Positions 1 to 64,000 of a stretch of DNA of 64,000 bases are shown here, piece by piece. Origin of the DNA: Planctomycetales bacterium (GTDB lineage Bacteria > Planctomycetota > Phycisphaerae > SM23-33); the NCBI GenBank assembly GCA_030612725.1, contig JAUWNJ010000013.1:1-64000 (forward strand). Reading direction: 5' to 3'. Numbering within the stretch: position 1 is the first letter of the stretch; the number at the start of each line of letters is the position of its first letter. The translations under genes were made by a program, and so were the position numbers. Below the pieces are notes generated by a model, which saw nothing but the letters and a program-made list of their open reading frames with translations, was not told where the DNA came from and did no database searches.

Positions 1-132
1 GGGGGGGGGGGGGGGGTGGTTGTGTTGGGGCTCTTTTTTACCTTGGGGGGGGCGAAAAAAATTACTCCCACGGCACCCGTCTTATCACCGCGCATCTTGC
101 TAAATCCCGCCTTGATGTTTAGCATATCCCGG
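1..132. other. Contig-end low-complexity leader
   Basis: The window opens with 16 consecutive G bases followed by G-rich, T-rich low-complexity sequence up to about base 60. This resembles a poly-G artefact of two-colour sequencing at a contig end more than genomic sequence. No gene or riboswitch was recognised between it and the ribE start at 133. Confidence 0.6.
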
Positions 133-777
133 ATGTTCACAGGGATTATTCAACATGTCGGCAAGGTTGACAGCATCGCCGATCATTCCGGCGGCAGGCG
201 CATGGTGATTGACCTGGGCCCGTTGGCTGAAGGGCTTATCGTCGGCGCGTCGGTCGCGGTGGACGGAGCCTGCCTGACGGTATCGCGGATTACCGGAAAT
301 CGGGCGGAATTTGACGTAGTGCCACAAACGCTGGAGCGGACGACGCTTGGCGCACTTACCGTCGGTAGCGAGGTCAATCTCGAACCGGCCATATCCGCCC
401 AAGCCGCCCTGGACGGGCACATCGTTCAGGGGCACGTTGACGCCACAGCCAATCTTGCCCGCATCGACCATGGCAGCGACGGGGTGATGGTAACGCTCGC
501 AGCGGCAGACGAATTGACCGATCAAATGGTCTCCGCTGGGTCGATAACCCTGGCCGGCGTGAGCCTGACGCTGGCGAATGTGGAGAAGGGACGATTTTCC
601 GTCGCTCTGGTTCCGACGACGCTTGAGCGGACGACGTTCCGAAATCTGCGGGCTGGCGACCGCCTCAACGTCGAACTGGACATTATCGGAAAATACGTCC
701 GCCGGCACTTGGAGAACCTCGCCGGCAAGGCATCGCCATTGACAATGGAAAATCTCCGCCAGGCGGGATTTGCGTAG
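133..777 (+). CDS. ribE: Riboflavin synthase alpha chain
   Basis: Converts two molecules of 6,7-dimethyl-8-ribityllumazine to riboflavin in the cytoplasm. The 214-residue protein begins with the family hallmark MFTGIIQHVG, and has the two homologous lumazine-binding barrels expected, with GHIVQGHVDAT near residue 96 opening the second. The reading frame is open further upstream to base 16, but that part is low-complexity contig-end sequence, so the start is placed at the ATG at 133 where family similarity begins. Length is normal for the family. It stands alone; the next gene is convergent. No FMN riboswitch is recognisable in the short upstream stretch. Confidence 0.95.
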   Translation: MFTGIIQHVGKVDSIADHSGGRRMVIDLGPLAEGLIVGASVAVDGACLTVSRITGNRAEFDVVPQTLERTTLGALTVGSEVNLEPAISAQAALDGHIVQGHVDATANLARIDHGSDGVMVTLAAADELTDQMVSAGSITLAGVSLTLANVEKGRFSVALVPTTLERTTFRNLRAGDRLNVELDIIGKYVRRHLENLAGKASPLTMENLRQAGFA

Positions 778-1003
778 AGAAGAATCGTCCACGGATTACA
801 CAGATTGCGCGGATTCCCCAAAACGTATAAAGATGCAACGGTAATTACAGTGTTGCATTATATTATTATTGCTCGGACAAAGCACTAGCGACAGGCCGGG
901 ACAGAACGTAGTCCCGGCAATCGAAGAACAGAACAGATGGGACTCCGTTTCCCGTAGGGACACTATGTGTCGCTCCGTCCGGAGCCTACTCACTACTCAT
1001 GTT
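778..1003. other. Convergent intergenic region with hairpin
   Basis: Lies between the 3' ends of ribE and the porin gene. It contains a perfect 8-bp stem at 895-902 / 911-918 (GCCGGGAC / GTCCCGGC) with an 8-base loop, which may act as a terminator for either strand although no T-tract follows. The first part (about 790-815) is a short GGATT-rich repeat-like stretch. No coding sequence seen. Confidence 0.4.
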
Positions 1004-2362
1004 CTAGAACGTAAATACCAGTTCGTACCTTACGAACAGGGCTACATCGTTGCTCATGTCGGTGTAGTAATCGCCGGGGAAGAATATCTCGCCGATCAGG
1101 TGCCCGCTGATATGCTCGTTGAATTTGTATTTCAGCAGGCCTGATAGGAGGTGCCCGCGAAGGCAGCCGCTCTTGGAGAATCTGGCCCCCAGGTCCTCAC
1201 TCTGGTTATTATCGCAAAAGAGAAGGTTATAATCGGTGTGCAGCGACAGTTTTTCCGTCGGGTCGCACGACCAGCCGAGGTTGATACGGTGCAGGTTGGT
1301 GAACATCGCCGAATTGTTCTCAAGGGCGTCGAGTTTGCCCTGGTAGATATTGAGGCACTGGACGCAACGTCCCCAGAGGATGTCGAAGTTTTCCCTCGGA
1401 TGATGACCACCTCCGCGATATTCGTAACCGAGGCGGAAGTTGTTGTTCAACTTGTCGCGGAGGAAATAACTTATCCGGTTGTTCGAGCCAAGGGACGAAT
1501 TATGGAGACCATCCTTTGAACCGACCTGCACTGCCAATTCGGTGAAGTATTTCCAATTCTCGCTGATGTCGCCGGCGACGCGTCCGCCGATGGTCGATAA
1601 GTCCGAATCCCATCCGTTGTTCAGTTCCTGCCAGGTCCTGCGCCAAATGTAGTAACCGTCAATCTGCGTGTTCTCGATCGACTTGTTCTTGACGTACAGG
1701 ATAACGGCCCGCTCGTTGTTCTCGATAAGATGCCTGTCGAGATGATCATTTATCGGCGGTAGCCACTTATCGGAATCGGCCCACTGGTCGATATAGACCA
1801 CGTCGATGGAGGTTTTTTGCTCAGCCAATTCGTATGTGAAGCGAGCGGCGTCGAAGTAGCACGTCCGCGAACCGTCCCGCGGTGTACCGTCCATGATCAG
1901 CCAGGAATTCAGGTCCTTTATGTTCTGCCGGCCTATTTTTATCTTCAGCGGCAAGCCGAGGGTGTTGGACAATTCGAAATTGAGCGTCTCGAAGGCGACA
2001 TCCCTGAATTCGCCATTTCGCATACCTTCGGGTCGGCAGAAGTTTAGTATCTCCCAGCACATTCCGAAATTGAATTTGAGGTTGTCGGTGATAGTTGAGG
2101 TGGTCCACAGACGCGTTCGTGCGCGCTGCCAGAACCGCTCGTTACGCGGGGTTGTATCGTCGAGCGTTCGGGCGTTCTTGCTCCAGATCGCCCTCATACG
2201 AATGTCGCCGCCCCATTCCAACCAGGGAAGAGCCTCTTTGGTCTGCCTCTTGAATTCACAAATGGGGCAATTTGCCATTTCGTCGGTTTTGTCGGCAGCA
2301 AAAGCCGGTCCCGCGAATACCACAAACACAAACAACGCCAGCAGCAACAAACTCTTCTTCAT
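1004..2362 (-). CDS. Alginate-export-like outer membrane beta-barrel protein
   Basis: The 452-residue product starts with a signal peptide (MKKSLLLLALFVFVVFAGPAFA) cleaved near AFA-AD. The mature part is rich in alternating aromatic/polar beta strands and ends in a terminal phenylalanine (RYELVFTF), as outer-membrane barrels do. The central stretch KIKIGRQNIKDLNSWLI followed by RTCYFDAARFTYEL resembles the AlgE / alginate-export family, where a GRQ...FDAARL pattern is typical. Substrate is not predictable. The frame is open upstream, but the ATG at 2362 is preceded by AAGGAAAGGA-like Shine-Dalgarno sequence and opens the signal peptide. Two close cysteines (CPIC) sit just after cleavage. Convergent with ribE. 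Confidence 0.7.
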   Translation of the reverse strand: MKKSLLLLALFVFVVFAGPAFAADKTDEMANCPICEFKRQTKEALPWLEWGGDIRMRAIWSKNARTLDDTTPRNERFWQRARTRLWTTSTITDNLKFNFGMCWEILNFCRPEGMRNGEFRDVAFETLNFELSNTLGLPLKIKIGRQNIKDLNSWLIMDGTPRDGSRTCYFDAARFTYELAEQKTSIDVVYIDQWADSDKWLPPINDHLDRHLIENNERAVILYVKNKSIENTQIDGYYIWRRTWQELNNGWDSDLSTIGGRVAGDISENWKYFTELAVQVGSKDGLHNSSLGSNNRISYFLRDKLNNNFRLGYEYRGGGHHPRENFDILWGRCVQCLNIYQGKLDALENNSAMFTNLHRINLGWSCDPTEKLSLHTDYNLLFCDNNQSEDLGARFSKSGCLRGHLLSGLLKYKFNEHISGHLIGEIFFPGDYYTDMSNDVALFVRYELVFTF

Positions 2363-2740
2363 CTCAAGAATCCTTTCCTTAAAAACGTTCTCGTCCATGC
2401 CGGGGACATTCTGGTTCCCCGGAGAATCTACATACTCACATTCAAAATCGGCCCATCGGCCTGTCAAACGTTAGACATTCTGTAAGTTCTTCGGCATCTG
2501 TCAAGCAAATTAACTCAGCAGACCTGACACGATAAGGTCGGATGCTTCGTCTTCGTTCAGGCCGCGGGACATTAGGGTTTCGAGTTGTTTGGTATCGACG
2601 CTTCCGCGTCTGCGGGTTGGGTGGTTTGTTGGGTTTGCGGGGTTGGCTGGGTTGTCGGAAACGTCGTCAATTCGAACTGCCGATCCAAAATCGCTACAAC
2701 CGTTCTCGCGTGCTCAGCGCTGGCCTCCATTGCCGTCATC
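2363..2740. other. Intergenic region carrying a sufB 3'-end remnant
   Basis: This 378-base space lies between the HAAS-protein stop (2741) and the porin start. It contains the displaced sufB 3' end (2510-2605). The stretch 2606-2740 reads on the minus strand as a Thr/Gln/Pro-rich segment typical of secreted-protein linkers, but has no convincing start and its frame runs into the HAAS gene, so it is not called a gene. Confidence 0.5.
2510..2605 (-). pseudogene. Displaced 3' end of sufB
   Basis: These 96 bases match the last 96 bases of sufB (3747-3842) at 90 positions on the same strand. Read in the sufB frame it encodes GSVDTKQLETLMSRG...VSGLLS and a stop. All six differences are synonymous: GGC/GGA, ACA/ACC, AAG/AAA, TCG/TCA, GGA/GGT, and stop TGA/TAA. 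It has no start and the homology ends abruptly at 2605. Together with the intact copy it brackets the padR-HAAS pair. Confidence 0.9.
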
Positions 2741-3298
2741 CTATGACAGCTCATACCACCAAAGTAAAGCAAAACCAAACAGCATGGCCATAAGGATAAG
2801 AACACCTGCTCCAATTGCCGCAACTTTTCCGGTTTTTTCACACCAACTCATCAGGCCGAGGATAAGAGCCAGCAATTCCAGAATAATTCCCAAGGTCACT
2901 GCAAAGCCCACGGCAATCTGCACGGCGTTCATACCCCGTCCGAAGATCGCACCGGCCGCCACAAGGAGAATTGGCAGGATTATTCCAGCAATCATCGCTG
3001 CCATTGCCCATGACCCCAGAGAGCGGGTCGGCCCGGTTGCGGTGGGGGCAGGATGGGCGTCGGTGTCGCCGGATACGGGCGGTCCGTACGATTCCGGCGG
3101 GTCCATTTCGGACAGAACAGCCTCAAGGTCAGCGAGAGTCGGCTCCGCGCCGCTGCGACTGGCCAGTGCGTCGTAAATATGGGACTGGAGGTCTCGAATG
3201 ATCTCGTCCCTTTCGTCGGACGGTGCTTCCCGCAGGTATGACGCCACTTTTTCCAGATACCGCGAGATTCCTTCTTCAATCTTCCTGCTGTAGTTCAT
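2741..3298 (-). CDS. HAAS-domain membrane protein (DUF1700-like)
   Basis: A 185-residue protein with an N-terminal HAAS-type helical domain (residues 1-75; YLREAPSDERDEIIRDLQ followed by HIYDAL and VLSEMDPPESY), a short Pro/Thr linker, then about three hydrophobic segments (roughly residues 94-116, 122-145 and 155-182). In this family the helical domain is a partner of PadR-type regulators. The gene overlaps the upstream padR by 4 bases, the classic arrangement of a PadR/HAAS two-gene unit, so the two are probably co-transcribed. The membrane part is presumed to sense or export something, but its ligand is not visible. The pair sits between two copies of the sufB 3' end, suggesting arrival by transfer. 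Confidence 0.8.
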   Translation of the reverse strand: MNYSRKIEEGISRYLEKVASYLREAPSDERDEIIRDLQSHIYDALASRSGAEPTLADLEAVLSEMDPPESYGPPVSGDTDAHPAPTATGPTRSLGSWAMAAMIAGIILPILLVAAGAIFGRGMNAVQIAVGFAVTLGIILELLALILGLMSWCEKTGKVAAIGAGVLILMAMLFGFALLWWYELS

Positions 3299-3642
3299 GA
3301 ATTGTCTCCACTGCTCGTTTCGTTTTGGCGAATTGCATCTATCGAATGGTTCAGGTCATCCCAGTATTCGTTCATTTCCCGCACACGCCGCCGCCCCAGG
3401 GCAGTCAGTGAGAAATACCGCCTCGGAGGCCCGCCGGGCGATGGCGAGGAGCGGACCTTCAGATAACCGTCCTTGCGAAGCCGGGCCAGGATGGGATAGA
3501 CGGTGCTTTCGGTAATGGCCAGTTCCTCCACAGTCTCAAGACGCTGTACGATCTGGTAGCCGTAACTCTCCCCATTACTCAGGACGTTGAGTATGCAGAA
3601 CTCAAGCAATCCCTTGCGAAGTTGTGTAATCCACTGCCTCAT
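3295..3642 (-). CDS. PadR family transcriptional regulator
   Basis: A 115-residue winged-helix regulator: LRKGLLEFCILNVLSNGESYGYQIVQRL is the PadR recognition-helix region, TESTVYPILARLRKDGYL the wing-preceding helix, and SPGGPPRRYFSLTALG the wing. The C-terminal helix (residues 88-110) would be the dimerisation helix. PadR proteins are usually repressors relieved by a small molecule. It overlaps the HAAS gene by 4 bases. The about 105 bases between it and sufB would hold the promoter; a TTGT/ACAATGTATT-like stretch with dyad character (3660-3690) could be an operator but is not assigned. Confidence 0.9.
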   Translation of the reverse strand: MRQWITQLRKGLLEFCILNVLSNGESYGYQIVQRLETVEELAITESTVYPILARLRKDGYLKVRSSPSPGGPPRRYFSLTALGRRRVREMNEYWDDLNHSIDAIRQNETSSGDNS

Positions 3643-3746
3643 GCCTTGGTCCCATTACAATGCTTTGCGTACTACGCAATACATTGTACCGCCTGCCGAC
3701 AGCGGCGTCAACATGATTTTAAAGAAATATTTCACCGGCAGCAGGA

Positions 3747-4667
3747 TCAACTCAGCAGTCCCGACACGATAAGGTCGGATGCTTCGTCTTCGTTCAGGCC
3801 GCGGGACATTAGGGTTTCGAGTTGCTTTGTATCGACGCTGCCAAGGGCGGCTTCGTGGGTGATGTGGGCCTTGGGATGACTGACCTCGACTATTGGGACG
3901 GCGTTTGCGCTGGCGTTTCCTTGTATGATTTCTTTGCAATCGACGTGTCCGCGTGCGTAGGCGGCAGTGGCTGTGAGTTTGTTGTACACCTCGGCGCGGG
4001 CGTTGTCCTTGACAGCCACCCGGCTGGTCAATACGCCCCGGCTTCGCTCGCCGATAAGGTGTCCGGTTTCGCGGATTTTGATAAGGTCGTCGCCCCTGCC
4101 GCGAATCTTCGAGGTCATCTCCATCACGCTGTCGGGGCCACAGGTGGTTTCGTAGTCAATGTCAATCACGCCGACCCTGCCTTGCAACAATTCGAAATCC
4201 GTCTTGAACCGCGCGCCTTCAGCCAATTCAATGCGGGCCTTGGGAACGACCGTTATACCGCCTTCGTCGGAGTGAATGTGCCGCTCCAGATACGTGTAAT
4301 TCGCATGAGGCCCGACGCTGATTTTCGCATCCATCACGTGCCGGACATCGACGGCGTTCGGGAAGACGCAATGGGCGATTACGTTTATCTTCGCACCGGC
4401 CCGAATGACCATGTCCATCTCGATTTCCTGAATTCCCGCCTCCTGCAGCAGCCCGAAGCACATGTGCACGGGCTTGGCGATAACAGTCCCTTCAGCCACA
4501 ATAATCTTCAGTTTCACGCCATCAGGCGTTTCCTGCGCATCCACCTCAAGACCATCGACGGTTCTGCTGCTGACGATTTTGTTCAGGCCGATAACCAGAT
4601 GGGCGGTATCCGGGTCGTCGATAGCGGCGTGTATATTGGCGAATTTAGTCAGTTCCAGATTATCCAT
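3747..4667 (-). CDS. sufB: SufB/SufD-type Fe-S scaffold (short form)
   Basis: A 306-residue SufBD-family protein, much shorter than E. coli SufB (about 495). It consists essentially of the beta-helix core with AYARGHVDCKEIIQG and EVSHPKAHITHEAALGSV followed by the C-terminal helical pair (LMSRGLNEDEASDLIVSGLL). The conserved Cys in HVDCKE and His residues in SHPKAHITHEA are present. It partners SufC, whose gene overlaps it by 8 bases. Compact SufC-SufB pairs without SufD, SufS or SufU match what has been described as a minimal SUF-like (SMS) system, common in anaerobes. The last 96 bases are duplicated at 2510-2605, so the 3' end may be of foreign origin. Confidence 0.85.
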   Translation of the reverse strand: MDNLELTKFANIHAAIDDPDTAHLVIGLNKIVSSRTVDGLEVDAQETPDGVKLKIIVAEGTVIAKPVHMCFGLLQEAGIQEIEMDMVIRAGAKINVIAHCVFPNAVDVRHVMDAKISVGPHANYTYLERHIHSDEGGITVVPKARIELAEGARFKTDFELLQGRVGVIDIDYETTCGPDSVMEMTSKIRGRGDDLIKIRETGHLIGERSRGVLTSRVAVKDNARAEVYNKLTATAAYARGHVDCKEIIQGNASANAVPIVEVSHPKAHITHEAALGSVDTKQLETLMSRGLNEDEASDLIVSGLLS

Positions 4668-5403
4668 TACCCATATCCCCGTTCATTTGAGGAAGGTTTT
4701 TATGGTCGCACGGGATGCAGCGGTCCTTGAAGTATCGGCTTATATTTTCGGGGTCTCCTTTATCGAGAATTCTCCCGCAGCACATCAGGAAAGCGTGTTC
4801 CGCCCATCCAAGGACTTCCAGGCTGTGGGTAATAAGGAGAACTGTCGAACCGTCTGCCTTGAGAACTGTAATTGCCTGTTTGATTCGCCTGAGGCTTTCG
4901 ATATCGATACCGCTGTCGGGTTCGTCGAGCATGACGAGGCGTGGTTTCATCGCCAGTATCGACGCCAGTTCGATTTTCTTTCGTTCCCCGCCGCTGAGCG
5001 TCTTATCGACCGCTCTTGGCATGTGCATCAGAGGCGAGAGTCCGACCTTTTCCAGCACGTCGGCGACGGCCTGGTCGGTCATATCTCCTGCGGCGGCGCG
5101 GATGAATTTCCTCACCGTCAGACCCTCGAAACGGGCGGGTTCCTGCCAGGCAAGTGTGATACCCTTACGAGCACGCTCATCGACGCTCAAATCGTGGAGG
5201 TTTTGACCTTCGAAGATCATTTCGCCGGTGATGTCGCGGTATCCGCTCAGCCCCATAACAGCCGACGCCAGCGTCGATTTACCCGCACCGTTAGGCCCTA
5301 CAATGGCGTGAACGTACCCTTCATGAAGGTCCAGGCTCAGGCCGTCCAGTATCCGCTTACCGTTGGCGGAAAGGATCAGGTTTTTGATTTCAAGCATTGA
5401 CAT
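4660..5403 (-). CDS. sufC: Fe-S cluster assembly ATPase SufC
   Basis: A 247-residue ABC ATPase: Walker A GPNGAGKST (about residue 36), signature LSGGERKKIEL, Walker B LVMLDEPDSGID, and an H-loop in LLITHSLEVL. The ERKK signature and the DEPDSGID aspartate-rich loop are typical of SufC rather than of transporters, and no membrane permease is adjacent. It energises Fe-S assembly on the downstream SufB, with which it overlaps. Two in-frame ATG codons lie close together (MSM); neither has a clear Shine-Dalgarno sequence. The 130 bases upstream contain a palindrome. Confidence 0.93.
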   Translation of the reverse strand: MSMLEIKNLILSANGKRILDGLSLDLHEGYVHAIVGPNGAGKSTLASAVMGLSGYRDITGEMIFEGQNLHDLSVDERARKGITLAWQEPARFEGLTVRKFIRAAAGDMTDQAVADVLEKVGLSPLMHMPRAVDKTLSGGERKKIELASILAMKPRLVMLDEPDSGIDIESLRRIKQAITVLKADGSTVLLITHSLEVLGWAEHAFLMCCGRILDKGDPENISRYFKDRCIPCDHKNLPQMNGDMGNG

Positions 5404-5457
5404 AAGGAGAAGCGTTCCACGTAGTGGTACGTAGTATCGTTACGCGGTGCTACGCAC

Positions 5458-5529
5458 AGCGATCAGCGGTCGGCATTCAGCAAAAGAAAAAAAAGACTGC
5501 TGACTGCTGATAGCTGACCGCTGATTGCT
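5458..5529. repeat. Imperfect palindrome, CAGC family
   Basis: Arms 5458-5482 and 5505-5529 pair with about 4 mismatches in 25 (AGCGATCAGCGGTCGGC against AGCAATCAGCGGTCAGC). The loop is A-rich. It lies between sufC and tRNA-Gln and resembles the element upstream of rho. Confidence 0.8.
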
Positions 5530-5535
5530 AATAAA

Positions 5536-5606
5536 TTGGGGAACAAGGATTTGAACCTTGACTAACTGATTCAGAGTCAGTCGTGCTACCGTTACACTAT
5601 TCCCCA
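5536..5606 (-). tRNA. tRNA-Gln (anticodon CTG)
   Basis: The minus strand folds as a tRNA: acceptor TGGGGAA (5606-5600) pairs with TTCCCCA (5543-5537) and is followed by discriminator A at 5536. The anticodon stem ACTGA / TCAGT encloses the loop CTCTGAA, giving anticodon CTG for glutamine. The T arm carries GGTTCAAATCC. The U1-A72 first pair is a known glutamine identity feature. CCA is not encoded. The D-loop contains GTAACGGTAGC. It is the only tRNA recognised in the window. Confidence 0.93.
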
Positions 5607-5791
5607 GTAGGCATTACCGGTTCACGGGCATTCCCGCCGACTTGTGGTACTGTATTATTTGCCCGTGCCGGAGTCAAGAGGCGATAGTATGCTGCCGCAT
5701 CCGATTTGACCTTGCAGCCGGCCCCTTTTGCGGCAACAATACGCAACCTGTGCGTTCGGACACTGAAATCACCAGGCAAGGAGTCGCAAGC

Positions 5792-6760
5792 ATGGAAATC
5801 CGGGAGATTCAATTGCAGGACCTGAACGTCGAGGCGTTCATCGCCGAGCAAGTCAAAGCAATCGGCGAGGCGGCTGGCGACGGCTTGGCCGTCAATGCTC
5901 TCTCCGGCGGCGTCGATTCAGCAGTGGTAACGCTGCTGGGACACCGCGCACTGGCCGGCCGGTTGAAAACGTATTTCATCGAAAACGGACTGATGCGCGA
6001 AGGCGAGCCGGAGTACATAGCGAAAATCTTCGCCGCCCTCGGCGTAAAAGTCGAAATCATCGACGCCAAAGAGCAGTTCTTCTCGGCATTGAAGGGCGTA
6101 ACGGACCCCGAAGAAAAACGCGACAAAGGAATCACGCAGGTATTCTATAAGGATGTATTCGGGAAACTTGTCCGGGACTGCGGCGCGAACGTACTCTTGC
6201 AGGGCACGAATTACACCGACGTCGAGGAAACCGTCGCCGGCGTCAAGCGCCAGCATAATATCCTCGCGCAACTCGGTATCGACACCGAGAAAGCCTATGG
6301 CTACAAGGTTCTCGAACCGATTATCCAGCTGCGAAAGCCTGCCATCCGCGTCGTCGGTAAGGCCCTCGGGCTGCCGGAGGAAATTTTCTCCCGTCCGCCG
6401 TTCCCAGGCCCAGCCTTGGCGACACGTGTAATCGGTGAGGCTACGCCGGAGCGAATCGCCCTGGTGCGATCAGCCACGACGATTGTAGAGGCGGAACTGG
6501 CCGATTGCGGAGCCTTCCAGTACCTTGCCATCCTCCACGCCGACAAAGTTACAGGTCTGCGCGACGGTAAGCGCGACTTTGGCCACCAGATCGAAGTCCG
6601 CTGCTGGAACAGCGAAGACGCCGTTACCGGATCGCCGACGAACGTACCGTTCGAGACGCTTCGCAAGATAGCCGACCGGATAACCACTGAAATCCCCGGC
6701 GTCGTAAGCGTTACCTACAACATCACCGCCAAGCCGCCATCGTGCATCGAGGCGGTGTAG
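5792..6760 (+). CDS. guaA: GMP synthase ATP-pyrophosphatase subunit (no GATase domain)
   Basis: Aminates XMP to GMP. The 322-residue protein contains the PP-loop ALSGGVDSAVV near residue 40, then the GuaA-specific segments and the C-terminal dimerisation domain (RPPFPGPALATRV, CWNSEDAVT, PSCIEAV at the end). Bacterial GuaA is normally about 520 residues with an N-terminal glutamine amidotransferase; that domain is absent, and the preceding sequence is a tRNA, so this is the two-subunit layout known from archaea. The partner subunit is not in the window. The start at 5792 has GGCAAGGAG 9 bases upstream; a longer open frame from 5642 encodes nothing family-like. Confidence 0.88.
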   Translation: MEIREIQLQDLNVEAFIAEQVKAIGEAAGDGLAVNALSGGVDSAVVTLLGHRALAGRLKTYFIENGLMREGEPEYIAKIFAALGVKVEIIDAKEQFFSALKGVTDPEEKRDKGITQVFYKDVFGKLVRDCGANVLLQGTNYTDVEETVAGVKRQHNILAQLGIDTEKAYGYKVLEPIIQLRKPAIRVVGKALGLPEEIFSRPPFPGPALATRVIGEATPERIALVRSATTIVEAELADCGAFQYLAILHADKVTGLRDGKRDFGHQIEVRCWNSEDAVTGSPTNVPFETLRKIADRITTEIPGVVSVTYNITAKPPSCIEAV

Positions 6761-6797
6761 AGGCGACTTGACAGAAAGACAATAGAGGTCATTTTTC

Positions 6798-9700
6798 ATG
6801 CCGAAACATGCTGACATTGACAAGGTAATGATTATCGGTTCAGGGCCGATTGTTATCGGGCAAGCGTGCGAGTTTGACTATTCCGGTACGCAGGCGTGCA
6901 AGGCCCTGCGGGAACTGGGCTATAAGATTGTGCTGGTCAACTCCAACCCGGCCACCATTATGACCGATCCGGGCATGGCTGACGTAACGTACATCGAGCC
7001 GCTGACGCTCGAAGCCATGACGAAGATTATCGATAAGGAGCGTCCCGACGCGCTGCTTCCAAACCTCGGCGGGCAAACCGCACTGAATCTTTCGCTGGAA
7101 CTTCACCAAGCCGGCGTGCTGGACAAGTACGGCGTGAGGGTCGTCGGCGTGCAGGTGGACGCCATCGAACGCGGCGAAGACCGCGTCGCCTTCAAAAAGA
7201 CAATGAACAGCCTCGGTATCGAGATGCCGCACAGCACAGCCGTTTATAACATCGAGGACGCCGAGAAGGTGGCTGACGAACTTGGTTATCCCGTAGTAAT
7301 TCGTCCGGCCTATACAATGGGCGGAACCGGTGGGGGGCTGGTGTATAACGTTGAAGAACTCCGCATCGTCGCCAGTCGGGGAATCGCCGCAAGCCTCATC
7401 GGGCAAATCCTCGTCGAGGAATCCGTCCTTGGCTGGGAAGAACTGGAACTGGAAGTCGTCCGCGACGCGAAAAACCAGTTGATTACCGTCTGCTTCATCG
7501 AAAACGTCGATGCGATGGGCGTCCACACGGGCGATTCCTTCTGCACGGCTCCGATGTTGACCATCAGCAAAGAACTCCAGCAGAAACTACAGGATTATTC
7601 ATACAAAATCGTCGAAGCCATCCAGGTCATCGGCGGAACAAACGTTCAGTTCGCCCACGATCCCAAGACCGGGCGCGTCGTCGTAATCGAAATCAATCCG
7701 CGAACCAGCCGAAGTTCCGCGCTGGCGTCGAAGGCGACAGGTTTCCCGATCGCGCTGGTGTCAGCCAAACTCGCCGGCGGGATGACAATGGACGAGATTC
7801 CCTATTGGCGCGACGGTACGCTCGAAAAGTACACGCCGTCGGGCGATTACGTAGTGGTCAAATTCGCTCGCTGGGCCTTTGAAAAATTCCGCGACGCCGA
7901 AGATAAACTCGGTACGCAAATGAAGGCGGTAGGCGAGGTTATGAGCATCGGAAAGAACTACAAGGAGGCATTCCAGAAGGCAATCCGGTCGCTGGAAGAC
8001 GGCAGGATGGGCCTGGGCTTTGCCGAGGATTTTAACGAACGTCCCCTGGACGAATTGATGGAAATGCTCCGCGAACCCACCAGCCAGCGCCAGTTCATCA
8101 TGTACGAAGCCATCCGAAAGGGTGCTACGGTCGAGCAACTTCATGAGACAACCTACATCAAGGCGTGGTTTATCGAACAGATGGCTGAACTGGTCGAATT
8201 GGAAGAAGAAATTCTCAAGTACAAGGGCAAAACCCTGCCGGACGAATTGCTGACCCGCGCCAAGAAGGACGGTTTTGCAGATAAATATCTCGGAAAGATT
8301 CTTGGCGCAGCCGAGGCCGACATTCGTAAGCAGCGGATTGCTCTGGGCGTGGTCGAGGGTTGGCATCCCGTCCCCGTCAGCGGTGTTGAGGATGCTGCCT
8401 ATTATTACTCTACCTACAACGCCCCGGATGCTGTCGGCACCAGCGACAAGCGGAAGATAATGGTCCTCGGCGGCGGGCCTAACCGCATCGGGCAGGGAAT
8501 CGAGTTCGATTACTGCTGCGTGCACGCCGCCTTTGCCCTGCGCGATGGGGGGGTCGAGACCATCATGGTTAACTGCAACCCCGAAACCGTCTCGACCGAT
8601 TACGACACGTCCGACAAGTTGTACTTCGAGCCGTTGACCGTCGAAGACGTGTTGAGCATCTACGAGAAGGAAAAGCCCGAAGGCGTCATCGTCCAGTTCG
8701 GCGGGCAGACGCCGCTTAACATCGCGGCTGAACTCGAAGCCGCCGGCGTCAAAATCCTCGGCACCAGCCCCGACACAATCGACCTGGCAGAAGACCGCGA
8801 CCGGTTCGGGAAGATGATGGACAAACTCGGCATCCCAATGCCCGAATCCGGTATGGCAAGCACGGTCGAAGAGGCGATGACCATTGCAGCGCGGATCGGT
8901 TATCCGCTGATGGTCAGGCCTTCGTTCGTGCTCGGCGGGCGAGGGATGGAAGTCGTTCACGACGAGGAAATGTTGCGTCAGTACGTCGCAGCGGCTGTCG
9001 ATGTTACACCGGAGAGACCTATTCTTATCGACAGGTTCCTCGATAACGCCATCGAGGCCGAGGCCGACGCTCTCGCCGACGGGACCGACACCTTCGTCCC
9101 TGCCGTTATGGAACACATCGAACTGGCGGGCGTACATTCGGGCGATTCAGCCTGCGTTATCCCGCCGATCAGCATCCCGGATAAACATCTGAAGACCATC
9201 AACGAATACACCCGTAAGATTGCCCGCGAACTGAACGTCGTAGGCGTGATGAACATGCAGTACGCAATCGCCGACGACGTGGTTTATGTCCTCGAAGCCA
9301 ACCCGCGAGCGTCGCGGACGGTCCCGCTGGTCTCCAAGGTCTGCGGAATCCCCATGGCCCGCATAGCCACGCAGTTGATGCTGGGCAAGACGCTGGCGGA
9401 GATGAACCTTCAGCATAAATCAATCCCGCACTTCGGTGTCAAGGAGGCTGTCTTTCCGTTCTCCATGTACCACGAAGTTGATCCCGTTCTTGGACCTGAA
9501 ATGCGCTCGACGGGCGAGGTGTTGGGTCTGGCCGATTCGTTCGGACTGGCGTTTTACAAGGCACAGGAGGGCGCTAAACAAATCCTTCCTACCGAGGGAA
9601 CCGTCCTGATATCGGTTTCACCTCACGACAGGCCTGCGGTTCTCAAGGCCGCCGGCAAATTTGCGGAAATGGGATTCAAGATACTTTCCACCGAAGGTAC

Positions 9701-9998
9701 TTGTGCTTTCCTGGCAGAGAACGGTATTGAGGCCGAGGTGATAAAGAAACTCCACGAGGGCAGGCCTAATATCACCGACGCGATTACCAACGGGAAGATA
9801 CAACTCGTGGTCAATACACCCATCGGCAAGTTGAGCCAGTACGACGATTCCTACATCCGCAAGTCGGCGATTAAGTACAAGATACCGTACATAACGACGT
9901 TAAGCGCCGCCGAAGCCGCCGCAGAAGGTATCGCCGCCTATCGCAAGGGCGGAAGCGAGGTCAAAGCCCTTCAGGAGTACCATGCGGACATTAAGTAG
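6798..9998 (+). CDS. carB: Carbamoyl-phosphate synthase large chain
   Basis: Makes carbamoyl phosphate from bicarbonate, ammonia (delivered by CarA) and two ATP, for pyrimidines and arginine. The 1066-residue length is normal. Two homologous ATP-grasp halves are seen: the first with SGPIVIGQACEFDYSGTQA near residue 16 and GGTGGGLVYN near 175, the second with GGGPNRIGQGIEFDYCC near residue 560 and RPSFVLGGRGMEVV near 710. The C-terminal MGS-like regulatory domain (about 935-1060) contains LSTEGTCAFLAENGI. It lies 37 bases after guaA and is probably co-transcribed, linking two glutamine-dependent nucleotide enzymes. carA is not nearby. Confidence 0.97.
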   Translation: MPKHADIDKVMIIGSGPIVIGQACEFDYSGTQACKALRELGYKIVLVNSNPATIMTDPGMADVTYIEPLTLEAMTKIIDKERPDALLPNLGGQTALNLSLELHQAGVLDKYGVRVVGVQVDAIERGEDRVAFKKTMNSLGIEMPHSTAVYNIEDAEKVADELGYPVVIRPAYTMGGTGGGLVYNVEELRIVASRGIAASLIGQILVEESVLGWEELELEVVRDAKNQLITVCFIENVDAMGVHTGDSFCTAPMLTISKELQQKLQDYSYKIVEAIQVIGGTNVQFAHDPKTGRVVVIEINPRTSRSSALASKATGFPIALVSAKLAGGMTMDEIPYWRDGTLEKYTPSGDYVVVKFARWAFEKFRDAEDKLGTQMKAVGEVMSIGKNYKEAFQKAIRSLEDGRMGLGFAEDFNERPLDELMEMLREPTSQRQFIMYEAIRKGATVEQLHETTYIKAWFIEQMAELVELEEEILKYKGKTLPDELLTRAKKDGFADKYLGKILGAAEADIRKQRIALGVVEGWHPVPVSGVEDAAYYYSTYNAPDAVGTSDKRKIMVLGGGPNRIGQGIEFDYCCVHAAFALRDGGVETIMVNCNPETVSTDYDTSDKLYFEPLTVEDVLSIYEKEKPEGVIVQFGGQTPLNIAAELEAAGVKILGTSPDTIDLAEDRDRFGKMMDKLGIPMPESGMASTVEEAMTIAARIGYPLMVRPSFVLGGRGMEVVHDEEMLRQYVAAAVDVTPERPILIDRFLDNAIEAEADALADGTDTFVPAVMEHIELAGVHSGDSACVIPPISIPDKHLKTINEYTRKIARELNVVGVMNMQYAIADDVVYVLEANPRASRTVPLVSKVCGIPMARIATQLMLGKTLAEMNLQHKSIPHFGVKEAVFPFSMYHEVDPVLGPEMRSTGEVLGLADSFGLAFYKAQEGAKQILPTEGTVLISVSPHDRPAVLKAAGKFAEMGFKILSTEGTCAFLAENGIEAEVIKKLHEGRPNITDAITNGKIQLVVNTPIGKLSQYDDSYIRKSAIKYKIPYITTLSAAEAAAEGIAAYRKGGSEVKALQEYHADIK

Positions 9999-10016
9999 GC
10001 TCACCGATGGTGTTTT

Positions 10017-11402
10017 TTATCGGATTCGTCGTCGTCGCAGTAATATCAGCCAGCCGCCCGTTGCCAACAGCAACAGCGTCGCAGGCTCTGGTATCGGCGT
10101 GAACGAAACGTTCGGATACGAGAAGGGCTCAAACAGCAGCCCGACAGGTGTTCCAAACGGGTACGCCATGTCCTCTTCGATGCCAAGTACGGCGAACGCT
10201 TCGGTCCCCGAGGGCAGGTAGAATGTATCACCGGCAGGGACGTTTGCTTCCAGCAGGACCAGTTCGCCCGTTACTTCGTCGATGAGGTACACGTCGAACA
10301 GGCAGTCGCCGATTTCCTCGAACTGAACGCCGTCGAATGTTGAAAATTCGACCTCGATAAGGTATCCCTCGGCGTTCGGCGCTGCCAGCCACAGCGGATC
10401 GTCGATGCCCAGTTCACTGTCCTTTTCCTCCAGGTCGATAGGCGCGAAGTACCACGGCGGGCCGGTGAAGAGGTTCTCCGGCATCAGCGGGCAGCTCGAT
10501 TTGCTTCCGGGAATCAGCGAAAACCCCATCTGGCCTCCGAGTGTGATTTTCGACGAACATCTCCACATGTCATCGACTGTCAGGTTGTTCACGCTGACTT
10601 CCGAAACGACGCCGCCGTTCAGAGAGATTATGTCGCCGTAGCGCGCGTCGATCGAAATGCTCACCGACGGGATGAACCATCCGTCGATATCTTCTTCCCA
10701 CACCACCTCGCCGTTGCGGAGGACTTGAAAGTTGTCTCCACACGTTCCGATAACATTACTGTCCAGATCGACCTGGTAGTCTGAATACGGCTGGTCGTAC
10801 TGATCATTGTTATACCAAACCTCTCTGGTAAGGTTCATGTAAAGATTGACGCGGATGTAATCGTCGGGCCATTCGTCAAAGGCCGGATCGAATTGAAGTT
10901 CATACGACAGGCCGGTAACGGACGTTAAAGACTCGACATACGCAGACCCGAAGAGAGAGGTCCCGACGGAAAAATCCTGGGGTTCTCCTCCCGTGTACAG
11001 CGACGCCCATGCGTGTACACGCGATCCCATCTCAAACTCGACCTTACCCTGTTGAAACATCCCCAATTCCGGAATGTTGTAGCCGGGTGTTTCAGCGGCC
11101 CATCCCAGTTGGAAAAATTCACACACACCCATGCCGGGGTCGGGATAGCCCTGTACACTGGGGTAGGGGTCCATGGTAACCCAGTTGATGCTGCCGTGGT
11201 AGTCAGGCTGCCCCGGACCGCTCTGGTAATCGGACAAATCTCCCAGGTCCACTCGCCCGGCATATCCTCCGTCACGAAGTTCGCCTTCGAAGTGGATGAA
11301 ATCGCCGGCAGGAGCAGTCAGCGTCAGCGCCGCTATGCAAAAGACAGTGATTACCGTCTGTGCCTGAAAGGAAGTTCCGCATCGCTTATTTTGCGTCAGC
11401 AT
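10017..11402 (-). CDS. PEP-CTERM secreted protein of unknown function
   Basis: A 461-residue secreted protein with an N-terminal signal segment (TVITVFCIAALTLTAPAGDF) and a C-terminal PEP-CTERM tail: IPEPATLLLLATGG, hydrophobic helix, then LRRRRIR. Such tails are cut by exosortase; no exosortase is in the window. The body is rich in Asp, Tyr and aromatic beta-strand sequence and lacks a recognised enzymatic motif. Convergent with carB, 18 bases apart. Its 5' end lies 233 bases from the rho stop. Confidence 0.75.
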   Translation of the reverse strand: MLTQNKRCGTSFQAQTVITVFCIAALTLTAPAGDFIHFEGELRDGGYAGRVDLGDLSDYQSGPGQPDYHGSINWVTMDPYPSVQGYPDPGMGVCEFFQLGWAAETPGYNIPELGMFQQGKVEFEMGSRVHAWASLYTGGEPQDFSVGTSLFGSAYVESLTSVTGLSYELQFDPAFDEWPDDYIRVNLYMNLTREVWYNNDQYDQPYSDYQVDLDSNVIGTCGDNFQVLRNGEVVWEEDIDGWFIPSVSISIDARYGDIISLNGGVVSEVSVNNLTVDDMWRCSSKITLGGQMGFSLIPGSKSSCPLMPENLFTGPPWYFAPIDLEEKDSELGIDDPLWLAAPNAEGYLIEVEFSTFDGVQFEEIGDCLFDVYLIDEVTGELVLLEANVPAGDTFYLPSGTEAFAVLGIEEDMAYPFGTPVGLLFEPFSYPNVSFTPIPEPATLLLLATGGWLILLRRRRIR

Positions 11403-11635
11403 TTCTCATATACCTCCGTCTTTTAATACCCTGACCGTGAATTTGGATTTATCCTATCGGGAACTTGGCCGGTGAGGCCTGGGACAGGAAAGGACGAGTG
11501 AGCGGTGCTCGCTCCTGCCGTTGGGGCAAAACAACTCCGCCGCTCCGCAGAGCGGATTTTGGAACCAAAACACACCGCTATTATACTGCTTTACAGCATT
11601 TACGTCAACCGCGATTACGAGATTATTTAGGGTTT
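11403..11635. other. Spacer between rho and PEP-CTERM gene with hairpins
   Basis: Two short hairpins are visible: GAGTGAGC / GCTCGCTC at 11496-11514 and CCGCTC / GAGCGG at 11540-11555 followed by ATTTT on the plus strand. On the minus strand, transcription from rho would cross both. Either could terminate transcription, but no proper U-tract follows on the minus strand. No gene seen. Confidence 0.35.
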
Positions 11636-12805
11636 TTAGTACGTTTTCCCTGCGAGGTCGAGGTGTTTGAGAAATTCGTCGTTGGTTTTGAATTTCGCCA
11701 TTACCGAGAGGAGTTGAGGTATTTCCTGTCCGACGCTGAGTTGGCTCAGGAAGCGGCGGAGCATGTGGATTTTCGGGAGTTTCCAGTCATCCATCAGCAG
11801 TTCTTCTTTTCGGGTGCCGGATTTTGATATATCGACTGCCGGCCAGATTCGCTTCTCCGCCAGTTGGCGGTCGAGTTGCAGTTCCATATTTCCCGTTCCC
11901 TTGAACTCCTCGAAGATCAGGTCGTCCATTCTGCTTCCGGTTTCCACCAGTGCGGTCGCCAGGATGGTAAGCGACCCGCCGTTTTCGGCTTTTCGGGCGG
12001 CTCCGAAGAGTCGTTTCGGTTTCTCCATTGCCCTGATGTCCATTCCGCCGGTCATTGTTCTTCCGGAGGTTTCGACGTGGCGGTTATACGCTCTTCCCAG
12101 TCGCGTCAGGCTGTCGAGCAGGATCACGACATCCTGACCGAACTCGGACATACGCTTCGCGCGTTCGATAGTGAACTCGGTTATCCGGACATGGTTGGCG
12201 ACTGTCTGGTCGTTTGTGGAGTGGACGATTTCGGCTGCGACTTTACGTTTGAAGTCGGTTACTTCTTCGGGGCGTTCATCGACCAGAAGGATGATGAGGT
12301 GCGCTTCGGGCGTATTTGTGAGGATGGCGTTGGCGATCTGCTGGAGGAGAATGGTTTTTCCCGACCTGGGCGGGGCGACGATAAGTCCTCGCTGCCCTTT
12401 ACCTACGGGGCATATCAGGTCCAGCACCCGCATTTCCATAGGTCCGCCGGGGGTTTCGAGTTTCATCTGTGGCTGGGGGTCCACGACGGTCATGTCGGCA
12501 AACGCAATAACCTCCGACCAGTCCCCGTAATCTCTTCCGTTGACGCGAAGAATCTTCTGGAGTCGCGGACCTGCCTTTCGTTTGGTTGCGGGTATGGCTT
12601 CGCCTTCGATTGTAACGCCCGTACGCAGACGGTCGCCGGTGATGAAATCCTTCGAGACGAACACGTCTCCGGGCGTAGCGTGAAAAGTATTGTCGGCCTG
12701 TCGCAGGAATCCGTAACCCTTCTCGGTAATTTCCAGTACGCCCGATGCCGGTACGGTCTCTTGTGGTGTTTCGGTGGCTACGTCGTTGTTGTTGTTTTTT
12801 GTCAT
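11636..12805 (-). CDS. rho: Transcription termination factor Rho
   Basis: Hexameric RNA helicase terminating transcription. After a 20-residue Asn/Thr-rich tail comes the cold-shock-like RNA-binding domain (GVLEITEKGYGFLR, residues 21-34), then the ATPase core with Walker A PPRSGKTILLQQI, Walker B VVILLDSLTRLGRAYN and the Q-loop/R-loop region (GGMDIRAMEKPKRLFGAARK, ALVETGSRMDDLIFEEFKGTGN). The 389-residue length is slightly short because the helical N-terminal subdomain in front of the cold-shock fold is absent. Its 5' leader carries a long imperfect palindrome, which could affect expression; Rho genes are often autoregulated, but nothing here proves it. Confidence 0.96.
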   Translation of the reverse strand: MTKNNNNDVATETPQETVPASGVLEITEKGYGFLRQADNTFHATPGDVFVSKDFITGDRLRTGVTIEGEAIPATKRKAGPRLQKILRVNGRDYGDWSEVIAFADMTVVDPQPQMKLETPGGPMEMRVLDLICPVGKGQRGLIVAPPRSGKTILLQQIANAILTNTPEAHLIILLVDERPEEVTDFKRKVAAEIVHSTNDQTVANHVRITEFTIERAKRMSEFGQDVVILLDSLTRLGRAYNRHVETSGRTMTGGMDIRAMEKPKRLFGAARKAENGGSLTILATALVETGSRMDDLIFEEFKGTGNMELQLDRQLAEKRIWPAVDISKSGTRKEELLMDDWKLPKIHMLRRFLSQLSVGQEIPQLLSVMAKFKTNDEFLKHLDLAGKTY

Positions 12806-13117
12806 GGGTGTCTTACATCCTTTTAAAAGCGTTCAGCATTCAGCGTTTAGCGTTCAGCGTTCAGCGATAAGCATTCAGCATTCAGCAACGGACTATGTTA
12901 TTTCTTTTTCCGTTTCTTTTTTTGCTGATGGTTGAACGCTGATTGCTAAATGCTTTATTAGTTTGCTGCAGGTCCAATCCCTGAACAGTCCGCGTCTTTC
13001 CCTGGCGGTTGTGAGAAAACCCTCTTTTCTCCGAGAAAATTCTTTTCGTCCTGCCCCTTACTATGATTAGGAAAATGCTTTACCGGAATAAAAGCAAGAA
13101 AATTTTCTATCTGTTTT
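12806..13117. other. Rho 5' leader region
   Basis: This 312-base gap lies between hisA (stop at 13118) and rho. The rho-proximal part is an imperfect palindrome built on CAGC repeats (12836-12954). The rest is A/T-rich with no ORF. A rho promoter or leader must lie here but no convincing -35/-10 pair was found. Confidence 0.4.
12836..12954. repeat. Imperfect palindrome, CAGC family, upstream of rho
   Basis: The left arm (12836-12888) is a run of near-repeats of GCGTTCAGC / GCATTCAGC. The right arm (12921-12954), reversed, reads AGCATTTAGCAATCAGCG then TTCAACCATCAGCA. Pairing is imperfect because the left arm has extra units. Same style as 5458-5529. Confidence 0.7.
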
Positions 13118-13840
13118 TTACGTCTGCGCCATTATGCACGCATCGGCCAGGTCGATCTTCCCTTCGTAATACGCTCGTCCGACGATAGCGCCGGTGCAAC
13201 CAATCTCTTTGCAGCGTGCGATGTCGTTGATACAGGCGATCCCGCCTGAGGCAATAATCGGCAGAGACGTCGAGTTTATAAGTTCGGCTGTTCCTTCCAG
13301 GTCAGGCCCGTTGAGCATCCCGTCGCGCTCGATGTCTGTATAAACAATGGCTGCCAGAGGAAGAGAACTTGCCCGCTGGGCGACTTCCGCGACTGTCAGG
13401 TCGGTTTGTTCCGTCCACCCTTCCGCTGCCAGTTTTGAGCCTCTCGCGTCGAGAGCCAGTACGATTTTCCCTGCCAAGGCTGCCTGTTGGGTGAGTTTCT
13501 CGAACCACGTCCAGTTTTTCAGGGCTGCCGATCCAATAATTACCCGGTTGACGCCCAGGTCCAGGGCTTCGAATACCGCTTTATCGTTGCGAATTCCGCC
13601 GCCCAGCTGGACCCTTACGCCGGCGGTCCGACAGATACCACGAATCGCATCGGCATTGGTTCTCCGCCCGCTGCGTGCGGCGTCCAGATCGACAACATGT
13701 ATCCACTTCGCACCGGCAGCGACGAACTGTCCAGCCACCGCCGACGCATCGCTTGCATAGATTTGCTGCCGATCATAATCGCCCTGGCTTAGACGGACGA
13801 TCTTCCCGTCTCGCAGGTCTATCGCAGGGAATATTTCCAT
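13118..13840 (-). CDS. hisA: Phosphoribosylformimino-5-aminoimidazole carboxamide ribotide isomerase
   Basis: Amadori isomerase of histidine biosynthesis. The 240-residue (beta/alpha)8 barrel begins MEIFPAIDLRDGK with the catalytic Asp8, and the second catalytic Asp is in VYTDIERDGMLNGP near residue 130. Phosphate-binding loops LGGGIRN and IASGGI are present. LALDARG in strand 5 fits HisA better than HisF. It is monocistronic here, far from other his genes. An imperfect palindrome separates it from the next gene upstream. Confidence 0.95.
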   Translation of the reverse strand: MEIFPAIDLRDGKIVRLSQGDYDRQQIYASDASAVAGQFVAAGAKWIHVVDLDAARSGRRTNADAIRGICRTAGVRVQLGGGIRNDKAVFEALDLGVNRVIIGSAALKNWTWFEKLTQQAALAGKIVLALDARGSKLAAEGWTEQTDLTVAEVAQRASSLPLAAIVYTDIERDGMLNGPDLEGTAELINSTSLPIIASGGIACINDIARCKEIGCTGAIVGRAYYEGKIDLADACIMAQT

Positions 13841-13875
13841 AAAACCGCCGTATCGGAGAACTTGAAAAGAAAAAC

Positions 13876-13960
13876 ATGAACCACAAAGGGCACAAAGAAC
13901 ACAAAGAGAAAAAACTTAATTGCCTTGTTCTTTGTGCTCTTTGTGTACTTTGTGGTTCAT
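13876..13960. repeat. Imperfect palindrome, ACAAAG family
   Basis: Arms 13876-13908 and 13928-13960 share ATGAACCACAAAG and then CACAAAGA units; about 28 of 33 positions pair. The 19-base loop is A/T-rich. It lies between the 5' end of hisA and the 3' end of the OmpA-like gene, ending 5 bases from the latter. Confidence 0.85.
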
Positions 13961-13964
13961 TCTG

Positions 13965-14645
13965 CTATTTGACCACGATAATTTCGACCCTGCGGTTTCG
14001 GGCCTTTTCTACTTTTGTCTTGTTGGAGGCGACGGGATGTGTCGCGCCCATACCGATGGCTTCGAGTTTTCCAGCCGAGACGCCCAACGTTCGCAACTGT
14101 CGCACCACAGCCATCGCCCTGTTGCTCGAGAGGTCCAGATTGTCCGCCCACAGTTTTTTTGTTTTCTTTATCGGGTCGCTGTCGGTGAACCCATACACGC
14201 GGACAACCGAGTCCGGGTATGTAGCCTTGATGGTTGCGACAATCTGTCTCAACCTGGCTGCGCCCTGTTTCGAGAGCGTCGCCCTTCCGGCGGAGAAAAG
14301 AATGTCGCTGGCGAGTGTTACCTTAGCGCCTGTGGCGGTTTCCTGCCAACCGGCGGGTACGGTCGTTTTTGCCGTTGGTATCAGTTTCGGAGCCGATTCT
14401 AATTTGGCAATTTTGGCATTGGCGGCATCCAGATCGTCGCCTTTTTTCGCCAAGAGGTCCATCAGGTTGTTGTTTTTTGCCTGACTGGTCTTGAAGGAGT
14501 TCTGCAGGTCGCCCTTCTCCAACTGAAGGTCGTTGTATTGATGTTTCAGCGTCGTCAGTTCTTCCTTGCACTTGTCATTGCATCCGGTAACGACCGGCAC
14601 GACGCCCACAAGAACGATAATTGACAAGATGGTTGCACGATTCAT
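13965..14645 (-). CDS. OmpA-family peptidoglycan-associated lipoprotein
   Basis: A 226-residue protein with a lipobox (VVPVVTGC, Cys about residue 22), a coiled coil (about 28-75, KEELTTLKHQYNDLQLEKGD), and a C-terminal OmpA/MotB peptidoglycan-binding domain with VRVYGFTDSDPIKK, LSSNRAMAVVRQL and ARNRRVEIIV. It probably tethers the outer membrane to peptidoglycan. The start is the ATG at 14645, which begins the signal peptide and has AAAGGAA upstream; a longer frame from 14714 has no signal-like sequence. Confidence 0.88.
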   Translation of the reverse strand: MNRATILSIIVLVGVVPVVTGCNDKCKEELTTLKHQYNDLQLEKGDLQNSFKTSQAKNNNLMDLLAKKGDDLDAANAKIAKLESAPKLIPTAKTTVPAGWQETATGAKVTLASDILFSAGRATLSKQGAARLRQIVATIKATYPDSVVRVYGFTDSDPIKKTKKLWADNLDLSSNRAMAVVRQLRTLGVSAGKLEAIGMGATHPVASNKTKVEKARNRRVEIIVVK

Positions 14646-14722
14646 GTCTTGTTCCTTTCCTGAATTACCCCGGTTCCAACGGGGATGATTATACCGCACG
14701 TTTTCGATAATCACAGCGGAAT

Positions 14723-15040
14723 TTATACTGTCGGCGAATTATCTTTTTGCTTTTCCAGGTTTTTTAACCGTCGTTGGTCGTTTTGGGTCTGCTGGAGGTT
14801 TTTACCTTTTCGCAGCGTCTTGAACGCCATCGGTAGCAGTTTGATGGCGGTGTACCAGACGATGATTCCGGATAACCCAGCCAGGAGCATCCCGGCAGCC
14901 GGTTTGAGCGTTACGGGCTTCCAGAAAAATTGCATCTCCCATTTCCCGCCAAGGTTGTTCAAAAGGAGGATGCCTGCTGCTACAAGCACCAGCAGGCCAA
15001 GGATGGCCATGGAATATCCGCGAATAAGTTTCATGTTCAT
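14723..15040 (-). CDS. Small two-helix membrane protein
   Basis: A 105-residue protein with two hydrophobic segments (about residues 8-27 and 46-70) and a charged, Lys/Gln-rich C-terminal tail predicted to form a short coiled coil. No family recognised. The ATG at 15040 is preceded by GGGAGA 8 bases upstream and a TATAAT box at 15062-15067 (minus strand), so it is probably transcribed from its own promoter. It lies about 78 bases upstream of the OmpA-like lipoprotein gene and may be co-transcribed with it. Confidence 0.6.
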   Translation of the reverse strand: MNMKLIRGYSMAILGLLVLVAAGILLLNNLGGKWEMQFFWKPVTLKPAAGMLLAGLSGIIVWYTAIKLLPMAFKTLRKGKNLQQTQNDQRRLKNLEKQKDNSPTV

Positions 15041-15064
15041 TGTCGATTCTCCCAAAAACAGATT

Positions 15065-15167
15065 ATAGCAGGATTATGGAAATTACCGGATTATAGGGAT
15101 TTTAAGGTTACAGGACAAAACAACAAAAGAAATCTCCATAATCCAATAATCCCTGTAATCCCGCTAT
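15065..15167. repeat. Imperfect palindrome, GGATTA family
   Basis: Arms 15065-15102 and 15130-15167 pair over 38 bases. All mismatches between the arms are transitions (A/G or C/T). Repeated GGATTA units occur in both arms. It separates the prepilin peptidase 3' end from the small membrane protein gene and abuts the latter's -10 box. Confidence 0.85.
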
Positions 15168-15189
15168 TCCGTTTTTTCTTTTTTTTTCA

Positions 15190-16344
15190 TCATGCCGCAA
15201 TCAAGGCGCCAAAGCGATTGATAAAAACAACCAGCACGTCATAAAACAGCAGCACGACCAGCGTCCCCAGAGCCAGCCAGGGTCCATAGGGCAGCTCCCG
15301 CTTGCCGCGAGCGACGAACCGGTGCATCGCCCAGAACAGTCCGAGGAACGGCGAGACGAAAAAGACCAGCGTGGCGACCTTCCAACCGGCCACTGCTCCG
15401 ACAGCCGCGAGGATGTGTACGTCGCCCATTCCCATCGCTTCTTTACCGAAGCCGAGCGTTCCGAAAATCCGCGCGCCCCATATCCAGGCGGCACCGATAA
15501 GCATCCCGAAAACCGCCCCCATTCCCGACGCGAGGTACACCGAAACTTTACCGCTTGCGGTTCCGCCGAAAAGTTCGTTGCAAAATCCCTCAACAACGCC
15601 GATTCGCGTCGCGATGAAATATCCCGCCACTCCCAGCACAACCGCCGGCGTAAGGAACAGTATTTCGCGGAGGATTTCCTTTCGCGGGTTCACGCCGTCC
15701 TGTGCCGTAATGGCTACGGTGCTTTCTCTGTCGTCCGTAATGATTTTGTCGTCGGCATCGAGGAAACTTTGCTGAATCCATCCCAGCCGAAGCAGAACCA
15801 ACGCGATAAGCAGACCTATGACAGCACCGGCAGATGCCGTAGCAAGGGCCGGCGATACCGGTTGACCGAAAGCGTGAGGCCTGAAGGTCGCTGCCGCGAT
15901 TCCAACGGCTGAACAAACCCACATCACCTGAAGCGGCACGATGAAAAGTTCAATATCGACCGCCGAGGCCGCCAGCAGGCCGCAGAGCAAGGCCGCATGG
16001 GCAGCGAACATCGGCCAGTCTTCATAGAAAGTGCCTATTCCGTCACGGAGACGCAATACGAAGTAGCAGACATACAGCCCCGCCACCAGCACCGCCGTGA
16101 GCAGTTCGATCATCAGGTAGCGGGGTGAAATACTCTGGCTGCACCATCGGCATTGTCCCCGCAGCATCAGCCAACTGATAATGGGGAGATTGTCATACCA
16201 TTTGATGGTCTTTCCGCACGACGGGCAATGACTTGCCGGGAAGACGATACTCTCGCCGCGAGGCAGGCGGTATATCACCACGTTCAGAAAACTGCCCACG
16301 CAAGCGCCGAGAATGAACAGAAACGGAATCCAGATAACGTGCAT
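15190..16344 (-). CDS. Prepilin peptidase (A24 family)
   Basis: Membrane aspartic protease that cleaves and N-methylates type IV pilin-like precursors. The 384-residue protein has the N-terminal methylase-like domain with a zinc-type CPSC...CRWC tetracysteine (residues 41-71), several transmembrane helices, and the catalytic aspartates in SAVDIELFIVP and in the GxGD-like MGMGDVHILAAVGAVAG. It is longer than usual because of a 50-residue soluble insert (DADDKIITDDREST...) in the middle. It would serve the pilus/secretion locus at 53-64 kb. Confidence 0.93.
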   Translation of the reverse strand: MHVIWIPFLFILGACVGSFLNVVIYRLPRGESIVFPASHCPSCGKTIKWYDNLPIISWLMLRGQCRWCSQSISPRYLMIELLTAVLVAGLYVCYFVLRLRDGIGTFYEDWPMFAAHAALLCGLLAASAVDIELFIVPLQVMWVCSAVGIAAATFRPHAFGQPVSPALATASAGAVIGLLIALVLLRLGWIQQSFLDADDKIITDDRESTVAITAQDGVNPRKEILREILFLTPAVVLGVAGYFIATRIGVVEGFCNELFGGTASGKVSVYLASGMGAVFGMLIGAAWIWGARIFGTLGFGKEAMGMGDVHILAAVGAVAGWKVATLVFFVSPFLGLFWAMHRFVARGKRELPYGPWLALGTLVVLLFYDVLVVFINRFGALIAA

Positions 16345-16429
16345 CTACAAAGACTCCCTTGACATGACGAAGACGATAGCAGAGGCCGGCGGTTTTTGCA
16401 ACCAACGAACGAGAGTATCCGGTAGTCAG

Positions 16430-16490
16430 CCTGCACACGCGATTGGTGGATGGGAAATTCCGTGTGCAGGAAACTACAACCTGCATACTT
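16430..16490. repeat. Imperfect palindrome, CCTGCACACG family (copy 1)
   Basis: Inner arms CCTGCACACG (16430-16439) and CGTGTGCAGG (16461-16470). The reverse complement, continuing to about 16485, matches the element at 53258-53332 almost throughout, including the loop segment ACCAATCGCGTGTGCAGG. It lies in the divergent space between the prepilin peptidase and the secreted-protein gene. Confidence 0.85.
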
Positions 16491-16585
16491 TAATACTTTA
16501 ATTGTCAGGGTCTGAAGAGGAAGATTCCTGCCGAGCGGAAAGTCCCTTGACGAGCCACGTTGAAAACGTTACAGGGAAACCTGCT

Positions 16586-18106
16586 ATGAGAAATCTTCGA
16601 ATCGTAATCGTTTTAATCGTTACTATTGTTCCGGGAGGACTTTCAGCGATGGGAAAAACTTACAAACCAGAGTTTTCTTTCAGGAACGGCCGAATCTACG
16701 ACGGAAACCGGCAGATTGTCAGGATTGGTCCTCGGAAACCCAATACAACATCCAAGGTTTTTACTTCGGTGGTCTTGAGGCCGGGGGGAAAAGAGGCCGT
16801 CGAGTGGATATGGATGAGGTGCGATGAACCCAAAGACTACTCGCTCGCCGAGGGAAGCACCCCCCAAAGGCTTATCCTCACAGGTAATCTCCAGAAGCGC
16901 CGGGACGTCGCCGCCGAGATTAAAGTGATATTGACCTACGACGCGAAGTTGAACAGTTACGTGTATGACTTCTCCTGGGCAAGGAGGCTGAAAACCCACC
17001 CGAAGGGGTCCTGGGGAAACACCCCGGACTTCCGCGACCCTGAGTTGCCGAGGCACAACTGGTACGGCGCTTCGCTGGAGTACTGCAACATAGGCCCGGC
17101 GGGTCGGAGCCAGTGCCATTGGGAATACATGCTTTACCAGGCAAGGTCCGGCGAGTGGCTGAAGGTCCCGCTCAACCACTTTCTCACCCTCCAGCAACTC
17201 CACCTTGAATTTAAAAAGGGCGGCGCTCAATTCGGCTTTTTCGGAGCCGATACGCCCTACGTCAATCCGGTTATCGAACTTGTGGGAAATACGGCAGACG
17301 ACACACTGGTGGGCATCTGCGACGCCGGATACGACTATCACCTCCGAATGAAGCGCATCCAGGGCAGAAGGAGATACCAGGCGAGGTTCCGCGTGTATTG
17401 TTTCGGGCAGGAGAAAGGGCGGGCGCTCATTCGCAAGGCGAAATTTCGCTACAGCGAGGCGGAGATGAAGGACTGGCAACAGCCTGCATTGAGATTCAAG
17501 AAAGGCTCGCACTTCATTACCGACTTCGAGCGGGGAAACCGCCAGACAAGCCCGATCTCCGTGGCAATCTGGAGGCCTTTCGGGGACATATCAAAGACCC
17601 GCTGGCTCAGGAACGAAGGATGCAAGTCCAAAGGGTGCATTGCAATAGGACAAAAGGACACGCCCGTCAAATGCCACTGGGCGCTTGCGTGCAACGCCGG
17701 GCTTTGGCCTACGACCGAACCGGGCAAGACTTACAAACTTTCGGCCTGGATAAAGACGGAAAACCTCCGCGGCAAGGGGGCCTACATAGAGGCAGACATT
17801 CCATTTGTGATGCCTGAAAAAGGCAAATACAAATTTACTCGCGGCAAGAAGAGGATCACGTCGAGGAGGCTTACCGGCACGAACGGCTGGACAAAGGTCG
17901 AACTGGAAATCCCCGGCGTCGAAAAGGCGATGCTGGACCTCCGGCTGTGCCACGAAGGGACGGGCGTTTCCTGGTTCGACAACGTGATGCTTGAAGGGGA
18001 TGTTCTTAGATACGACGAGGTAACATGGGATGATAAACCTGACAGGCAGTTCAGGAAGAAGGATCGTGATATATCGGAGGCAAAGAGCCGTGGAAATTCT
18101 GATTAG
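16586..18106 (+). CDS. Secreted protein with C-terminal carbohydrate-binding-like domain (paralogue A)
   Basis: A 506-residue exported protein with a signal peptide (residues 1-22). The N-terminal domain begins YKPEFSFRNGRIYDGNRQI and runs to about residue 300 without a recognised family. The C-terminal part (about 325-490) looks like a jelly-roll carbohydrate-binding module: KTYKLSAWIKTENLRGKGAY, TGTNGWTKVELEIPG and LRLCHEGTGVSWFDNVML. The next gene is a paralogue of the same layout overlapping by 17 bases, so the two are co-translated. A role in polysaccharide handling is plausible but inferred. The ATG at 16586 follows GGGAAAC; the upstream open frame adds no signal peptide. Confidence 0.7.
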   Translation: MRNLRIVIVLIVTIVPGGLSAMGKTYKPEFSFRNGRIYDGNRQIVRIGPRKPNTTSKVFTSVVLRPGGKEAVEWIWMRCDEPKDYSLAEGSTPQRLILTGNLQKRRDVAAEIKVILTYDAKLNSYVYDFSWARRLKTHPKGSWGNTPDFRDPELPRHNWYGASLEYCNIGPAGRSQCHWEYMLYQARSGEWLKVPLNHFLTLQQLHLEFKKGGAQFGFFGADTPYVNPVIELVGNTADDTLVGICDAGYDYHLRMKRIQGRRRYQARFRVYCFGQEKGRALIRKAKFRYSEAEMKDWQQPALRFKKGSHFITDFERGNRQTSPISVAIWRPFGDISKTRWLRNEGCKSKGCIAIGQKDTPVKCHWALACNAGLWPTTEPGKTYKLSAWIKTENLRGKGAYIEADIPFVMPEKGKYKFTRGKKRITSRRLTGTNGWTKVELEIPGVEKAMLDLRLCHEGTGVSWFDNVMLEGDVLRYDEVTWDDKPDRQFRKKDRDISEAKSRGNSD

Positions 18107-19466
18107 TCTGTCGGCCCTGTTGGCATTTATGATGGTCTTCTTGTCGGGTTGCACCGTCGGCGCCTCGGCGGGCTCCGACGGTTACAAACCTGATTTTTCC
18201 CACAGCGACGGAGTTATCTACGATTGCGGCAGGCCGATTGCCCGGCTCAAAGGTTTTCACCTCAAGTCGGTGGTGCTCGTCCCCGGTGGGCAGGCTATGG
18301 TAGAAGACTGGGACGTTTCCTGGCGAGGCGGCAGGGGGAAAGTAACGACACTGGAGGCCGTTTCGGTCAAGCAGGACAAGCCTTCGGCCCTGGAGGTGAT
18401 GATTAATGGTCGTTCCGCCGGCAGGCATTACAGCAGCGCGACGAAAATCACGATAACCTACAGCAGGACGCTCGACAGTTACCTTTACGAAGTCGAATCC
18501 ACGCTCGTAAAAGAGAAATTCCTGATAGAAGGATGGTACTACGTTAATTGGAAAACACTCGTCTATCCGCCTTCGGAATGTTGCCGGCTGAAATTCAGGA
18601 CGCCGGACAAGTGGAACTGCTGTGTGTACATGGACCGGGACGGGAAATTTACAAAAATACCCTTCAATTACCTTATGACGCCGGACAAGGCCCGGCAATA
18701 CTTCCCCCGAAAAGGCGCGTTTCTAGGTTATTTCGGTGATTCGGCGGGGGTCAATCCCGTCATTGAATTCATAGACGCCACCGGCCTCAACAGTTACGCC
18801 CACATATCGGCCTCGCTGGACAGCCTCTACCTGGGCCGACTTTACAACAACGTTTTAGGGCACGACAGCGACAGGCTCGGCATTCGGTATCGACTGTGCC
18901 GGTACGACCTCAAACGCTCATCGCCGATAGTCAAAGCCGGGCGGGTCAGGAAATACACCGACGAGGAAAAAGAAGAATACGCTCGTCCGAGGTTCGAGCC
19001 GGAGAAGGTCTGCGACTTCGAGAAGGCGATAGACCTGACCAAAACGGACAAGGCTGGGTATTGGGACGTCTTCGGCGACATTCTTGACGCCGAGTGGTGT
19101 GCCGGCGTCGCTCACAGCGGCAGGCGGTCGCTTAAATGCGTCGGGAATTTGAAATCCTCAAAGTGCTGGTGGGAACCGGCGCTGCACACAAAGGTATATC
19201 CCGTTCTGGAGAGGGGCGAAAAATACCGCGTAACCGCGTACGTGAAGACAGAGGCCCTGGACGGCAAAGGGGCGGTACTGGAGTGCATAAAACTCAAGGG
19301 CGGAGCGGCCTTCAAATCGCAGCCGATAACCGGTACGACGGGGTGGAAGAAGTTAGTGGTCGATATCCCGCCGTCTTCGGAAACCATCGGCCTGCAAATA
19401 AGATTGCTGCACGAAGGCAAGGGCGAATCTTACTTTGACGACGTGCGGTTCACCCGTGTGCGGTGA
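18090..19466 (+). CDS. Secreted lipoprotein paralogue of the preceding gene (paralogue B)
   Basis: A 458-residue protein starting at GTG 18090, chosen because ATCGGAGG lies 9 bases upstream and the product then begins with a lipoprotein signal (VEILISLSALLAFMMVFLSGC). It parallels the preceding protein: YKPDFSHSDGVIYDCGRPIA at the mature N-terminus, GYFGDSAGVNPVIEFI in the middle, and a C-terminal binding-module-like domain with KYRVTAYVKTEALDGKGA, GTTGWKKLVVDIP and LLHEGKGESYFDDVRF. Paralogue A is not a clear lipoprotein, so one is likely anchored and the other released. Function unknown. Confidence 0.7.
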   Translation: MEILISLSALLAFMMVFLSGCTVGASAGSDGYKPDFSHSDGVIYDCGRPIARLKGFHLKSVVLVPGGQAMVEDWDVSWRGGRGKVTTLEAVSVKQDKPSALEVMINGRSAGRHYSSATKITITYSRTLDSYLYEVESTLVKEKFLIEGWYYVNWKTLVYPPSECCRLKFRTPDKWNCCVYMDRDGKFTKIPFNYLMTPDKARQYFPRKGAFLGYFGDSAGVNPVIEFIDATGLNSYAHISASLDSLYLGRLYNNVLGHDSDRLGIRYRLCRYDLKRSSPIVKAGRVRKYTDEEKEEYARPRFEPEKVCDFEKAIDLTKTDKAGYWDVFGDILDAEWCAGVAHSGRRSLKCVGNLKSSKCWWEPALHTKVYPVLERGEKYRVTAYVKTEALDGKGAVLECIKLKGGAAFKSQPITGTTGWKKLVVDIPPSSETIGLQIRLLHEGKGESYFDDVRFTRVR

Positions 19467-19602
19467 GAAAGAAAGGTGAGACCCAGCCACTCACCTGACA
19501 AAAAGAAAACCAGGCCCCAAAATTAAGAAGCAAAAGCAGAAGAAAGGCCTTAATTCCTTAATTACCCTAATTAGGTTTTACGGACTCATAGGAGCATCTA
19601 TT

Positions 19603-19845
19603 ATGTCTCAAAAAGAGTTTGGCCCTCCAAAGATACCATTATACTTAAAAGTGAGGATCATTGGCGGAACCGCTTGCTTCTGCTATTTTAGCGTGGTCTC
19701 TCTATTGGCAATATTCAATGGACCGGACATATTCGACGATTTGAAGAAAAGTGGATTTCTTTATGTTCTAGGCCTGCTGGCCCTTGGTTCAGGCCTGCTC
19801 AGCTTGGTTGCTCACAGAAACAAGAAGAAAAGCCACGCCTCATGA
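19603..19845 (+). CDS. Small two-helix membrane protein, unknown
   Basis: An 80-residue protein with two hydrophobic helices (about residues 19-38 and 52-70) and a basic C-terminus (HRNKKKSH). It has AGGAG 9 bases before the ATG. No family recognised. It is more A/T-rich than its neighbours, which could indicate recent acquisition, and lies next to a palindrome. Confidence 0.55.
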   Translation: MSQKEFGPPKIPLYLKVRIIGGTACFCYFSVVSLLAIFNGPDIFDDLKKSGFLYVLGLLALGSGLLSLVAHRNKKKSHAS

Positions 19846-19865
19846 ATTGTAAATAGTGGCGAAAT

Positions 19866-19925
19866 CTGGGGACACAAGACCGATTTTATTGACTTGGACC
19901 TCAAAAATTGGGATTGTGTCCCCAG
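19866..19925. repeat. Imperfect palindrome, CTGGGGACACAA family
   Basis: Perfect 12-bp terminal arms CTGGGGACACAA (19866-19877) and TTGTGTCCCCAG (19914-19925) around a 36-base A/T-rich centre. It lies between the small membrane protein and the beta-helix protein gene. The arm sequence is of the kind found at REP-like elements in unrelated bacteria. Confidence 0.85.
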
Positions 19926-20040
19926 ATAACCCGATTTCGTAACAAGGTGTAACTCTTGCAGTAGGAAATAGGGGTCAAGGGGGGCGTAAAGGTAAGAAAA
20001 TACGTGTAACCGGGCACAGAAATGGAAATGGGGAAGCAGG

Positions 20041-21570
20041 ATGATGAAGACACGTGTGGTTATGCCGGTGGCAATTCTGATTGCAGTTGTCAGTTACGCC
20101 GGGAATACCACGGTATCGGCAAAGACGTATTACGTCTCTGCCTCCGGGGACGATTCAGCCGACGGCCTGGCTGAGAAGACCGCCTGGCGGACGGTTACCC
20201 ACGCCGCCAAGGTCGCCGCCGCAGGCGATATGGTCAAAATCAAAGCCGGTAAGTACGACAGCGAACACGTCATCCCAGCCAACTCCGGGATAAAAGACAA
20301 GCCCATCGTTTTTGAAGGCTATGCCGGCACGCCGGTGCTCGACGGGAAAGATCGGAAAGGACAAGGGGTTCTTCTCAGCGGACGCGAGTACGTCGTCATG
20401 AGGAATCTCAAACTCATCAACTACATGCAGGGTATCCGAATACAGGGCTGCAAATATGTTACTGTTGATAAAGTAACACTCCATGACATGGGAAGCGCCG
20501 GTTTTTCCATATCGGCCAAGACCCGACATTCAACCATTTCAAACTGCACCATGCGCAACTGCAACATGCACTGCCTCAACTTCATGGCAGAATCAAGCTA
20601 CAACCTGGTCGATAACTGCACCTTCTATATCACTACCGGCGAGAAACTCAGCGCCGATTACGGCATCTACACTGAGAACGCCCACCACAATACGATAAGG
20701 AACTCCACGATAAAGAATCTGCATCCCGGAGTTAAGGGCCACCGCGGGCACGGTATCGCTCTGCGGATCAGTTCCCATGACAACAAGGTAATCAATTGCG
20801 AGTGTTACGACGTGCTCGAAGCCTTCGTTGTCGGCGAAGATGGCTACAAGAACGAGTTCACCAACTGCCGGGCCTACGCCGACCGCAAAACCTGGAAGAA
20901 GGTCGGTCACTCGGACGGGCTGGTGGCAAGGTTCGGCGCGCATGACAACAAGTTCATAAACTGCCGGTCCATCGGATGCAGCCAGGGCATATGCCTGTGG
21001 ACGATGCACCCCAATCCGAACGCCAAATACGTTACCGAGAACGTGCAGCGCCGAAACATCTTCCGAAATTGCATCATCACCGGGGCGCAAGAATTCGGCA
21101 TCGTTTTCAGCAGGGCCGAGAACAATCGCATAGAAAACTGCGTGTTTGCAGATTGCGCTTATCTTTCCTATCTGAACGGCCCGACAGCCGACAACTCGCT
21201 GAAGAATTGCATCATCACGGAGGTCAAGGGCTTCAGTTACAGCAGGGATAAAAAGAATGTCAAACCCGCTATTACCTATTCGTGCTTCTGGAAGAACTCC
21301 TTCAAGGCTCCGTCCGGCAAAGGCAATATCAGCGCGCATCCTCTGTTTGTTGCTCCCGCCGGCGACGACTATCACCTGCGGAGCCAGGCCGGCAGGTGCG
21401 CGTGGACGAAGGCGAAGAAAATGAGATGGGTGGTTGATATAACTTCGTCCGCCTGCATCGACACCGGTGACCCGAAGAGCGAATGGAAGAACGAGCCAAA
21501 GCCCAACGGCGGGCGCGTTAACATCGGCATTTACGGGAATACGCCGGAGGCATCGAAGTCAAGTAAATAG
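20041..21570 (+). CDS. Secreted right-handed parallel beta-helix protein
   Basis: A 509-residue exported protein with signal peptide (residues 1-28, cleaved near VSA-KT). It opens with the DUF1565-like YYVSASGDDSADGLAEKTAW, typical of the first turn of pectate-lyase-like helices, followed by many imperfect turns with N-x-I/V-x-N-C repeats (NCTMRNCNMHCLNF, NSTIKNLHPG, NCRSIGCSQGICLW). This family includes polysaccharide lyases and epimerases, but the substrate cannot be read from sequence. Two adjacent ATGs (20041, 20044) both follow GGAAGCAGG. Neighbouring secreted binding-module proteins fit a polysaccharide role. Confidence 0.8.
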   Translation: MMKTRVVMPVAILIAVVSYAGNTTVSAKTYYVSASGDDSADGLAEKTAWRTVTHAAKVAAAGDMVKIKAGKYDSEHVIPANSGIKDKPIVFEGYAGTPVLDGKDRKGQGVLLSGREYVVMRNLKLINYMQGIRIQGCKYVTVDKVTLHDMGSAGFSISAKTRHSTISNCTMRNCNMHCLNFMAESSYNLVDNCTFYITTGEKLSADYGIYTENAHHNTIRNSTIKNLHPGVKGHRGHGIALRISSHDNKVINCECYDVLEAFVVGEDGYKNEFTNCRAYADRKTWKKVGHSDGLVARFGAHDNKFINCRSIGCSQGICLWTMHPNPNAKYVTENVQRRNIFRNCIITGAQEFGIVFSRAENNRIENCVFADCAYLSYLNGPTADNSLKNCIITEVKGFSYSRDKKNVKPAITYSCFWKNSFKAPSGKGNISAHPLFVAPAGDDYHLRSQAGRCAWTKAKKMRWVVDITSSACIDTGDPKSEWKNEPKPNGGRVNIGIYGNTPEASKSSK

Positions 21571-21579
21571 GCCTGACGC

Positions 21580-21619
21580 CGTGGTCGCCCCCAAGGGACG
21601 GGCAAACACCGCGACCACG
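21580..21619. repeat. Short palindrome after beta-helix gene
   Basis: CGTGGTCG (21580-21587) pairs with CGACCACG (21612-21619) around a 24-base loop, 10 bases after the beta-helix stop codon. It may be a small member of the intergenic palindromes or a Rho-independent-like hairpin without U-tract. Confidence 0.5.
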
Positions 21620-21723
21620 ACAACCCTGTGCGTTATTCGATATACATTTCTCGTGGGTCTTGACCGTGACGCCGTAGCCTGTAAGAATACCGCCATTGAT
21701 GATTTGAACGTGGAGTCTGTTTG

Positions 21724-23544
21724 GTGAGCAAGCGTCGTCATGCGTTGAATCCGGTCAAGGTCCAAGCCGACATAGCGGCACTGGAGAAACATCCGCCTCC
21801 GGAGATGTTCCAGCGTCGTCTGGACATCCGCCGCCGGCTTAGCGTGGCCTTGCTGTGCATATTGACCAGCGTGCTCCTGACGGTGAGTTTTGCTCCGTTC
21901 AATAAATGGTATCTTGCCTATGTGGCGCTGGTTCCGCTGGGGTTGGCGATGGTGGCTGGGCACAAGGGGCGATGGACGATCCTGTGGTCCTGGTTGGCGG
22001 GGGTGGTCTTCTGGGCCGCCAGTATTTATTGGCTGACCTGGGTTACGATGATCGGGTACATCGCGCTGGTGCTCTATCTGGGTATTTACTGGCTTTTGGC
22101 GGGATTGCTGGTTCGTCGCGCTTTTCGTCGCGGTTGGCCTGTATGGATAACGCTTCCGGTAGTATGGGTAACGATGGAATACGCGTTGTCCTACATGCTC
22201 TGGCCTATGCTACCGGCCGATGCGAGCGGGTTCCCGTGGATGTTCCTTGCCCATAGTCAGTATTCCTGCACGCGTCTGATACAGATTACCGATGTTACGG
22301 GGCAGTATGGCGTTTCGTTCTTTGTGGCTATGGTCAACGGCGCGATTATCGACGCCCTTGCCCAGCCACTGTTTGTCAAAACTTCTCGCGGTGGTCGATT
22401 GACACGGCAGATAGGCATCGCATTGGGTGTCAGTGCGGCAGCGGCAGTAGTCATGCTCGGCTATGGGACGTATCGCCTCAACCAGGACGCGACCAGCCCC
22501 GGACCTACGGTCGGCGTGGTGCAGCAGGCGTTTCCGGTTTCGCTTTACAGGAAGGGCGCATCACGCCAGGAGATATTCGACGCCCATCTTGCCGGGACTC
22601 GTTCGCTGAGAAAGGCGGGATGCAACCTTGTGGTCTGGCCTGAAAGCATGTTGGGCTTCGGAAACATGGACCCCGCATATTGGAGCGTATTAAACCCCAT
22701 GGCGTATAAGCCGGAAGCCGGTGAATTCATCCGCATCTATCAGCGGAATCTCCGTTCGCTAGGCCGAGTGATGTCTGATTTGGATTGCCCGCTCCTTGCC
22801 GGTGGCGCGATGCCGTCCAATCGGGTCGGTAAGGATAATGTGCGGTGTAACTCCGCCTTGTTGTTTGACAACGACGCGACAGACGGACTGAAACTGATGC
22901 AGCGTTACGACAAGATGCACCTGGTGCCGTTCAGCGAGTGCGTACCGTTTCGCAAGTCCAGCCCCTGGCTGCACAGGCAGATTCGCCGATTTGTTCCCGA
23001 AGCGATGCCGCAACTCGAGCCGGGGAAGAAGCCCGTCCGGTTCACGATTTCCGGCGAAGATGGTAAAGAATTTCGCTTCGCTGTGCCGATTTGCTACGAA
23101 GGTTCCTTTTCCCGTGTTTGTCGGCTTATGGTGATGCAGGGGCGAAACAAGCGTGTGGATATACTGGTGAATATCTCCAACGACGGATGGTTTGTGTACA
23201 ATGGCACAGGCGTTATGCACGCGAGTTCGGAACTGGATCAGCATTTGTCTCAATACGTCTTTCGTGCGATTGAGAACCGCGTACCGGTGGTCCGTGCGGT
23301 TAACACCGGAATCAGCGCCCATATCGATTCGACTGGGCGTATCCGCGAGACGGTTCGCCACAATGGTAAGCGGAAAATGGTGGCAGGTAATATAGTTGTG
23401 AAAACATTTGTGGACGAGCGGGTTTCTTTATATAGTCTTATCGGTGATATTTTCGCTCAAGCGATTTGTATTGTTGCCGGGGCGGGAGTTCTGATAGCAT
23501 TTTTCCGGCGACGAACCGGAAAAAAAGAGGGCCAAAGAGCATGA
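21724..23544 (+). CDS. lnt: Apolipoprotein N-acyltransferase
   Basis: Transfers the third acyl chain to the lipoprotein N-terminal cysteine in the inner membrane. The 606-residue protein has about six N-terminal hydrophobic helices (residues 40-220, with YWLTWVTMIGYIALVLYL), then a nitrilase-fold domain with the catalytic triad: Glu in VWPESMLGFG, Lys in DKMHLVPFSECVPF and Cys in VPICYEGSF, followed by NISNDGWF, and a last TM helix near the C-terminus. It is longer than E. coli Lnt (512), mainly by an N-terminal extension. GTG 21724 has GGAG 8 bases upstream; TTG 21721 is an alternative. The 3' end overlaps the next gene (ATGA). Confidence 0.92.
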   Translation: MSKRRHALNPVKVQADIAALEKHPPPEMFQRRLDIRRRLSVALLCILTSVLLTVSFAPFNKWYLAYVALVPLGLAMVAGHKGRWTILWSWLAGVVFWAASIYWLTWVTMIGYIALVLYLGIYWLLAGLLVRRAFRRGWPVWITLPVVWVTMEYALSYMLWPMLPADASGFPWMFLAHSQYSCTRLIQITDVTGQYGVSFFVAMVNGAIIDALAQPLFVKTSRGGRLTRQIGIALGVSAAAAVVMLGYGTYRLNQDATSPGPTVGVVQQAFPVSLYRKGASRQEIFDAHLAGTRSLRKAGCNLVVWPESMLGFGNMDPAYWSVLNPMAYKPEAGEFIRIYQRNLRSLGRVMSDLDCPLLAGGAMPSNRVGKDNVRCNSALLFDNDATDGLKLMQRYDKMHLVPFSECVPFRKSSPWLHRQIRRFVPEAMPQLEPGKKPVRFTISGEDGKEFRFAVPICYEGSFSRVCRLMVMQGRNKRVDILVNISNDGWFVYNGTGVMHASSELDQHLSQYVFRAIENRVPVVRAVNTGISAHIDSTGRIRETVRHNGKRKMVAGNIVVKTFVDERVSLYSLIGDIFAQAICIVAGAGVLIAFFRRRTGKKEGQRA

Positions 23545-24680
23545 CAAACGGATTTCTATATCGTAGCGTTGTTTCCTGCGTGCTTGTGTCGGTGATGGCG
23601 GTTGGTTGCCGTAAGCCTGAAAGTCAAATTGATCCTGTTCGTACTTACAGCGACGCCCGTATTACTCTGTACCAGGCCGCCGAAGACCCCGACCCCAAGG
23701 TCCGGAGCAAGGCGCTCGAGGCCTTGGCTGCTACTGAGGGTCCCGCCGCCGGAGCGATAATGCTTCAGTCGTTGCGGGACGACTACGAACCGGTTCGCTT
23801 CAACGCCGCCATGGCAATTGGGGATGTCCGCTACGGACCGGCGAAACCGGTCCTTCTGAAGATGATCAAAGATTTTGACGACCGTCTGAAATTGAAGTGC
23901 GCGATTATCTACGCCCTCCACCGTCTGGGTGATGATTCCTACACCGGGCAATTGGGGTCGATGATCCAGAACAAGAATAAATTCGTTCGCGCTACAGCGG
24001 CGATGGTTATGGGGAAAATGGGCGAACCGAGCGCGAAGAACCCGCTCAAAAACCTCCAGAGCACGGATTATGACCCTGTTGTCCAGTTGCAGGCGGTGGA
24101 AGCGCTGGCGCGACTTGGCGACGAACGCTCAATCGCGCTGCTGGAGGCTTTTACAAAAAGCCAGTATATGGAAGACCGCACAATCGCCGTTCAGTCCCTT
24201 GGGCGATTGGCCAATGCCCGGTCGGCGTTTATACTTCGTCAGTTGATGAATGACAAAAAACAGGAACCGTCGGTACGCGTAGCGGCGGCCGGTAGTCTGG
24301 CGAGACTCGGCGAACAGGTCAAAAGTTCGCTTCCGCTAAAGGCGGCTGTCGATCCGGAAGGCGTCATTCGTAAGTTCCGTGGTAAAGGGGCCCGCATACT
24401 TTCGAAGGAAGTCGCCAATCTGCGGGTTATCGCGATATTGTCGCTTGGGTATGTTCCCGAACCACTGGCAGCCGATACGCTCGCGCCGTTCCTGCGATCG
24501 CCGGAAGGTGCGGTCCGCGTCGCCGCCGGTAAGACGCTCCTCCATTTGCTGCAAGCCTATAAACCATCCGCCGATCCTCTGAAGCGACTTGAAAAAACAA
24601 CCAAACCGGATAAAGATAAAGACAAAGAGGATAACCGCCCAGCCAAGCCTCGATTACATACCTCCGGCGGGAGAGATTAA
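23541..24680 (+). CDS. HEAT-repeat lipoprotein
   Basis: A 379-residue lipoprotein: signal peptide with lipobox VMAVGC (Cys about residue 23), then at least eight HEAT/PBS-lyase-type helical repeats (for example DPKVRSKALEALAA, KFVRATAAMVMGKMGE, DPVVQLQAVEALARLGD, EPSVRVAAAGSLARLGE), ending in a Lys/Asp-rich tail. It has no enzymatic motif and is presumably a protein-protein scaffold at the membrane. The start codon overlaps the lnt stop by 4 bases; coupling a lipoprotein to the lipoprotein N-acyltransferase is suggestive but unproven. Confidence 0.8.
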   Translation: MTNGFLYRSVVSCVLVSVMAVGCRKPESQIDPVRTYSDARITLYQAAEDPDPKVRSKALEALAATEGPAAGAIMLQSLRDDYEPVRFNAAMAIGDVRYGPAKPVLLKMIKDFDDRLKLKCAIIYALHRLGDDSYTGQLGSMIQNKNKFVRATAAMVMGKMGEPSAKNPLKNLQSTDYDPVVQLQAVEALARLGDERSIALLEAFTKSQYMEDRTIAVQSLGRLANARSAFILRQLMNDKKQEPSVRVAAAGSLARLGEQVKSSLPLKAAVDPEGVIRKFRGKGARILSKEVANLRVIAILSLGYVPEPLAADTLAPFLRSPEGAVRVAAGKTLLHLLQAYKPSADPLKRLEKTTKPDKDKDKEDNRPAKPRLHTSGGRD

Positions 24681-24707
24681 TCCAGCCGACGAAAAGGCGA
24701 ATTTTTC

Positions 24708-24735
24708 TTGACTGAGTCTGGAGGGGGCGTAGAAT
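24708..24735 (+). promoter_or_regulatory. Sigma70-type promoter for the mreB operon
   Basis: TTGACT (24708-24713) and TAGAAT (24730-24735) are separated by 16 bases. They lie 108 bases upstream of the TTG start of the coiled-coil protein gene and after the HEAT-lipoprotein stop. Good match to consensus at both boxes; start point not known. Confidence 0.55.
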
Positions 24736-24843
24736 TATGCTCACTCGCAGCCGCGGTGGGGTTTTACCGGGCTGAGAAGTGATAAGTACAGTGCGATTGA
24801 GAAAAGATAAATTAAAGCCCCGAATTCATAAGGAGACTCTCCA

Positions 24844-25683
24844 TTGAGTACCCTGACCAAGATTTGTGTCGTAGTGCTTGTGCTGCTTGTATTGTTCGCT
24901 TCAGGCCCCTTTATCCAGCAGGCAGTTACCGGTCCTGACTGGAAGCAGGCATGTCAGGATCAGACGCGTAAAACCGAACTGGCCGAAGCGTCCGGCAAGA
25001 GTGAAATGCTGAAAGCCCAGGTCTATCAACGCCTGTTCGAGAACGCTCAAATTAAGGCCGTTGCCAGTGAACAGCGATCGATCGGTACTATCGAAGGGAA
25101 GGACGTCGAGATCGCCCGCCTGACAGGTCAATTGGCCAAACGTTCGGGCGAGGTTACAGAACTGATGACATTCAACAAGAACTTCAGGCTTAATCTTGAA
25201 GAGCAGATTAAGACGAATAAGAATCTCCTGACGCTTCTGGAGGCGAAGCGGGGCGAGAACATCGTGCTCAACAAGCAACTCCTCTCAGCGCAGCACACCA
25301 TAAGTAAACAGCAGACCGACCTGGAGATTTCCGACAGGTCCGTCAGGAGTCTTCAGGAACGAATCGTCCAGAGAAATGCCGAGATTGACGAACTCCGTGA
25401 CCAGACACCCGCTGGTGGCGCCAAGGTCCCCACAGTCGAACCGGTGGTGAAGGGACCGAAAATCAACGGGTCAATAACCGCCGTTAGAGGCGATCTGGCA
25501 AGTCTGAGTGTCGGTTCGGCTTCGGGTGTCAAAAAAGGTATGGAATTCACTATCTACAGAGGCGGAGATTTTGTCGCTCTCCTGAGAATTGCCAGCGTGG
25601 ACGTGGATAACTCGACGGGCATCATAACAGACAGGACGCGGGAACTCAAAATAAGCGATAAAGCCTCTAACGACCTGAAGTGA
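24844..25683 (+). CDS. Membrane-anchored coiled-coil protein upstream of mreB
   Basis: A 279-residue protein starting at TTG 24844 with AAGGAGA upstream. An N-terminal membrane helix (residues 6-27) is followed by a long coiled coil (about 45-185, with heptads such as EEQIKTNKNLLTLLEAKRG) and a C-terminal beta-rich domain (about 200-275) with ITAVRGDLASLSVGS, GVKKGMEFTIYRGG and ALLRIASVD. This topology equals MreC (TM, coiled coil, beta domain), and the gene is followed by a small membrane protein and mreB, but canonical MreC motifs are not recognised. It may be an MreC analogue. A second protein of the same plan is at 33178-34524. Confidence 0.65.
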   Translation: MSTLTKICVVVLVLLVLFASGPFIQQAVTGPDWKQACQDQTRKTELAEASGKSEMLKAQVYQRLFENAQIKAVASEQRSIGTIEGKDVEIARLTGQLAKRSGEVTELMTFNKNFRLNLEEQIKTNKNLLTLLEAKRGENIVLNKQLLSAQHTISKQQTDLEISDRSVRSLQERIVQRNAEIDELRDQTPAGGAKVPTVEPVVKGPKINGSITAVRGDLASLSVGSASGVKKGMEFTIYRGGDFVALLRIASVDVDNSTGIITDRTRELKISDKASNDLK

Positions 25684-25696
25684 AAGGATTTCGCCG

Positions 25697-25888
25697 ATGA
25701 ACGCAATGATGCCTGGTCAATCTCCGCCGGTGAGGGGCAAACCCCAGCCGGATATCTATACCCTTCTGCTGATAATCGCAATTATCTTCCTGGCCGTTAC
25801 CGTCGGTATGGTAATGCACAACCTTATGACGACATACGGCTTGACGTTCACCGAGATGTTCACAGGAAGGGAAACATCTCCAATCTGA
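25697..25888 (+). CDS. Single-pass 63-residue membrane protein
   Basis: A small protein with a Pro-rich cytoplasmic start (PGQSPPVRGKPQPD), one strong transmembrane helix (residues 20-41) and a short tail. AAGGA lies about 11 bases before the ATG. It sits 13 bases after the coiled-coil gene and 21 before mreB, so it is very likely part of the operon. No family recognised; it may be an accessory of the MreB complex. Confidence 0.6.
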   Translation: MNAMMPGQSPPVRGKPQPDIYTLLLIIAIIFLAVTVGMVMHNLMTTYGLTFTEMFTGRETSPI

Positions 25889-25909
25889 TTCCAAGGGTGA
25901 GCCTATACC

Positions 25910-26971
25910 ATGATTTTTGATTCTATTCTTGGTCTGTTCTCAATGGACATGGGCATTGACCTCGGTACGTGCAACACGCTTGTATGTGTGCAGGGACAGG
26001 GTGTCGTGCTTAATGAACCTTCAGTGGTGGCCGTCAAGCGCGGCACCAACAAGGTTCTCCAGGGTGGTAACGCCGTGGGACTCGTAGCCAAGGAGATGCT
26101 CGGAAAGACCCCCGGTTCAATCCGCGCCATCCGTCCGATGAAGGACGGGGTAATCGCCGATTTCGACATTACCGAAGCCATGCTTGGGTATTTCATCCGC
26201 AAGGTTCACCGTCGAGGTTTTCTTTCCGCCCACCCTCGCGTCGTGATAGCGGTTCCTTCGGGAATCACTGCCGTTGAGAAACGGGCAGTGCTGAACTCGG
26301 CGGAACGCGCCGGCGCGCGTCGGGTATATCTGGTTGACGAACCCATGGCCGCTGCGATCGGTGCGGGTCTTCCGATTATGGAACCGACCGCTTCGATGAT
26401 CGTCGATATTGGGGGCGGGACCACCGAAGTTGCGATTATTTCGCTTGCCGACATCAGCGTCTGCGAGTCGATTCGCGTCGCCGGCGACGATATGGACGAA
26501 GCCATCGCCGCACATATGAAACGCACCTATAACCTTATGATAGGCGAGCAGACCTCCGAAAAAATCAAACTCGGAATCGGCTCTGCCGCTCCGCAGACCA
26601 ATGACGATGAACTGTCCATGGAGGTTCGCGGGCGCGATATGATCTCAGGCCTGCCGAGAAAAACGCTCGTCTCGGCCGAGGAGGTCCGCGAGGCGCTTCG
26701 TGAGCCTATCGGCTCGATTATCGACTGCGTAATGCGAACGCTGGAACGCGCCGAACCGGAACTTGCCGCCGATTTGGTTGATAACGGGATTACCCTGTGC
26801 GGCGGCGGCGCGAAATTGCGAGGCATCAATACGGTCATCTCCAACGCCACCGGGCTGGACGTACGGATCGCCGACGACCCGCTCACCGTCGTCGCCAGAG
26901 GAACTGCCGTCTATCTGGAAAACATCGAAGTGTTGAAAGAAACGATGGAATCCGGCGAAGACCAAATCTGA
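25910..26971 (+). CDS. mreB: Rod shape-determining protein MreB
   Basis: Actin-like ATPase forming membrane-associated filaments that guide cell-wall synthesis. The 353-residue protein has phosphate-1 loop DLGTCNTLVCVQGQ and VVLNEPSVVAV, phosphate-2 loop IVDIGGGTTEVAIISL, and the adenosine motif LCGGGAKLRG; VDEPMAAAIGAGLP precedes phosphate-2. The Ala or Ser usual after DLGT is Cys here. Upstream are a coiled-coil membrane protein and a small membrane protein in place of the usual mreC and mreD downstream; the following gene is convergent, so no mreC/mreD/pbp2 genes follow. Confidence 0.95.
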   Translation: MIFDSILGLFSMDMGIDLGTCNTLVCVQGQGVVLNEPSVVAVKRGTNKVLQGGNAVGLVAKEMLGKTPGSIRAIRPMKDGVIADFDITEAMLGYFIRKVHRRGFLSAHPRVVIAVPSGITAVEKRAVLNSAERAGARRVYLVDEPMAAAIGAGLPIMEPTASMIVDIGGGTTEVAIISLADISVCESIRVAGDDMDEAIAAHMKRTYNLMIGEQTSEKIKLGIGSAAPQTNDDELSMEVRGRDMISGLPRKTLVSAEEVREALREPIGSIIDCVMRTLERAEPELAADLVDNGITLCGGGAKLRGINTVISNATGLDVRIADDPLTVVARGTAVYLENIEVLKETMESGEDQI

Positions 26972-27007
26972 CCGGGTCGAGTGAGCAAGCCCGGTAAACC
27001 CTGTTTC

Positions 27008-27955
27008 CTAGGAAGGACAAGCGACCAGGTAGTCGAGCAGTTCGCTCACGGACGCTTGAGCCATTGCGATGGTGGTGTCGGCGGCTCCGTAGTACAGGCG
27101 GATCGTATCGTCGATTCGGACCCATCCACAGGAAAAGACCACCTCGCCGACGTCGCCGACTCGCTCGTATGTTTCCTGTGGGCTGAAGACCCATTCATTG
27201 CTTCGGCGGATGACTTTCGTCGGGTCGTCGCGGTCCAGAAGTGCGGCTCCGAGGCGATAGATATCCCCGGCGGCGGTTTTGCGGACGCCGTGATACAGGA
27301 TAAGCCAGCCGGACGGCGTTTCCATCGGTGGTGGGGACAGGCCTATTTTGTTCGCGTCCCACCATCCACCGCGTCTGGCCCGCATGAGTACCCGCGTATC
27401 GCCCCAATGTTTCAGGTCCGGCGAGAATGATATCCACATATGTGCGGGGATGTGTTCCGAAGCCGCTCCATAGGGTCGGTGTATCATCGCCCATCGCCCG
27501 TCGAATTTTACCGGAAACAGTGCGGCGTCTTTGTCTTCAGGCGGCATGATTGTTCCGAGACGTTCGAATTTGCGGAAATCGCGCGTTCTGGCGAGCGCGA
27601 CCATAGGCCCGGTTTCGCTGTAAGCGGTGTATGCGATGAGGTATTCGCCTGTGGTCGGGACGAATGTGATTCGCGGGTCTTCGACGCCCCAGAGTTCTTC
27701 GGGGTGGTTGTCCAGGTCGGCGGAGAAGGTTTCTTCGGGGTCGATTTTCCAGTTCGAGACGCCGTCGTCGCTCCTTGCGACGGACAGATGGCTGATTCCG
27801 CGCCGGTCCTCGACGCGGACCAGAAGCAGCGTCTTACCGTCTATCTCTACGGCTCCGGCGTTGAAAACGGAATTGGCACGGTAAGGCCAATCATCAACCG
27901 TCAAAATAGGATTGGACGGATGCCTTGTGAACAATTCCTTTAAACCATCGCTCAT
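27008..27955 (-). CDS. Glycoside hydrolase family 130 (mannoside phosphorylase-like)
   Basis: A 315-residue five-bladed propeller enzyme. GH130 members phosphorolyse or hydrolyse beta-mannosides. Visible motifs are LLLVRVEDRRGISHLSVARSDDG split over blades 1-2, WGVEDPRITF with the proton-relay Asp, and phosphate/sugar-site residues around HRPYGA and LILYHGVR. Family membership is firm; linkage specificity is not predictable. It is the last gene of the minus-strand sugar cluster, 51 bases behind the rhodanese-fusion gene, with GGAGAAA before its ATG. Confidence 0.9.
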   Translation of the reverse strand: MSDGLKELFTRHPSNPILTVDDWPYRANSVFNAGAVEIDGKTLLLVRVEDRRGISHLSVARSDDGVSNWKIDPEETFSADLDNHPEELWGVEDPRITFVPTTGEYLIAYTAYSETGPMVALARTRDFRKFERLGTIMPPEDKDAALFPVKFDGRWAMIHRPYGAASEHIPAHMWISFSPDLKHWGDTRVLMRARRGGWWDANKIGLSPPPMETPSGWLILYHGVRKTAAGDIYRLGAALLDRDDPTKVIRRSNEWVFSPQETYERVGDVGEVVFSCGWVRIDDTIRLYYGAADTTIAMAQASVSELLDYLVACPS

Positions 27956-28006
27956 ATACTTTCTCCGAAGAAGACAAAAGCCTTCTTGGATAATATCGGA
28001 AAGAAA

Positions 28007-29689
28007 TCACGTCAACTTTTCATAAGGCCACATAACGACGCCGCCGTCCATGACGCGGACATTATTGAAACCAGAGGCCTGGAGGATAATGGCGGCTTCG
28101 TATCCGCGAAGCGAAATCTTGCAGAATGCGATGATTTCCTTGTCTTTGGGTAGTTCGTCAATCCGGTTTCGAAGTTCGCCCAGTGGTATCAGTGTCGAAC
28201 CTGGCAGGCGGACCTGGTCGTATTCACCCTGGCTTCGGGCGTCGAGAAAGACGAAATCCTTTTTGTCCTGTAGCATTTGATGAACTTCGGCTGCCGGTAC
28301 GCCGACCATGTACCCGTTGAGTTTATTTTTGACGACGTTTGCAGCGGTGATAATGTTGTCCATTACCGGCGAGAACGGCGGGGCGTAGCACAAGTCAACA
28401 TTTGCCAGGTCATCGACAGTCATACCGGCTGTGATTGCCATAGCGGCGACGTTGATTCGCTTATCGCCGTCGCCCGGCCCGGTCGCCTGCGCGCCGAGCA
28501 GTTTTCTTGTTTTGCTGTCGGCGACGAGTTTCAGCATTAGCAATTTCGCGTCCGGCATGAAGTGGGCTTTGTCGGGCGCTGGGACCAGAGCGGTTGTTAC
28601 ATTACATCCGAACTCGCGGGCTTCGGCTTCTGTCAAGCCTGTCCTGGCTACGCAGTAGTCGAAGACTTTGCAGACCGTGCTTCCCAGGACGCCGGGGAAG
28701 GCGTCGTTTTCGTTACAGACGTTTATCGCCGCGACGCGTCCCTGTTTGTTCGCGGTCGAGCCGAGTGGAACATAACAAGCCTGGCCCGTAACCATATTGA
28801 CGCACTCGACGCAGTCGCCGGCAGCGTAGATGTTCGGGTCGGACGTTCGCATGTGCGTATCGACCTTGATAGCACCGGTCTTACCGATTTCCAGCCCCGC
28901 ATCTTTGGCCAGAGAGACGTTCGGGCGAACGCCGATGGACATGATGACCATATCGGCCGGGATGGGCCCCTTGTCGGTAACTACGGTGGTAACTTTACCA
29001 TTTCCCTCGAATGACTCGACCTTTGTACCGGTAAGGACCTTGACTCCGTGCGATTCGAGGTGTTGAGCGACGAGAGCGGCCATTTCTTTATCGAGGATGC
29101 GGAGTATCTGCGGGAGCATTTCCACGATGGTAACCCGGCAACCCTTTTGTACAAGCGCCTCGGTTACTTCGATACCGATAAGCCCGCCGCCGACGACGAC
29201 AACGTCTCGCGCTTTGTCCTCGGCCAGAGTGGTTTTAATGCCTTCGGCGTCCTCGACGCCGTGGAGGGTGAAGATGTTTGACAGGTCCACGCCCGGAATC
29301 GGCGGTACGACGGGCGTAGCGCCGGTCGCCAGGACGAGTTTGTCGTAGTCCAACCAGGACTCGGCGTCCTTTTCGAGGTCTTTGACGAGAATACGCCCGC
29401 CCTTCTGATCAATCTCTATCGCTTCGGTGCGATTCAGCACGCGGACGTTCTTGACCTTCTGGAAAAAAGTGTGATCACGCAGAACGCCGATGGGTGTGCT
29501 CATTAGTTCGGCCTGTTCGACTACCACGCCGGAGATGTAGTAAGGTAGGCCACAACCGGCGTAGGAGAGGAATTGACCCTTCTCAACGACGGTAACGTCC
29601 GCATCAGGCATGAGACGGACAACCTTGGCAGCCACCTTGGACCCAGCGGCTACACCGCCGACAATCACGACTTTCAATGTATCAGACAT
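28007..29689 (-). CDS. CoA-disulfide reductase-like flavoprotein with C-terminal rhodanese domain
   Basis: A 560-residue fusion. Residues 1-450 are an FAD/NAD(P)H disulfide oxidoreductase of the CoADR/Npsr type: VIVGGVAAGSKVAAKVVR, the single redox-active Cys in LSYAGCGLPYYISG, VVVVGGGLIGIEVTEAL for NAD(P)H, and IYAAGDCVE. Residues 465-560 form a rhodanese domain with active-site Cys in IIAFCKISLRGYEA. Such fusions reduce CoA disulfide/persulfide or polysulfide in anaerobes. Its presence inside a sugar cluster is odd and may only reflect shared transcription. AAGGAAA precedes the ATG. Confidence 0.9.
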   Translation of the reverse strand: MSDTLKVVIVGGVAAGSKVAAKVVRLMPDADVTVVEKGQFLSYAGCGLPYYISGVVVEQAELMSTPIGVLRDHTFFQKVKNVRVLNRTEAIEIDQKGGRILVKDLEKDAESWLDYDKLVLATGATPVVPPIPGVDLSNIFTLHGVEDAEGIKTTLAEDKARDVVVVGGGLIGIEVTEALVQKGCRVTIVEMLPQILRILDKEMAALVAQHLESHGVKVLTGTKVESFEGNGKVTTVVTDKGPIPADMVIMSIGVRPNVSLAKDAGLEIGKTGAIKVDTHMRTSDPNIYAAGDCVECVNMVTGQACYVPLGSTANKQGRVAAINVCNENDAFPGVLGSTVCKVFDYCVARTGLTEAEAREFGCNVTTALVPAPDKAHFMPDAKLLMLKLVADSKTRKLLGAQATGPGDGDKRINVAAMAITAGMTVDDLANVDLCYAPPFSPVMDNIITAANVVKNKLNGYMVGVPAAEVHQMLQDKKDFVFLDARSQGEYDQVRLPGSTLIPLGELRNRIDELPKDKEIIAFCKISLRGYEAAIILQASGFNNVRVMDGGVVMWPYEKLT

Positions 29690-29728
29690 GTTCGTATTTC
29701 CTTATAAAATATCCGGTTTCTGTAAAAG

Positions 29729-29766
29729 GCACGGGCGAGACCTGTCTCTTGGAGACGCCCGTGTCA
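29729..29766. repeat. Short palindrome between CoADR and PfkB genes
   Basis: GGCACGGGCGAGA near 29729-29741 pairs imperfectly with GACGCCCGTGTC ending near 29766. It fills the 139-base gap between pfkB-like and CoADR-like genes. Confidence 0.5.
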
Positions 29767-29828
29767 CGAAATCATTTCGCGCCTGCGTTGTTCTGGCCCA
29801 GGCACACACTTTTTACCGCATCAACCCG

Positions 29829-30977
29829 TCACTTGTCCAGTTTCAATATAACTTTGTGGCGCTGCCATCCCGAATTGATGCGGCTTTGGACTTCGTCCCA
29901 TGACCTGACGCCGCTGGTGGCGTCGGGGCGTTCGACGTTACATGCGCCGACTGCCGCGGCTGTGGTCATCGTCTCTTCCGGGCTTTGACCGTGAAGCAGG
30001 CCCGCGAGAAATCCTGCAATCGCACAATCGCCCGCTCCGGTGGTGCCGGCCACTTCGACCTTGAAACACGGGACGATCATTTCCCTTCCGGTCCAGTCGT
30101 CAATATCGCCGGGCTTCGCCGCTCCGGTTTTGGCGAGCCTGGTCCGGCTGGCGGTGGTTCGCGCGTACAGACCGGCAGAACCGAGTTTCAGGACGACAAT
30201 TGCCGCTCCCATATCAATCAGCCGTTGCGATATTTCGCCCAGCAGGTCGCTGTCCACGAACGGCATTATGTCGGCGTTGAGAGATTGTTGCGAGAGATGC
30301 TCGAATCGTTCACGATCGAGCATGAAAAGGATTTCGTCGATACTGGGGCAGAAGACATCGACGCAGGGTAACACCCGTTCGAGCAGTGTGGGCCAATTAG
30401 CCTGTCCCGCCGCCGAGGCTGGGTCGGGCTTGGCCATATCGAGCGATACGGTCAGGCCTTTTTGCTTTACGCCGAGTAGTAATTTTTCAAGTTCGCTCCC
30501 GTCGTCGATGAACATTCGCCGCATGATGGGGGGGTATCCGAAGTGAAACAGTCTCGCGCCGGTAAGGTTGTCATAGTCTATGTCGTCTGCGCTGAATGTG
30601 TCGTTTGCGCCCGGGCAATGCAGGAAAGCGCGGTCGATGCCGGGCGGGCTTATGACGATGGTGTAAGAGGTGTGCTCGCCCGGAGTTACGATCATACCGT
30701 CGGCCAGGGCGGTATCGCGGGCGCGAATAATCTCCAGGACGGACGAACCGAATTGATCATCGCCGATTTTTCCCATCAGGCGAGTGTTGATACCCAGGCG
30801 GTGCAGCGCCAGACCTGTATTGGACACTGCCCCTCCGGTGGCGACGACGGCAGGGCCTATGTTGGTGAGTTTGCCCGGAACGAGAATCGATTCGATCCCA
30901 CTTTCGACGCCGTCCAGCGCGGGAATAATATCGAGGCATATATGCCCCGCTACTACGACTTGTGTCTGTGTGTCCAT
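29829..30977 (-). CDS. PfkB-family carbohydrate kinase
   Basis: A 382-residue ribokinase-fold sugar kinase. Visible are the N-terminal substrate motif VVVAGHICLDIIPAL, the GGAVSNTGLALHRLG region, and the C-terminal anion-hole signature AGTTGAGDCAIAGFLAGLL with the catalytic Asp in GAGD. Substrate is unknown. It lies between the NagB-like and CoADR-like genes. The ATG at 30977 has no clear Shine-Dalgarno sequence; the arm of a palindrome begins 21 bases upstream, so its insertion may have altered the translation signal. Confidence 0.88.
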   Translation of the reverse strand: MDTQTQVVVAGHICLDIIPALDGVESGIESILVPGKLTNIGPAVVATGGAVSNTGLALHRLGINTRLMGKIGDDQFGSSVLEIIRARDTALADGMIVTPGEHTSYTIVISPPGIDRAFLHCPGANDTFSADDIDYDNLTGARLFHFGYPPIMRRMFIDDGSELEKLLLGVKQKGLTVSLDMAKPDPASAAGQANWPTLLERVLPCVDVFCPSIDEILFMLDRERFEHLSQQSLNADIMPFVDSDLLGEISQRLIDMGAAIVVLKLGSAGLYARTTASRTRLAKTGAAKPGDIDDWTGREMIVPCFKVEVAGTTGAGDCAIAGFLAGLLHGQSPEETMTTAAAVGACNVERPDATSGVRSWDEVQSRINSGWQRHKVILKLDK

Positions 30978-30997
30978 AATTTTTCAGAAAATAATAT

Positions 30998-31102
30998 TGA
31001 ATAATGAACAGGGAATGTCGAATTTCGAAGTAAAAAAAGCAGCCCTCAAAGGTGGTTTGTTTCTTTTACTTCGAAATTCAAAATTCCTCTGTTCAATATT
31101 CA
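30998..31102. repeat. Imperfect palindrome, TTTCGAAGTAAAA family (copy 1)
   Basis: Arms 30998-31035 and 31064-31102 each end inward in AATTTCGAAGTAAAA and outward in TGAATAATGAACAG-like sequence; the loop is 28 bases. The element fills the gap between pfkB-like and nagB-like genes. A second full copy is at 39560-39670 and one arm-like remnant at about 48325-48350. Confidence 0.93.
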
Positions 31103-31119
31103 ACATTCATTTCTATCTG

Positions 31120-32049
31120 CTAATGCATTTCCACGTTCACTTCGCCTATCCCGTCGCGATAGAAATTGAACTGCACGTTCGGATGCAGCGCCAGAAGCGA
31201 CATTGGCGTCGAGGCGTCGGGGATTTTTTTGGCGATCATCAGCGTCGTCAACCTCATTCCGAACGGGTTGTCGTGGGTTCCAGCCTGCCAGATAGAGACT
31301 TTTTCAGCCTTTAAAGTCTGCACGGGTCCGACGGTAACGGCCTGGCTTGGTACGAGGTCCAGTTGCCCGCCGCCGGAGGTGCGTGCGTTCTGCATGATCG
31401 TTACCGGGTGCAGATCGACGATTCTCGTGTTCAATTTGAGGTATTCTTCGGGGCTTGGCGGATTGTCCTTGTAGTCGCCCTGGCGTTTCGGCGGGTCGTT
31501 GAACGCCCAGTGTTTGATATCGCCCTGTCCGCCCTGCATCACGGCACAGCGGGGGCCGGTCCAACTTTCGACGTATTCTGTTACGTCGGCTTTGGGGAAG
31601 TGCAGGTTCGCGTCTGGTATTGCCAGTTCGCCCCTGATGTGGTTGAAGCACATTTCCATGTCGGCTTTTGCGAACGAGAGCGGATGGTCGATGGGCGCTT
31701 CTGCCCCGTCGATAATCCATTCGTCCATACCCCAGAAATGGGCGTTCTTGAGCGATAAGTCCATCGCGTTGACCAGCCTGGCCACCAGCGGCAACTGCTC
31801 GGTCGGTCCGATCGGTCCGCAGATGCCGACGGGATTATCGCTCGTTGCCTGTCGCCATGCCTCAATGTACTCCAACGCTTCAGCCAGGTAAAACTCCGCC
31901 AGCGTATCGTAGAACACCACCTTGAAACCCTCACGCGACAGCGAGAGCATATCGTCGGCAGTCAGCCTGGCGGCATCGGTCAGTATCTCTTTATCGAGAG
32001 TGGTATAGTCCCACCAGTCCGGCGCGATTTTACTCAAAGGTCTAGTCAT
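31120..32049 (-). CDS. Glucosamine-6-phosphate deaminase-like (NagB family) protein
   Basis: A 309-residue NagB/6-phosphogluconolactonase-superfamily protein: [44 protein letters not shown] corresponds to the DEY region of NagB with the catalytic Asp, and [17 protein letters not shown] aligns with the lid area. The family converts glucosamine-6-P to fructose-6-P plus ammonia; this divergent member may act on another amino-sugar phosphate. The start is the ATG at 32049 with AAGGAGA upstream; the longer frame runs through a palindrome. A PIG-L deacetylase precedes it, so deacetylation followed by deamination is a reasonable inferred sequence. Confidence 0.8.
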
Positions 32050-32092
32050 ATTTCCGGTCTCCTTTTGCAGGTCTATAAAATCAATAACCACG

Positions 32093-32203
32093 GGTGCCAT
32101 GCTTTCACCCGTAGCGGAGCGAAGGGTGTAAGCATGTCCGCTATACACATTGTGTGCTACATGCCTACCCACTCCGCTTCGCTGCGCGTGAAGGCATGGC
32201 ACC
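32093..32203. repeat. Imperfect palindrome, GGTGCCATGC family
   Basis: Arms 32093-32137 and 32159-32203, 45 bases each with a 21-base loop. The outermost GGTGCCATGC / GCATGGCACC is perfect and about 36 of 45 positions pair. It fills the gap between the PIG-L deacetylase stop and the NagB-like leader. The sequence type (GGTGCCATGC...CACCCGTAGCGGAGCG) is the style of repeat seen in planctomycetes. Confidence 0.92.
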
Positions 32204-32212
32204 CCAAAGAGG

Positions 32213-32983
32213 CTAATGTTGAAAAAACACAAGATCGCCCAGCGCCTCGTTGAGCGGGTCGAAATCTTCTGCTGCGAAGCCGAGGTGTGAATGTCTTATC
32301 CATCCCTCGGCGTAATCGAATCGTCCCGACATTTTGCCTACGTTCTTTGACATTTCAACCATCGTATTGAGATAGGAGTCATGCCCCTGGCTTTCGTCGA
32401 GCCATTCTTTCTGGCTTCGATGAGATGCGAGTGCGTCGCGTTTCGTGTCGATGGTCGAGGAGATATTGACGTAAAGGTCGGGTGTAATTGGTGTTCTGTA
32501 CTGGTCCCGCAGGCCCCACGGTAGTGCGTGATATAGGGCGGTATCGTCGCTTATGGGCGCGACGGTCGGGTTGGTGGTGAGGTTTCGCATGTTCCGGCAG
32601 AAGGCCGCCGTTACCGCCAGGCGGGAGACATTGACGTGGTCTTCCATATAATCCTGCGGCGACGGGATGAGCAATACCTCCGGCCTGACCTGACGGATGA
32701 CTGCACAGACCCTGGCGACCAGCGAAGGCGTATAGTAAATCTGGAGGTCATCGACGAGCGGTTCGTGGAATGTTGCTCCGAGGTCTTTGGCTGCGTTGCG
32801 GGCCTCGGTTGCGCGGACTGTAACGACTTCGTCGTAGTCCATAGTGGCTGTACCGCACGAGCCGTTGGCGACGTTCATGTAGTGCAGTTCATACCCAGCC
32901 TCACCCAGCAGGATCAGCGTCCCGGCCATCATCAGTTCGATGTCGTCCGGGTGGGCTGCTATTGCAAAAGCGACTTTGCTCAT
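32213..32983 (-). CDS. PIG-L/LmbE family deacetylase
   Basis: A 256-residue zinc-dependent N-acetylglucosaminide deacetylase-fold protein. The zinc and catalytic motif [12 protein letters not shown] is at residues 9-20, and the third zinc ligand His is in [11 protein letters not shown]. Members deacetylate GlcNAc-containing small molecules or glycolipids. It is the first gene of the minus-strand sugar cluster and starts at ATG 32983 with GGAGA upstream; the open frame begins earlier but adds no family residues. A TATTAT box around 33018-33023 may belong to its promoter. Confidence 0.88.
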
Positions 32984-33111
32984 AATCGAATTCTCCGTCT
33001 TGCCTGATATTGTCGGTATAATACGGATTCGGGCGTTCATCTGCCAGAGTTTATGGGAATGGAAGTGAAACGAATTATTTCGCGTAGTTTAGTACGATAA
33101 CGCGGGCTATT

Positions 33112-33155
33112 AAAAAACAGCGTCGAACTCTCAAAGAAGTTCGGCGCTGTTTTTT
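33112..33155 (-). terminator. Intrinsic terminator
   Basis: Stem AAAAAACAGCGTCGAACT (33112-33129) pairs with AGTTCGGCGCTGTTTTTT (33138-33155) around an 8-base loop. It has A/T tracts on both sides and so could work on either strand. It lies 22 bases after the stop codon of the coiled-coil protein gene on the minus strand and separates it from the sugar cluster. Confidence 0.9.
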
Positions 33156-33177
33156 CGATAACCCGACTTGGGATAAT

Positions 33178-34524
33178 CTAATCGACCAGTCGTTTTTTAG
33201 GAACGTGCCCGCTGTAAGCGAGGAAGCGGTTGGTATTGAGCACTGGTATCTGAAGACTTACGGCAGTGGCTTTGACCTGCCTGTAATAGTCGTATGTCTT
33301 CATCCTTTCGCGGTAAATTTTCCACACAGCCGGTGGCGCGTCCTCTGCGGGTTTCTGTGGTCGCGTCGGCTCATCGCCCATGACCACAAAATCGGTGCTG
33401 ATGGAAATCTCATCGGCAACCTTTCCGCCGAACCGTTCAATTATCGCGCGAACATGACGGTTGGCGAGCGGGTCGGACCTGCCCGTTCCGTAGAGGTCAA
33501 ATTCGCCCTCGACGACGAAATTATAGGTGCGAGTAGAACTGAAAACGAGGTTGACTAGCAGATCGCCTTCGATTATAGGGTCGTTCTTATCCTCTGTCTT
33601 GGTAATCCTGCATTCGCTGGTAGTCAGGCCGACGTTGACGATTACAATTTTGGCCTTTGGTTTTATCTTCCCGTTTTTGTCTGTGGTTTTAGTTACGCCG
33701 GTCCGCGCCGAAAAGACGCTGAAGGTAAGCCCCGCCGTTACGCGGTCCCTCTCGCCAAGGTTTATATAGCATATCCCCTGATGGAGTAAGACCTTAGCGA
33801 CCTTGCCGGATGGCTTGCTCACAAGCCATTCGCCGACGCTACCGGCTTTGCCTTTTACATCGCGGATGATTTTCTGCAACCTGGCAACATGGGCGTCGAG
33901 TCGCTGAATGTCCATCGCCTTGTTGCCGAGTTCGGCGTCCAGAGAGTCGATTCGCCGGTCACGTTGCTTGAGTATGGCCTTGAACTCTTCATTCGCCTTA
34001 TCCACTTCGGCTTTGTAGTTGTCCAGACCTTTCTTGTAAAGTTTCCCTGTAGCGGTCAATTCATCCCGGAGCAATTTATTCTGCTCGTTCAGCCTCTGCT
34101 TAATGTCGCCTATTGACTTTTGTTTTTGGTCGATTTCGTTCCGGAGTTCACTGTGGATTAATTTGCCCTTCTCGATTTGGCTTTTGAGGTCGGCGGTGTC
34201 ATTGCTAAGCCCCTCAACTGCCGAGGACAGGCTGCCGTAATCTGTTTTAAGCGAGCTGAGCCTCTGGTTGGCTTCTTCCGTAGCCGCTTCCGCGCTGACG
34301 ATTCGCCCCGCTATTTTTTTGACCAAACCGTTAATAACAGTGGTCTTTTTGCTGCTCTCCCCGGCGAGTTTGGAATTTCTCGTCTTTTCCTCGCCGAGTC
34401 CCTTGACGTTTTCGTCGTTGCGGACATAGAACAACACAGCCAGTGTCGTCGATACAAGGAAAAGGAACGCCAGAAGGATTAACACGTACGGTGGACCGCC
34501 ACGTCGTTGCACAACGCGAGCCAT
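33178..34524 (-). CDS. Membrane-anchored coiled-coil protein with C-terminal beta domain
   Basis: A 448-residue protein: basic cytoplasmic start (MARVVQRRGGPP), one TM helix (residues 13-31), long coiled coil (about 40-225, with KSQIEKGKLIHSELRNEIDQ), then a C-terminal domain (about 235-430) with GKVAKVLLHQGICYINLGE, DRVTAGLTFSVFS and IVIVNVGLTTSECRIT. The middle of that domain parallels the C-terminal domain of the protein upstream of mreB (GVKKGMEFTIY...ALLRIASVDVDNSTG). The plan resembles MreC or FlgT-type beta domains but no family is certain. It is divergent from polA and ends at a strong terminator. Confidence 0.65.
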   Translation of the reverse strand: MARVVQRRGGPPYVLILLAFLFLVSTTLAVLFYVRNDENVKGLGEEKTRNSKLAGESSKKTTVINGLVKKIAGRIVSAEAATEEANQRLSSLKTDYGSLSSAVEGLSNDTADLKSQIEKGKLIHSELRNEIDQKQKSIGDIKQRLNEQNKLLRDELTATGKLYKKGLDNYKAEVDKANEEFKAILKQRDRRIDSLDAELGNKAMDIQRLDAHVARLQKIIRDVKGKAGSVGEWLVSKPSGKVAKVLLHQGICYINLGERDRVTAGLTFSVFSARTGVTKTTDKNGKIKPKAKIVIVNVGLTTSECRITKTEDKNDPIIEGDLLVNLVFSSTRTYNFVVEGEFDLYGTGRSDPLANRHVRAIIERFGGKVADEISISTDFVVMGDEPTRPQKPAEDAPPAVWKIYRERMKTYDYYRQVKATAVSLQIPVLNTNRFLAYSGHVPKKRLVD

Positions 34525-34681
34525 TGACTTACTCCTTATAATGCAACCGGTGTTTCGTTTTTAAACCTCTTTACCCGATGCAGTATCCCCCCTGAACTTC
34601 GGCGCGTCAACCATTTTTTCAGGTCGTTTGCATAAAAGGGAGCAGTTGTCCTTCGGTCAGGCTGGAGTAACTCGTGGGGAT

Positions 34682-34745
34682 AATTTCCAATTTTCAATCG
34701 AAAGAATGTCCGGCTGATTTTCTGTTCAATTGAAAATCGGGAATT
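34682..34745. repeat. Imperfect palindrome upstream of polA
   Basis: AATTTCCAATTTTCAAT (34682-34698) pairs with ATTGAAAATCGGGAATT (34729-34745) with 3 mismatches in 17. It sits in the 267-base divergent space between the coiled-coil gene and polA, about 46 bases before the polA start. Confidence 0.75.
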
Positions 34746-34791
34746 CATATTCGTTGACCGTAGATGTGTGGAACGATAGGCTCTAAGAACC

Positions 34792-37500
34792 GTGGGTAGG
34801 AATTTTTACATAATTGACGGGCACTGGCAGATATTCCGCGCTTATTATGCTCCGTTTCGGGACCTGAGAAGTCCCGCCGGCGAGCCTACCCGCGCGACCT
34901 ATGTCTTCACCACGATGCTGATGAAACTCATCGCCGAGCAGAAGCCGGACTACCTGGCGGTGGCTATGGACAGCGGGCGCGAGTATCTCCAGCGAACCCA
35001 TATTTACCCCGAATACAAAGCCAACCGCGCCGAAGTGCCCGAAGACCTCCCCCCACAGATAGACCGGATTGCACGCATTATCAGGGCAATGGGAATCCCT
35101 CTGCTTCGGAAAAAAGGAGCCGAAGCCGACGACATCATGGCCACCATCGTCCGCCGATTGGCCGGCGACGATGTCCGGGTCGTAATGGTCAGCCGGGATA
35201 AAGACCTCGAACAACTCATCGGACCCGACGCCGTACTGTTCGATCCGATGAAGGATGAAATTATCGATTCCGCCAGGTTGGAGGAGAAAAAAGGTTATCC
35301 ACCAGCCCAGGCCGTCGAGATACAGTCCCTCTGCGGCGATACGTCCGACAATGTCCCCGGCGTTCCGGGAGTCGGACCGAAAACCGCCGTCAAACTCATC
35401 AGGCAATTCGGATCGGCCCAGGCCGTTATCGAGCACGCCGACGAACTGACGCCCAAACTTGCCGAAAACATCCGCACGCACACCGACACCATCGCGCTGG
35501 CGAAAAAATTAGTAACGCTTGCCGACGATGTGGACATTGAAACTCTCCTGCCTGACTTCGCCTTCAGCGGAATTGACGCCGATACCGTCCGCCCCATGTT
35601 CGACGAACTGGGATTTCGGCGGTTGGTGGAGCAGTTGGAAAGTGCGGACACAGCGTCCCACGGAGCGCAGTCCGTGGGCTTGGCCGAGCAGACCACGGCG
35701 AAGGATTTCGACTATCGTTGTATTGACACAGCCGAAGGGCTGGACGAATTGGTGAAGGAATTGAGGGGTATTTCGTCCCTGGCAGTCGATACGGAGACGA
35801 CTTCTCTGGCGCCCACGCGGGCAAGGCTGGTTGGGATTTCCCTTTCCTGGCAGGCCGGGCGGGCGGTTTATATCCCCGTGGCTGGGCCGCTGGGAGCAAA
35901 GACGCTTCCTGTCGAACTTGTGCGGGAAAAACTCGCCGGCGTTCTCGCCGACCCGAAAATAGAAAAAATCGGGCAGAACCTCAAATACGACGCCATCGTC
36001 CTGTCCCGTGCGGATATGCCACTGGCAGGGCCTATGTTCGATACGATGTTGGGGGCCTATGTTCTTGATGCCGGGCGAGGTTCTTTCGGGCTTGACTCGC
36101 TGGTGGCAGAGTTTCTCAACCACAAGTGCATCCCGTACAGCGAAGTCGCCGGAAAGGGTAAAAACCAGCGAAAAATGAACGAAATCCCCGTCGAGCAGGT
36201 ATCCGTATATGCCGCAGAGGATGCCGACGTAACGCTCCGGCTGAGCGGGAAACTCCGCACCGAACTCGACCACGAAGGGCTGACCGACCTGTTCGAAAAT
36301 ATCGAAATGGCCCTGATGCCCGTTCTTGCGGATATGGAAACCAACGGTATCCGCGTCGATCCATCCGAGTTGAACCGCCAGAAGATCGAATTGTCCAAAC
36401 AGGCTGACGTGCTGCACGACAGGATAATTGACGTAGCCGGTTGCCGGTTCAATCCCGACTCGCCGAAACAACTGGCGGATATACTGTTCGAGAAACTCCA
36501 TCTTCCCGTCGTGAAGCGTAAGAAGACCGGGCCAAGCACCGATTCTTCGGTCCTTACCGAATTGGCGGGTCTGCATGAGTTGCCGCAACTTGTCTTGGAA
36601 TATCGCCAGGTAACGAAGTTGCTCAGCACCTACCTGGTTGGTCTGGGCGAGTGCATCAACCCGAATACGGGGCGTGTGCATACATCCTTCAACCAAACCG
36701 GTACCGCCACGGGCAGGCTGTCGTCTTCGTCCCCGAATCTCCAGAACATTCCTGTCCGGACCGACCTTGGTCGGCGGATTCGGGCCGCTTTCGTAGCCGA
36801 TGCCGGAAACGTGCTGATTTCCGTCGATTACAGTCAGGTCGAACTGCGTATCCTCGCACACCTCTGCGGCGACGAGACGATGATTGCGTCCTTCAATGCC
36901 GACGAGGACATTCACCGCACCGTAGCGGCCGAGGTTTTCGGCGTGTCGGTCGATGCCGTTACACCGGAGCAGCGGGCACGGGCCAAGACGGTCAATTTCG
37001 GTATCATATATGGTCAGACGGCTTTCGGACTGGCGAAGAGTCTTCACATTGGTCGGGTAGAAGCGCAGGAGTTTATCGACTCGTACAGGGGGCGTTTTCC
37101 GCGGATACAGGAATTCCTCGCCGAGTGTGTCGCCCAAACCAAGGCCAATGGGTGGGTCGAAACGCTGGCCGGTCGGCGTCGAAAAATCGAAGGATTCGAC
37201 TCGAAGAACCACCAACGGCTCGCATTGGCTGAAAGACTGGCGATTAACTCGGTCGTGCAGGGATCGGCTGCCGACCTTATCAAAATCGCCATGATTAACC
37301 TCCACCGCCGCCTGGCCGACGAAAATCGCCCCGCCAGGATGCTGCTTCAGATACACGACGAACTGCTCTTCGAGACGCCCGCCGAAGCCGCTGAATCCGA
37401 CATCGCGATAATCACCGAGGAGATGATCGGCGCGATGCAACTGAAAATCCCTCTGAAAGTGGATGTCGGCGTCGGACCGAACTGGCGGGACGCGAAATAA
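34792..37500 (+). CDS. polA: DNA polymerase I
   Basis: 902-residue replication/repair polymerase. The 5' nuclease domain (1-290) has AMDSGREYLQRTHIYPEYKANR and AEADDIMATI. The 3'-5' proofreading domain (about 305-490) is intact: Exo I VDTETTSL, Exo II GQNLKYDAIVL, Exo III YAAEDADVTLR. The polymerase domain carries motif A VDYSQVELRILAH near residue 678, motif B RARAKTVNFGIIYGQ near 728 and motif C LQIHDELLFE near 851. The start is GTG at 34792 with only a weak AGG upstream; no ATG fits better. The gene is monocistronic. Confidence 0.97.
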   Translation: MGRNFYIIDGHWQIFRAYYAPFRDLRSPAGEPTRATYVFTTMLMKLIAEQKPDYLAVAMDSGREYLQRTHIYPEYKANRAEVPEDLPPQIDRIARIIRAMGIPLLRKKGAEADDIMATIVRRLAGDDVRVVMVSRDKDLEQLIGPDAVLFDPMKDEIIDSARLEEKKGYPPAQAVEIQSLCGDTSDNVPGVPGVGPKTAVKLIRQFGSAQAVIEHADELTPKLAENIRTHTDTIALAKKLVTLADDVDIETLLPDFAFSGIDADTVRPMFDELGFRRLVEQLESADTASHGAQSVGLAEQTTAKDFDYRCIDTAEGLDELVKELRGISSLAVDTETTSLAPTRARLVGISLSWQAGRAVYIPVAGPLGAKTLPVELVREKLAGVLADPKIEKIGQNLKYDAIVLSRADMPLAGPMFDTMLGAYVLDAGRGSFGLDSLVAEFLNHKCIPYSEVAGKGKNQRKMNEIPVEQVSVYAAEDADVTLRLSGKLRTELDHEGLTDLFENIEMALMPVLADMETNGIRVDPSELNRQKIELSKQADVLHDRIIDVAGCRFNPDSPKQLADILFEKLHLPVVKRKKTGPSTDSSVLTELAGLHELPQLVLEYRQVTKLLSTYLVGLGECINPNTGRVHTSFNQTGTATGRLSSSSPNLQNIPVRTDLGRRIRAAFVADAGNVLISVDYSQVELRILAHLCGDETMIASFNADEDIHRTVAAEVFGVSVDAVTPEQRARAKTVNFGIIYGQTAFGLAKSLHIGRVEAQEFIDSYRGRFPRIQEFLAECVAQTKANGWVETLAGRRRKIEGFDSKNHQRLALAERLAINSVVQGSAADLIKIAMINLHRRLADENRPARMLLQIHDELLFETPAEAAESDIAIITEEMIGAMQLKIPLKVDVGVGPNWRDAK

Positions 37501-37796
37501 GCACCGGACCGGAGTTTAAGCGGCTGTTCGCCACATTCAGGGGGACTTGGGAGTAGGGAAAAACAGAAAAAATAAAAATTTCCCAAACGTGAATGCAAAA
37601 ATCGCATATGGGGGTTTTTCTGAAAATTTAAGTGTGGAAATATCAATGTTTGTGTTATAATTATTTGTATCGAATCTGATGCTTGCTCATGGTGGCGGCT
37701 CGTGTCGAAAGACTTCAAATAACGCCGTCGGAATGCTCAGTCCAATCTGGTTTTCGGCTCAACAAACATAGCATGGAGGCTTATAAGGAGAGTGTT

Positions 37797-39554
37797 ATGC
37801 GCTTGCGGAATATATTTTACTATATGTGTATCGCCTTTGCGGTAATAAGCATGTCTGATGGCCGAATCGTTTTTGCCGACGATCTGGAACTGCTCAACAC
37901 GCTTTCTCTTATCAGCGACGACGTCTATGGTATCGGCGGGTTAGCGCCGGGAAGCGGTGCGCTCTACACCGGAGGCATCCTGCCCAGCGAAGTTTGGGAT
38001 GATGTGGCTGGTTATCACTGCTTCAGCCCCGCGGACGGAAGCGTAGCAGAGACTGGCTGGATAATCGGAGCACAGAATCAGACGTTCAGCCCCGCGGGTA
38101 TGGCCGGCAACGGCGGATACCTGTACCAGGCTGTGTTTTCGTCGGACCCGGAGAAAACGGGCATAGTGAAATATGCCCCCGGTAATCCGTCGATCGTATC
38201 GAGTATCTATCAACTCCAGGGTACGGAGGCGGAAAAGCGCACCAAGGGACTGACCCACGACGGAAGTTTTATCTGGCAGGCGCATTACAGTCCGGACGCG
38301 GGGCGTCTCTATGCGATTGACCCTTCCACCGGTGACCGCGTCAACACATTGTTTGTCGATCCTTACCCCTACGGATTGGCGTACGACGGGAAGTATTTCT
38401 GGGTCGCCCATCACGATCCGGTCAGCCACACCAGTTACGTCGCCCAATACGACCGTTCCGAGAACCAGATGGCGACTTATGCGATTCCGACGTCGATGTC
38501 GCCCAATGCCGCCCTCGGCGACCTTGCCGTTACAAGCGATGGTCTGTACGCGCATGTGCTCGGGACAAATAATGTAGCCCATTTCGCGCTTCCTGCGTCG
38601 GAAGGAACTCCGCCGGCGATGGGTTCTGGCGTAACGGCAGTATCAGTGGAGACCCATGCCGGTATCTATTACGACGGGAAGAACGTAACTGATTTCCAGG
38701 CGGCAGCAAACTATGGGCAACTTCCCATCGCCGCTTCTCTCGAACGCCAATCATCTGGTTTGGCGATGGATGTAGCGGGATTGGCCAGGGCGTACTACGA
38801 CGAGAACGGCGTGCATCACGTGGTCAGTTCGCTTGCCTATGGTAGCGACCACGCTTCGTACCTGGAGGCGGCGGGAGCGCTGGTGATTAATAAGAGCATC
38901 CTGATTACACCGGCTTCCTGCGGGTATGCTGCCGGTACAGCGGTCAACGCGACGGGGTCGCTGACCTTCGATGGTTTGCTTCAGGCTTTACGCGACGAAG
39001 GGGAAGGTTGGCCCGATGCGACCGGTTTGGTCTCGAGGCTCATAGCCAAGGTTACAAAGACAGGTCCCGGCGGTGAAGTTGTCTGCTTCGACGGAACCAT
39101 TTCACTTCTGGGGCAGAATAGCGAAAACTGGGTGCGAACTGTTCTGACCGGAGATGCAAACACAGCCGCTCTTCAAGAGGCATGTAATGACATCGTCATT
39201 ACCGATGGTTTTGCAAGTCTGAACTTTGATGACATCAAGGTGGGTTTCAGTATCCCTGCCATTGTCGGGCAAACCTTTTACGTCAAAATACTGTTCCACA
39301 CCAAGACCTATATCCCCGCATGGGCGGAAGGGTTGGGAGCAGAGGTTGCTTTCGGGATAGAAAGCGATATGGAAGAAGGATATTTTGTCGGTGGCGATCC
39401 GGAAGCCTACGACGATAACTACAGCGGCGACGCCTGGCTTGGTTGGCCCGGAGGATGGTATGACGTCCCGGAACCATCGACCATGATAATGCTCCTGGTA
39501 AGCGGGCTGATCACCCTGCGACGAAGAAGGAAAAGAGGAAGGAGGTCTTTCTAA
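37797..39554 (+). CDS. PEP-CTERM secreted protein with N-terminal propeller-like domain
   Basis: A 585-residue exported protein. A signal peptide (residues 1-26) precedes a domain resembling a beta-propeller (about 30-280; SVAETGWIIGAQNQTFSP, KGLTHDGSFIWQAHYSPDAG, PYGLAYDGKYFWVAHHD). Residues about 300-540 form a module shared with the PEP-CTERM protein encoded at 40142 (LARAYYDENGVHHVVS, DEGEGWPDATGLVS, VVCFDGTISLLG, EGLGAEVAFG). The tail VPEPSTMIMLL...GLITLRRRRKRGRR is a PEP-CTERM signal. AAGGAG lies 7 bases before the ATG at 37797. Possible -10 TATAAT near 37653. Function unknown. Confidence 0.78.
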   Translation: MRLRNIFYYMCIAFAVISMSDGRIVFADDLELLNTLSLISDDVYGIGGLAPGSGALYTGGILPSEVWDDVAGYHCFSPADGSVAETGWIIGAQNQTFSPAGMAGNGGYLYQAVFSSDPEKTGIVKYAPGNPSIVSSIYQLQGTEAEKRTKGLTHDGSFIWQAHYSPDAGRLYAIDPSTGDRVNTLFVDPYPYGLAYDGKYFWVAHHDPVSHTSYVAQYDRSENQMATYAIPTSMSPNAALGDLAVTSDGLYAHVLGTNNVAHFALPASEGTPPAMGSGVTAVSVETHAGIYYDGKNVTDFQAAANYGQLPIAASLERQSSGLAMDVAGLARAYYDENGVHHVVSSLAYGSDHASYLEAAGALVINKSILITPASCGYAAGTAVNATGSLTFDGLLQALRDEGEGWPDATGLVSRLIAKVTKTGPGGEVVCFDGTISLLGQNSENWVRTVLTGDANTAALQEACNDIVITDGFASLNFDDIKVGFSIPAIVGQTFYVKILFHTKTYIPAWAEGLGAEVAFGIESDMEEGYFVGGDPEAYDDNYSGDAWLGWPGGWYDVPEPSTMIMLLVSGLITLRRRRKRGRRSF

Positions 39555-39681
39555 AAGAAAATAACGAATAATGAACAAGGAATTTTGAATTTCGAAGTAA
39601 AAAAATCCTTCGAAGGTGGTCTGTTTCTTTTACTTCGAAATTCGACATTCTCTGTTCATTATTCGTTATTCATTTTAAAAG
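39552..39681. repeat. Imperfect palindrome, TTTCGAAGTAAAA family (copy 2) with possible 6-bp target duplication
   Basis: Arms 39560-39602 and 39628-39670 match over 43 bases with few mismatches (inner AATTTCGAAGTAAAA, outer AATAACGAATAATGAAC). TAAAAG occurs directly outside each arm (39552-39557 and 39676-39681) and may be a target-site duplication. The second paralogous spacer (42374-42380) lacks any such element. Confidence 0.9.
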
Positions 39682-40141
39682 GGCTTCTGTCCCTTCTCAT
39701 GAGGTGCACGAATATCCAGCCAACGTCGTCTTGTCCATTTCTCCGGCAGCGTTCAGCGATGCTATCGGGCTGGGCGCAAATCGAAACAGCGTGGTGCCCC
39801 GTTTCTCTGCCTGTCCGTTGCGAAATTATCACAATTTAGGGCTTGGAAGTTGCGCCGGTGGTGTTACAATCACTCACATCGGGGTTTGCTCGTAAGTGGT
39901 GGCTGGTCGGAAACGCTCATTCAACAGTCACTTCGGCGTCCGGCTCGATCCATTTTGCTTCTACGCATCGAGCAGGGATGCCTTGGCCTCGCCGGTGTGG
40001 AAAGAGACATATCCAAACCAAACCGGCTGAAATATCTTGGCCGAATCTCGATGACATCTGGGCCAATAATGCCTACTAAAAGCAAAACTACATGCCGCTG
40101 GGGCGTTCCACAAGGAACTCCATTATGTAAGGAGAAGTAAG
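39682..40141. other. Spacer upstream of second PEP-CTERM gene
   Basis: Together with the preceding palindrome this makes a 587-base gap between the two PEP-CTERM genes. It holds the acyP 5' fragment (39701-39755). The remaining 39756-40128 has no supported gene; short frames there show no family similarity and no ribosome-binding site. AAGGAG just before 40142 serves the next gene. Confidence 0.45.
39701..39755 (+). pseudogene. 5' fragment of acylphosphatase
   Basis: These 55 bases match 42380-42434, the leader and first 15 codons of acyP, at 54 positions. The single difference turns the start codon ATG into ATA, so the fragment cannot initiate. Homology stops abruptly at 39755. The PEP-CTERM gene at 40142 lies between the fragment and the intact acyP. 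Confidence 0.9.
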
Positions 40142-42373
40142 GTGAGAAACGTAACGATTTTATTGGCAGTAGCGGCTATGTTGGCCTTGGCAGGATCGGC
40201 ATGGGCGGATACCTATGATGTTACCTTCGACTGGAATACCGGCGACGGTAACTGGACTTCGACTGCCTCCTGGACCAAGACGAATCCGGGACCTGGGACT
40301 CCACCAGGCCCGCTGCCGTTCTACGATTATACTGAAGGCAGCGATACTTACCGTGGCCAGGCCTACATAGCCAACAACGGCGCGATCGTAACGATTAACA
40401 GCGGGACCGAGGCCGACCCGGTCGGGGCCTTCGGCGTAACATTGGGAGACTACGACCATAGGGGTGAGGCGGTCTATCTCGGGCACATCGACATGACCGC
40501 CGGGTACCTCAAGGTCGCCGGCTATCAGGGCGGCCTCAACATCAATCCGGACTGCACCTTCACCCAGTCCGGCGGGACGGTTGATCTTGGCTACTTGAAT
40601 AGCGGTTCGTACAACTGGTCCGGTGGCTTCAATACGAAGTACACTCTGGAAGGCGGTACGTTTAAGTCAGACTCCATCGCCGGCGGATACTGGCGATCCA
40701 ATTTCACCCAGACCGGCGGGGAGATGTCCGTGGGTACCTTCGGCCTCACGGATGGAGGATCGTATAACCTCTCTGGTGGTACGGCAACGGTCAACAAGCT
40801 GGAGATGGGGGCATCAACCGCTGCCGACGGCACGACGACGTTGAACATCACCAGCCCCGGCGTGGCCCCGGTTCTCAAACTCAAGACCAGCCTCCAGTTC
40901 GGAGACAGTTCAGCAGATGTGGACTACGCGGTGCTTAACGCTCCCGCGGGTCAGGTGATCAATATGGTCTGCAACCAGCCCAGGTACGCCAGCGAGGATC
41001 CTGGTGACGGTCTTGGGTATCGGTTCATTACCTCTACCACTCACTTCAGGAACTATCTCAACGATAACGATGTGGAAAACGACATGGACGACCTGAACAA
41101 CGTTACGCTGGCCTATGACATTTCCAGCGCATACGGTGCGTACTGCTGGCTGGATGTACAGGTGGGCGTTTTAGAGGTCGGCGGTTACGACAACGGCGCT
41201 GCTACGGGCGGTCTGGTCGATAACTTCGCCCTGAAAGGCCTGACGCTGACGCCGTATTTTGACGAGAAGTACCCGGAAGGTGGCGGTCGGTGGACAGGTC
41301 CGATAATCCAGTTGGTGGACGACGCGGACAACGGCAACCGGGCCAGTAACGAGTGCCTCTATGTCGAGAACCTTGCCATCGGGTCGGGTTCAGTACTCGA
41401 CCTGAACGGCCTGACGCTGTACTACCTGGAAGGCGAGGCCTCGGATGCATTCCTGGCCGATGGTCGTGTCGTCGATAACAGTGCAAGTGGTGGCGGTGAC
41501 CTCGTCCAGATTTTCGAGCCGGTGCTTGCGCATGGCGTGCTGGCAAATTCCATCAGGGTTGACAGTAGTATCAACTACGACGGTACGGTGGAGACCGGCA
41601 CACAGACGGCTGTGAACTATACACAACTTCCCGTCACTGCCACTGTGGAGCACGAGTCAGGGGGGACCAACATGCGTGTGATGGGACAGGCTCGTTCGTA
41701 CTACGACGCAGACGGGATTCACCACGTGGTGCGAGCGGCTGCTTGTGGCGATGGTCACGGCTCGGACCTGTGCGGCACCGGGACGCTTACGGACAGCAAG
41801 ACCATTCTTGTTACCTCCGGTGATTGCGGCTATCCGACCGGCACGTCGATCTGGGCGACCGGGACGCTGACACTCAACGGTCTTCTGAAGGCCTGCCGCC
41901 ATGAAGGCGAAGGTTTTCCCGACGCGACCGGTCTGGCTGCGATCTTCAATGTCCGGATTATAAGGACGGCCCCTGGGGCTGACGTAGTTTGCTTTAATGG
42001 GACTATTTCCCTTCTGGGCAACGATGACGTGGAGTGGGTCCAGGTTGTCCTGGCAGGCGATCTCAATATACTCGTTCTCCAACAGGTCGCCGCGGGTTTG
42101 GTTATCGCCGACGACTTTGCCTATCTTGAACTTGACCATGTTGACGTTGGATTTCGTATTCCTGCTGTTATTGGTCAGGCATTCGACGTTGACACGATCT
42201 TTTATGCTGAGGCTTTTGTTCCCGATGGGGCCGAGGGTTTGGGAGCGGAGGTGGTTTTTGGTGAGTCTGGTGAGTTAACAGCCAACTGCCACACGCCGGA
42301 ACCGACGACCATAGCGATGTTGCTGACCGGCGGGCTGATCACACTGCGACGAAGAAGGAAAAACCTCAACTAA
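40142..42373 (+). CDS. PEP-CTERM secreted protein with autotransporter-like repeat domain
   Basis: A 743-residue exported protein starting at GTG 40142 (TAAGGAGAAGTAAG upstream), signal peptide residues 1-22. The N-terminal half has glycine- and threonine-rich repeats (FTQSGGTVDLGYLNSGSYNW, YTLEGGTFKSDSI, FTQTGGEMSVGTFGLTDGGS) like the PEP-CTERM/autotransporter beta-helix passenger repeats. Residues about 480-705 are the module shared with the protein encoded at 37797 (QARSYYDADGIHHVV, HEGEGFPDATGL, VVCFNGTISLLG, AEGLGAEVVFG). The tail TPEPTTIAMLLTGGLITLRRRRK is a PEP-CTERM signal. Stop is 17 bases before acyP. Confidence 0.8.
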   Translation: MRNVTILLAVAAMLALAGSAWADTYDVTFDWNTGDGNWTSTASWTKTNPGPGTPPGPLPFYDYTEGSDTYRGQAYIANNGAIVTINSGTEADPVGAFGVTLGDYDHRGEAVYLGHIDMTAGYLKVAGYQGGLNINPDCTFTQSGGTVDLGYLNSGSYNWSGGFNTKYTLEGGTFKSDSIAGGYWRSNFTQTGGEMSVGTFGLTDGGSYNLSGGTATVNKLEMGASTAADGTTTLNITSPGVAPVLKLKTSLQFGDSSADVDYAVLNAPAGQVINMVCNQPRYASEDPGDGLGYRFITSTTHFRNYLNDNDVENDMDDLNNVTLAYDISSAYGAYCWLDVQVGVLEVGGYDNGAATGGLVDNFALKGLTLTPYFDEKYPEGGGRWTGPIIQLVDDADNGNRASNECLYVENLAIGSGSVLDLNGLTLYYLEGEASDAFLADGRVVDNSASGGGDLVQIFEPVLAHGVLANSIRVDSSINYDGTVETGTQTAVNYTQLPVTATVEHESGGTNMRVMGQARSYYDADGIHHVVRAAACGDGHGSDLCGTGTLTDSKTILVTSGDCGYPTGTSIWATGTLTLNGLLKACRHEGEGFPDATGLAAIFNVRIIRTAPGADVVCFNGTISLLGNDDVEWVQVVLAGDLNILVLQQVAAGLVIADDFAYLELDHVDVGFRIPAVIGQAFDVDTIFYAEAFVPDGAEGLGAEVVFGESGELTANCHTPEPTTIAMLLTGGLITLRRRRKNLN

Positions 42374-42390
42374 ACGAGCGAGGTGCACGA

Positions 42391-42666
42391 ATGTCCAGCC
42401 AACGTCGTCTTGTCCATTTCTCCGGCAGCGTTCAAGGCGTCGGTTTTCGCTACACCGCAAGACGGTTGGCTCAGCAGTTCGAGGTAACAGGGTATGTCAA
42501 AAACCTGCCCGACGGGCGAGTGGAAATCATCGCCGAAGGCACGCCCGACCAGATAGACGCATTCCTCCAGACCATCCACGAGCAAATGGGGAATTACATC
42601 CGTAGTACCGACCAGCAAATCATCATTCCGGCTGACCAATTCACCGGCTTCGAAATTCGCTTTTGA
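42391..42666 (+). CDS. acyP: Acylphosphatase
   Basis: A 91-residue enzyme hydrolysing acyl phosphates. The active-site loop GSVQGVGFRYTAR (residues 13-25, with catalytic Arg) and the Asn of GYVKNLPDGRVEI are both present, as is the C-terminal FEIRF. The length matches the family. The first 15 codons plus leader are duplicated at 39701-39755, with the upstream copy having lost its start codon. It follows the PEP-CTERM gene by 17 bases and may depend on its promoter. Confidence 0.95.
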   Translation: MSSQRRLVHFSGSVQGVGFRYTARRLAQQFEVTGYVKNLPDGRVEIIAEGTPDQIDAFLQTIHEQMGNYIRSTDQQIIIPADQFTGFEIRF

Positions 42667-42719
42667 CCCGTAGCGGAAAATTTCAGATTTTGGGAACCTT
42701 TTGGGCGTATCTGTTCGTC

Positions 42720-42725
42720 TATAAT
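42720..42725 (+). promoter_or_regulatory. Possible -10 box for WD40 gene
   Basis: A perfect TATAAT lies 30 bases before the WD40-gene ATG. No -35 element at proper spacing was found, so this is only a candidate. Confidence 0.35.
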
Positions 42726-42754
42726 CAAGATGGACAAATCAAAGAGCGTTATTT

Positions 42755-45253
42755 ATGAAATCCTTTGCGATAGCGAGAATCGTTTGTCTGGCATTGTTGA
42801 TGCTCATTACATCGGTTGATGCTGGAGAAAAGTCGGACCGTGTGGATTCTTATGGCGATCCCCTGCCTGCCGGTGCGGTGGGGCGTCTGGGAACGCTCCG
42901 GCTGAGGCATGGGGATTCAACTTTTTCGGTCGCCTTCTCGCCGACCGGTAAGGTATTCGCCACCGGCGGGGGGCGCGACGGAAAGATTGTCCTCTGGGAC
43001 GTCAAAACCGGAAAGAGTGTCGCGACGCTCACAGGCCATAAAAGTACGGTTTCCTGCCTGGCCTTCTCGCCCGACGGAAAAACGTTGGCTTCCGGCGGAC
43101 ATGACAAGACGGTCCGCTTGTGGGACGTCGCAGCCGGTAAGGAAACACAACGGACGTTGTCCAAAAACCGCATTTTCACCCTGGCCTTTCATCCTGATGG
43201 GAAAGCGATGGTGTTCAATGCCGGTAGGAAACTGTACCTTTGGCATCCGGCCAGGCCGAAAGACGGTCTTGTCCTGCTGGATGGACAGAAGAAGCAGGGG
43301 TCATCTTCGATCCTCGTCGTGGCGTTCCTGCCCGACGGTAGAATTGTCTCCGGTTACCATGATAAGACTATCCGGTTCTGGGATGCCACCACGGGTAAGC
43401 AGACCGACAAGATTGATTCGGCCGGCGGGGCGGTTACCAGCCTGGCCGTCTCACCGGATGAGAAACTGCTTGCCTATGGTTGCGGGGATGGAACCGTTCG
43501 CATCTGGTCGTTCGAACAGAAGAAAGAATTATTCGTCATGAAGGGGTACAAGGTTTGGGTGTCCTGTCTGGCCTTTTCACCTGACAGTAAGACGCTGGCG
43601 GTCAACAGCGGTGGGGACAGCACCGTCCGCCTGTGGGATCTGGCAGCGAAGAAAGAAATCAGGCGGCTTCCCGGCAGCGGGGGCAAGTGGAACTGTCTGG
43701 CGTTTTCACCGGACGGCAAGACGCTGGCCATACTGCGGGCAGACAAATCTGCTGGCCTGTGGAACGTGAAGACCGGTAAGAGGGTCCATAACTTCGCCGG
43801 ACACACCGACCAGATATACGCCCTTGCCTTTTCGCCCGACGGTAAGCGCCTGGCGTCGGGAGCGGTTTCCTCGGCATTGGGAGCGAAATCAGGTATCGAC
43901 AGCAATATTCGGATCTGGGACGTACAGCAGCGAAAAGAAATCGTCAAGTGGCCCGCACACGGGACGAGGGGGCCTAGCGGATTGGCGTGGATGCCTGACG
44001 GAAAGGCAATCGTCTCATGCGGGGCAGAAGCATTCGCAGGAATGTGGGATGCAAAGACGGGAAAACCACTCCGCGCCTTCGGACCGCACGGGCGACACGT
44101 TAGCTCGGTGGCAGTTTCTCCCAATGGTAAGATCGTCGCCACCGGCGGAGATAATGACGGGAAGGTGTACCTGTGGAACGCCGCTACGGGTAAGCGGTTC
44201 GACAAATTGGAAAGAAAGGTTGGCAGGAACATCAAACTGGCGTTTTCCGGTACCGGAAAGGCGCTGGCTGCGACGGATTCGGGAAGCATTTACATCTGGC
44301 CGATACCGCCTTTGCCCGGAAAGTCGCCGATTCGCTGCTCCGGGCCGGGGGGATTTGTTCCCCAGATCGGATTCTCACCGAACGGCAGACTGGTCGTTTC
44401 TGCCGGTCATTCCGGGCGGATAGCCCTGACAGACGTCGTCAGCGGACAGCGAATCAGCACGATGAGTCATGGGAGCGGCGTTAACGGCGTTGTATTTTCG
44501 CCCGACGGAAAACTTATTGCATCAGCCGGTAGGGATAAGGTCGTCCGTGTCTGGGAAACTGCCACCGGAAAGCAGGTCCTGGACTTCACAGGCCACACCG
44601 CTAATGTCAACGCCGTCGCCTTCAGCCCCGACGGTAGGACGCTGGCGTCGGCCGGTGCGGATACAACGATTATTCTGTGGAACATCGACCCATGGGTGTG
44701 CCGGAGCGATCACGACAAGACGTCCCCGCTCAAAATGGATGCCTGTAAGCCGTCGTATTTATGGGACAAACTCAAAGGGAGGGAGGAGTCCAGTGACCAT
44801 AACGAATATGCGATTATGTGGGTACTCGTTCGCGCCGGCGACAAGGCTGTCGGTTTGCTGGATATCTTTCTCAAACCCGTGCATATAGACCGTGAACAGA
44901 TGAAACGGCTGATTGGGCAGTTGGACGACGACAAATATAAGGTTCGCAAGCGTGCTTCGGAAGAACTGGCTGGTTTCGGTAATGCGATTGACTCGGACAT
45001 TCGGGAAGCATTGAAGAAACCGACCTCGCTGGAAGCGAAGATTCGTCTGGAGGAATTGCTGAAGGTGGTTTCATATCCGCTGCCGAATACGCCCGAGTCG
45101 CTCCGCAAATACCGGAGCGTGCAGGTCCTTGAATGGATTGGAACGAAGAAGGCTCAGGGAGTCTTGAAGAAACTCGCCGCAGGCCACGCCGGAGCATCGC
45201 TGACACAGGATGCAAAATCCGCCCTCGCCCGAATCGCCTCCCGAAACCGGTAG
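42755..45253 (+). CDS. Exported WD40-repeat protein with C-terminal HEAT-like domain
   Basis: An 832-residue protein with a signal peptide (residues 1-24), the planctomycetal lead-in GDPLPAGAVGRLGTLRLRHG, and about twelve to fourteen WD40 repeats up to residue 650 (SCLAFSPDGKTLASGGHD, TVRLWD, NAVAFSPDGRTLASAGAD), forming two propellers. Residues about 665-832 are helical, with LDDDKYKVRKRASEELAGFG resembling a HEAT-type repeat. WD40 proteins of this sort are expanded in Planctomycetota, often next to ECF-sigma or protein kinase genes; here a FliA-type sigma gene is convergent. No enzymatic motif. Confidence 0.88.
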   Translation: MKSFAIARIVCLALLMLITSVDAGEKSDRVDSYGDPLPAGAVGRLGTLRLRHGDSTFSVAFSPTGKVFATGGGRDGKIVLWDVKTGKSVATLTGHKSTVSCLAFSPDGKTLASGGHDKTVRLWDVAAGKETQRTLSKNRIFTLAFHPDGKAMVFNAGRKLYLWHPARPKDGLVLLDGQKKQGSSSILVVAFLPDGRIVSGYHDKTIRFWDATTGKQTDKIDSAGGAVTSLAVSPDEKLLAYGCGDGTVRIWSFEQKKELFVMKGYKVWVSCLAFSPDSKTLAVNSGGDSTVRLWDLAAKKEIRRLPGSGGKWNCLAFSPDGKTLAILRADKSAGLWNVKTGKRVHNFAGHTDQIYALAFSPDGKRLASGAVSSALGAKSGIDSNIRIWDVQQRKEIVKWPAHGTRGPSGLAWMPDGKAIVSCGAEAFAGMWDAKTGKPLRAFGPHGRHVSSVAVSPNGKIVATGGDNDGKVYLWNAATGKRFDKLERKVGRNIKLAFSGTGKALAATDSGSIYIWPIPPLPGKSPIRCSGPGGFVPQIGFSPNGRLVVSAGHSGRIALTDVVSGQRISTMSHGSGVNGVVFSPDGKLIASAGRDKVVRVWETATGKQVLDFTGHTANVNAVAFSPDGRTLASAGADTTIILWNIDPWVCRSDHDKTSPLKMDACKPSYLWDKLKGREESSDHNEYAIMWVLVRAGDKAVGLLDIFLKPVHIDREQMKRLIGQLDDDKYKVRKRASEELAGFGNAIDSDIREALKKPTSLEAKIRLEELLKVVSYPLPNTPESLRKYRSVQVLEWIGTKKAQGVLKKLAAGHAGASLTQDAKSALARIASRNR

Positions 45254-45307
45254 GCTGGGACGAAGCCCGCCAAAGGCGGATAAACTCTGCGAAGGCCCAG
45301 CTTCAAT

Positions 45308-46099
45308 CTATGAAACCTGGAGTTCTTTCGGACTTTTAGTGAGGTGATTCTTAAGCCGCCCAAGGATGGCGGAGTGCATCTGCGAAACGCGGGACTCCGA
45401 TAAAGCCAATGTCTCGCCGATCTCTTTCATCGTCATGCCTTCAAAGTAGTACAACAGGATAATAAGTCGCTCTGCCCGACTCAATCCCCGCGTAACCCAT
45501 TCTTTGACGTCCTTACGCTGAAACTGGCGGAACGGGTCTTCGCTGCGCTTGTCTTCAAGAACGTCAATTTCCAGAACATCCCTGTTGGAGTCCGTCTCAA
45601 ACCATTTTCGAGACAGACTTATCAGCCCGGTCGCCTGTGAGTCCCGTTGGAGTTTGCGAAATTCGGTCAGGCTGACCTTCATCTTTTTGGCGAGTTCCCG
45701 GTCGGTCGGTTTCCTTCCCAGTTCCATCTCAAGGACACCCGTAGCTTGGGATACTTTGTGGGACCGGCTCCGGACAAGACGGGGCACCCAGTCCATACTT
45801 CGCAATTCGTCAAGAATGGCGCCTCGAATACGTTGAGAGCAATAGGTCTCGAACTTGACGCCCCTGTCCAGGTCGAACGCGTTTATCGCGTCTATAAGCC
45901 CGAACGTTCCTGCCGAGATGAGGTCGTCAACCTCGACTTCCTCAGGCAGGCGAGCGGAAAGACGCTCGGCTGTGTATCGAACAATCGGTAAATAATGTTC
46001 GATAAGCATGTTGCGAATGTCGTCGCTGTGGGTTCTGGCGAATTTTTTCCACGACTGTTGAATTGTCTTCGCGTTGTTTGTTGCTACTACACTGGCCAT
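45308..46099 (-). CDS. FliA/WhiG-type (sigma-28) RNA polymerase sigma factor
   Basis: A 263-residue group 3 sigma factor. Region 2 is LIEHYLPIVRYTAERL...VEVDDLISAGTFGLIDAI, DLDRGVKFETYCSQRIRGAI then LDELRSMDWVPR, which is diagnostic of sigma-28. Region 3 is GRKPTDRELAKKMKVS. Region 4 is LSRAERLIILLYYFEGMTMK and EIGETLALSESRVSQMHSAI. It would direct flagellar, motility or envelope genes; no anti-sigma factor is adjacent. The start is the ATG at 46099 with AAAGGAGTGTGTA upstream. It is convergent with the WD40 gene. Confidence 0.93.
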   Translation of the reverse strand: MASVVATNNAKTIQQSWKKFARTHSDDIRNMLIEHYLPIVRYTAERLSARLPEEVEVDDLISAGTFGLIDAINAFDLDRGVKFETYCSQRIRGAILDELRSMDWVPRLVRSRSHKVSQATGVLEMELGRKPTDRELAKKMKVSLTEFRKLQRDSQATGLISLSRKWFETDSNRDVLEIDVLEDKRSEDPFRQFQRKDVKEWVTRGLSRAERLIILLYYFEGMTMKEIGETLALSESRVSQMHSAILGRLKNHLTKSPKELQVS

Positions 46100-46368
46100 T
46101 ACACACTCCTTTGCTTTTGACCTTATTCGGGTGCAGATCAATTCTCTAAATCGACCAAACTACCCAGTATCTTTATAATGCCTATATTGCCCAGATTACC
46201 TATATCCTCTTGTCTGTCAAGTTTAATTCTCGATAAAAACGCGAAAAAGTTCAGTTTATTCTTTAAATTATTTTTATGTTCTTTGTACCAAAGGGTTTAT
46301 ATTGGCAATTCTGTACTGTGCGAACCTGTAAAATTTGACTGTTGTGATCCATCAGTCCGTATTTTTCA

Positions 46369-46397
46369 TTCACCGCAGTCCTACGGACTGCGGTGAA
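46369..46397. repeat. Perfect hairpin downstream of merR-like gene
   Basis: TTCACCGCAGTCC (46369-46381) and GGACTGCGGTGAA (46385-46397) form a perfect 13-bp stem with a TAC loop, 9 bases after the MerR stop codon. There is no T-tract on the minus strand, so it is not called an intrinsic terminator. Confidence 0.7.
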
Positions 46398-46406
46398 GTA
46401 TCCGGT

Positions 46407-46727
46407 TTAGTCGTCAATTCCTGCAAAATGCCCGCGTATTTCCCGCATCGTCTTCCTCTGCCGTTTGAGTTCTTCGATTACGTCCAGGCGGGAGAAGACT
46501 GATTCATCGTAAAGCCGATGTCCACCGGCAGACCGTCGCGTCTCGGTAATCAGACCCATGATGGTGTAGTTATGGACGGTCTGGCGTGAGAGCCCTGTAT
46601 ATTCGACGACTTCGCCGATCCGGTATAGTTTTTGTGGGATAGGCCTGCATCGTGGGGCAGGGGCGGACCAGGTCGAATTATCCGAACTGTCGGACGCTTG
46701 TTTTGGCGAAACTTTACCAGCAACCAT
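46407..46727 (-). CDS. MerR-family transcriptional regulator
   Basis: A 106-residue regulator. An N-terminal Ser/Pro-rich tail (1-32) is followed by a MerR winged helix: LYRIGEVVEYTGLSRQTVHN with the recognition helix, YTIMGLITETRRSAGGHRLYD with the wing, and FSRLDVIEELKRQRKTMREI as the start of the dimerisation helix. The usual C-terminal effector domain is missing, so it may be a minimal MerR (as in HspR or other short members). AAGGAG precedes the ATG, immediately next to a perfect 26-bp palindrome. Confidence 0.88.
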   Translation of the reverse strand: MVAGKVSPKQASDSSDNSTWSAPAPRCRPIPQKLYRIGEVVEYTGLSRQTVHNYTIMGLITETRRSAGGHRLYDESVFSRLDVIEELKRQRKTMREIRGHFAGIDD

Positions 46728-46740
46728 GTCGCCTAACTCC

Positions 46741-46766
46741 TTTTTACATTTTGCAAAATGTAAAAA
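46741..46766. promoter_or_regulatory. Perfect 26-bp palindrome, candidate MerR operator
   Basis: TTTTTACATTTTG (46741-46753) is followed directly by its exact reverse complement CAAAATGTAAAAA (46754-46766), without a loop. It begins 14 bases upstream of the MerR start codon and overlaps the AAGGAG ribosome-binding site. A loop-free perfect dyad is what a dimeric MerR-type regulator would bind, so autoregulation is inferred. Confidence 0.7.
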
Positions 46767-46845
46767 TAGATTCCCGCGAGGAGTATGTCAACAAGATTTT
46801 CTGAAAAAAGTAAATTTTTTTTGCTGCTCTCCGCCAGCAATACCC

Positions 46846-47001
46846 GCGCACAAAGTTACTGCGATTGCATTGGGAGCGCCTTACGAGCCGCGACCGTGAG
46901 GGAGCGGTCAGACCAGTGCGAGAGTTTTAATGACCGCTCCTTTACAGTCGCGGCTCGTAAGGTGCTCCCCGTACAAGGCGCGTCAACTTTGTACGCCGGG
47001 T
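46846..47001. repeat. Long nested imperfect palindrome, ACGAGCCGCGAC family
   Basis: Inner arms 46871-46910 and 46931-46970 pair at 35 of 40 positions with a 20-base loop (core CTTACGAGCCGCGAC and GGAGCGGTCA). Outer arms 46846-46860 and 46987-47001 also pair (CCCG..ACAAAGTT), extending the structure to 156 bases. Confidence 0.93.
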
Positions 47002-47040
47002 ATAAAATGATGGGCGCCATGTTCTCGCCCGTAACGAAGT

Positions 47041-47124
47041 GAGGTGTTCTACGAAAGGTGGACACCCCTCTTTGCGGCGACAATATACCCTCTCATCGAG
47101 TGTCCGCCTTTCGTAGAGCACCTC
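47041..47124. repeat. Imperfect palindrome, CTACGAAAGG family
   Basis: Arms 47041-47065 and 47100-47124 pair at 23 of 25 positions (GAGGTG, CTACGAAAGG, GGACAC). The loop is 34 bases. It follows the preceding palindrome by 39 bases without sequence similarity to it. Confidence 0.92.
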
Positions 47125-47215
47125 GATGGCACAAAATTAAACTTACATAAAATACTTGATACTATCCCATCCTATGATAATAATCCGCCTCCTCCTCCTA
47201 CTGAAAGGATTGCCG

Positions 47216-48310
47216 ATGCCTGAGTTGGAAAAAATCAAGATTGGGATTATCGGATACGGATTCAGGGCCAGGGGCATAGTCCCGGACATACTGGCCAATG
47301 GCAGTTACCAGGTAACGGCCATTGCCGACATAAACGATGAAGCACTGGAGCAGGCAAAGGGCAATTCCGAACTCCAGGGTGTGCAACTCTACAAAGACTA
47401 TAAAAAAGTCCTGCAGATAGACGACATAGAAGCGGTTTTTGTAATCACACCTCAGTTTGCCCACAGAGATATTGTCGTTGATGCATTCAGTGCGGGCAAA
47501 GCGGTCTATTGCGAAAAACCGATGGCGCTGACGGTTGAACATTGCGACGAGATGATAGAGGCTTCAGAGAACGCGAGCAAAGCCCTCATGATAGGCCAGC
47601 AGATGCGCTACCATGCATATCTTATCAAGATGAAGAGCATGATTGATGCGGGGGGAATAGGCAGGCCTGTAATGTTATGGTTGAACGAGTTCAGAAATCC
47701 TTTTCCCGAAACGATGTTGTGGGCGTTTGACAAAAGCAAGTCGGGTGGATTGCTGATGGACAAGAACTGCCATCATTTCGACATTTTCAACTGGTTCACG
47801 GATTCTGAACCGGTTCAGGTCTTTGCCAGCGGCGGCAGCGACGTAATCCACGAACCGTTCGGTATCAAGAGTAATATCCTGGATAACGCCTGGGTAATAA
47901 TAGACTACGAAAATGGGGCCAGGGCCATGTTGGGAATATGTATGTTTGCCGGGCTGGCCCATCTCTATGAAAGCGGCGTGGGGACGCACATGAGGGAAAT
48001 GGGGGTAATGTGCGAGAAGGGTATGATGCGGACCGAGGGATTCGACCTGGGCAGGAATATCGAAGTGAGATATTCGCACAACAGGAACAGTACCCTGTAT
48101 CGGATGGAGACGGAGGGAAATATCCCCGACCCTTATAATGGAGAAGGTGGTCATGGGATTTTGATGAGGTTTGCCCAGTGTGTGAGGGATGGGACAGCCA
48201 AGCCTGAGGCTTCGGGTCAAATCGGTAGAATGGCGGTCGCCATTGCCCTGGCGGCGGAGAAATCCGCCGAAGAAAAAAGGATCGTGAAAATATCGGAGGT
48301 GTTATCGTAG
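47216..48310 (+). CDS. Gfo/Idh/MocA family oxidoreductase
   Basis: A 364-residue NAD(P)-dependent dehydrogenase. The Rossmann domain starts IKIGIIGYGFRARGI with ADINDEALEQAK after strand 2, and the family signature YCEKPMALTVEHCDEMI follows near residue 100. The catalytic His is probably in DKNCHHFDIFNWF near residue 182. The family oxidises or reduces sugars and inositols; substrate unknown. The ATG at 47216 has AAAGGA upstream and starts the protein; the upstream extension is not family-like. Its codon use is more A/T-rich than aroA. Confidence 0.9.
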   Translation: MPELEKIKIGIIGYGFRARGIVPDILANGSYQVTAIADINDEALEQAKGNSELQGVQLYKDYKKVLQIDDIEAVFVITPQFAHRDIVVDAFSAGKAVYCEKPMALTVEHCDEMIEASENASKALMIGQQMRYHAYLIKMKSMIDAGGIGRPVMLWLNEFRNPFPETMLWAFDKSKSGGLLMDKNCHHFDIFNWFTDSEPVQVFASGGSDVIHEPFGIKSNILDNAWVIIDYENGARAMLGICMFAGLAHLYESGVGTHMREMGVMCEKGMMRTEGFDLGRNIEVRYSHNRNSTLYRMETEGNIPDPYNGEGGHGILMRFAQCVRDGTAKPEASGQIGRMAVAIALAAEKSAEEKRIVKISEVLS

Positions 48311-48532
48311 CGAAGTCGGCAGGTTCTCTGTTCAATATTCAATATTTTCTTTACTGCGATAAAGGTGGGCACGCCACGGCGCATCTTCGACCTGCCTGCT
48401 TAATCTGTCAGTTGCACAGAAGCCAGAAAATCAGATCGCTCACGGGCTTGTCCGCCGGGAACTTCCGGCCTTGACGCAATTATCACAATGGGGGTAGTAT
48501 AAATCCTGCAACTTTTGTTTCAGGAAATTCAT
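48311..48532. other. Spacer before aroA with palindrome-arm remnant
   Basis: A short stretch at about 48325-48350 (TCTCTGTTCAATATTCAATA) matches the outer arm of the TTTCGAAGTAAAA palindrome family, without the second arm, and so may be a decayed copy. No gene seen. Confidence 0.5.
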
Positions 48533-49813
48533 ATGGACTTACTGGTGCAGTCATCGCGTGCATTACGCGGGACGGTTGAGGTCCCGCCGAACAAGTCGCA
48601 CTCCTTCCGCGCGCTGATAATGGCGTGCCTGGCCGAGGGGAAGAGTCGGATTATCTCGCCGGCGGTCTCTGCCGACTGGCTTCGCGGGACCGAGGCGATG
48701 GAGATGTTCGGCGCGAGCATCGAACCTGCTGCCGGCGACAGTTGGGAGATTATCGGAACGGCAGGGCGACTCAAAACGCCCGACGACGTAATCAACTGCG
48801 GAAACAGCGGGATAATCTTCCGATTCTTCACAGCAATCTCCGCCTGCTGCGACGGATATACTGTCCTGACCGGCGACGATTCGATTCGCCACATCCGCCT
48901 GTGCGGGCCTTTGCTGGATGCACTGAGCTCGCTGGGCGCGCAGGCTGTCTCGACTAAAGGCGACGGGCACGGGCCTGTCGTTGTTCGCGGACCTCTAAAA
49001 GGCGGAACCGCCGAGATCGACGGTGCCGACTCCCAACCCGTAAGCGCGCTGCTGATAGCGGCTTCGCTGGCTGAAGCGCCGACCGAATTGATTGTCCACA
49101 ATCCCGGCGAAAAACCGTGGGTCGAGGTAACGCTGCACTGGCTAGGCCGCTGCGGCGTCGAAATCGCCAACGAGGATTTCGCCCGTTACCGCATCCCAGG
49201 CCGGAGCCGGTGGGGCGGATTCGAAACGACCATCCCCGGCGACTGGTCGGCGGCGATGTATCCGATAGTGGCTGGACTAATCTGCCCGGAATCCGAGGTG
49301 CTGATCACAGGCATTGACCCAGCCGACGTTCAGGGCGACAAGGCCGTCCTCGACGTGCTGCAGGATATGGGCGCGGACATAGAAATCACCGACGACGGCG
49401 TCGTAGCCAGATCGTCCGAACTCAAAGGCAGGCAGATCGACTGCAACGATTTCATCGACCAGTTCATGCTCCTGGCTGTCATCGGAGCATTGGCCCAAGG
49501 CGAAACTGCGCTGACCGGAGCGGAAATCTGCCGCCACAAGGAGTGCGACCGGATTACCGAGATGCACAATGCCTTGACGGCTATGGGGGCGGATGTCGAA
49601 GAACGCCCCGATGGCCTGGTTATTCGTCGCAGCAATTTGCACGGGGCCAAACTCACCAGCCGGGCCGACCATCGAATGGTGATGACCCTTGCAGTAGCAG
49701 GCTTGGCTGCGACGGGCACGACCATTATAAGCAACGTCGAATGTGTCAAAAAAACCTTCCCGTCATTCGTGCGGCAAATGGCGGGGATCGGATGTGACGT
49801 GCAGAAACAATAG
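48533..49813 (+). CDS. aroA: 3-phosphoshikimate 1-carboxyvinyltransferase (EPSP synthase)
   Basis: Transfers enolpyruvate from PEP to shikimate-3-phosphate. The 426-residue protein has PPNKSHSFRALIMACLAEG with the N-terminal Lys/Ser substrate site, NCGNSGIIFRFFTA near residue 90, DSQPVSALLIAASLAEAP, the catalytic region FIDQFMLLAVIGALAQGET, HKECDRITEMHNAL, and RADHRMVMTLAVAGL near the end. The start at 48533 (MDLLVQSS) has AGGAA upstream. The chorismate synthase gene follows after 67 bases, so the last two shikimate-pathway steps are encoded together. Confidence 0.94.
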   Translation: MDLLVQSSRALRGTVEVPPNKSHSFRALIMACLAEGKSRIISPAVSADWLRGTEAMEMFGASIEPAAGDSWEIIGTAGRLKTPDDVINCGNSGIIFRFFTAISACCDGYTVLTGDDSIRHIRLCGPLLDALSSLGAQAVSTKGDGHGPVVVRGPLKGGTAEIDGADSQPVSALLIAASLAEAPTELIVHNPGEKPWVEVTLHWLGRCGVEIANEDFARYRIPGRSRWGGFETTIPGDWSAAMYPIVAGLICPESEVLITGIDPADVQGDKAVLDVLQDMGADIEITDDGVVARSSELKGRQIDCNDFIDQFMLLAVIGALAQGETALTGAEICRHKECDRITEMHNALTAMGADVEERPDGLVIRRSNLHGAKLTSRADHRMVMTLAVAGLAATGTTIISNVECVKKTFPSFVRQMAGIGCDVQKQ

Positions 49814-49880
49814 GGACTAGGGACTTGGGACTAGGTAAAAAAACTATGCCCTACGCCCTATATAACAGGAGTATTCAACG
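49814..49880. repeat. GGGACTAGG repeat in aroA-aroC spacer
   Basis: TAGGGACTAGGGACTTGGGA near 49812-49831 is followed by a weakly complementary CCCTACGCCCTATA at 49850-49863. It may be a partly decayed palindrome of the intergenic type. AGGAG for aroC follows. Confidence 0.45.
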
Positions 49881-51215
49881 ATGATGGGTTGTCATTTAGG
49901 AAGGTGTTTTCAGGTTACTGTCGCGGGCGGGTCTTACCAGCCAGGTCTGACGGCGGTGCTTCAGGGCGTCCCAGCCGGGATGCTCCTGACGGAACAGGAA
50001 ATATACGGCGACCTCCTGCTTAGGAAGCCCGGCGCGGATGAACTCTCCTCGCCGAGAAAGGAGCCGGACCTTCCGATTATCTATACAGGTCTGAACGCAG
50101 CCGACACCGTCGAAGGCGCAGGCAACCGGAACCACACAAACGGAACGCCGCTTACGGTCCTGATCCCAAACCTCGACCGCCACTTTATTCACATTAAGCA
50201 ATACCAGGACACGAACCGCACGCCGAGGCCTGGCCATGCGTCATACGCCTCGTTCATCAAGTATGGCCCCGACGACGACGCCATCGGCGCGGGAATCTTC
50301 AGCGGGCGATACACCTCCACAATCGTCGCAGCCGGATACGTCGCCAAGAAAATCCTCAAACTCTGCGGCATTGAGGTCTGCTCGTACATCAGGGAAATCG
50401 CCGGCGTCCGCTGCGACGACGTCGATTGCGATACTGCCCTGAAATACACCGACGCCTATAAGCAGATGCGGCGCGACTACGACCCGTTTTACCAGGAAGT
50501 TTATATCGACGGGCGAATTACGCCGGAGATGCGGCTTCTGGAGAAGATCAGCATCCTGGCCGAGATCGAGAAGCAGATCGACGAGATACGCGCCAAGGCC
50601 CCGAAGATCGACGCAGCCAAAATCCGCGATAAGTACGGCGTGCATCACATCGTCAATTGCCCCGACCTGGCCGCTGCCGATGCGATGGTGGAAGCCTGTA
50701 TGAAGGTCTCAGCCACGGGCGATTCCGCCGGCGGGGTTGTGGAAGTCGTGGCTACGGGCGTTCCGACTGGCTTGGGCGAGCCGGTGTTCAACAAACTCGA
50801 TGCCGAACTGGGACGAATGCTTGGCATTGGAGCCGTCAAGGGCGTCGAGGTCGGCGCGGGCTTTGCCGTCAAAGACATGACCGGCGTTCAGTCCAACGAC
50901 GAGTTGCACTCAGAGGGCGGCAAGGTGGTGTTCGGCTCGAACAATGCCGGCGGGATAACCGGAGGCCTGGCGACGGGCCAGCCGATTGTCGTCCGCCTGG
51001 CGATCAAACCGACCCCGACCATCGACAAGCCGCAGGAAACCATCGACAAGTACACGCTGGAGAACAAGGCCCTGGCGGCAATAACCCGCCGCGACGCGAC
51101 AATCGTAGGCAGAATCTGGCCGGTGGCCGAAAACTTCACCGCCCTGGTCCTCCTGGACAATCTCATCGCACATTTCGGGTATCAGACTCTTATGGAAAAA
51201 GTCAAACCGGCATAA
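49881..51215 (+). CDS. aroC: Chorismate synthase-family protein with altered active-site motifs
   Basis: Forms chorismate from EPSP using reduced FMN in this family. The 444-residue protein retains RTPRPGHASYASFIKYG with the second catalytic His, IGAVKGVEVGAGF and GSNNAGGITGGLATGQPI. However, the N-terminal signature GESHG, which carries the first catalytic His, reads AGGSYQPG, and the C-terminal GRHDPC motif reads TRRDAT. It also has an insert at residues 55-65 (ELSSPRKEPD). It is thus a divergent clade member whose activity should not be assumed, though the aroA neighbour supports it. Its last about 105 bases include the 92 duplicated beyond hicAB. AGGAG precedes the ATG. Confidence 0.8.
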   Translation: MMGCHLGRCFQVTVAGGSYQPGLTAVLQGVPAGMLLTEQEIYGDLLLRKPGADELSSPRKEPDLPIIYTGLNAADTVEGAGNRNHTNGTPLTVLIPNLDRHFIHIKQYQDTNRTPRPGHASYASFIKYGPDDDAIGAGIFSGRYTSTIVAAGYVAKKILKLCGIEVCSYIREIAGVRCDDVDCDTALKYTDAYKQMRRDYDPFYQEVYIDGRITPEMRLLEKISILAEIEKQIDEIRAKAPKIDAAKIRDKYGVHHIVNCPDLAAADAMVEACMKVSATGDSAGGVVEVVATGVPTGLGEPVFNKLDAELGRMLGIGAVKGVEVGAGFAVKDMTGVQSNDELHSEGGKVVFGSNNAGGITGGLATGQPIVVRLAIKPTPTIDKPQETIDKYTLENKALAAITRRDATIVGRIWPVAENFTALVLLDNLIAHFGYQTLMEKVKPA

Positions 51216-51240
51216 CAACATGGGATAAAGTTGTGGTACA

Positions 51241-51504
51241 ATGGCTAGCAAAGATGAGAAACTTCTGAATCGGGTCCTGCATGGTGCTTCTGACGCAAAT
51301 ATTCCATTTGCCGGATTGTGTCGATTGTTGCATAACTTTGGATTTGAGGAACGTATCCGTGGCAGCCATCACATTTTCTTCAGGGAAGGTGTCGAGGAGA
51401 TTTTGAACTTGCAGCCTAAGGGCTCACAGGCGAAATCGTATCAGGTGAAACAGGCCAGGAAAGTAATTCTGAAGTATAGACTCGCAGGTGGTAACGATGA
51501 GTAA
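51241..51504 (+). CDS. hicA: HicA-type toxin (mRNA interferase)
   Basis: An 87-residue dsRBD-fold toxin. PFAGLCRLLHNFGFEERI precedes the catalytic-His strand RGSHHIFFREG, and the C-terminal helix is QAKSYQVKQARKVILKY. HicA cleaves mRNA and is neutralised by HicB. The ATG lies 25 bases after the aroC stop and lacks a good Shine-Dalgarno sequence; a TACAAT box overlaps it. hicB overlaps its end by 8 bases. The pair is bracketed by two copies of the aroC 3' end. Confidence 0.88.
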   Translation: MASKDEKLLNRVLHGASDANIPFAGLCRLLHNFGFEERIRGSHHIFFREGVEEILNLQPKGSQAKSYQVKQARKVILKYRLAGGNDE

Positions 51505-51706
51505 ATATGAGATCATCATTTATTGGAGCGGCGAGGACGATTCGTTCATTGCCGAGGTTCCTGAATTACCCGGCTGCGCTGCCGACGGGGCGTCTTACCA
51601 AGAGGCATTGACTAACGCCGAAGCCATCATCGCCGAGTGGATCGAGACAGCCAAGGAACTGGGCCGGCCGATTCCTCAACCCAAAGGCCGCCTGCAATTC
51701 GCATAG
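51497..51706 (+). CDS. hicB: HicB-type antitoxin
   Basis: A 69-residue antitoxin with the degenerate RNase-H-like fold: KYEIIIYWSGEDDSFIAEVP, ELPGCAADGASYQEAL and NAEAIIAEWIETAKELGRP IPQP. No DNA-binding domain follows, which is usual in short HicB proteins. The ATG 51497 is preceded by AGGTGG and overlaps hicA. Its stop codon (51704-51706) overlaps the first two bases of the displaced aroC 3' end, so the cassette joins the remnant exactly at the hicB stop. Confidence 0.88.
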   Translation: MSKYEIIIYWSGEDDSFIAEVPELPGCAADGASYQEALTNAEAIIAEWIETAKELGRPIPQPKGRLQFA

Positions 51707-51796
51707 AATCTGGCCGGTAGCCGAAAATTTTACCGCCCTTGTCCTGCTGGACAACCTCATCGCCCATTACGGGTATCAGACTCTTATGGAAAAAGT
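51705..51796 (+). pseudogene. Displaced 3' end of aroC
   Basis: Ninety-two bases match the aroC segment 51111-51202 at 84 positions on the same strand and in the same reading frame (RIWPVAENFTALVLLDNLIA then TLMEKV). Seven of eight differences are synonymous and the eighth changes Phe to Tyr. The frame continues after the repeat as AGSQ and a stop, whereas intact aroC ends KPA. It has no start codon of its own. Confidence 0.92.
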
Positions 51797-51941
51797 AGCC
51801 GGTAGCCAGTAGTCCGTTTAGCCGCCGACGGTACGTCGGCGCCGGTGACGTAGCCGCGGCGTTTGTGGCCACGGGAAAAGCCGAGGATTAAGTAATGTGT
51901 CCACGGACTTCAAGAATAGTTAGCGTTTTCTATTTCCCATC
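51797..51941. other. Spacer after aroC remnant
   Basis: A 7-bp stem GCCGACG / CGTCGGC (51824-51840) with a GTA loop lies here, possibly the original aroC terminator. No gene seen. Confidence 0.4.
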
Positions 51942-53255
51942 ATGACCGTTATGAGGTTTGGTGTTTACAGGTTGATCCGTGGCGCAGCGCTGGGGATACC
52001 TCTCTGGGTACTCTGGGTGGTCGCCGCTTTCCTCTTCGCGAGAACGTTCCCGTCGTTACCTCGGTCATTGGATGAGCGAAAGAATGTGGCGATCAGTCAT
52101 CTGATGGGATTGCGTGAAGCGGTGCGCAATCAAAATGCCGCCCACAAGATGCAAGAGTTGTTCCCGGAAGGAGCCTGTTTCACCGTTACGCTCTACGGAT
52201 TGTCCTGGACAAACCTGGTCAGGAACTTCGATGTCGAGAAAGATCTGCGGGAAACAGCCATTGCAGAGGCGACATGGGCTCTCGAACAGTACGAGCAGCC
52301 ATACGTCGTCGGCCCGTTTTCGACGACGCAGGTTCGCAACGGCGTTTTCTGGCTCGGTCAAAGAAACCTTCTCCTTGGGCAATTGCTCGAAATCCTGCCG
52401 GAAAGCCGCAGACCCAGGCGCCTTGTCGATGAGTTTCACACGAACACGAAGTCCCTTGCCGATGCCTTCCTGGCAAGCCCGACGGCCCATCTTGACAGTT
52501 ACGTTGGACTCTGTTGGCCTGCGGACAACGTTACCGCACTCGCCTCGCTGTTGCTTCATGACGAGCTCTACTCAACGCAGTATCGGGTCGCGTATGAGCA
52601 TTGGCGAGAATGGACGCTGGACAACCCCGATCCTCGCACAGGACTGCCTGCCGGTCACCTGGACTCACGCACCGGCCACTTGCTGCAACCCGCGCGGGGT
52701 TGTGCGAACTCGTGGATTCTGGCGCTGTTGCCTGATATGGATCCCGAATTAGCGCCGGACATGTACGGGTTGTACCGAGAGCACTTTCTCGTAACACGCC
52801 TTGGTTTCAACGTTTTTCGCGAGTATCCCAGCGGGTTGGATCGGCCTGCAGATGTTGACTCCGGCCCCATTCTCATGAGCGTAGGCATGACCGCAACCTG
52901 CGTTGGGCTGGCAGCGTCAATTTCAAACGGCGATCTCGAGACCGCCGAAGACATTTATGACCTTGTGAACTCGCTCGGATTGAGACATGAAATGGACCTT
53001 GAAGGTAAAGGCGTAACCGGCACGCAATATTTGTTCGGCCGGCTTCCCGTGAGTGACGCCTTCCTGACATGGGCCTTCACCCTGCCGATGCCTGATTCCT
53101 GTCTCACAGCGCCCAGATCGCTTGCCTCTCAGATTTGGGTGCGAAGAATACCCACAACCGTCTTCGTTTTGTTGTCATTGGTTTCATTCTGGTACATGCA
53201 CAGATTTATCATGATATTCAAACACAGGAAACAAGAAGAAAAAAGCAGTTTGTAG
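51942..53255 (+). CDS. Membrane-anchored protein with helical-barrel-like domain, unknown
   Basis: A 437-residue protein with a TM helix near the N-terminus (residues 15-34) and another near the C-terminus (about 405-425), framing a 370-residue soluble region. That region has helix-rich, Trp/Tyr-rich patterns (LYGLSWTNLVRNF, GVFWLGQRNLLLGQLLEIL, DSYVGLCWPADNVTALASLL, DPRTGLPAGHLDSRTG) that suggest an alpha/alpha-barrel, loosely like linalool dehydratase-isomerase relatives; this is weak. No function assigned. The start has no clear ribosome-binding site; ATG 51951 is an alternative. A palindrome begins 3 bases after the stop. Confidence 0.55.
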   Translation: MTVMRFGVYRLIRGAALGIPLWVLWVVAAFLFARTFPSLPRSLDERKNVAISHLMGLREAVRNQNAAHKMQELFPEGACFTVTLYGLSWTNLVRNFDVEKDLRETAIAEATWALEQYEQPYVVGPFSTTQVRNGVFWLGQRNLLLGQLLEILPESRRPRRLVDEFHTNTKSLADAFLASPTAHLDSYVGLCWPADNVTALASLLLHDELYSTQYRVAYEHWREWTLDNPDPRTGLPAGHLDSRTGHLLQPARGCANSWILALLPDMDPELAPDMYGLYREHFLVTRLGFNVFREYPSGLDRPADVDSGPILMSVGMTATCVGLAASISNGDLETAEDIYDLVNSLGLRHEMDLEGKGVTGTQYLFGRLPVSDAFLTWAFTLPMPDSCLTAPRSLASQIWVRRIPTTVFVLLSLVSFWYMHRFIMIFKHRKQEEKSSL

Positions 53256-53257
53256 AG

Positions 53258-53332
53258 TGTGCAGGTTCTGTTCCCTGCACACGGAATTCCCGGCCTACCA
53301 ATCGCGTGTGCAGGGAAAAGAACCTGCACACC
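53258..53332. repeat. Imperfect palindrome, CCTGCACACG family (copy 2)
   Basis: Arms 53258-53284 and 53306-53332 pair at 26 of 27 positions (GTGTGCAGGTTCT and TCCCTGCACACG); the 21-base loop contains GCCTACCAATCG. It matches the reverse complement of the element at 16430-16490. Confidence 0.95.
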
Positions 53333-53357
53333 CGACGCCTACAAAAAAGGTTCCCGA

Positions 53358-53392
53358 CCCCTTTATTCTGACCCCTTTATTCTGATTTTTAC
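53358..53392. repeat. Short tandem direct repeat GACCCCTTTATTCT
   Basis: GACCCCTTTATTCT occurs twice in tandem (53358-53386 approximately), followed by GATTTTT at the pilT-like stop. It lies right after the preceding palindrome. Confidence 0.7.
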
Positions 53393-54543
53393 CGCTCGAT
53401 TTCCTGTCCGATGCGTTTCATTTCGTCGAGGAAGGAGTTTCTGTCGTCGGCCCATTTTTCGGCTTCGAGAGGGGCGACCTTCCCCGCGGCGACCAGGCCC
53501 GCCAGGCTCCGCTCCATCGTCGTCATTCGCTCGGTAGTAACATCCTTAATTCGGGTTTGTAACTGTGTATAGACCTGCTCCATTTTGCGTAGGCGGATAA
53601 GGTTGCTGACGGCGTAGGTGTTATTGAGGATTTCCATAGCCACAACCCGCCCTTTTTCGTCGCTGCGCGGGATGAGTTTCTGTGAGATGGCGTAAGCCAG
53701 TCCCAGCGACAACTGACTGGCGATTTCATCCTGCTGGTTTGCCGGGAACATGTCCAGCACCCGCGTGATCGAGCCTCGGGCATCGCGTGTGTGCAGCGTG
53801 GAGAATACCAGGTGTCCGGTTTCGGCTGCGGTCAGCGTCCATTTCGTGGATTCCTGGTCTCGCATCTCGCCGACGAAGATGATGTCGGGGTCTTCGCGCA
53901 GGCAGTCGCGCAGGCCACGTTTAAAACTCGGCAGGTCGCGTCCAACCTCGCGCTGCGAAATCATGGCCTTGCGACTTTGCAGTCGGTACTCGATCGGGTC
54001 TTCAAGGGTGATAATCCGGCAGGGGCGTGTTTCGGCGATTCGGTCGATCAGCGAGGCGATGGTAGTGGATTTACCGGCGCCGGTGATACCGGTCAGCAGA
54101 ACAAGACCCTGCTGCCTGGTGATGATGTCTTTCCAGACGTTGTTGGGGAAGCCGATTTCCTCGACGGGAGGGGCGGACCGTTCCAGGGCGCGGATAGCAA
54201 TGGACAGTCCGTCATTGTCGTGGAAACAGTTCAGGCGAAACTGGAGCGTATCGGTGAAGAGCGAACTGTCCACCGACCCGTCGGTCTCGAGTTTCTCCAG
54301 TTCAATTTCGCTCAGCAGTGTTTCAGACATGGCTGCGACCGTCTCGGCGTTCAGGAGGGGGCCTTCTGTCTTCTGGAGGTCGCCGTCGATGCGATAGGTT
54401 GGCGGGCAGTTGACCTTCAGGTGTAGGTCGGAAACGCGCATCTGCCCCTGTTTGGAGAAATAATCCAGCAGGTCCTTCATGCTGGCTTTCCTGTCGTCTC
54501 CGGCGGTGAATATCTTGCTTTCAAGGGTGGGCTTTTCCGGCAT
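53389..54543 (-). CDS. PilT-family type IV pilus retraction ATPase
   Basis: A 384-residue secretion-superfamily ATPase. The N-terminal PAS-like domain contains VSDLHLKVNCPPTYRIDGDL. The core has Walker A GITGAGKSTTIASL, the Asp box region RIITLEDPIEY, Walker B DPDIIFVGEMRDQES, and the His box TAAETGHLVFSTLHTRDA, all diagnostic of PilT/PilU. It powers pilus depolymerisation. Which paralogue (PilT or PilU) is uncertain. It is co-directional with the CxxC membrane protein 12 bases upstream. Confidence 0.92.
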   Translation of the reverse strand: MPEKPTLESKIFTAGDDRKASMKDLLDYFSKQGQMRVSDLHLKVNCPPTYRIDGDLQKTEGPLLNAETVAAMSETLLSEIELEKLETDGSVDSSLFTDTLQFRLNCFHDNDGLSIAIRALERSAPPVEEIGFPNNVWKDIITRQQGLVLLTGITGAGKSTTIASLIDRIAETRPCRIITLEDPIEYRLQSRKAMISQREVGRDLPSFKRGLRDCLREDPDIIFVGEMRDQESTKWTLTAAETGHLVFSTLHTRDARGSITRVLDMFPANQQDEIASQLSLGLAYAISQKLIPRSDEKGRVVAMEILNNTYAVSNLIRLRKMEQVYTQLQTRIKDVTTERMTTMERSLAGLVAAGKVAPLEAEKWADDRNSFLDEMKRIGQEIER

Positions 54544-54555
54544 AGTAGTTCCTTA

Positions 54556-54933
54556 TTATGTTTTTTCTTTTTCCGGCTTGTTTTGTGGCGGAATTTCAGT
54601 GCGAACATCTTTTTCGACAGTAGTCATTTTAAGAGATTCGTAGCAATTGGTGCAGAGGCGTTGCCCTGACGGCAGGAAATAAACTTTTTCGTGTGGCTTT
54701 TGGCAGACGTCGCACATCGCTCGCCCGGCGGGAGGATAGGGCAGTCCGTCAGGACGATATTTTTCTTTCATTGCCTGGCGGTAAGCACGTCGTTTTCTAT
54801 TTTGCCATAGCAGCGCCTTCAATAATATGATTGTCGATAGGGTTACGAACAGGAGAATCAGCAGCACCAGCGGCACGGCGATCAGCAACCCCGCATACAG
54901 TTCGATAGGACTGTAACCTGCCACTCGATTCAC
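54556..54933 (-). CDS. Single-pass membrane protein with CxxC zinc-ribbon-like tail
   Basis: A 125-residue protein with one long hydrophobic helix (residues 11-42), a basic linker, and two CxxC pairs (CDVCQKPHEK and LCTNCYES, residues 74-101) that could bind zinc, then a charged tail. No family recognised. Its close spacing to the PilT-like gene suggests a pilus accessory role, which is inference only. Confidence 0.6.
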   Translation of the reverse strand: MNRVAGYSPIELYAGLLIAVPLVLLILLFVTLSTIILLKALLWQNRKRRAYRQAMKEKYRPDGLPYPPAGRAMCDVCQKPHEKVYFLPSGQRLCTNCYESLKMTTVEKDVRTEIPPQNKPEKEKT

Positions 54934-55005
54934 CTCGAATATCGTCCGATCAGCCTGGCCATGGGTCTTGGAAAGTGCATGATAAGGTATATCCGGGTCG
55001 GAGCG

Positions 55006-56487
55006 TTATTGTTTTTTTGCGAGTACGCCCACCAGCGAGCCATTTGAAAGCCGTTCGATCCGCAGACGTGCGATCTTTCCCGTCAAGTCTTCCCCTGCGT
55101 TTTTGGGAAAGGTTACTTCGATGTATCTGTCGGTTAGAGCGCGGGAGCAGGCGGGCGGGGTTTTGGAGTTTGGTTGTTCGACGATGGCCTCGACGGTCCG
55201 GCCTATGAATCGCCGACGGAAATTTTCAGACATCTCTCGCTCCAGTTGGGCCAATTTCGCGCAGCGGGCCTTGACGACCTCCGGCGGCGGGGCTTCTGCC
55301 CGCCAGTTCCATGCAGCCGTTCCTGGCCGGGGCGAGAAGCCGAAAATGTGAATCTTGCTGAATTCAGACTGCCGGGCGACATCCAGCGTGTCGGCGAAGT
55401 CGGCATCGCTCTCGCCGGGGAAACCGACGACCACGTCGGTGGTAATGGCGGCATCGTTGATGGTTTCGCGCACTCGCCGGACGGCATCGAGGAATTGGGC
55501 GGCGTCGTATTGGCGATTCATCCGTTTCAGGATGCGGCTTGAGCCGGACTGCATAGGCAGGTGCAGATGCGGCGCGACGGTGGGGAAGTCGCGGAAGATT
55601 TCCAGCAGTTTGTCGGTAACGTCTCCGGGTTCGAGGCTGCTGAGTCTAACCCGCCATAGCCCCGGCGTCTTGGCTGCACGCTGGAGCAGTTCCGGCAGGG
55701 CGGACGGGCGGGTCCATTTACGGCGGATGGTGGTCGGCTGATCGTACGCGCCCAGAAAGACGCCGCAGAGGACGATTTCCCGATGCCCGTTGGCGACGAG
55801 TGTCGCGATTTCGTCGAGTATTTCGTCCATCGGCCTGGACCAGACGCACGACCTCAATTGCGGTATAATGCAATATGTGCAGAAGGCATCGCACCCGTCC
55901 TGAACCTTTACGAACGCCCGCTGGTGGTTTGTGAAGGTTTCAATCGGAGGTAGATTAAATGTTCTCCGTTCGGTGTTGTTTTTCTTGACAGGGGTTTTTT
56001 GAGTTGGTTTAATAGGTGTAGAGTTACGAGAGTCCTTGGCTGGGCGCTGATACGAACTCGTCCTCATACATTTTTCATTCCTGACGAGCCTGGCCGGTTT
56101 GGTCCTCTGGTTTTCTTCCCGGCTTGGGTTGCTCGCCGATGATAGATACTGCTGAAGGTGTTTGGCAATATTGTCGTGGTGTCCGAGAGCGTGAATTTCG
56201 CCTCTCGCACCGGACTCGATTGCCATTTGTCGCAGGTTTTCGCCTTCAGCCGTTGCGTAGCATCCGAGGATGATGATGTCGGTATTTGGATTATTTCTGA
56301 CGGCGCGTCTGATTGCGCGTCGGCTCTTTGCAGCGGCGGACGCCGTTACGCAGCAGGTATTGATTATGACGAGGTCAGGCGGTTCTGACGAGTCGCACAG
56401 GCCTGAACGTCGCAAAAGAGCGGCTATGGACTGCGTTTCATACTGGTTGACCTTGCATCCGATTGTAACAGTAGAGAAACGGCGCAT
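55006..56487 (-). CDS. mtaB: tRNA methylthiotransferase, MtaB-like
   Basis: Radical-SAM enzyme adding a methylthio group to t6A37 of tRNA. The 493-residue protein has the N-terminal cluster-binding domain (Cys in TIGCKVNQYETQ, INTCCVT and ILGCYAT), the radical-SAM motif DGCDAFCTYCIIPQ, GRTVEAIVEQ in the TRAM region, and EGCD-like conserved YDAAQFLDAVRRV. MtaB rather than MiaB is indicated by GCKVNQYE and MNRQYDA. A basic low-complexity insert of about 60 residues (roughly 125-180, KPTQKTPVKKNN) separates the two domains. It is divergent from pilM. Confidence 0.9.
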   Translation of the reverse strand: MRRFSTVTIGCKVNQYETQSIAALLRRSGLCDSSEPPDLVIINTCCVTASAAAKSRRAIRRAVRNNPNTDIIILGCYATAEGENLRQMAIESGARGEIHALGHHDNIAKHLQQYLSSASNPSREENQRTKPARLVRNEKCMRTSSYQRPAKDSRNSTPIKPTQKTPVKKNNTERRTFNLPPIETFTNHQRAFVKVQDGCDAFCTYCIIPQLRSCVWSRPMDEILDEIATLVANGHREIVLCGVFLGAYDQPTTIRRKWTRPSALPELLQRAAKTPGLWRVRLSSLEPGDVTDKLLEIFRDFPTVAPHLHLPMQSGSSRILKRMNRQYDAAQFLDAVRRVRETINDAAITTDVVVGFPGESDADFADTLDVARQSEFSKIHIFGFSPRPGTAAWNWRAEAPPPEVVKARCAKLAQLEREMSENFRRRFIGRTVEAIVEQPNSKTPPACSRALTDRYIEVTFPKNAGEDLTGKIARLRIERLSNGSLVGVLAKKQ

Positions 56488-56608
56488 TGCGGGACCTCGA
56501 TTTATGTCGGCGAGTCAGCATATTAATAACTTGACGCCGCTATTGTAGTTAAAGACCATATTATAGTCGCCGCAAAGGGCGGTTGCTAAACAATAAGAGG
56601 GTTTAGAC

Positions 56609-58678
56609 ATGGCTACGACCGAAAGAGTCTGGGGCATTGACATTGGGCAGTGTGCATTGAAGGCTTTGGAGCTGGTCAGTACCCAGGGACAAATCAGCAT
56701 AGGTGGGTTTGAGATAATCGAACACCCTCGGATATTGTCCCAGATGAATTCGCCGGAGCGAGAGCGTGCGATCAATGTCGCCCTTGAGCAGTTTCTCACC
56801 CGCAACGACATTTCAAAGGCGAGCGTGGTGGTTTCGATTCCCGGTCAATCCGGTTTTACCCGTTTCGTCAAACTCCCGCCGGTGGAGGAAAAGCAGGTTC
56901 CGGAGATTGTTCGTTTTGAGGCGGAGCAGCAGATACCCTTCAGCATTAATGAAGTTATCTGGCGTTGGCAGTCCTTTCGCGACCCTGATTCTCCCGATAT
57001 CGAGGTCGGTATCTTTGCGATGAAGCGTTCGGACGTTTGGGAGACGCTGCATCGCTTCGAGGATGCGGGGGTTACCGTCGATATCGTCCAGATGTCGCCG
57101 TTGGCGCTGTATAACTTCATGGAATTCGACGGCCAGGTTGTCGATAACGGCGCGACGCTGCTGGTCGATGTGGGGGCGGACAAAACTGACATTGTCGTCG
57201 CCGACGGGCCCAGGATATGGACGCGAACGCTTCAACTGGGTGGAAACAATTTTACCGAGGTGCTGGTAAAGGCGTTCAAACTGGATTTCAACAAGGCCGA
57301 AAAACTGAAGCGCGCCGCCGGTACCAGTAAGTATGCCCGCCAGGTATTCCAGGCGATGCGCCCCGTATTCGCCGAACTTACACAGGAAATCCAACGGTCT
57401 GTCGGATATTACACCTCGCTGCACCGCGAGAGCAGGTTCCGTCGGGTCGTCGCCATTGGTAACGGGTTCAGACTTCCAGGACTTCAGAAATATATTGAGC
57501 AGAACCTCGGTATTCCGGTAGTCAGAATTGACTCGTACGAAAAACTTTCACCGTCGCCGGCGTCAAATGCACCGGCATTTACAGAAAACATCCTTTCATT
57601 CGCTGTCGCTTACGGGTTGGCGCTACAGGGGCTGGGAGTAACCCAGGTTCAGACCAACCTCCTTCCGTCCGAAAGCGCCAGGCACCGATTGTGGGATCGC
57701 AAGAGGCCTCGGTTCGCCGCTGCTGCTGCGGTGATCCTGATTGCAGTAGGCATGTGGACATGGCGAGCCAATGCCGACAGTAATACCCTCAAAACGCAGA
57801 GAGCGGGGCTGGCTTCGGCGGGGAGTGTTATCGGGAAATACAATAAACTGCGGAAAGAGTATAAGAAATACGACGGTCAGGACAAGGCCAAGGAAAAGGA
57901 CGTTCTCCAATATAAGGAGATGATGGGGTATCGCGACTTTATGCCGACGCTGACCTACCTCATCAGCGAATCGATCGAAAAGACAGCGACCGACCAGGGA
58001 CTGATGACCCTGGAGGGTCGGGACGACCTTATGAAGATTAAGCGGTCACAGCGGCGCGTGATCATGATTGCCTCGCAAACCATGACGTATAAAGATGATT
58101 TGTCGGGCGTCAAAAAAGAACAGCTCAAAGCCGGATTCACCGGAGGGGTAGTACCCCCAAAGTCCAATGAGTCCATGAGCGGACCCAGGACTGGGAGGTA
58201 CGAACGCGATGCAGAGAGGGAATTCAGAGACTACAGGGGAAGAGGACCGAAAACGGTCGCCAAAAAAACCGAGAAGAAACCCGCCGGTCAGCGGGGATAC
58301 CTTGTTTATATTTCCGGTTCCGTACCGCTTCCGTACGCGGAAGCAGTGCAGTTTATCGGCACCAACCTGAAGCATAAACTTGGCGAGTTGGCTGAGAAGT
58401 TTCCATCCGTGGAGGTAACATTAAGCGTCTCTGAAGTCCAACCAGGCAAGCCTTTGGTGCCGGACACGGTAATCGGCGTGAGGGGAGGGCGAGATGATTA
58501 TAGAGGTAGAACTAATACGAGCGGGCAACAGGGCGACATTGTTCTGGACCCGCTGACAGGTGAATACGCCGGTGCGGATTCGCGGTTTTTCATTGGTTGG
58601 AAAGTCCTGATTAAGGGTACCGGCCTGCCAAAAGACGATAAGGACAGTTCGATTTCCAAGACCGGAGGTACGCGATGA
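56609..58678 (+). CDS. pilM: PilM-type actin-like protein with C-terminal PilN-like extension
   Basis: A 689-residue protein. Residues 1-355 are a PilM/GspL cytoplasmic ATPase: phosphate-1 WGIDIGQCALKALEL, VVSIPGQSGFTRFVKLPPV, phosphate-2 TLLVDVGADKTDIVV, adenosine motif VAIGNGFRLPGL. PilM normally ends near 350; here QTNLLPSE (the PilN lead-in that binds PilM in other systems) continues directly into a TM helix (about 372-390), a coiled coil (about 395-440) and a ferredoxin-like periplasmic domain. It is thus a natural PilM-PilN fusion, resembling GspL in layout. The stop overlaps the next start by 4 bases. Confidence 0.88.
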   Translation: MATTERVWGIDIGQCALKALELVSTQGQISIGGFEIIEHPRILSQMNSPERERAINVALEQFLTRNDISKASVVVSIPGQSGFTRFVKLPPVEEKQVPEIVRFEAEQQIPFSINEVIWRWQSFRDPDSPDIEVGIFAMKRSDVWETLHRFEDAGVTVDIVQMSPLALYNFMEFDGQVVDNGATLLVDVGADKTDIVVADGPRIWTRTLQLGGNNFTEVLVKAFKLDFNKAEKLKRAAGTSKYARQVFQAMRPVFAELTQEIQRSVGYYTSLHRESRFRRVVAIGNGFRLPGLQKYIEQNLGIPVVRIDSYEKLSPSPASNAPAFTENILSFAVAYGLALQGLGVTQVQTNLLPSESARHRLWDRKRPRFAAAAAVILIAVGMWTWRANADSNTLKTQRAGLASAGSVIGKYNKLRKEYKKYDGQDKAKEKDVLQYKEMMGYRDFMPTLTYLISESIEKTATDQGLMTLEGRDDLMKIKRSQRRVIMIASQTMTYKDDLSGVKKEQLKAGFTGGVVPPKSNESMSGPRTGRYERDAEREFRDYRGRGPKTVAKKTEKKPAGQRGYLVYISGSVPLPYAEAVQFIGTNLKHKLGELAEKFPSVEVTLSVSEVQPGKPLVPDTVIGVRGGRDDYRGRTNTSGQQGDIVLDPLTGEYAGADSRFFIGWKVLIKGTGLPKDDKDSSISKTGGTR

Positions 58679-60162
58679 ATTTCCTGAAAGAAAATTTATT
58701 TCTGGTCATTACGGCGGCGGTTGTCATTGTGGGCGCCTCTGCGGGGTTACTGCTGGGAAGATCAATGGGCGCTCAGTCCGACACCGATAGCAAACCATAT
58801 ATATCCAAGGCCAAGGAGATTAATTCATTGGCCTCTCACGGTATCAACAAGCGTGGTGTCGAGGCTAAAAAACGACGAGTCGAAGATATGCGATATCAGG
58901 CCGAGACAGTGGCCGATACATTCCTTCGTCGCAACCGACGCGATCACGAGGTGCTGTCATTTGGAATTTCAGGTCAGACAGTCCCCGCATTTCCGGTCGA
59001 TCCGGAGTTCAAGGATCGTGAGACTCTTCGGCAACTGTTTCCGGAAAAATATCGCCGAGAGATAGCGAGTCTGTTGAAGACGCTCAAGCGGACCGTTCCA
59101 CCAACGACCAAGGAGATCGACGAGGAAATGGCGAGGATTACCGCCGGTGCGATGCCGGCAGAGAAAAAAGAAGAAAAAATCAACTATGCCGGTTCTGCAA
59201 CCAGAAACGATCGCGATCGTCGCGACCGCGACCGTTTCGACGACCGTAGGGAAATAAGACACGGTTCGGCACGCCCATCCAAGGTAGTGGATGTAAAAAG
59301 CGACATTGGACGGCAGGCATTGATTAATCTGGTTGTCAGACAATCGGAAAAGGGGTGGATATACGCCGACGAAGAACAGGATAAAACAAGCGACAGCGGC
59401 AGGGGCGAGAGCAGATTAACTACCGGCGGGGCAATGTACGTCGCACTTAAACGCAATACGCTGGATTACTCCGACGACGACCTATGGATGGCCCAGGTGG
59501 GACTGTGGGTACAAAAGGATATTATCAACGCGATTAACCTGACAAACGAACAGGTAAGAAAAACGGCCTCCCGAAAGCAGACGGGCGTGGCCGCATCGGC
59601 GGTGAAACGTTTGATGAATATCGACGTCAGAGGATTTGTCCTTGGCGGATCGGCCGACTCGGGCGCAACGACCACGGTGCTTCAATACGCAAACATTGAT
59701 TCCGCCAAAGGCGATAAAACTCCTCCCCGACTCACGGGACGGGCGTGTAACAAACTCTACGATGTGGTGCATTATGATTTCACCGTCGTGATTCCCATGC
59801 GGTATCTTCTCAGGCTGCAAAGGAACCTGATGGCGCAGAACTATCACACCATTCTGGAACTCAGCATCATCAAACCGGTGCAGTCAAAGGTGTACTATTA
59901 CGGTACTGATTCCGTGATGAAGGTAACCATCGTCGGTGAAATGCTTATGCTGACGGACTGGACTCGCGGGCGATGGGATAAGGAAACGAAAACCTGGGAT
60001 AAGGACTATCCCCCCCTGATGCCGGTAGAAGATTTCCTGAAGAATATAAGAGAGATGAACCCCGACGCCCTGCGAGATGAAGACAACAAAAGAAAGGGAT
60101 TGTCCCCTATAATCAAGACCAAGACCAAGACCAAGACCAGTAAATTCCGACGCCGAAGGTGA
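58675..60162 (+). CDS. Unknown inner-membrane protein in PilO position
   Basis: A 495-residue protein with a TM helix (residues 9-29), a probable coiled coil (about 45-85), an Arg/Asp-rich low-complexity segment (about 175-205), and a C-terminal globular domain with YDVVHYDFTVVIPMRYLLRL and a ferredoxin-like pattern. It starts by ATGA overlap with the pilM fusion. Position and topology resemble PilO, which it may replace, but size and sequence do not match the usual PilO. The C-terminus reads IKTKTKTKTSKFRRRR, from four AAGACC units at 60115-60138. Confidence 0.7.
   Translation: MNFLKENLFLVITAAVVIVGASAGLLLGRSMGAQSDTDSKPYISKAKEINSLASHGINKRGVEAKKRRVEDMRYQAETVADTFLRRNRRDHEVLSFGISGQTVPAFPVDPEFKDRETLRQLFPEKYRREIASLLKTLKRTVPPTTKEIDEEMARITAGAMPAEKKEEKINYAGSATRNDRDRRDRDRFDDRREIRHGSARPSKVVDVKSDIGRQALINLVVRQSEKGWIYADEEQDKTSDSGRGESRLTTGGAMYVALKRNTLDYSDDDLWMAQVGLWVQKDIINAINLTNEQVRKTASRKQTGVAASAVKRLMNIDVRGFVLGGSADSGATTTVLQYANIDSAKGDKTPPRLTGRACNKLYDVVHYDFTVVIPMRYLLRLQRNLMAQNYHTILELSIIKPVQSKVYYYGTDSVMKVTIVGEMLMLTDWTRGRWDKETKTWDKDYPPLMPVEDFLKNIREMNPDALRDEDNKRKGLSPIIKTKTKTKTSKFRRRR
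60115..60138 (+). repeat. (AAGACC)4 hexanucleotide tandem repeat
   Basis: Four perfect AAGACC units encode KTKTKTKT at the C-terminus of the preceding protein. Length variation would be in frame and could change the tail. Confidence 0.9.
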
Positions 60163-60243
60163 GGCTGACATTGTTATGTGCCGGAAACGCCGGCTTGTCT
60201 TTGCAGGCGTCTGGTTTGATGAAAAAATGAGGAGATTGAAATC

Positions 60244-62439
60244 ATGGCCCGGAAAGAAGAAGCCGGCTTGATTGAACAGCACGTGGAAAAGATTGCCATC
60301 GGGATCGCGTTGGTGATCCTGGTTGTCGTGGGTTTGCACTGGGGGCTGGAAAGTCCGCGCCGGATTAAACTGGGAATCAATGCCATCGGGATGCGCCAAA
60401 CGGTAGAACGGACTTTCCAGACGACATTCCTGACCAAGAAGTGGCAGTTCGGCCCGCTGAACGGCGGGACAGCCGTTCTGGTGGACAACTCGGCATACTG
60501 GGTGGACGCCGCTGACAAGGTCTATGCCGCCAACGGAAACGCTAAGACTTGGTCTCCCATAATCGACTACGCCCCCAAAGGAATTGACATCGACTCGGTA
60601 ACGTCCGCTATCGGGATGCCCCCTAAAGACTACTCGCCCAGTGAAGTTGATCAGGCACTGAAAGACGCGTCGGACAACCTGGAAAAGCGGATGGAAAGGT
60701 TGAAACCTGAAATTATACCGGTACCGAATTATGTAGAGCGACTGGAAGCGATTTATAAAAACCCATATAATACCGGACGTGTGCACTCTTACGTTCGTTA
60801 TAGATCAGATCTAATGCCTCCCAATCTGGTTATAACAAAGGTAAAGACTGTTGAGCCAACCGGTCTGGCCGCTCTGGTACCGCTACCGAAACCCGAACAG
60901 CCGCTGGTAAAAACCATTCGGGAAGTCCAGGTCAGTTTGACGCCGGAGGGAGAAACAGAATACAAAGGAATCAATATAACCCACGTTGCAGCGGTTTTCG
61001 AACACGGAAAAGTTCTCAAGAAGTGGAAACAAGCCCTTGAAAAAACATATGTACCTCCCAAGGTTGTCTTTTTTGCTGTTGAGGCGCGTCGCCGGTATCT
61101 CCTTCCGGACGGTTCGTGGAGTGAAGGCCGACCAGCCGTAATGGCAATTGTGCCCGGAAATCAGAAATTACCGGTAATCCCGGAGGCAGATGGGAAAAAT
61201 TTTCTCATAATTCAACAGAAGTGTAACGAATTGTCCTGGATTGCGAACCAGGAACAAATTCTCGAATCTCCCTGCCCTGACATCGTCTGGTCTAATCGTC
61301 GGACGGGAACATGGCAGATTCAAGACCACAAAGCTCGCACACGTGTCAGCGACCTCCTGAAGACCGAAGAGGAAAAATCGACAACATCTGAAAAGACAGA
61401 AACAGATGCCAGATTGGCCCGCGAGCGCGAGGCAGCCAGACGCCGCGGAGAAGAAGCCAAAAGACAACGTGAGGCAGCCAAACGCCGCGAAGAGGAAGCC
61501 AAGCGCCGCCGGGTTGTCAGGCCGAATGTTCGAGGTAGAACGGAGCGGTCCGAGCGTCGTGGTGATGAGGGCAGAAACAGAAGATCGACGGTCAGGCGTG
61601 ATGAACGTCGCGGTGATGAGGGCAGAGGCAGAATCAGAAGACCAGTCGAGCGTGATGAACGTCGCGGCGATGAGGGCAGAGGTAGAATACCAGCCGGGCG
61701 CGATGAAGACCGTCGTGGTGATGGGGGCAGAGGAATTCGGCGTGGCGAAGACAGGCGTGTCGGTCTGGGGCGCCGTTCCGTAACGGCTGGGCCTGATGCG
61801 CCCAAACTCGTATTAATACCTACTCTCCAGGAGCAGTTGGATAACCCCGCCGGTATCCTTGAGGTGTGGTTTCATGACACGAACCTGACCGAAGGGATGA
61901 CCTATCGTTATCAACTTCGCCTGGTTCTTATTAATCCGCTTCTGGGTCGCTTTAAGGATGTTGCGAATAAGGATGACGCTAAGATTAAGTTTGTTCGCAC
62001 ACCCTGGTCCCAATGGTCTGAACCGGTAAGCGTGAAGCGTCCGACCGAGTTTTTCCTGGTCGGGAGCGCTCCGCAAATGGGTACGGTAACGCTGGAGGTA
62101 TTCACGCAGCAATGGGGTCAGTGGATCAGTCATAGTTTCAGGATCGGACAGGGCGAACCTATCGGCGAAGAGGTTCGCAAAGAGTTACTTCGACTTGGCG
62201 GAGGCGAGCAGGAAGAAACACTCGTCAACTTCAAGACCGGCGCTATTGCCGTAAGTTTTAATTTCAAGAAGAAACAACGAATTCCCGGTACGAACTTTTT
62301 CCGGACGACGACGGAGTTGCTGTACCTCGATGCGGATGGGAAACTTCGCACGCGTACGCAGGACGACTCGTCGCAGAGATACAAGGATTTGCGCAACGAA
62401 GTTCTTAAATCGACCCGGACCGCGTCAAGTGTGCGGTAG
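60244..62439 (+). CDS. Unknown inner-membrane protein with Arg/Gly-rich tandem repeats, pilus locus
   Basis: A 731-residue protein with one TM helix (residues 17-36) and a periplasmic portion. Residues 230-330 are beta-rich (REVQVSLTPEGETEYKG). A highly charged coiled coil (about 380-425, AREREAARRRGEEAKRQREA) is followed by an Arg/Gly/Asp/Glu-rich segment (about 430-510) built from 18-residue repeats containing DERRGDEGRGRI. The C-terminal part (about 520-725) has GMTYRYQLRLVLINPLLGRF and VTLEVFTQQWGQWISHSFRI. Position between the PilO-like and secretin-like genes suggests a PilP-like linker, but this is inferred from order only. Confidence 0.7.
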   Translation: MARKEEAGLIEQHVEKIAIGIALVILVVVGLHWGLESPRRIKLGINAIGMRQTVERTFQTTFLTKKWQFGPLNGGTAVLVDNSAYWVDAADKVYAANGNAKTWSPIIDYAPKGIDIDSVTSAIGMPPKDYSPSEVDQALKDASDNLEKRMERLKPEIIPVPNYVERLEAIYKNPYNTGRVHSYVRYRSDLMPPNLVITKVKTVEPTGLAALVPLPKPEQPLVKTIREVQVSLTPEGETEYKGINITHVAAVFEHGKVLKKWKQALEKTYVPPKVVFFAVEARRRYLLPDGSWSEGRPAVMAIVPGNQKLPVIPEADGKNFLIIQQKCNELSWIANQEQILESPCPDIVWSNRRTGTWQIQDHKARTRVSDLLKTEEEKSTTSEKTETDARLAREREAARRRGEEAKRQREAAKRREEEAKRRRVVRPNVRGRTERSERRGDEGRNRRSTVRRDERRGDEGRGRIRRPVERDERRGDEGRGRIPAGRDEDRRGDGGRGIRRGEDRRVGLGRRSVTAGPDAPKLVLIPTLQEQLDNPAGILEVWFHDTNLTEGMTYRYQLRLVLINPLLGRFKDVANKDDAKIKFVRTPWSQWSEPVSVKRPTEFFLVGSAPQMGTVTLEVFTQQWGQWISHSFRIGQGEPIGEEVRKELLRLGGGEQEETLVNFKTGAIAVSFNFKKKQRIPGTNFFRTTTELLYLDADGKLRTRTQDDSSQRYKDLRNEVLKSTRTASSVR
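61542..61740 (+). repeat. 54-bp in-frame tandem repeats
   Basis: Three to four degenerate units, best seen at 61597-61633 and 61651-61687 (CGTGATGAACGTCGCGG then GATGAGGGCAGAGG), with weaker flanking copies. They encode an 18-residue unit with DERRGDEGRGRI in the preceding protein. Confidence 0.88.
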
Positions 62440-62751
62440 CAGGAAACAAAAGTCAGCGTAAAAAATGCCGACGATTTTCTGCTTGCATTACCTGGTATGA
62501 TTGAATTATGCTGCTCTCGCCCTGCCGAGCGCGAGGTTCGTTGTTTAGTAGTATGGTTGTATGCTATTGTTCGATAAATAAAGGAACAACGGGCTTGGAT
62601 ATAGTGATGGTGTCGCTCTCGGCGTACCCGCTCGGCGAGGAGTAGGTTTTTCGTGTAGGATGGTCCCCGAGCAGGTACTGATGACGGATCGCCGATAAGA
62701 AGGCGACCTTGCGAACCTGTGTGGCATGGGTTTCTTGAAAGGAGCATTGCA
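62440..62751. other. 312-base leader before secretin-like gene
   Basis: No gene is supported. A small hairpin follows the preceding stop (AGCAGGAAA near 62444 with TTTTCTGCT near 62474, enclosing a GTCAGC / GCCGAC stem). Further on are several short GC-rich inverted segments (for example CTCGGCGAGGAG near 62632) and GATCGCCGATAAGAAGGCGA near 62686. The structured look suggests a leader RNA, but no known riboswitch was recognised. AAAGGAG (62738-62744) is the ribosome-binding site of the next gene. Confidence 0.4.
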
Positions 62752-64000
62752 TTGCGTTGGCTTACTAACTTGCGATGGACAGCGTTGGCGATAGTTGTGG
62801 TATTGGTTGTTGGTCCGGCTGCTTGGGGGCAGGATGCCAAGACTGACGATGCACAGGCACTATTGAAGCAGGGTGTGGAGCAGTACAAAAACCTGGACTT
62901 CAAGAGCGCCCAGGCAACGTTCCTGAAGGCCGGCGAACTCAGGGACCGCCTTACCGATGATCAGAAGAAGCAACTCGATGAATACCTCAAAAAAGTCAAC
63001 GATGCCGCCAAGCAGCAGGCAGCGGCTCTGGGGGCATACGATGACGGTGTGGAGGCGCTCAAGGCCAACGATCTGAAAAAGGCCCAAAGTCTCTTTGAAC
63101 AGGTCGCCCGGAGCGAGTTCGTCTATAAGGAGGTGCGCAAGGAGGCTCGTACGCAGCGTGCGCTGGTGATCAAGCGGATTGAAGAGGCCAAGGCCGCCGC
63201 TGACGCCAAAGCCGCGGACAACTCAAAAACCGCCACCGAGAAGACGACAGAAACCCCCGCTCCGAAGAGCGAATCCGATGCCGCTGCGAAGGCGAAGATC
63301 CGCTTCAAACGTCTTCAGGCGAAAATCGACAAGGCAAAGGACTTTATCGTCAAGGGAAACAATGCGCTGGACGCCGACAAGGTCGAACAGGCCATTGCCC
63401 ATTTCGAGCAGGCAATCAAGATTGCACCGCAGTACAAACCTGCACACGAGCGTCTCGCTTTTGCCAAAAGCCTCGTCGGGTCCGGTGGAGGACTGGCGGC
63501 GATAACCCGCCTCGAAAAGACACGGAGCATCCGCAAGCAGCGAACCGAAGTCCGTTACACCAAGGCTATGCAGCGGGCACGAGAAGCAGTGCAATCGCCC
63601 AGGGGAAAAGAAGATTTCGCCAAGGCCACCGAAGAGGTCAACTACGCCAAAACACTTTTGGCGACCAACAAGAGCCTGTTCACCAGCAAGGAATACAGCG
63701 ACAAAAAGATAGAAACCGAAAAACTGGCCGAGTATATCGAGATGGTCAAATCGAAATGGCAAAAGGAACAGGTTGCCATTCAGGCCACGGAGATCAAGCA
63801 AAGCAAACTCCGCCGCGAAAGGGACATAAGGCGCCAAAAGCGCGAAAAGATTGCAACATTGAAGGCGCGGGCCGATACCCTCTGCGATGAACAGAAATAC
63901 AAGCAGGCCATTGATGTGTACGGTCAAATTCTCAAACTGGATCCCAATGACGTCTGGGCGAAGAAATCCTACAGCCGGCTGGACCGATTCGTGCAAATTC
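62752..64000 (+). CDS. Exported TPR protein, probable N-terminus of a secretin (3' truncated)
   Basis: The frame is open from TTG 62752 to the window end (416 codons, incomplete). TTG is chosen because AAAGGAG lies 7 bases upstream and a signal peptide follows (WTALAIVVVLVVGPAAWG, cleaved before QDAKT). The mature part has TPR-like repeats (ALLKQGVEQYKNLDFKSAQA, YDDGVEALKANDLKKAQS, VEQAIAHFEQAIKIAPQYK, YKQAIDVYGQILKLDPND) separated by an Ala/Lys/Thr-rich linker. In planctomycetes such N-termini precede PilQ/GspD secretin domains; with a pilM operon upstream that is the likely identity, but the secretin domain is outside the window. Confidence 0.7.
   Translation, partial: MRWLTNLRWTALAIVVVLVVGPAAWGQDAKTDDAQALLKQGVEQYKNLDFKSAQATFLKAGELRDRLTDDQKKQLDEYLKKVNDAAKQQAAALGAYDDGVEALKANDLKKAQSLFEQVARSEFVYKEVRKEARTQRALVIKRIEEAKAAADAKAADNSKTATEKTTETPAPKSESDAAAKAKIRFKRLQAKIDKAKDFIVKGNNALDADKVEQAIAHFEQAIKIAPQYKPAHERLAFAKSLVGSGGGLAAITRLEKTRSIRKQRTEVRYTKAMQRAREAVQSPRGKEDFAKATEEVNYAKTLLATNKSLFTSKEYSDKKIETEKLAEYIEMVKSKWQKEQVAIQATEIKQSKLRRERDIRRQKREKIATLKARADTLCDEQKYKQAIDVYGQILKLDPNDVWAKKSYSRLDRFVQI

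What the first reader, a model, noticed from the sequence alone, without database searches (positions are those of the whole stretch)
39552..42390. Filled and empty site pair for a palindromic element
Seen: the spacer between the first PEP-CTERM stop and the acyP fragment is about 146 bases and holds a 111-base palindrome flanked by TAAAAG on both sides. The equivalent spacer in the second copy is about 6 bases without the palindrome. The same palindrome family is present at 30998-31102. Inference: the element is mobile, perhaps a non-autonomous REP/MITE-like unit with a 6-bp target duplication.
Basis: partly seen in the sequence, partly recalled or inferred. Interest (0 to 1): 0.66.

Follow-up and report, generated by a model that had tools for sequence, protein, structure and literature searches.

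The report
Mobile palindrome built of seven-base repeats
The window carries two copies of a small DNA hairpin that has jumped around the genome about 37 times, and its arms, built of 7-base units, are the same kind that bracket the genes of the long-unexplained 'rRNA intervening sequence' protein, so it looks like a stripped-down member of a poorly understood class of bacterial mobile elements.

Summary
The palindrome is real and far beyond chance (39558-39675; second copy 30988-31112). About 37 related copies sit in the host genome, a Planctomycetota MAG. All 34 well-formed copies are intergenic, with unrelated flanks. It is mobile: one of three congeneric species lacks it at both window sites and at four other sites. 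The TAAAAG duplication is not above chance across copies. The REP/RAYT reading fails: the one RAYT whose flanks were read in full has its own, different REPs.

The arms are colinear GAANNNN heptamers. In a family of another class of the phylum (f60), the same arms bracket PF05635 genes (23S rRNA intervening-sequence protein, IVP). More generally, 65 of 88 IVP genes examined, in Planctomycetota and on plasmids of four other phyla, lie between inverted arms with period 7 (49), 8 (11) or 9 (4). Random pseudo-genes gave 0 of 100. On near-identical cyanobacterial plasmids one site is empty, IVP-filled, decayed or holds only a short palindrome. The published Coxiella 23S IVS also has tandem heptamers beside its S23p gene.

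Best reading: a non-coding, MITE-like member of a heptamer-armed IVP/IVS element class. How it moves is inferred, not shown.

The parts
39558..39675 (+). GAA-heptad palindromic element, copy 1 (arms 39560-39605 and 39625-39670, loop 39606-39624)
   Evidence: orthologous site lacks it in congener G002 (L268)
39552..39557 (.). TAAAAG left of copy 1 (its first three bases are the PEP-CTERM 1 stop codon)
   Evidence: duplication not significant across copies
39676..39681 (.). TAAAAG right of copy 1
   Evidence: as above
30988..31112 (+). GAA-heptad palindromic element, copy 2, between two minus-strand genes
   Evidence: site filled in congener G001:C446, empty in congener G002:C131
37683..39554 (+). 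PEP-CTERM protein gene 1, upstream neighbour
   Evidence: ORF list
39701..39755 (+). 55-bp duplicate of the acyP 5' end
   Evidence: D13, 98%
40142..42373 (+). PEP-CTERM protein gene 2
42391..42666 (+). intact acylphosphatase-like gene (acyP)
   Evidence: orthologue follows the PEP-CTERM gene directly in G002
5457..5529 (.). another non-coding heptad palindrome (AGCGATC-type units); same unit type as arms of an IVP gene in congener G003:C110
12826..12954 (.). another non-coding heptad palindrome (AGCGTTC-type units)
13876..13960 (.). short-period palindrome with 9-base units (CACAAAGNN)

Best explanation
The palindrome is a non-autonomous (MITE-like) member of a class of mobile elements bounded by inverted arrays of 7-base units (sometimes 8 or 9). 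[quoted passage not shown] The short form keeps only the arms and a small loop. Shown: dispersal to unrelated intergenic sites; orthologous empty sites; the same arms around IVP genes in related bacteria; the general association of IVP genes with such arms across five phyla; gene-bearing, decayed and short forms at one site on related plasmids. Inferred: the arms form a long hairpin that the IVP oligomer (acting on its own element and on short relatives in trans) uses for insertion; a host nuclease or repair pathway makes a staggered break and the element enters intergenic DNA. In transcripts the hairpin would be tolerated because RNase III can cut it, as reported for rRNA intervening sequences.
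For: Copies: about 37 loci, 34 well-formed, pairwise identity median 0.73 and up to 0.95, none inside an ORF, neighbour orientations even (10/8/8/8). Empty sites in congeners: window 30999 (G002:C131), window 39566 (G002:C201), L073, L007, L008, and L002 where a GTAG-REP sits instead; several of the probed sites are filled in G001. Shared arms with IVP genes: IVP genes lie in GAA-heptad arms in G271, G177, G249 and G346, with the ORF starting in one arm and stopping in the other in L181 and L168. Arm identity is highest in the colinear heptad register, 0.74-0.80 against mostly 0.50-0.71 out of register. Internally deleted versions are present: L180, L182. General association: 65 of 88 IVP genes have inverted arms, best period 7 in 49, 8 in 11, 9 in 4; mispaired flanks 4 of 39 and about 5%; random pseudo-genes 0 of 100, RT and HNH genes 0 of 12. 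AGGGCGT heptads occur at about 25 loci of the own genome and only one carries an IVP gene. One plasmid site: empty at 98-99% identity in N. linckia and others, IVP-filled in Trichormus and Scytonema, decayed in Nostoc C052, short palindrome in Brasilonema. Literature: the Coxiella IVS carries tandem GACAGAT heptamers of variable number beside S23p, inside a stem cut by RNase III (PMC4990558).
Against: No IVP gene with GAA-type arms was found in the window's own genus; its IVP genes have other heptads, so the mobilising partner there is not identified. IVP has no known catalytic activity, and the class carries no recognisable transposase. Target duplications are not consistent: not significant in 24 copies, about 5 bp at the Trichormus site, 16-19 bp imperfect at L073. 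The loop of the window family does not resemble an IVP gene, and one own-genome copy instead carries an HNH gene. Arm similarity between the own family and the f60 IVP elements rests on 42 bases of repetitive sequence.
Confidence: 0.62

Rival explanations
1. REP/REPIN-like unit mobilised by a RAYT (Y1 tyrosine transposase).
For: Palindromic, intergenic, many copies; six Y1_Tnp genes in the genome; GTAG-type REPs occur beside and inside some copies.
Against: No RAYT is flanked by GAA heptads; the C18 RAYT is flanked by its own REPs with another sequence. The element is about 118-150 bp with 46-nt arms, longer than the 20-40 bp that PMC3733652 gives for REPs. GTAG-REPs insert into it as independent units.
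Confidence: 0.12
2. Retro-mobility: the IVP is an Avd-like partner of a reverse transcriptase, and the hairpin RNA is copied into DNA at new sites.
For: IVP (PF05635) resembles the DGR protein Avd (PMC10053308); several f60 genomes with GAA-arm IVP elements have reverse transcriptases.
Against: No RVT_1 gene in G000-G003 or G025, the genomes richest in the palindrome; these are drafts of 77-96% completeness.
Confidence: 0.15
3. A functional cis element (bidirectional terminator or mRNA-stabilising hairpin) spread by duplication and kept by selection.
For: Very stable hairpin, purely intergenic.
Against: No bias for convergent genes (8 of 34), species-specific presence at orthologous sites, flanks not duplicated with it.
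Confidence: 0.06
4. Homing by the endonuclease carried in some members: an HNH gene lies between the arms at G000:C9 and a PD-(D/E)XK-like ORF between GAA arms at G035:C113.
For: Both ORFs sit between complete GAA arms.
Against: Homologues of the HNH protein elsewhere are not in heptad arms; no homologue reached the threshold in G002 or G003, which have many copies; the HNH match is below Pfam's cut-off and the nuclease reading of the second ORF is by eye only, with no Pfam match.
Confidence: 0.05

Closest known systems
23S rRNA intervening sequences (IVS) with S23p/IVP ORF (Leptospira, Coxiella)
   Same: Inverted terminal repeats that form a long stem, IVP gene in gene-bearing forms, tandem heptamers reported at the Coxiella IVS end (PMC4990558), sporadic presence.
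   Different: The elements here lie between protein genes, not in rRNA; the window form has no ORF and is in high copy number.
MITEs / short mobile palindromes (Correia, ERIC, RUP and similar; from general knowledge)
   Same: About 100-150 bp, terminal inverted repeats, no ORF, many intergenic copies, empty sites.
   Different: Arms are arrays of 7-base units; no transposase with matching ends is known; no constant target duplication.
REP/REPIN elements with RAYT (PMC3733652, PMC3116915)
   Same: Palindromic, intergenic, high copy number; real GTAG-REPs share the genome.
   Different: Larger, no REP tag, not associated with RAYT genes; REPs insert into it.
Heptanucleotide repeats: Nostoc tRNA-Leu intron P6b stem (PMC4476775), TAACTGA repeats of Beggiatoaceae (PMC4679880)
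   Same: 7-base units; in P6b they build a stem-loop of variable length.
   Different: Not linked to IVP genes in the passages read; TAACTGA repeats are direct rather than inverted.

Membership tests
REP/RAYT | RAYT gene flanked by copies of the same palindrome | tested here: not met
REP/RAYT | 20-40 bp palindrome with a GTAG or CGTC tag | tested here: not met
   arms of 46 nt, no tag; definition from PMC3733652
MITE | terminal inverted repeats, no ORF, high copy number, intergenic | tested here: met
MITE | constant-length target-site duplication | tested here: not met
   24 copies, p 0.245; single cases of about 5 bp and 16-19 bp
MITE | autonomous relative sharing the ends in the same genome | tested here: inconclusive
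   No GAA-arm IVP gene in the own genus; GAA-arm IVP elements exist in f60 genomes; one own copy carries an HNH gene
IVS/IVP elements | PF05635 gene between inverted terminal repeats | tested here: not met
   The window copies have no ORF; relatives with the same arms do
IVS/IVP elements | arms of short-period (7-9) units | tested here: met
   Own arms are GAANNNN heptads; the arms of 64 of 65 IVP genes with inverted arms have best period 7-9
IVS/IVP elements | excision from RNA by RNase III | not testable with these tools
   reported for Coxiella (PMC4990558)
diversity-generating retroelement / retroelement | reverse transcriptase in the genome | tested here: not met
   no RVT_1 in G000-G003, G025

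The most novel reading that the evidence does not exclude
IVP ('four helix bundle', S23) genes across bacteria are the sole genes of a widespread class of transposable elements with heptamer-array inverted arms. The class moves without a known transposase or reverse transcriptase, spawns non-coding palindromes in high copy number, and the classical rRNA intervening sequences are its members that landed in rRNA.
Probability: 0.4. Interest if true: 0.86.

Novelty: new variant of a known kind. Interest (0 to 1): 0.74.

Why it matters
The origin and role of rRNA intervening sequences and of the very common 'four helix bundle/S23' proteins have been called unclear for over 25 years (PMC4990558). 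If intergenic IVP genes sit in dispersed, heptamer-armed elements with empty sites and short derivatives, the old suggestion that IVS are mobile elements becomes directly testable. Many unexplained heptamer repeats and palindromes in planctomycete and cyanobacterial genomes would gain a common source.

Tried and rejected
Paralogous empty site in the window: flanks do not align. Target duplication: two tests, no excess. RAYT: rejected. HNH as general mobility gene: homologues are not in arms. RT: none in the own genus. Rfam: only sub-threshold hairpin matches to microRNA and snoRNA models, taken as chance. Pfam and PADLOC gave nothing for the 189-aa ORF inside GAA arms in G035. Exact-sequence literature search for the heptads: no paper. 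The 3.7-kb stretch between GAA arms in G126:C108 (L167) holds what look like ordinary metabolic genes (glycogen phosphorylase-like and phosphatase-like ORFs, by eye), so two separate insertions or a rearrangement are likelier than cargo. IVP in phages: no match.
Full report
WHAT IS THERE. The palindrome at 39558-39675 is as described, with 46-nt arms, 89% complementary, and a 19-nt loop; a second copy lies at 30988-31112. Both fold far better than shuffles (z about -9.2 and -9.6). A search of the host genome (G000, 3.16 Mb, 65 contigs, 96% complete) finds about 37 loci. A same-family genome (G015) has a contig of the same 58,134 bp length as one of a MAG titled 'Planctomycetota bacterium', which places the host in that phylum. 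Read in register, the arms are runs of GAANNNN heptamers: GAATATT GAATATT GAACAGA GAATTTT GAATGAC GAAGTAA, then a loop, then the near-complement. Thirty-four well-formed copies have unrelated flanks; none lies inside an ORF, and neighbour orientations are even.

IS IT MOBILE? Flanks of 12 copies were joined and searched in three congeneric species. The window copy at 30999 is absent from G002:C131, where the two genes are about 5 bases apart, and present in G001:C446. The window copy at 39566 is absent from G002:C201, where the PEP-CTERM stop is followed directly by acyP (L268). In G003 a PEP-CTERM gene is followed by a different palindrome of 9-base CCGCAGAGA units and then acyP (L267). L073, L007 and L008 are also absent in one congener; L002's site holds a GTAG-REP in G003. 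At L073 the flanks carry GAAGGGGTAAGCAAATAG / GAAGGGATACGTAAATGAG, an imperfect duplication of about 18 bases where the empty site has one. Other copies show no excess of direct repeats. TAAAAG is therefore unproven.

The two PEP-CTERM/acyP spacers are 146 and 6 bases, but the sequences left after removing the palindrome do not match. Copy 2's tail (AAAACCTCAACTAA...GAGCGAGGTGCACG) matches the G003 locus instead, where it is empty of the 9-base-unit palindrome.

WHAT MOBILISES IT? Six Y1_Tnp genes exist, none with GAA heptads nearby; the RAYT at C18 is bracketed by its own REPs. No reverse transcriptase was found in G000-G003 or G025. One copy (C9:35502-36345) carries a 222-aa HNH-like ORF between its arms; homologues elsewhere are not in such arms. 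In G035:C113 a 189-aa ORF, PD-(D/E)XK-like by eye, lies between perfect GAA arms.

THE IVP LINK. There, arms 300-470 bases apart bracket an ORF that starts in one arm and ends in the other (L181, L168). The ORF is PF05635, 23S_rRNA_IVP. IVP genes in GAA arms occur in G271, G177, G249 and G346. L180 and L182 are internally deleted versions. The arms match the own family best in the colinear register.

A GENERAL RULE. All seven IVP genes of the own genome lie between inverted short-period arms, each with its own unit: AGGGACT, AGGGCGT, TATAGGC, ATTGCGG, AATGCTA, CAAATTA, TCTAATG. Over own and related genomes 33 of 39, in f60 20 of 35, on plasmids of cyanobacteria, Gemmatimonadota, Alphaproteobacteria and Bacteroidota 12 of 14: in total 65 of 88, best period 7 in 49, 8 in 11, 9 in 4. 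Identity at lag 7 is 0.63 against 0.33 in shuffled arms. Controls: mispaired flanks 4 of 39 and about 5%, random pseudo-genes 0 of 100, RT and HNH genes 0 of 12. The AGGGCGT unit occurs at about 25 loci in the own genome; only one carries an IVP gene. The window has three further short-period palindromes without genes.

A NATURAL EXPERIMENT. On related cyanobacterial plasmids one intergenic site is empty (Nostoc linckia NIES-25, Microchaete and others; 98-99% identical flanks), holds an IVP element in Trichormus variabilis and Scytonema with GTAAT on both sides, a decayed copy in Nostoc C052, and a short palindrome with similar arms in Brasilonema. Other IVP genes sit between nrdB and nrdA, cas6 and cas4, cas10 and cmr3.

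KNOWN WORK. The Coxiella 23S IVS has a 28-bp terminal stem, an S23p ORF and two to three tandem GACAGAT heptamers that vary between strains; authors have suggested IVS might be mobile (PMC4990558). IVP resembles the DGR protein Avd (PMC10053308). The own-genome IVP matches solved structures 2gsc and 2rld. No paper in the searched library was found to link IVP genes outside rRNA with heptamer arms; subscription papers and preprints were largely not searchable.

CAVEATS. Handles without names are draft genomes; the thresholds for arms were set by me after seeing the first cases, so (plasmids) is the cleaner test. Arm scores count some shared heptads between related elements. The ORF context uses a simple ORF caller. 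The mechanism of insertion is not shown.

Noticed in passing
L013, L017, L019, L020, L023, L067, L070, L072, L078, L079: A GTAG-type REP (GTGCGTAGCACCACTACGTG and longer forms) is inserted inside GAA-heptad copies, at heptad boundaries such as ATT|GAAC.
   Followed up: partly
G000:C9:35502-36345 (L080 960-1850): GAA-heptad arms enclose a 222-aa HNH-like ORF.
   Followed up: partly
L131 3490-4217 (G035:C113): Perfect GAA-heptad arms enclose a 189-aa ORF that looks like a PD-(D/E)XK nuclease by eye; no Pfam match.
   Followed up: partly
L021, L010, L005 flanks; L071, L121 flanks: GAA palindromes often sit at the centre of other palindromes (paired GTAG-REPs, or AGGGCGT heptad arms), giving nested structures.
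   Followed up: no
window 39701-39755 and 42380-42434: A 55-bp, 98% identical copy of the acyP 5' end is left upstream of the second PEP-CTERM gene.
   Followed up: no
L073, L075, L077, L079, L120: A longer-loop subfamily shares a conserved loop (ATGACACCCAAAGCGTGGATTC and similar) of unknown origin.
   Followed up: no
L276 (G001:C157): A partial homologue of the HNH protein is flanked by an unrelated 83-nt inverted repeat (GGGTGCCGTGGTCGCGG...).
   Followed up: no
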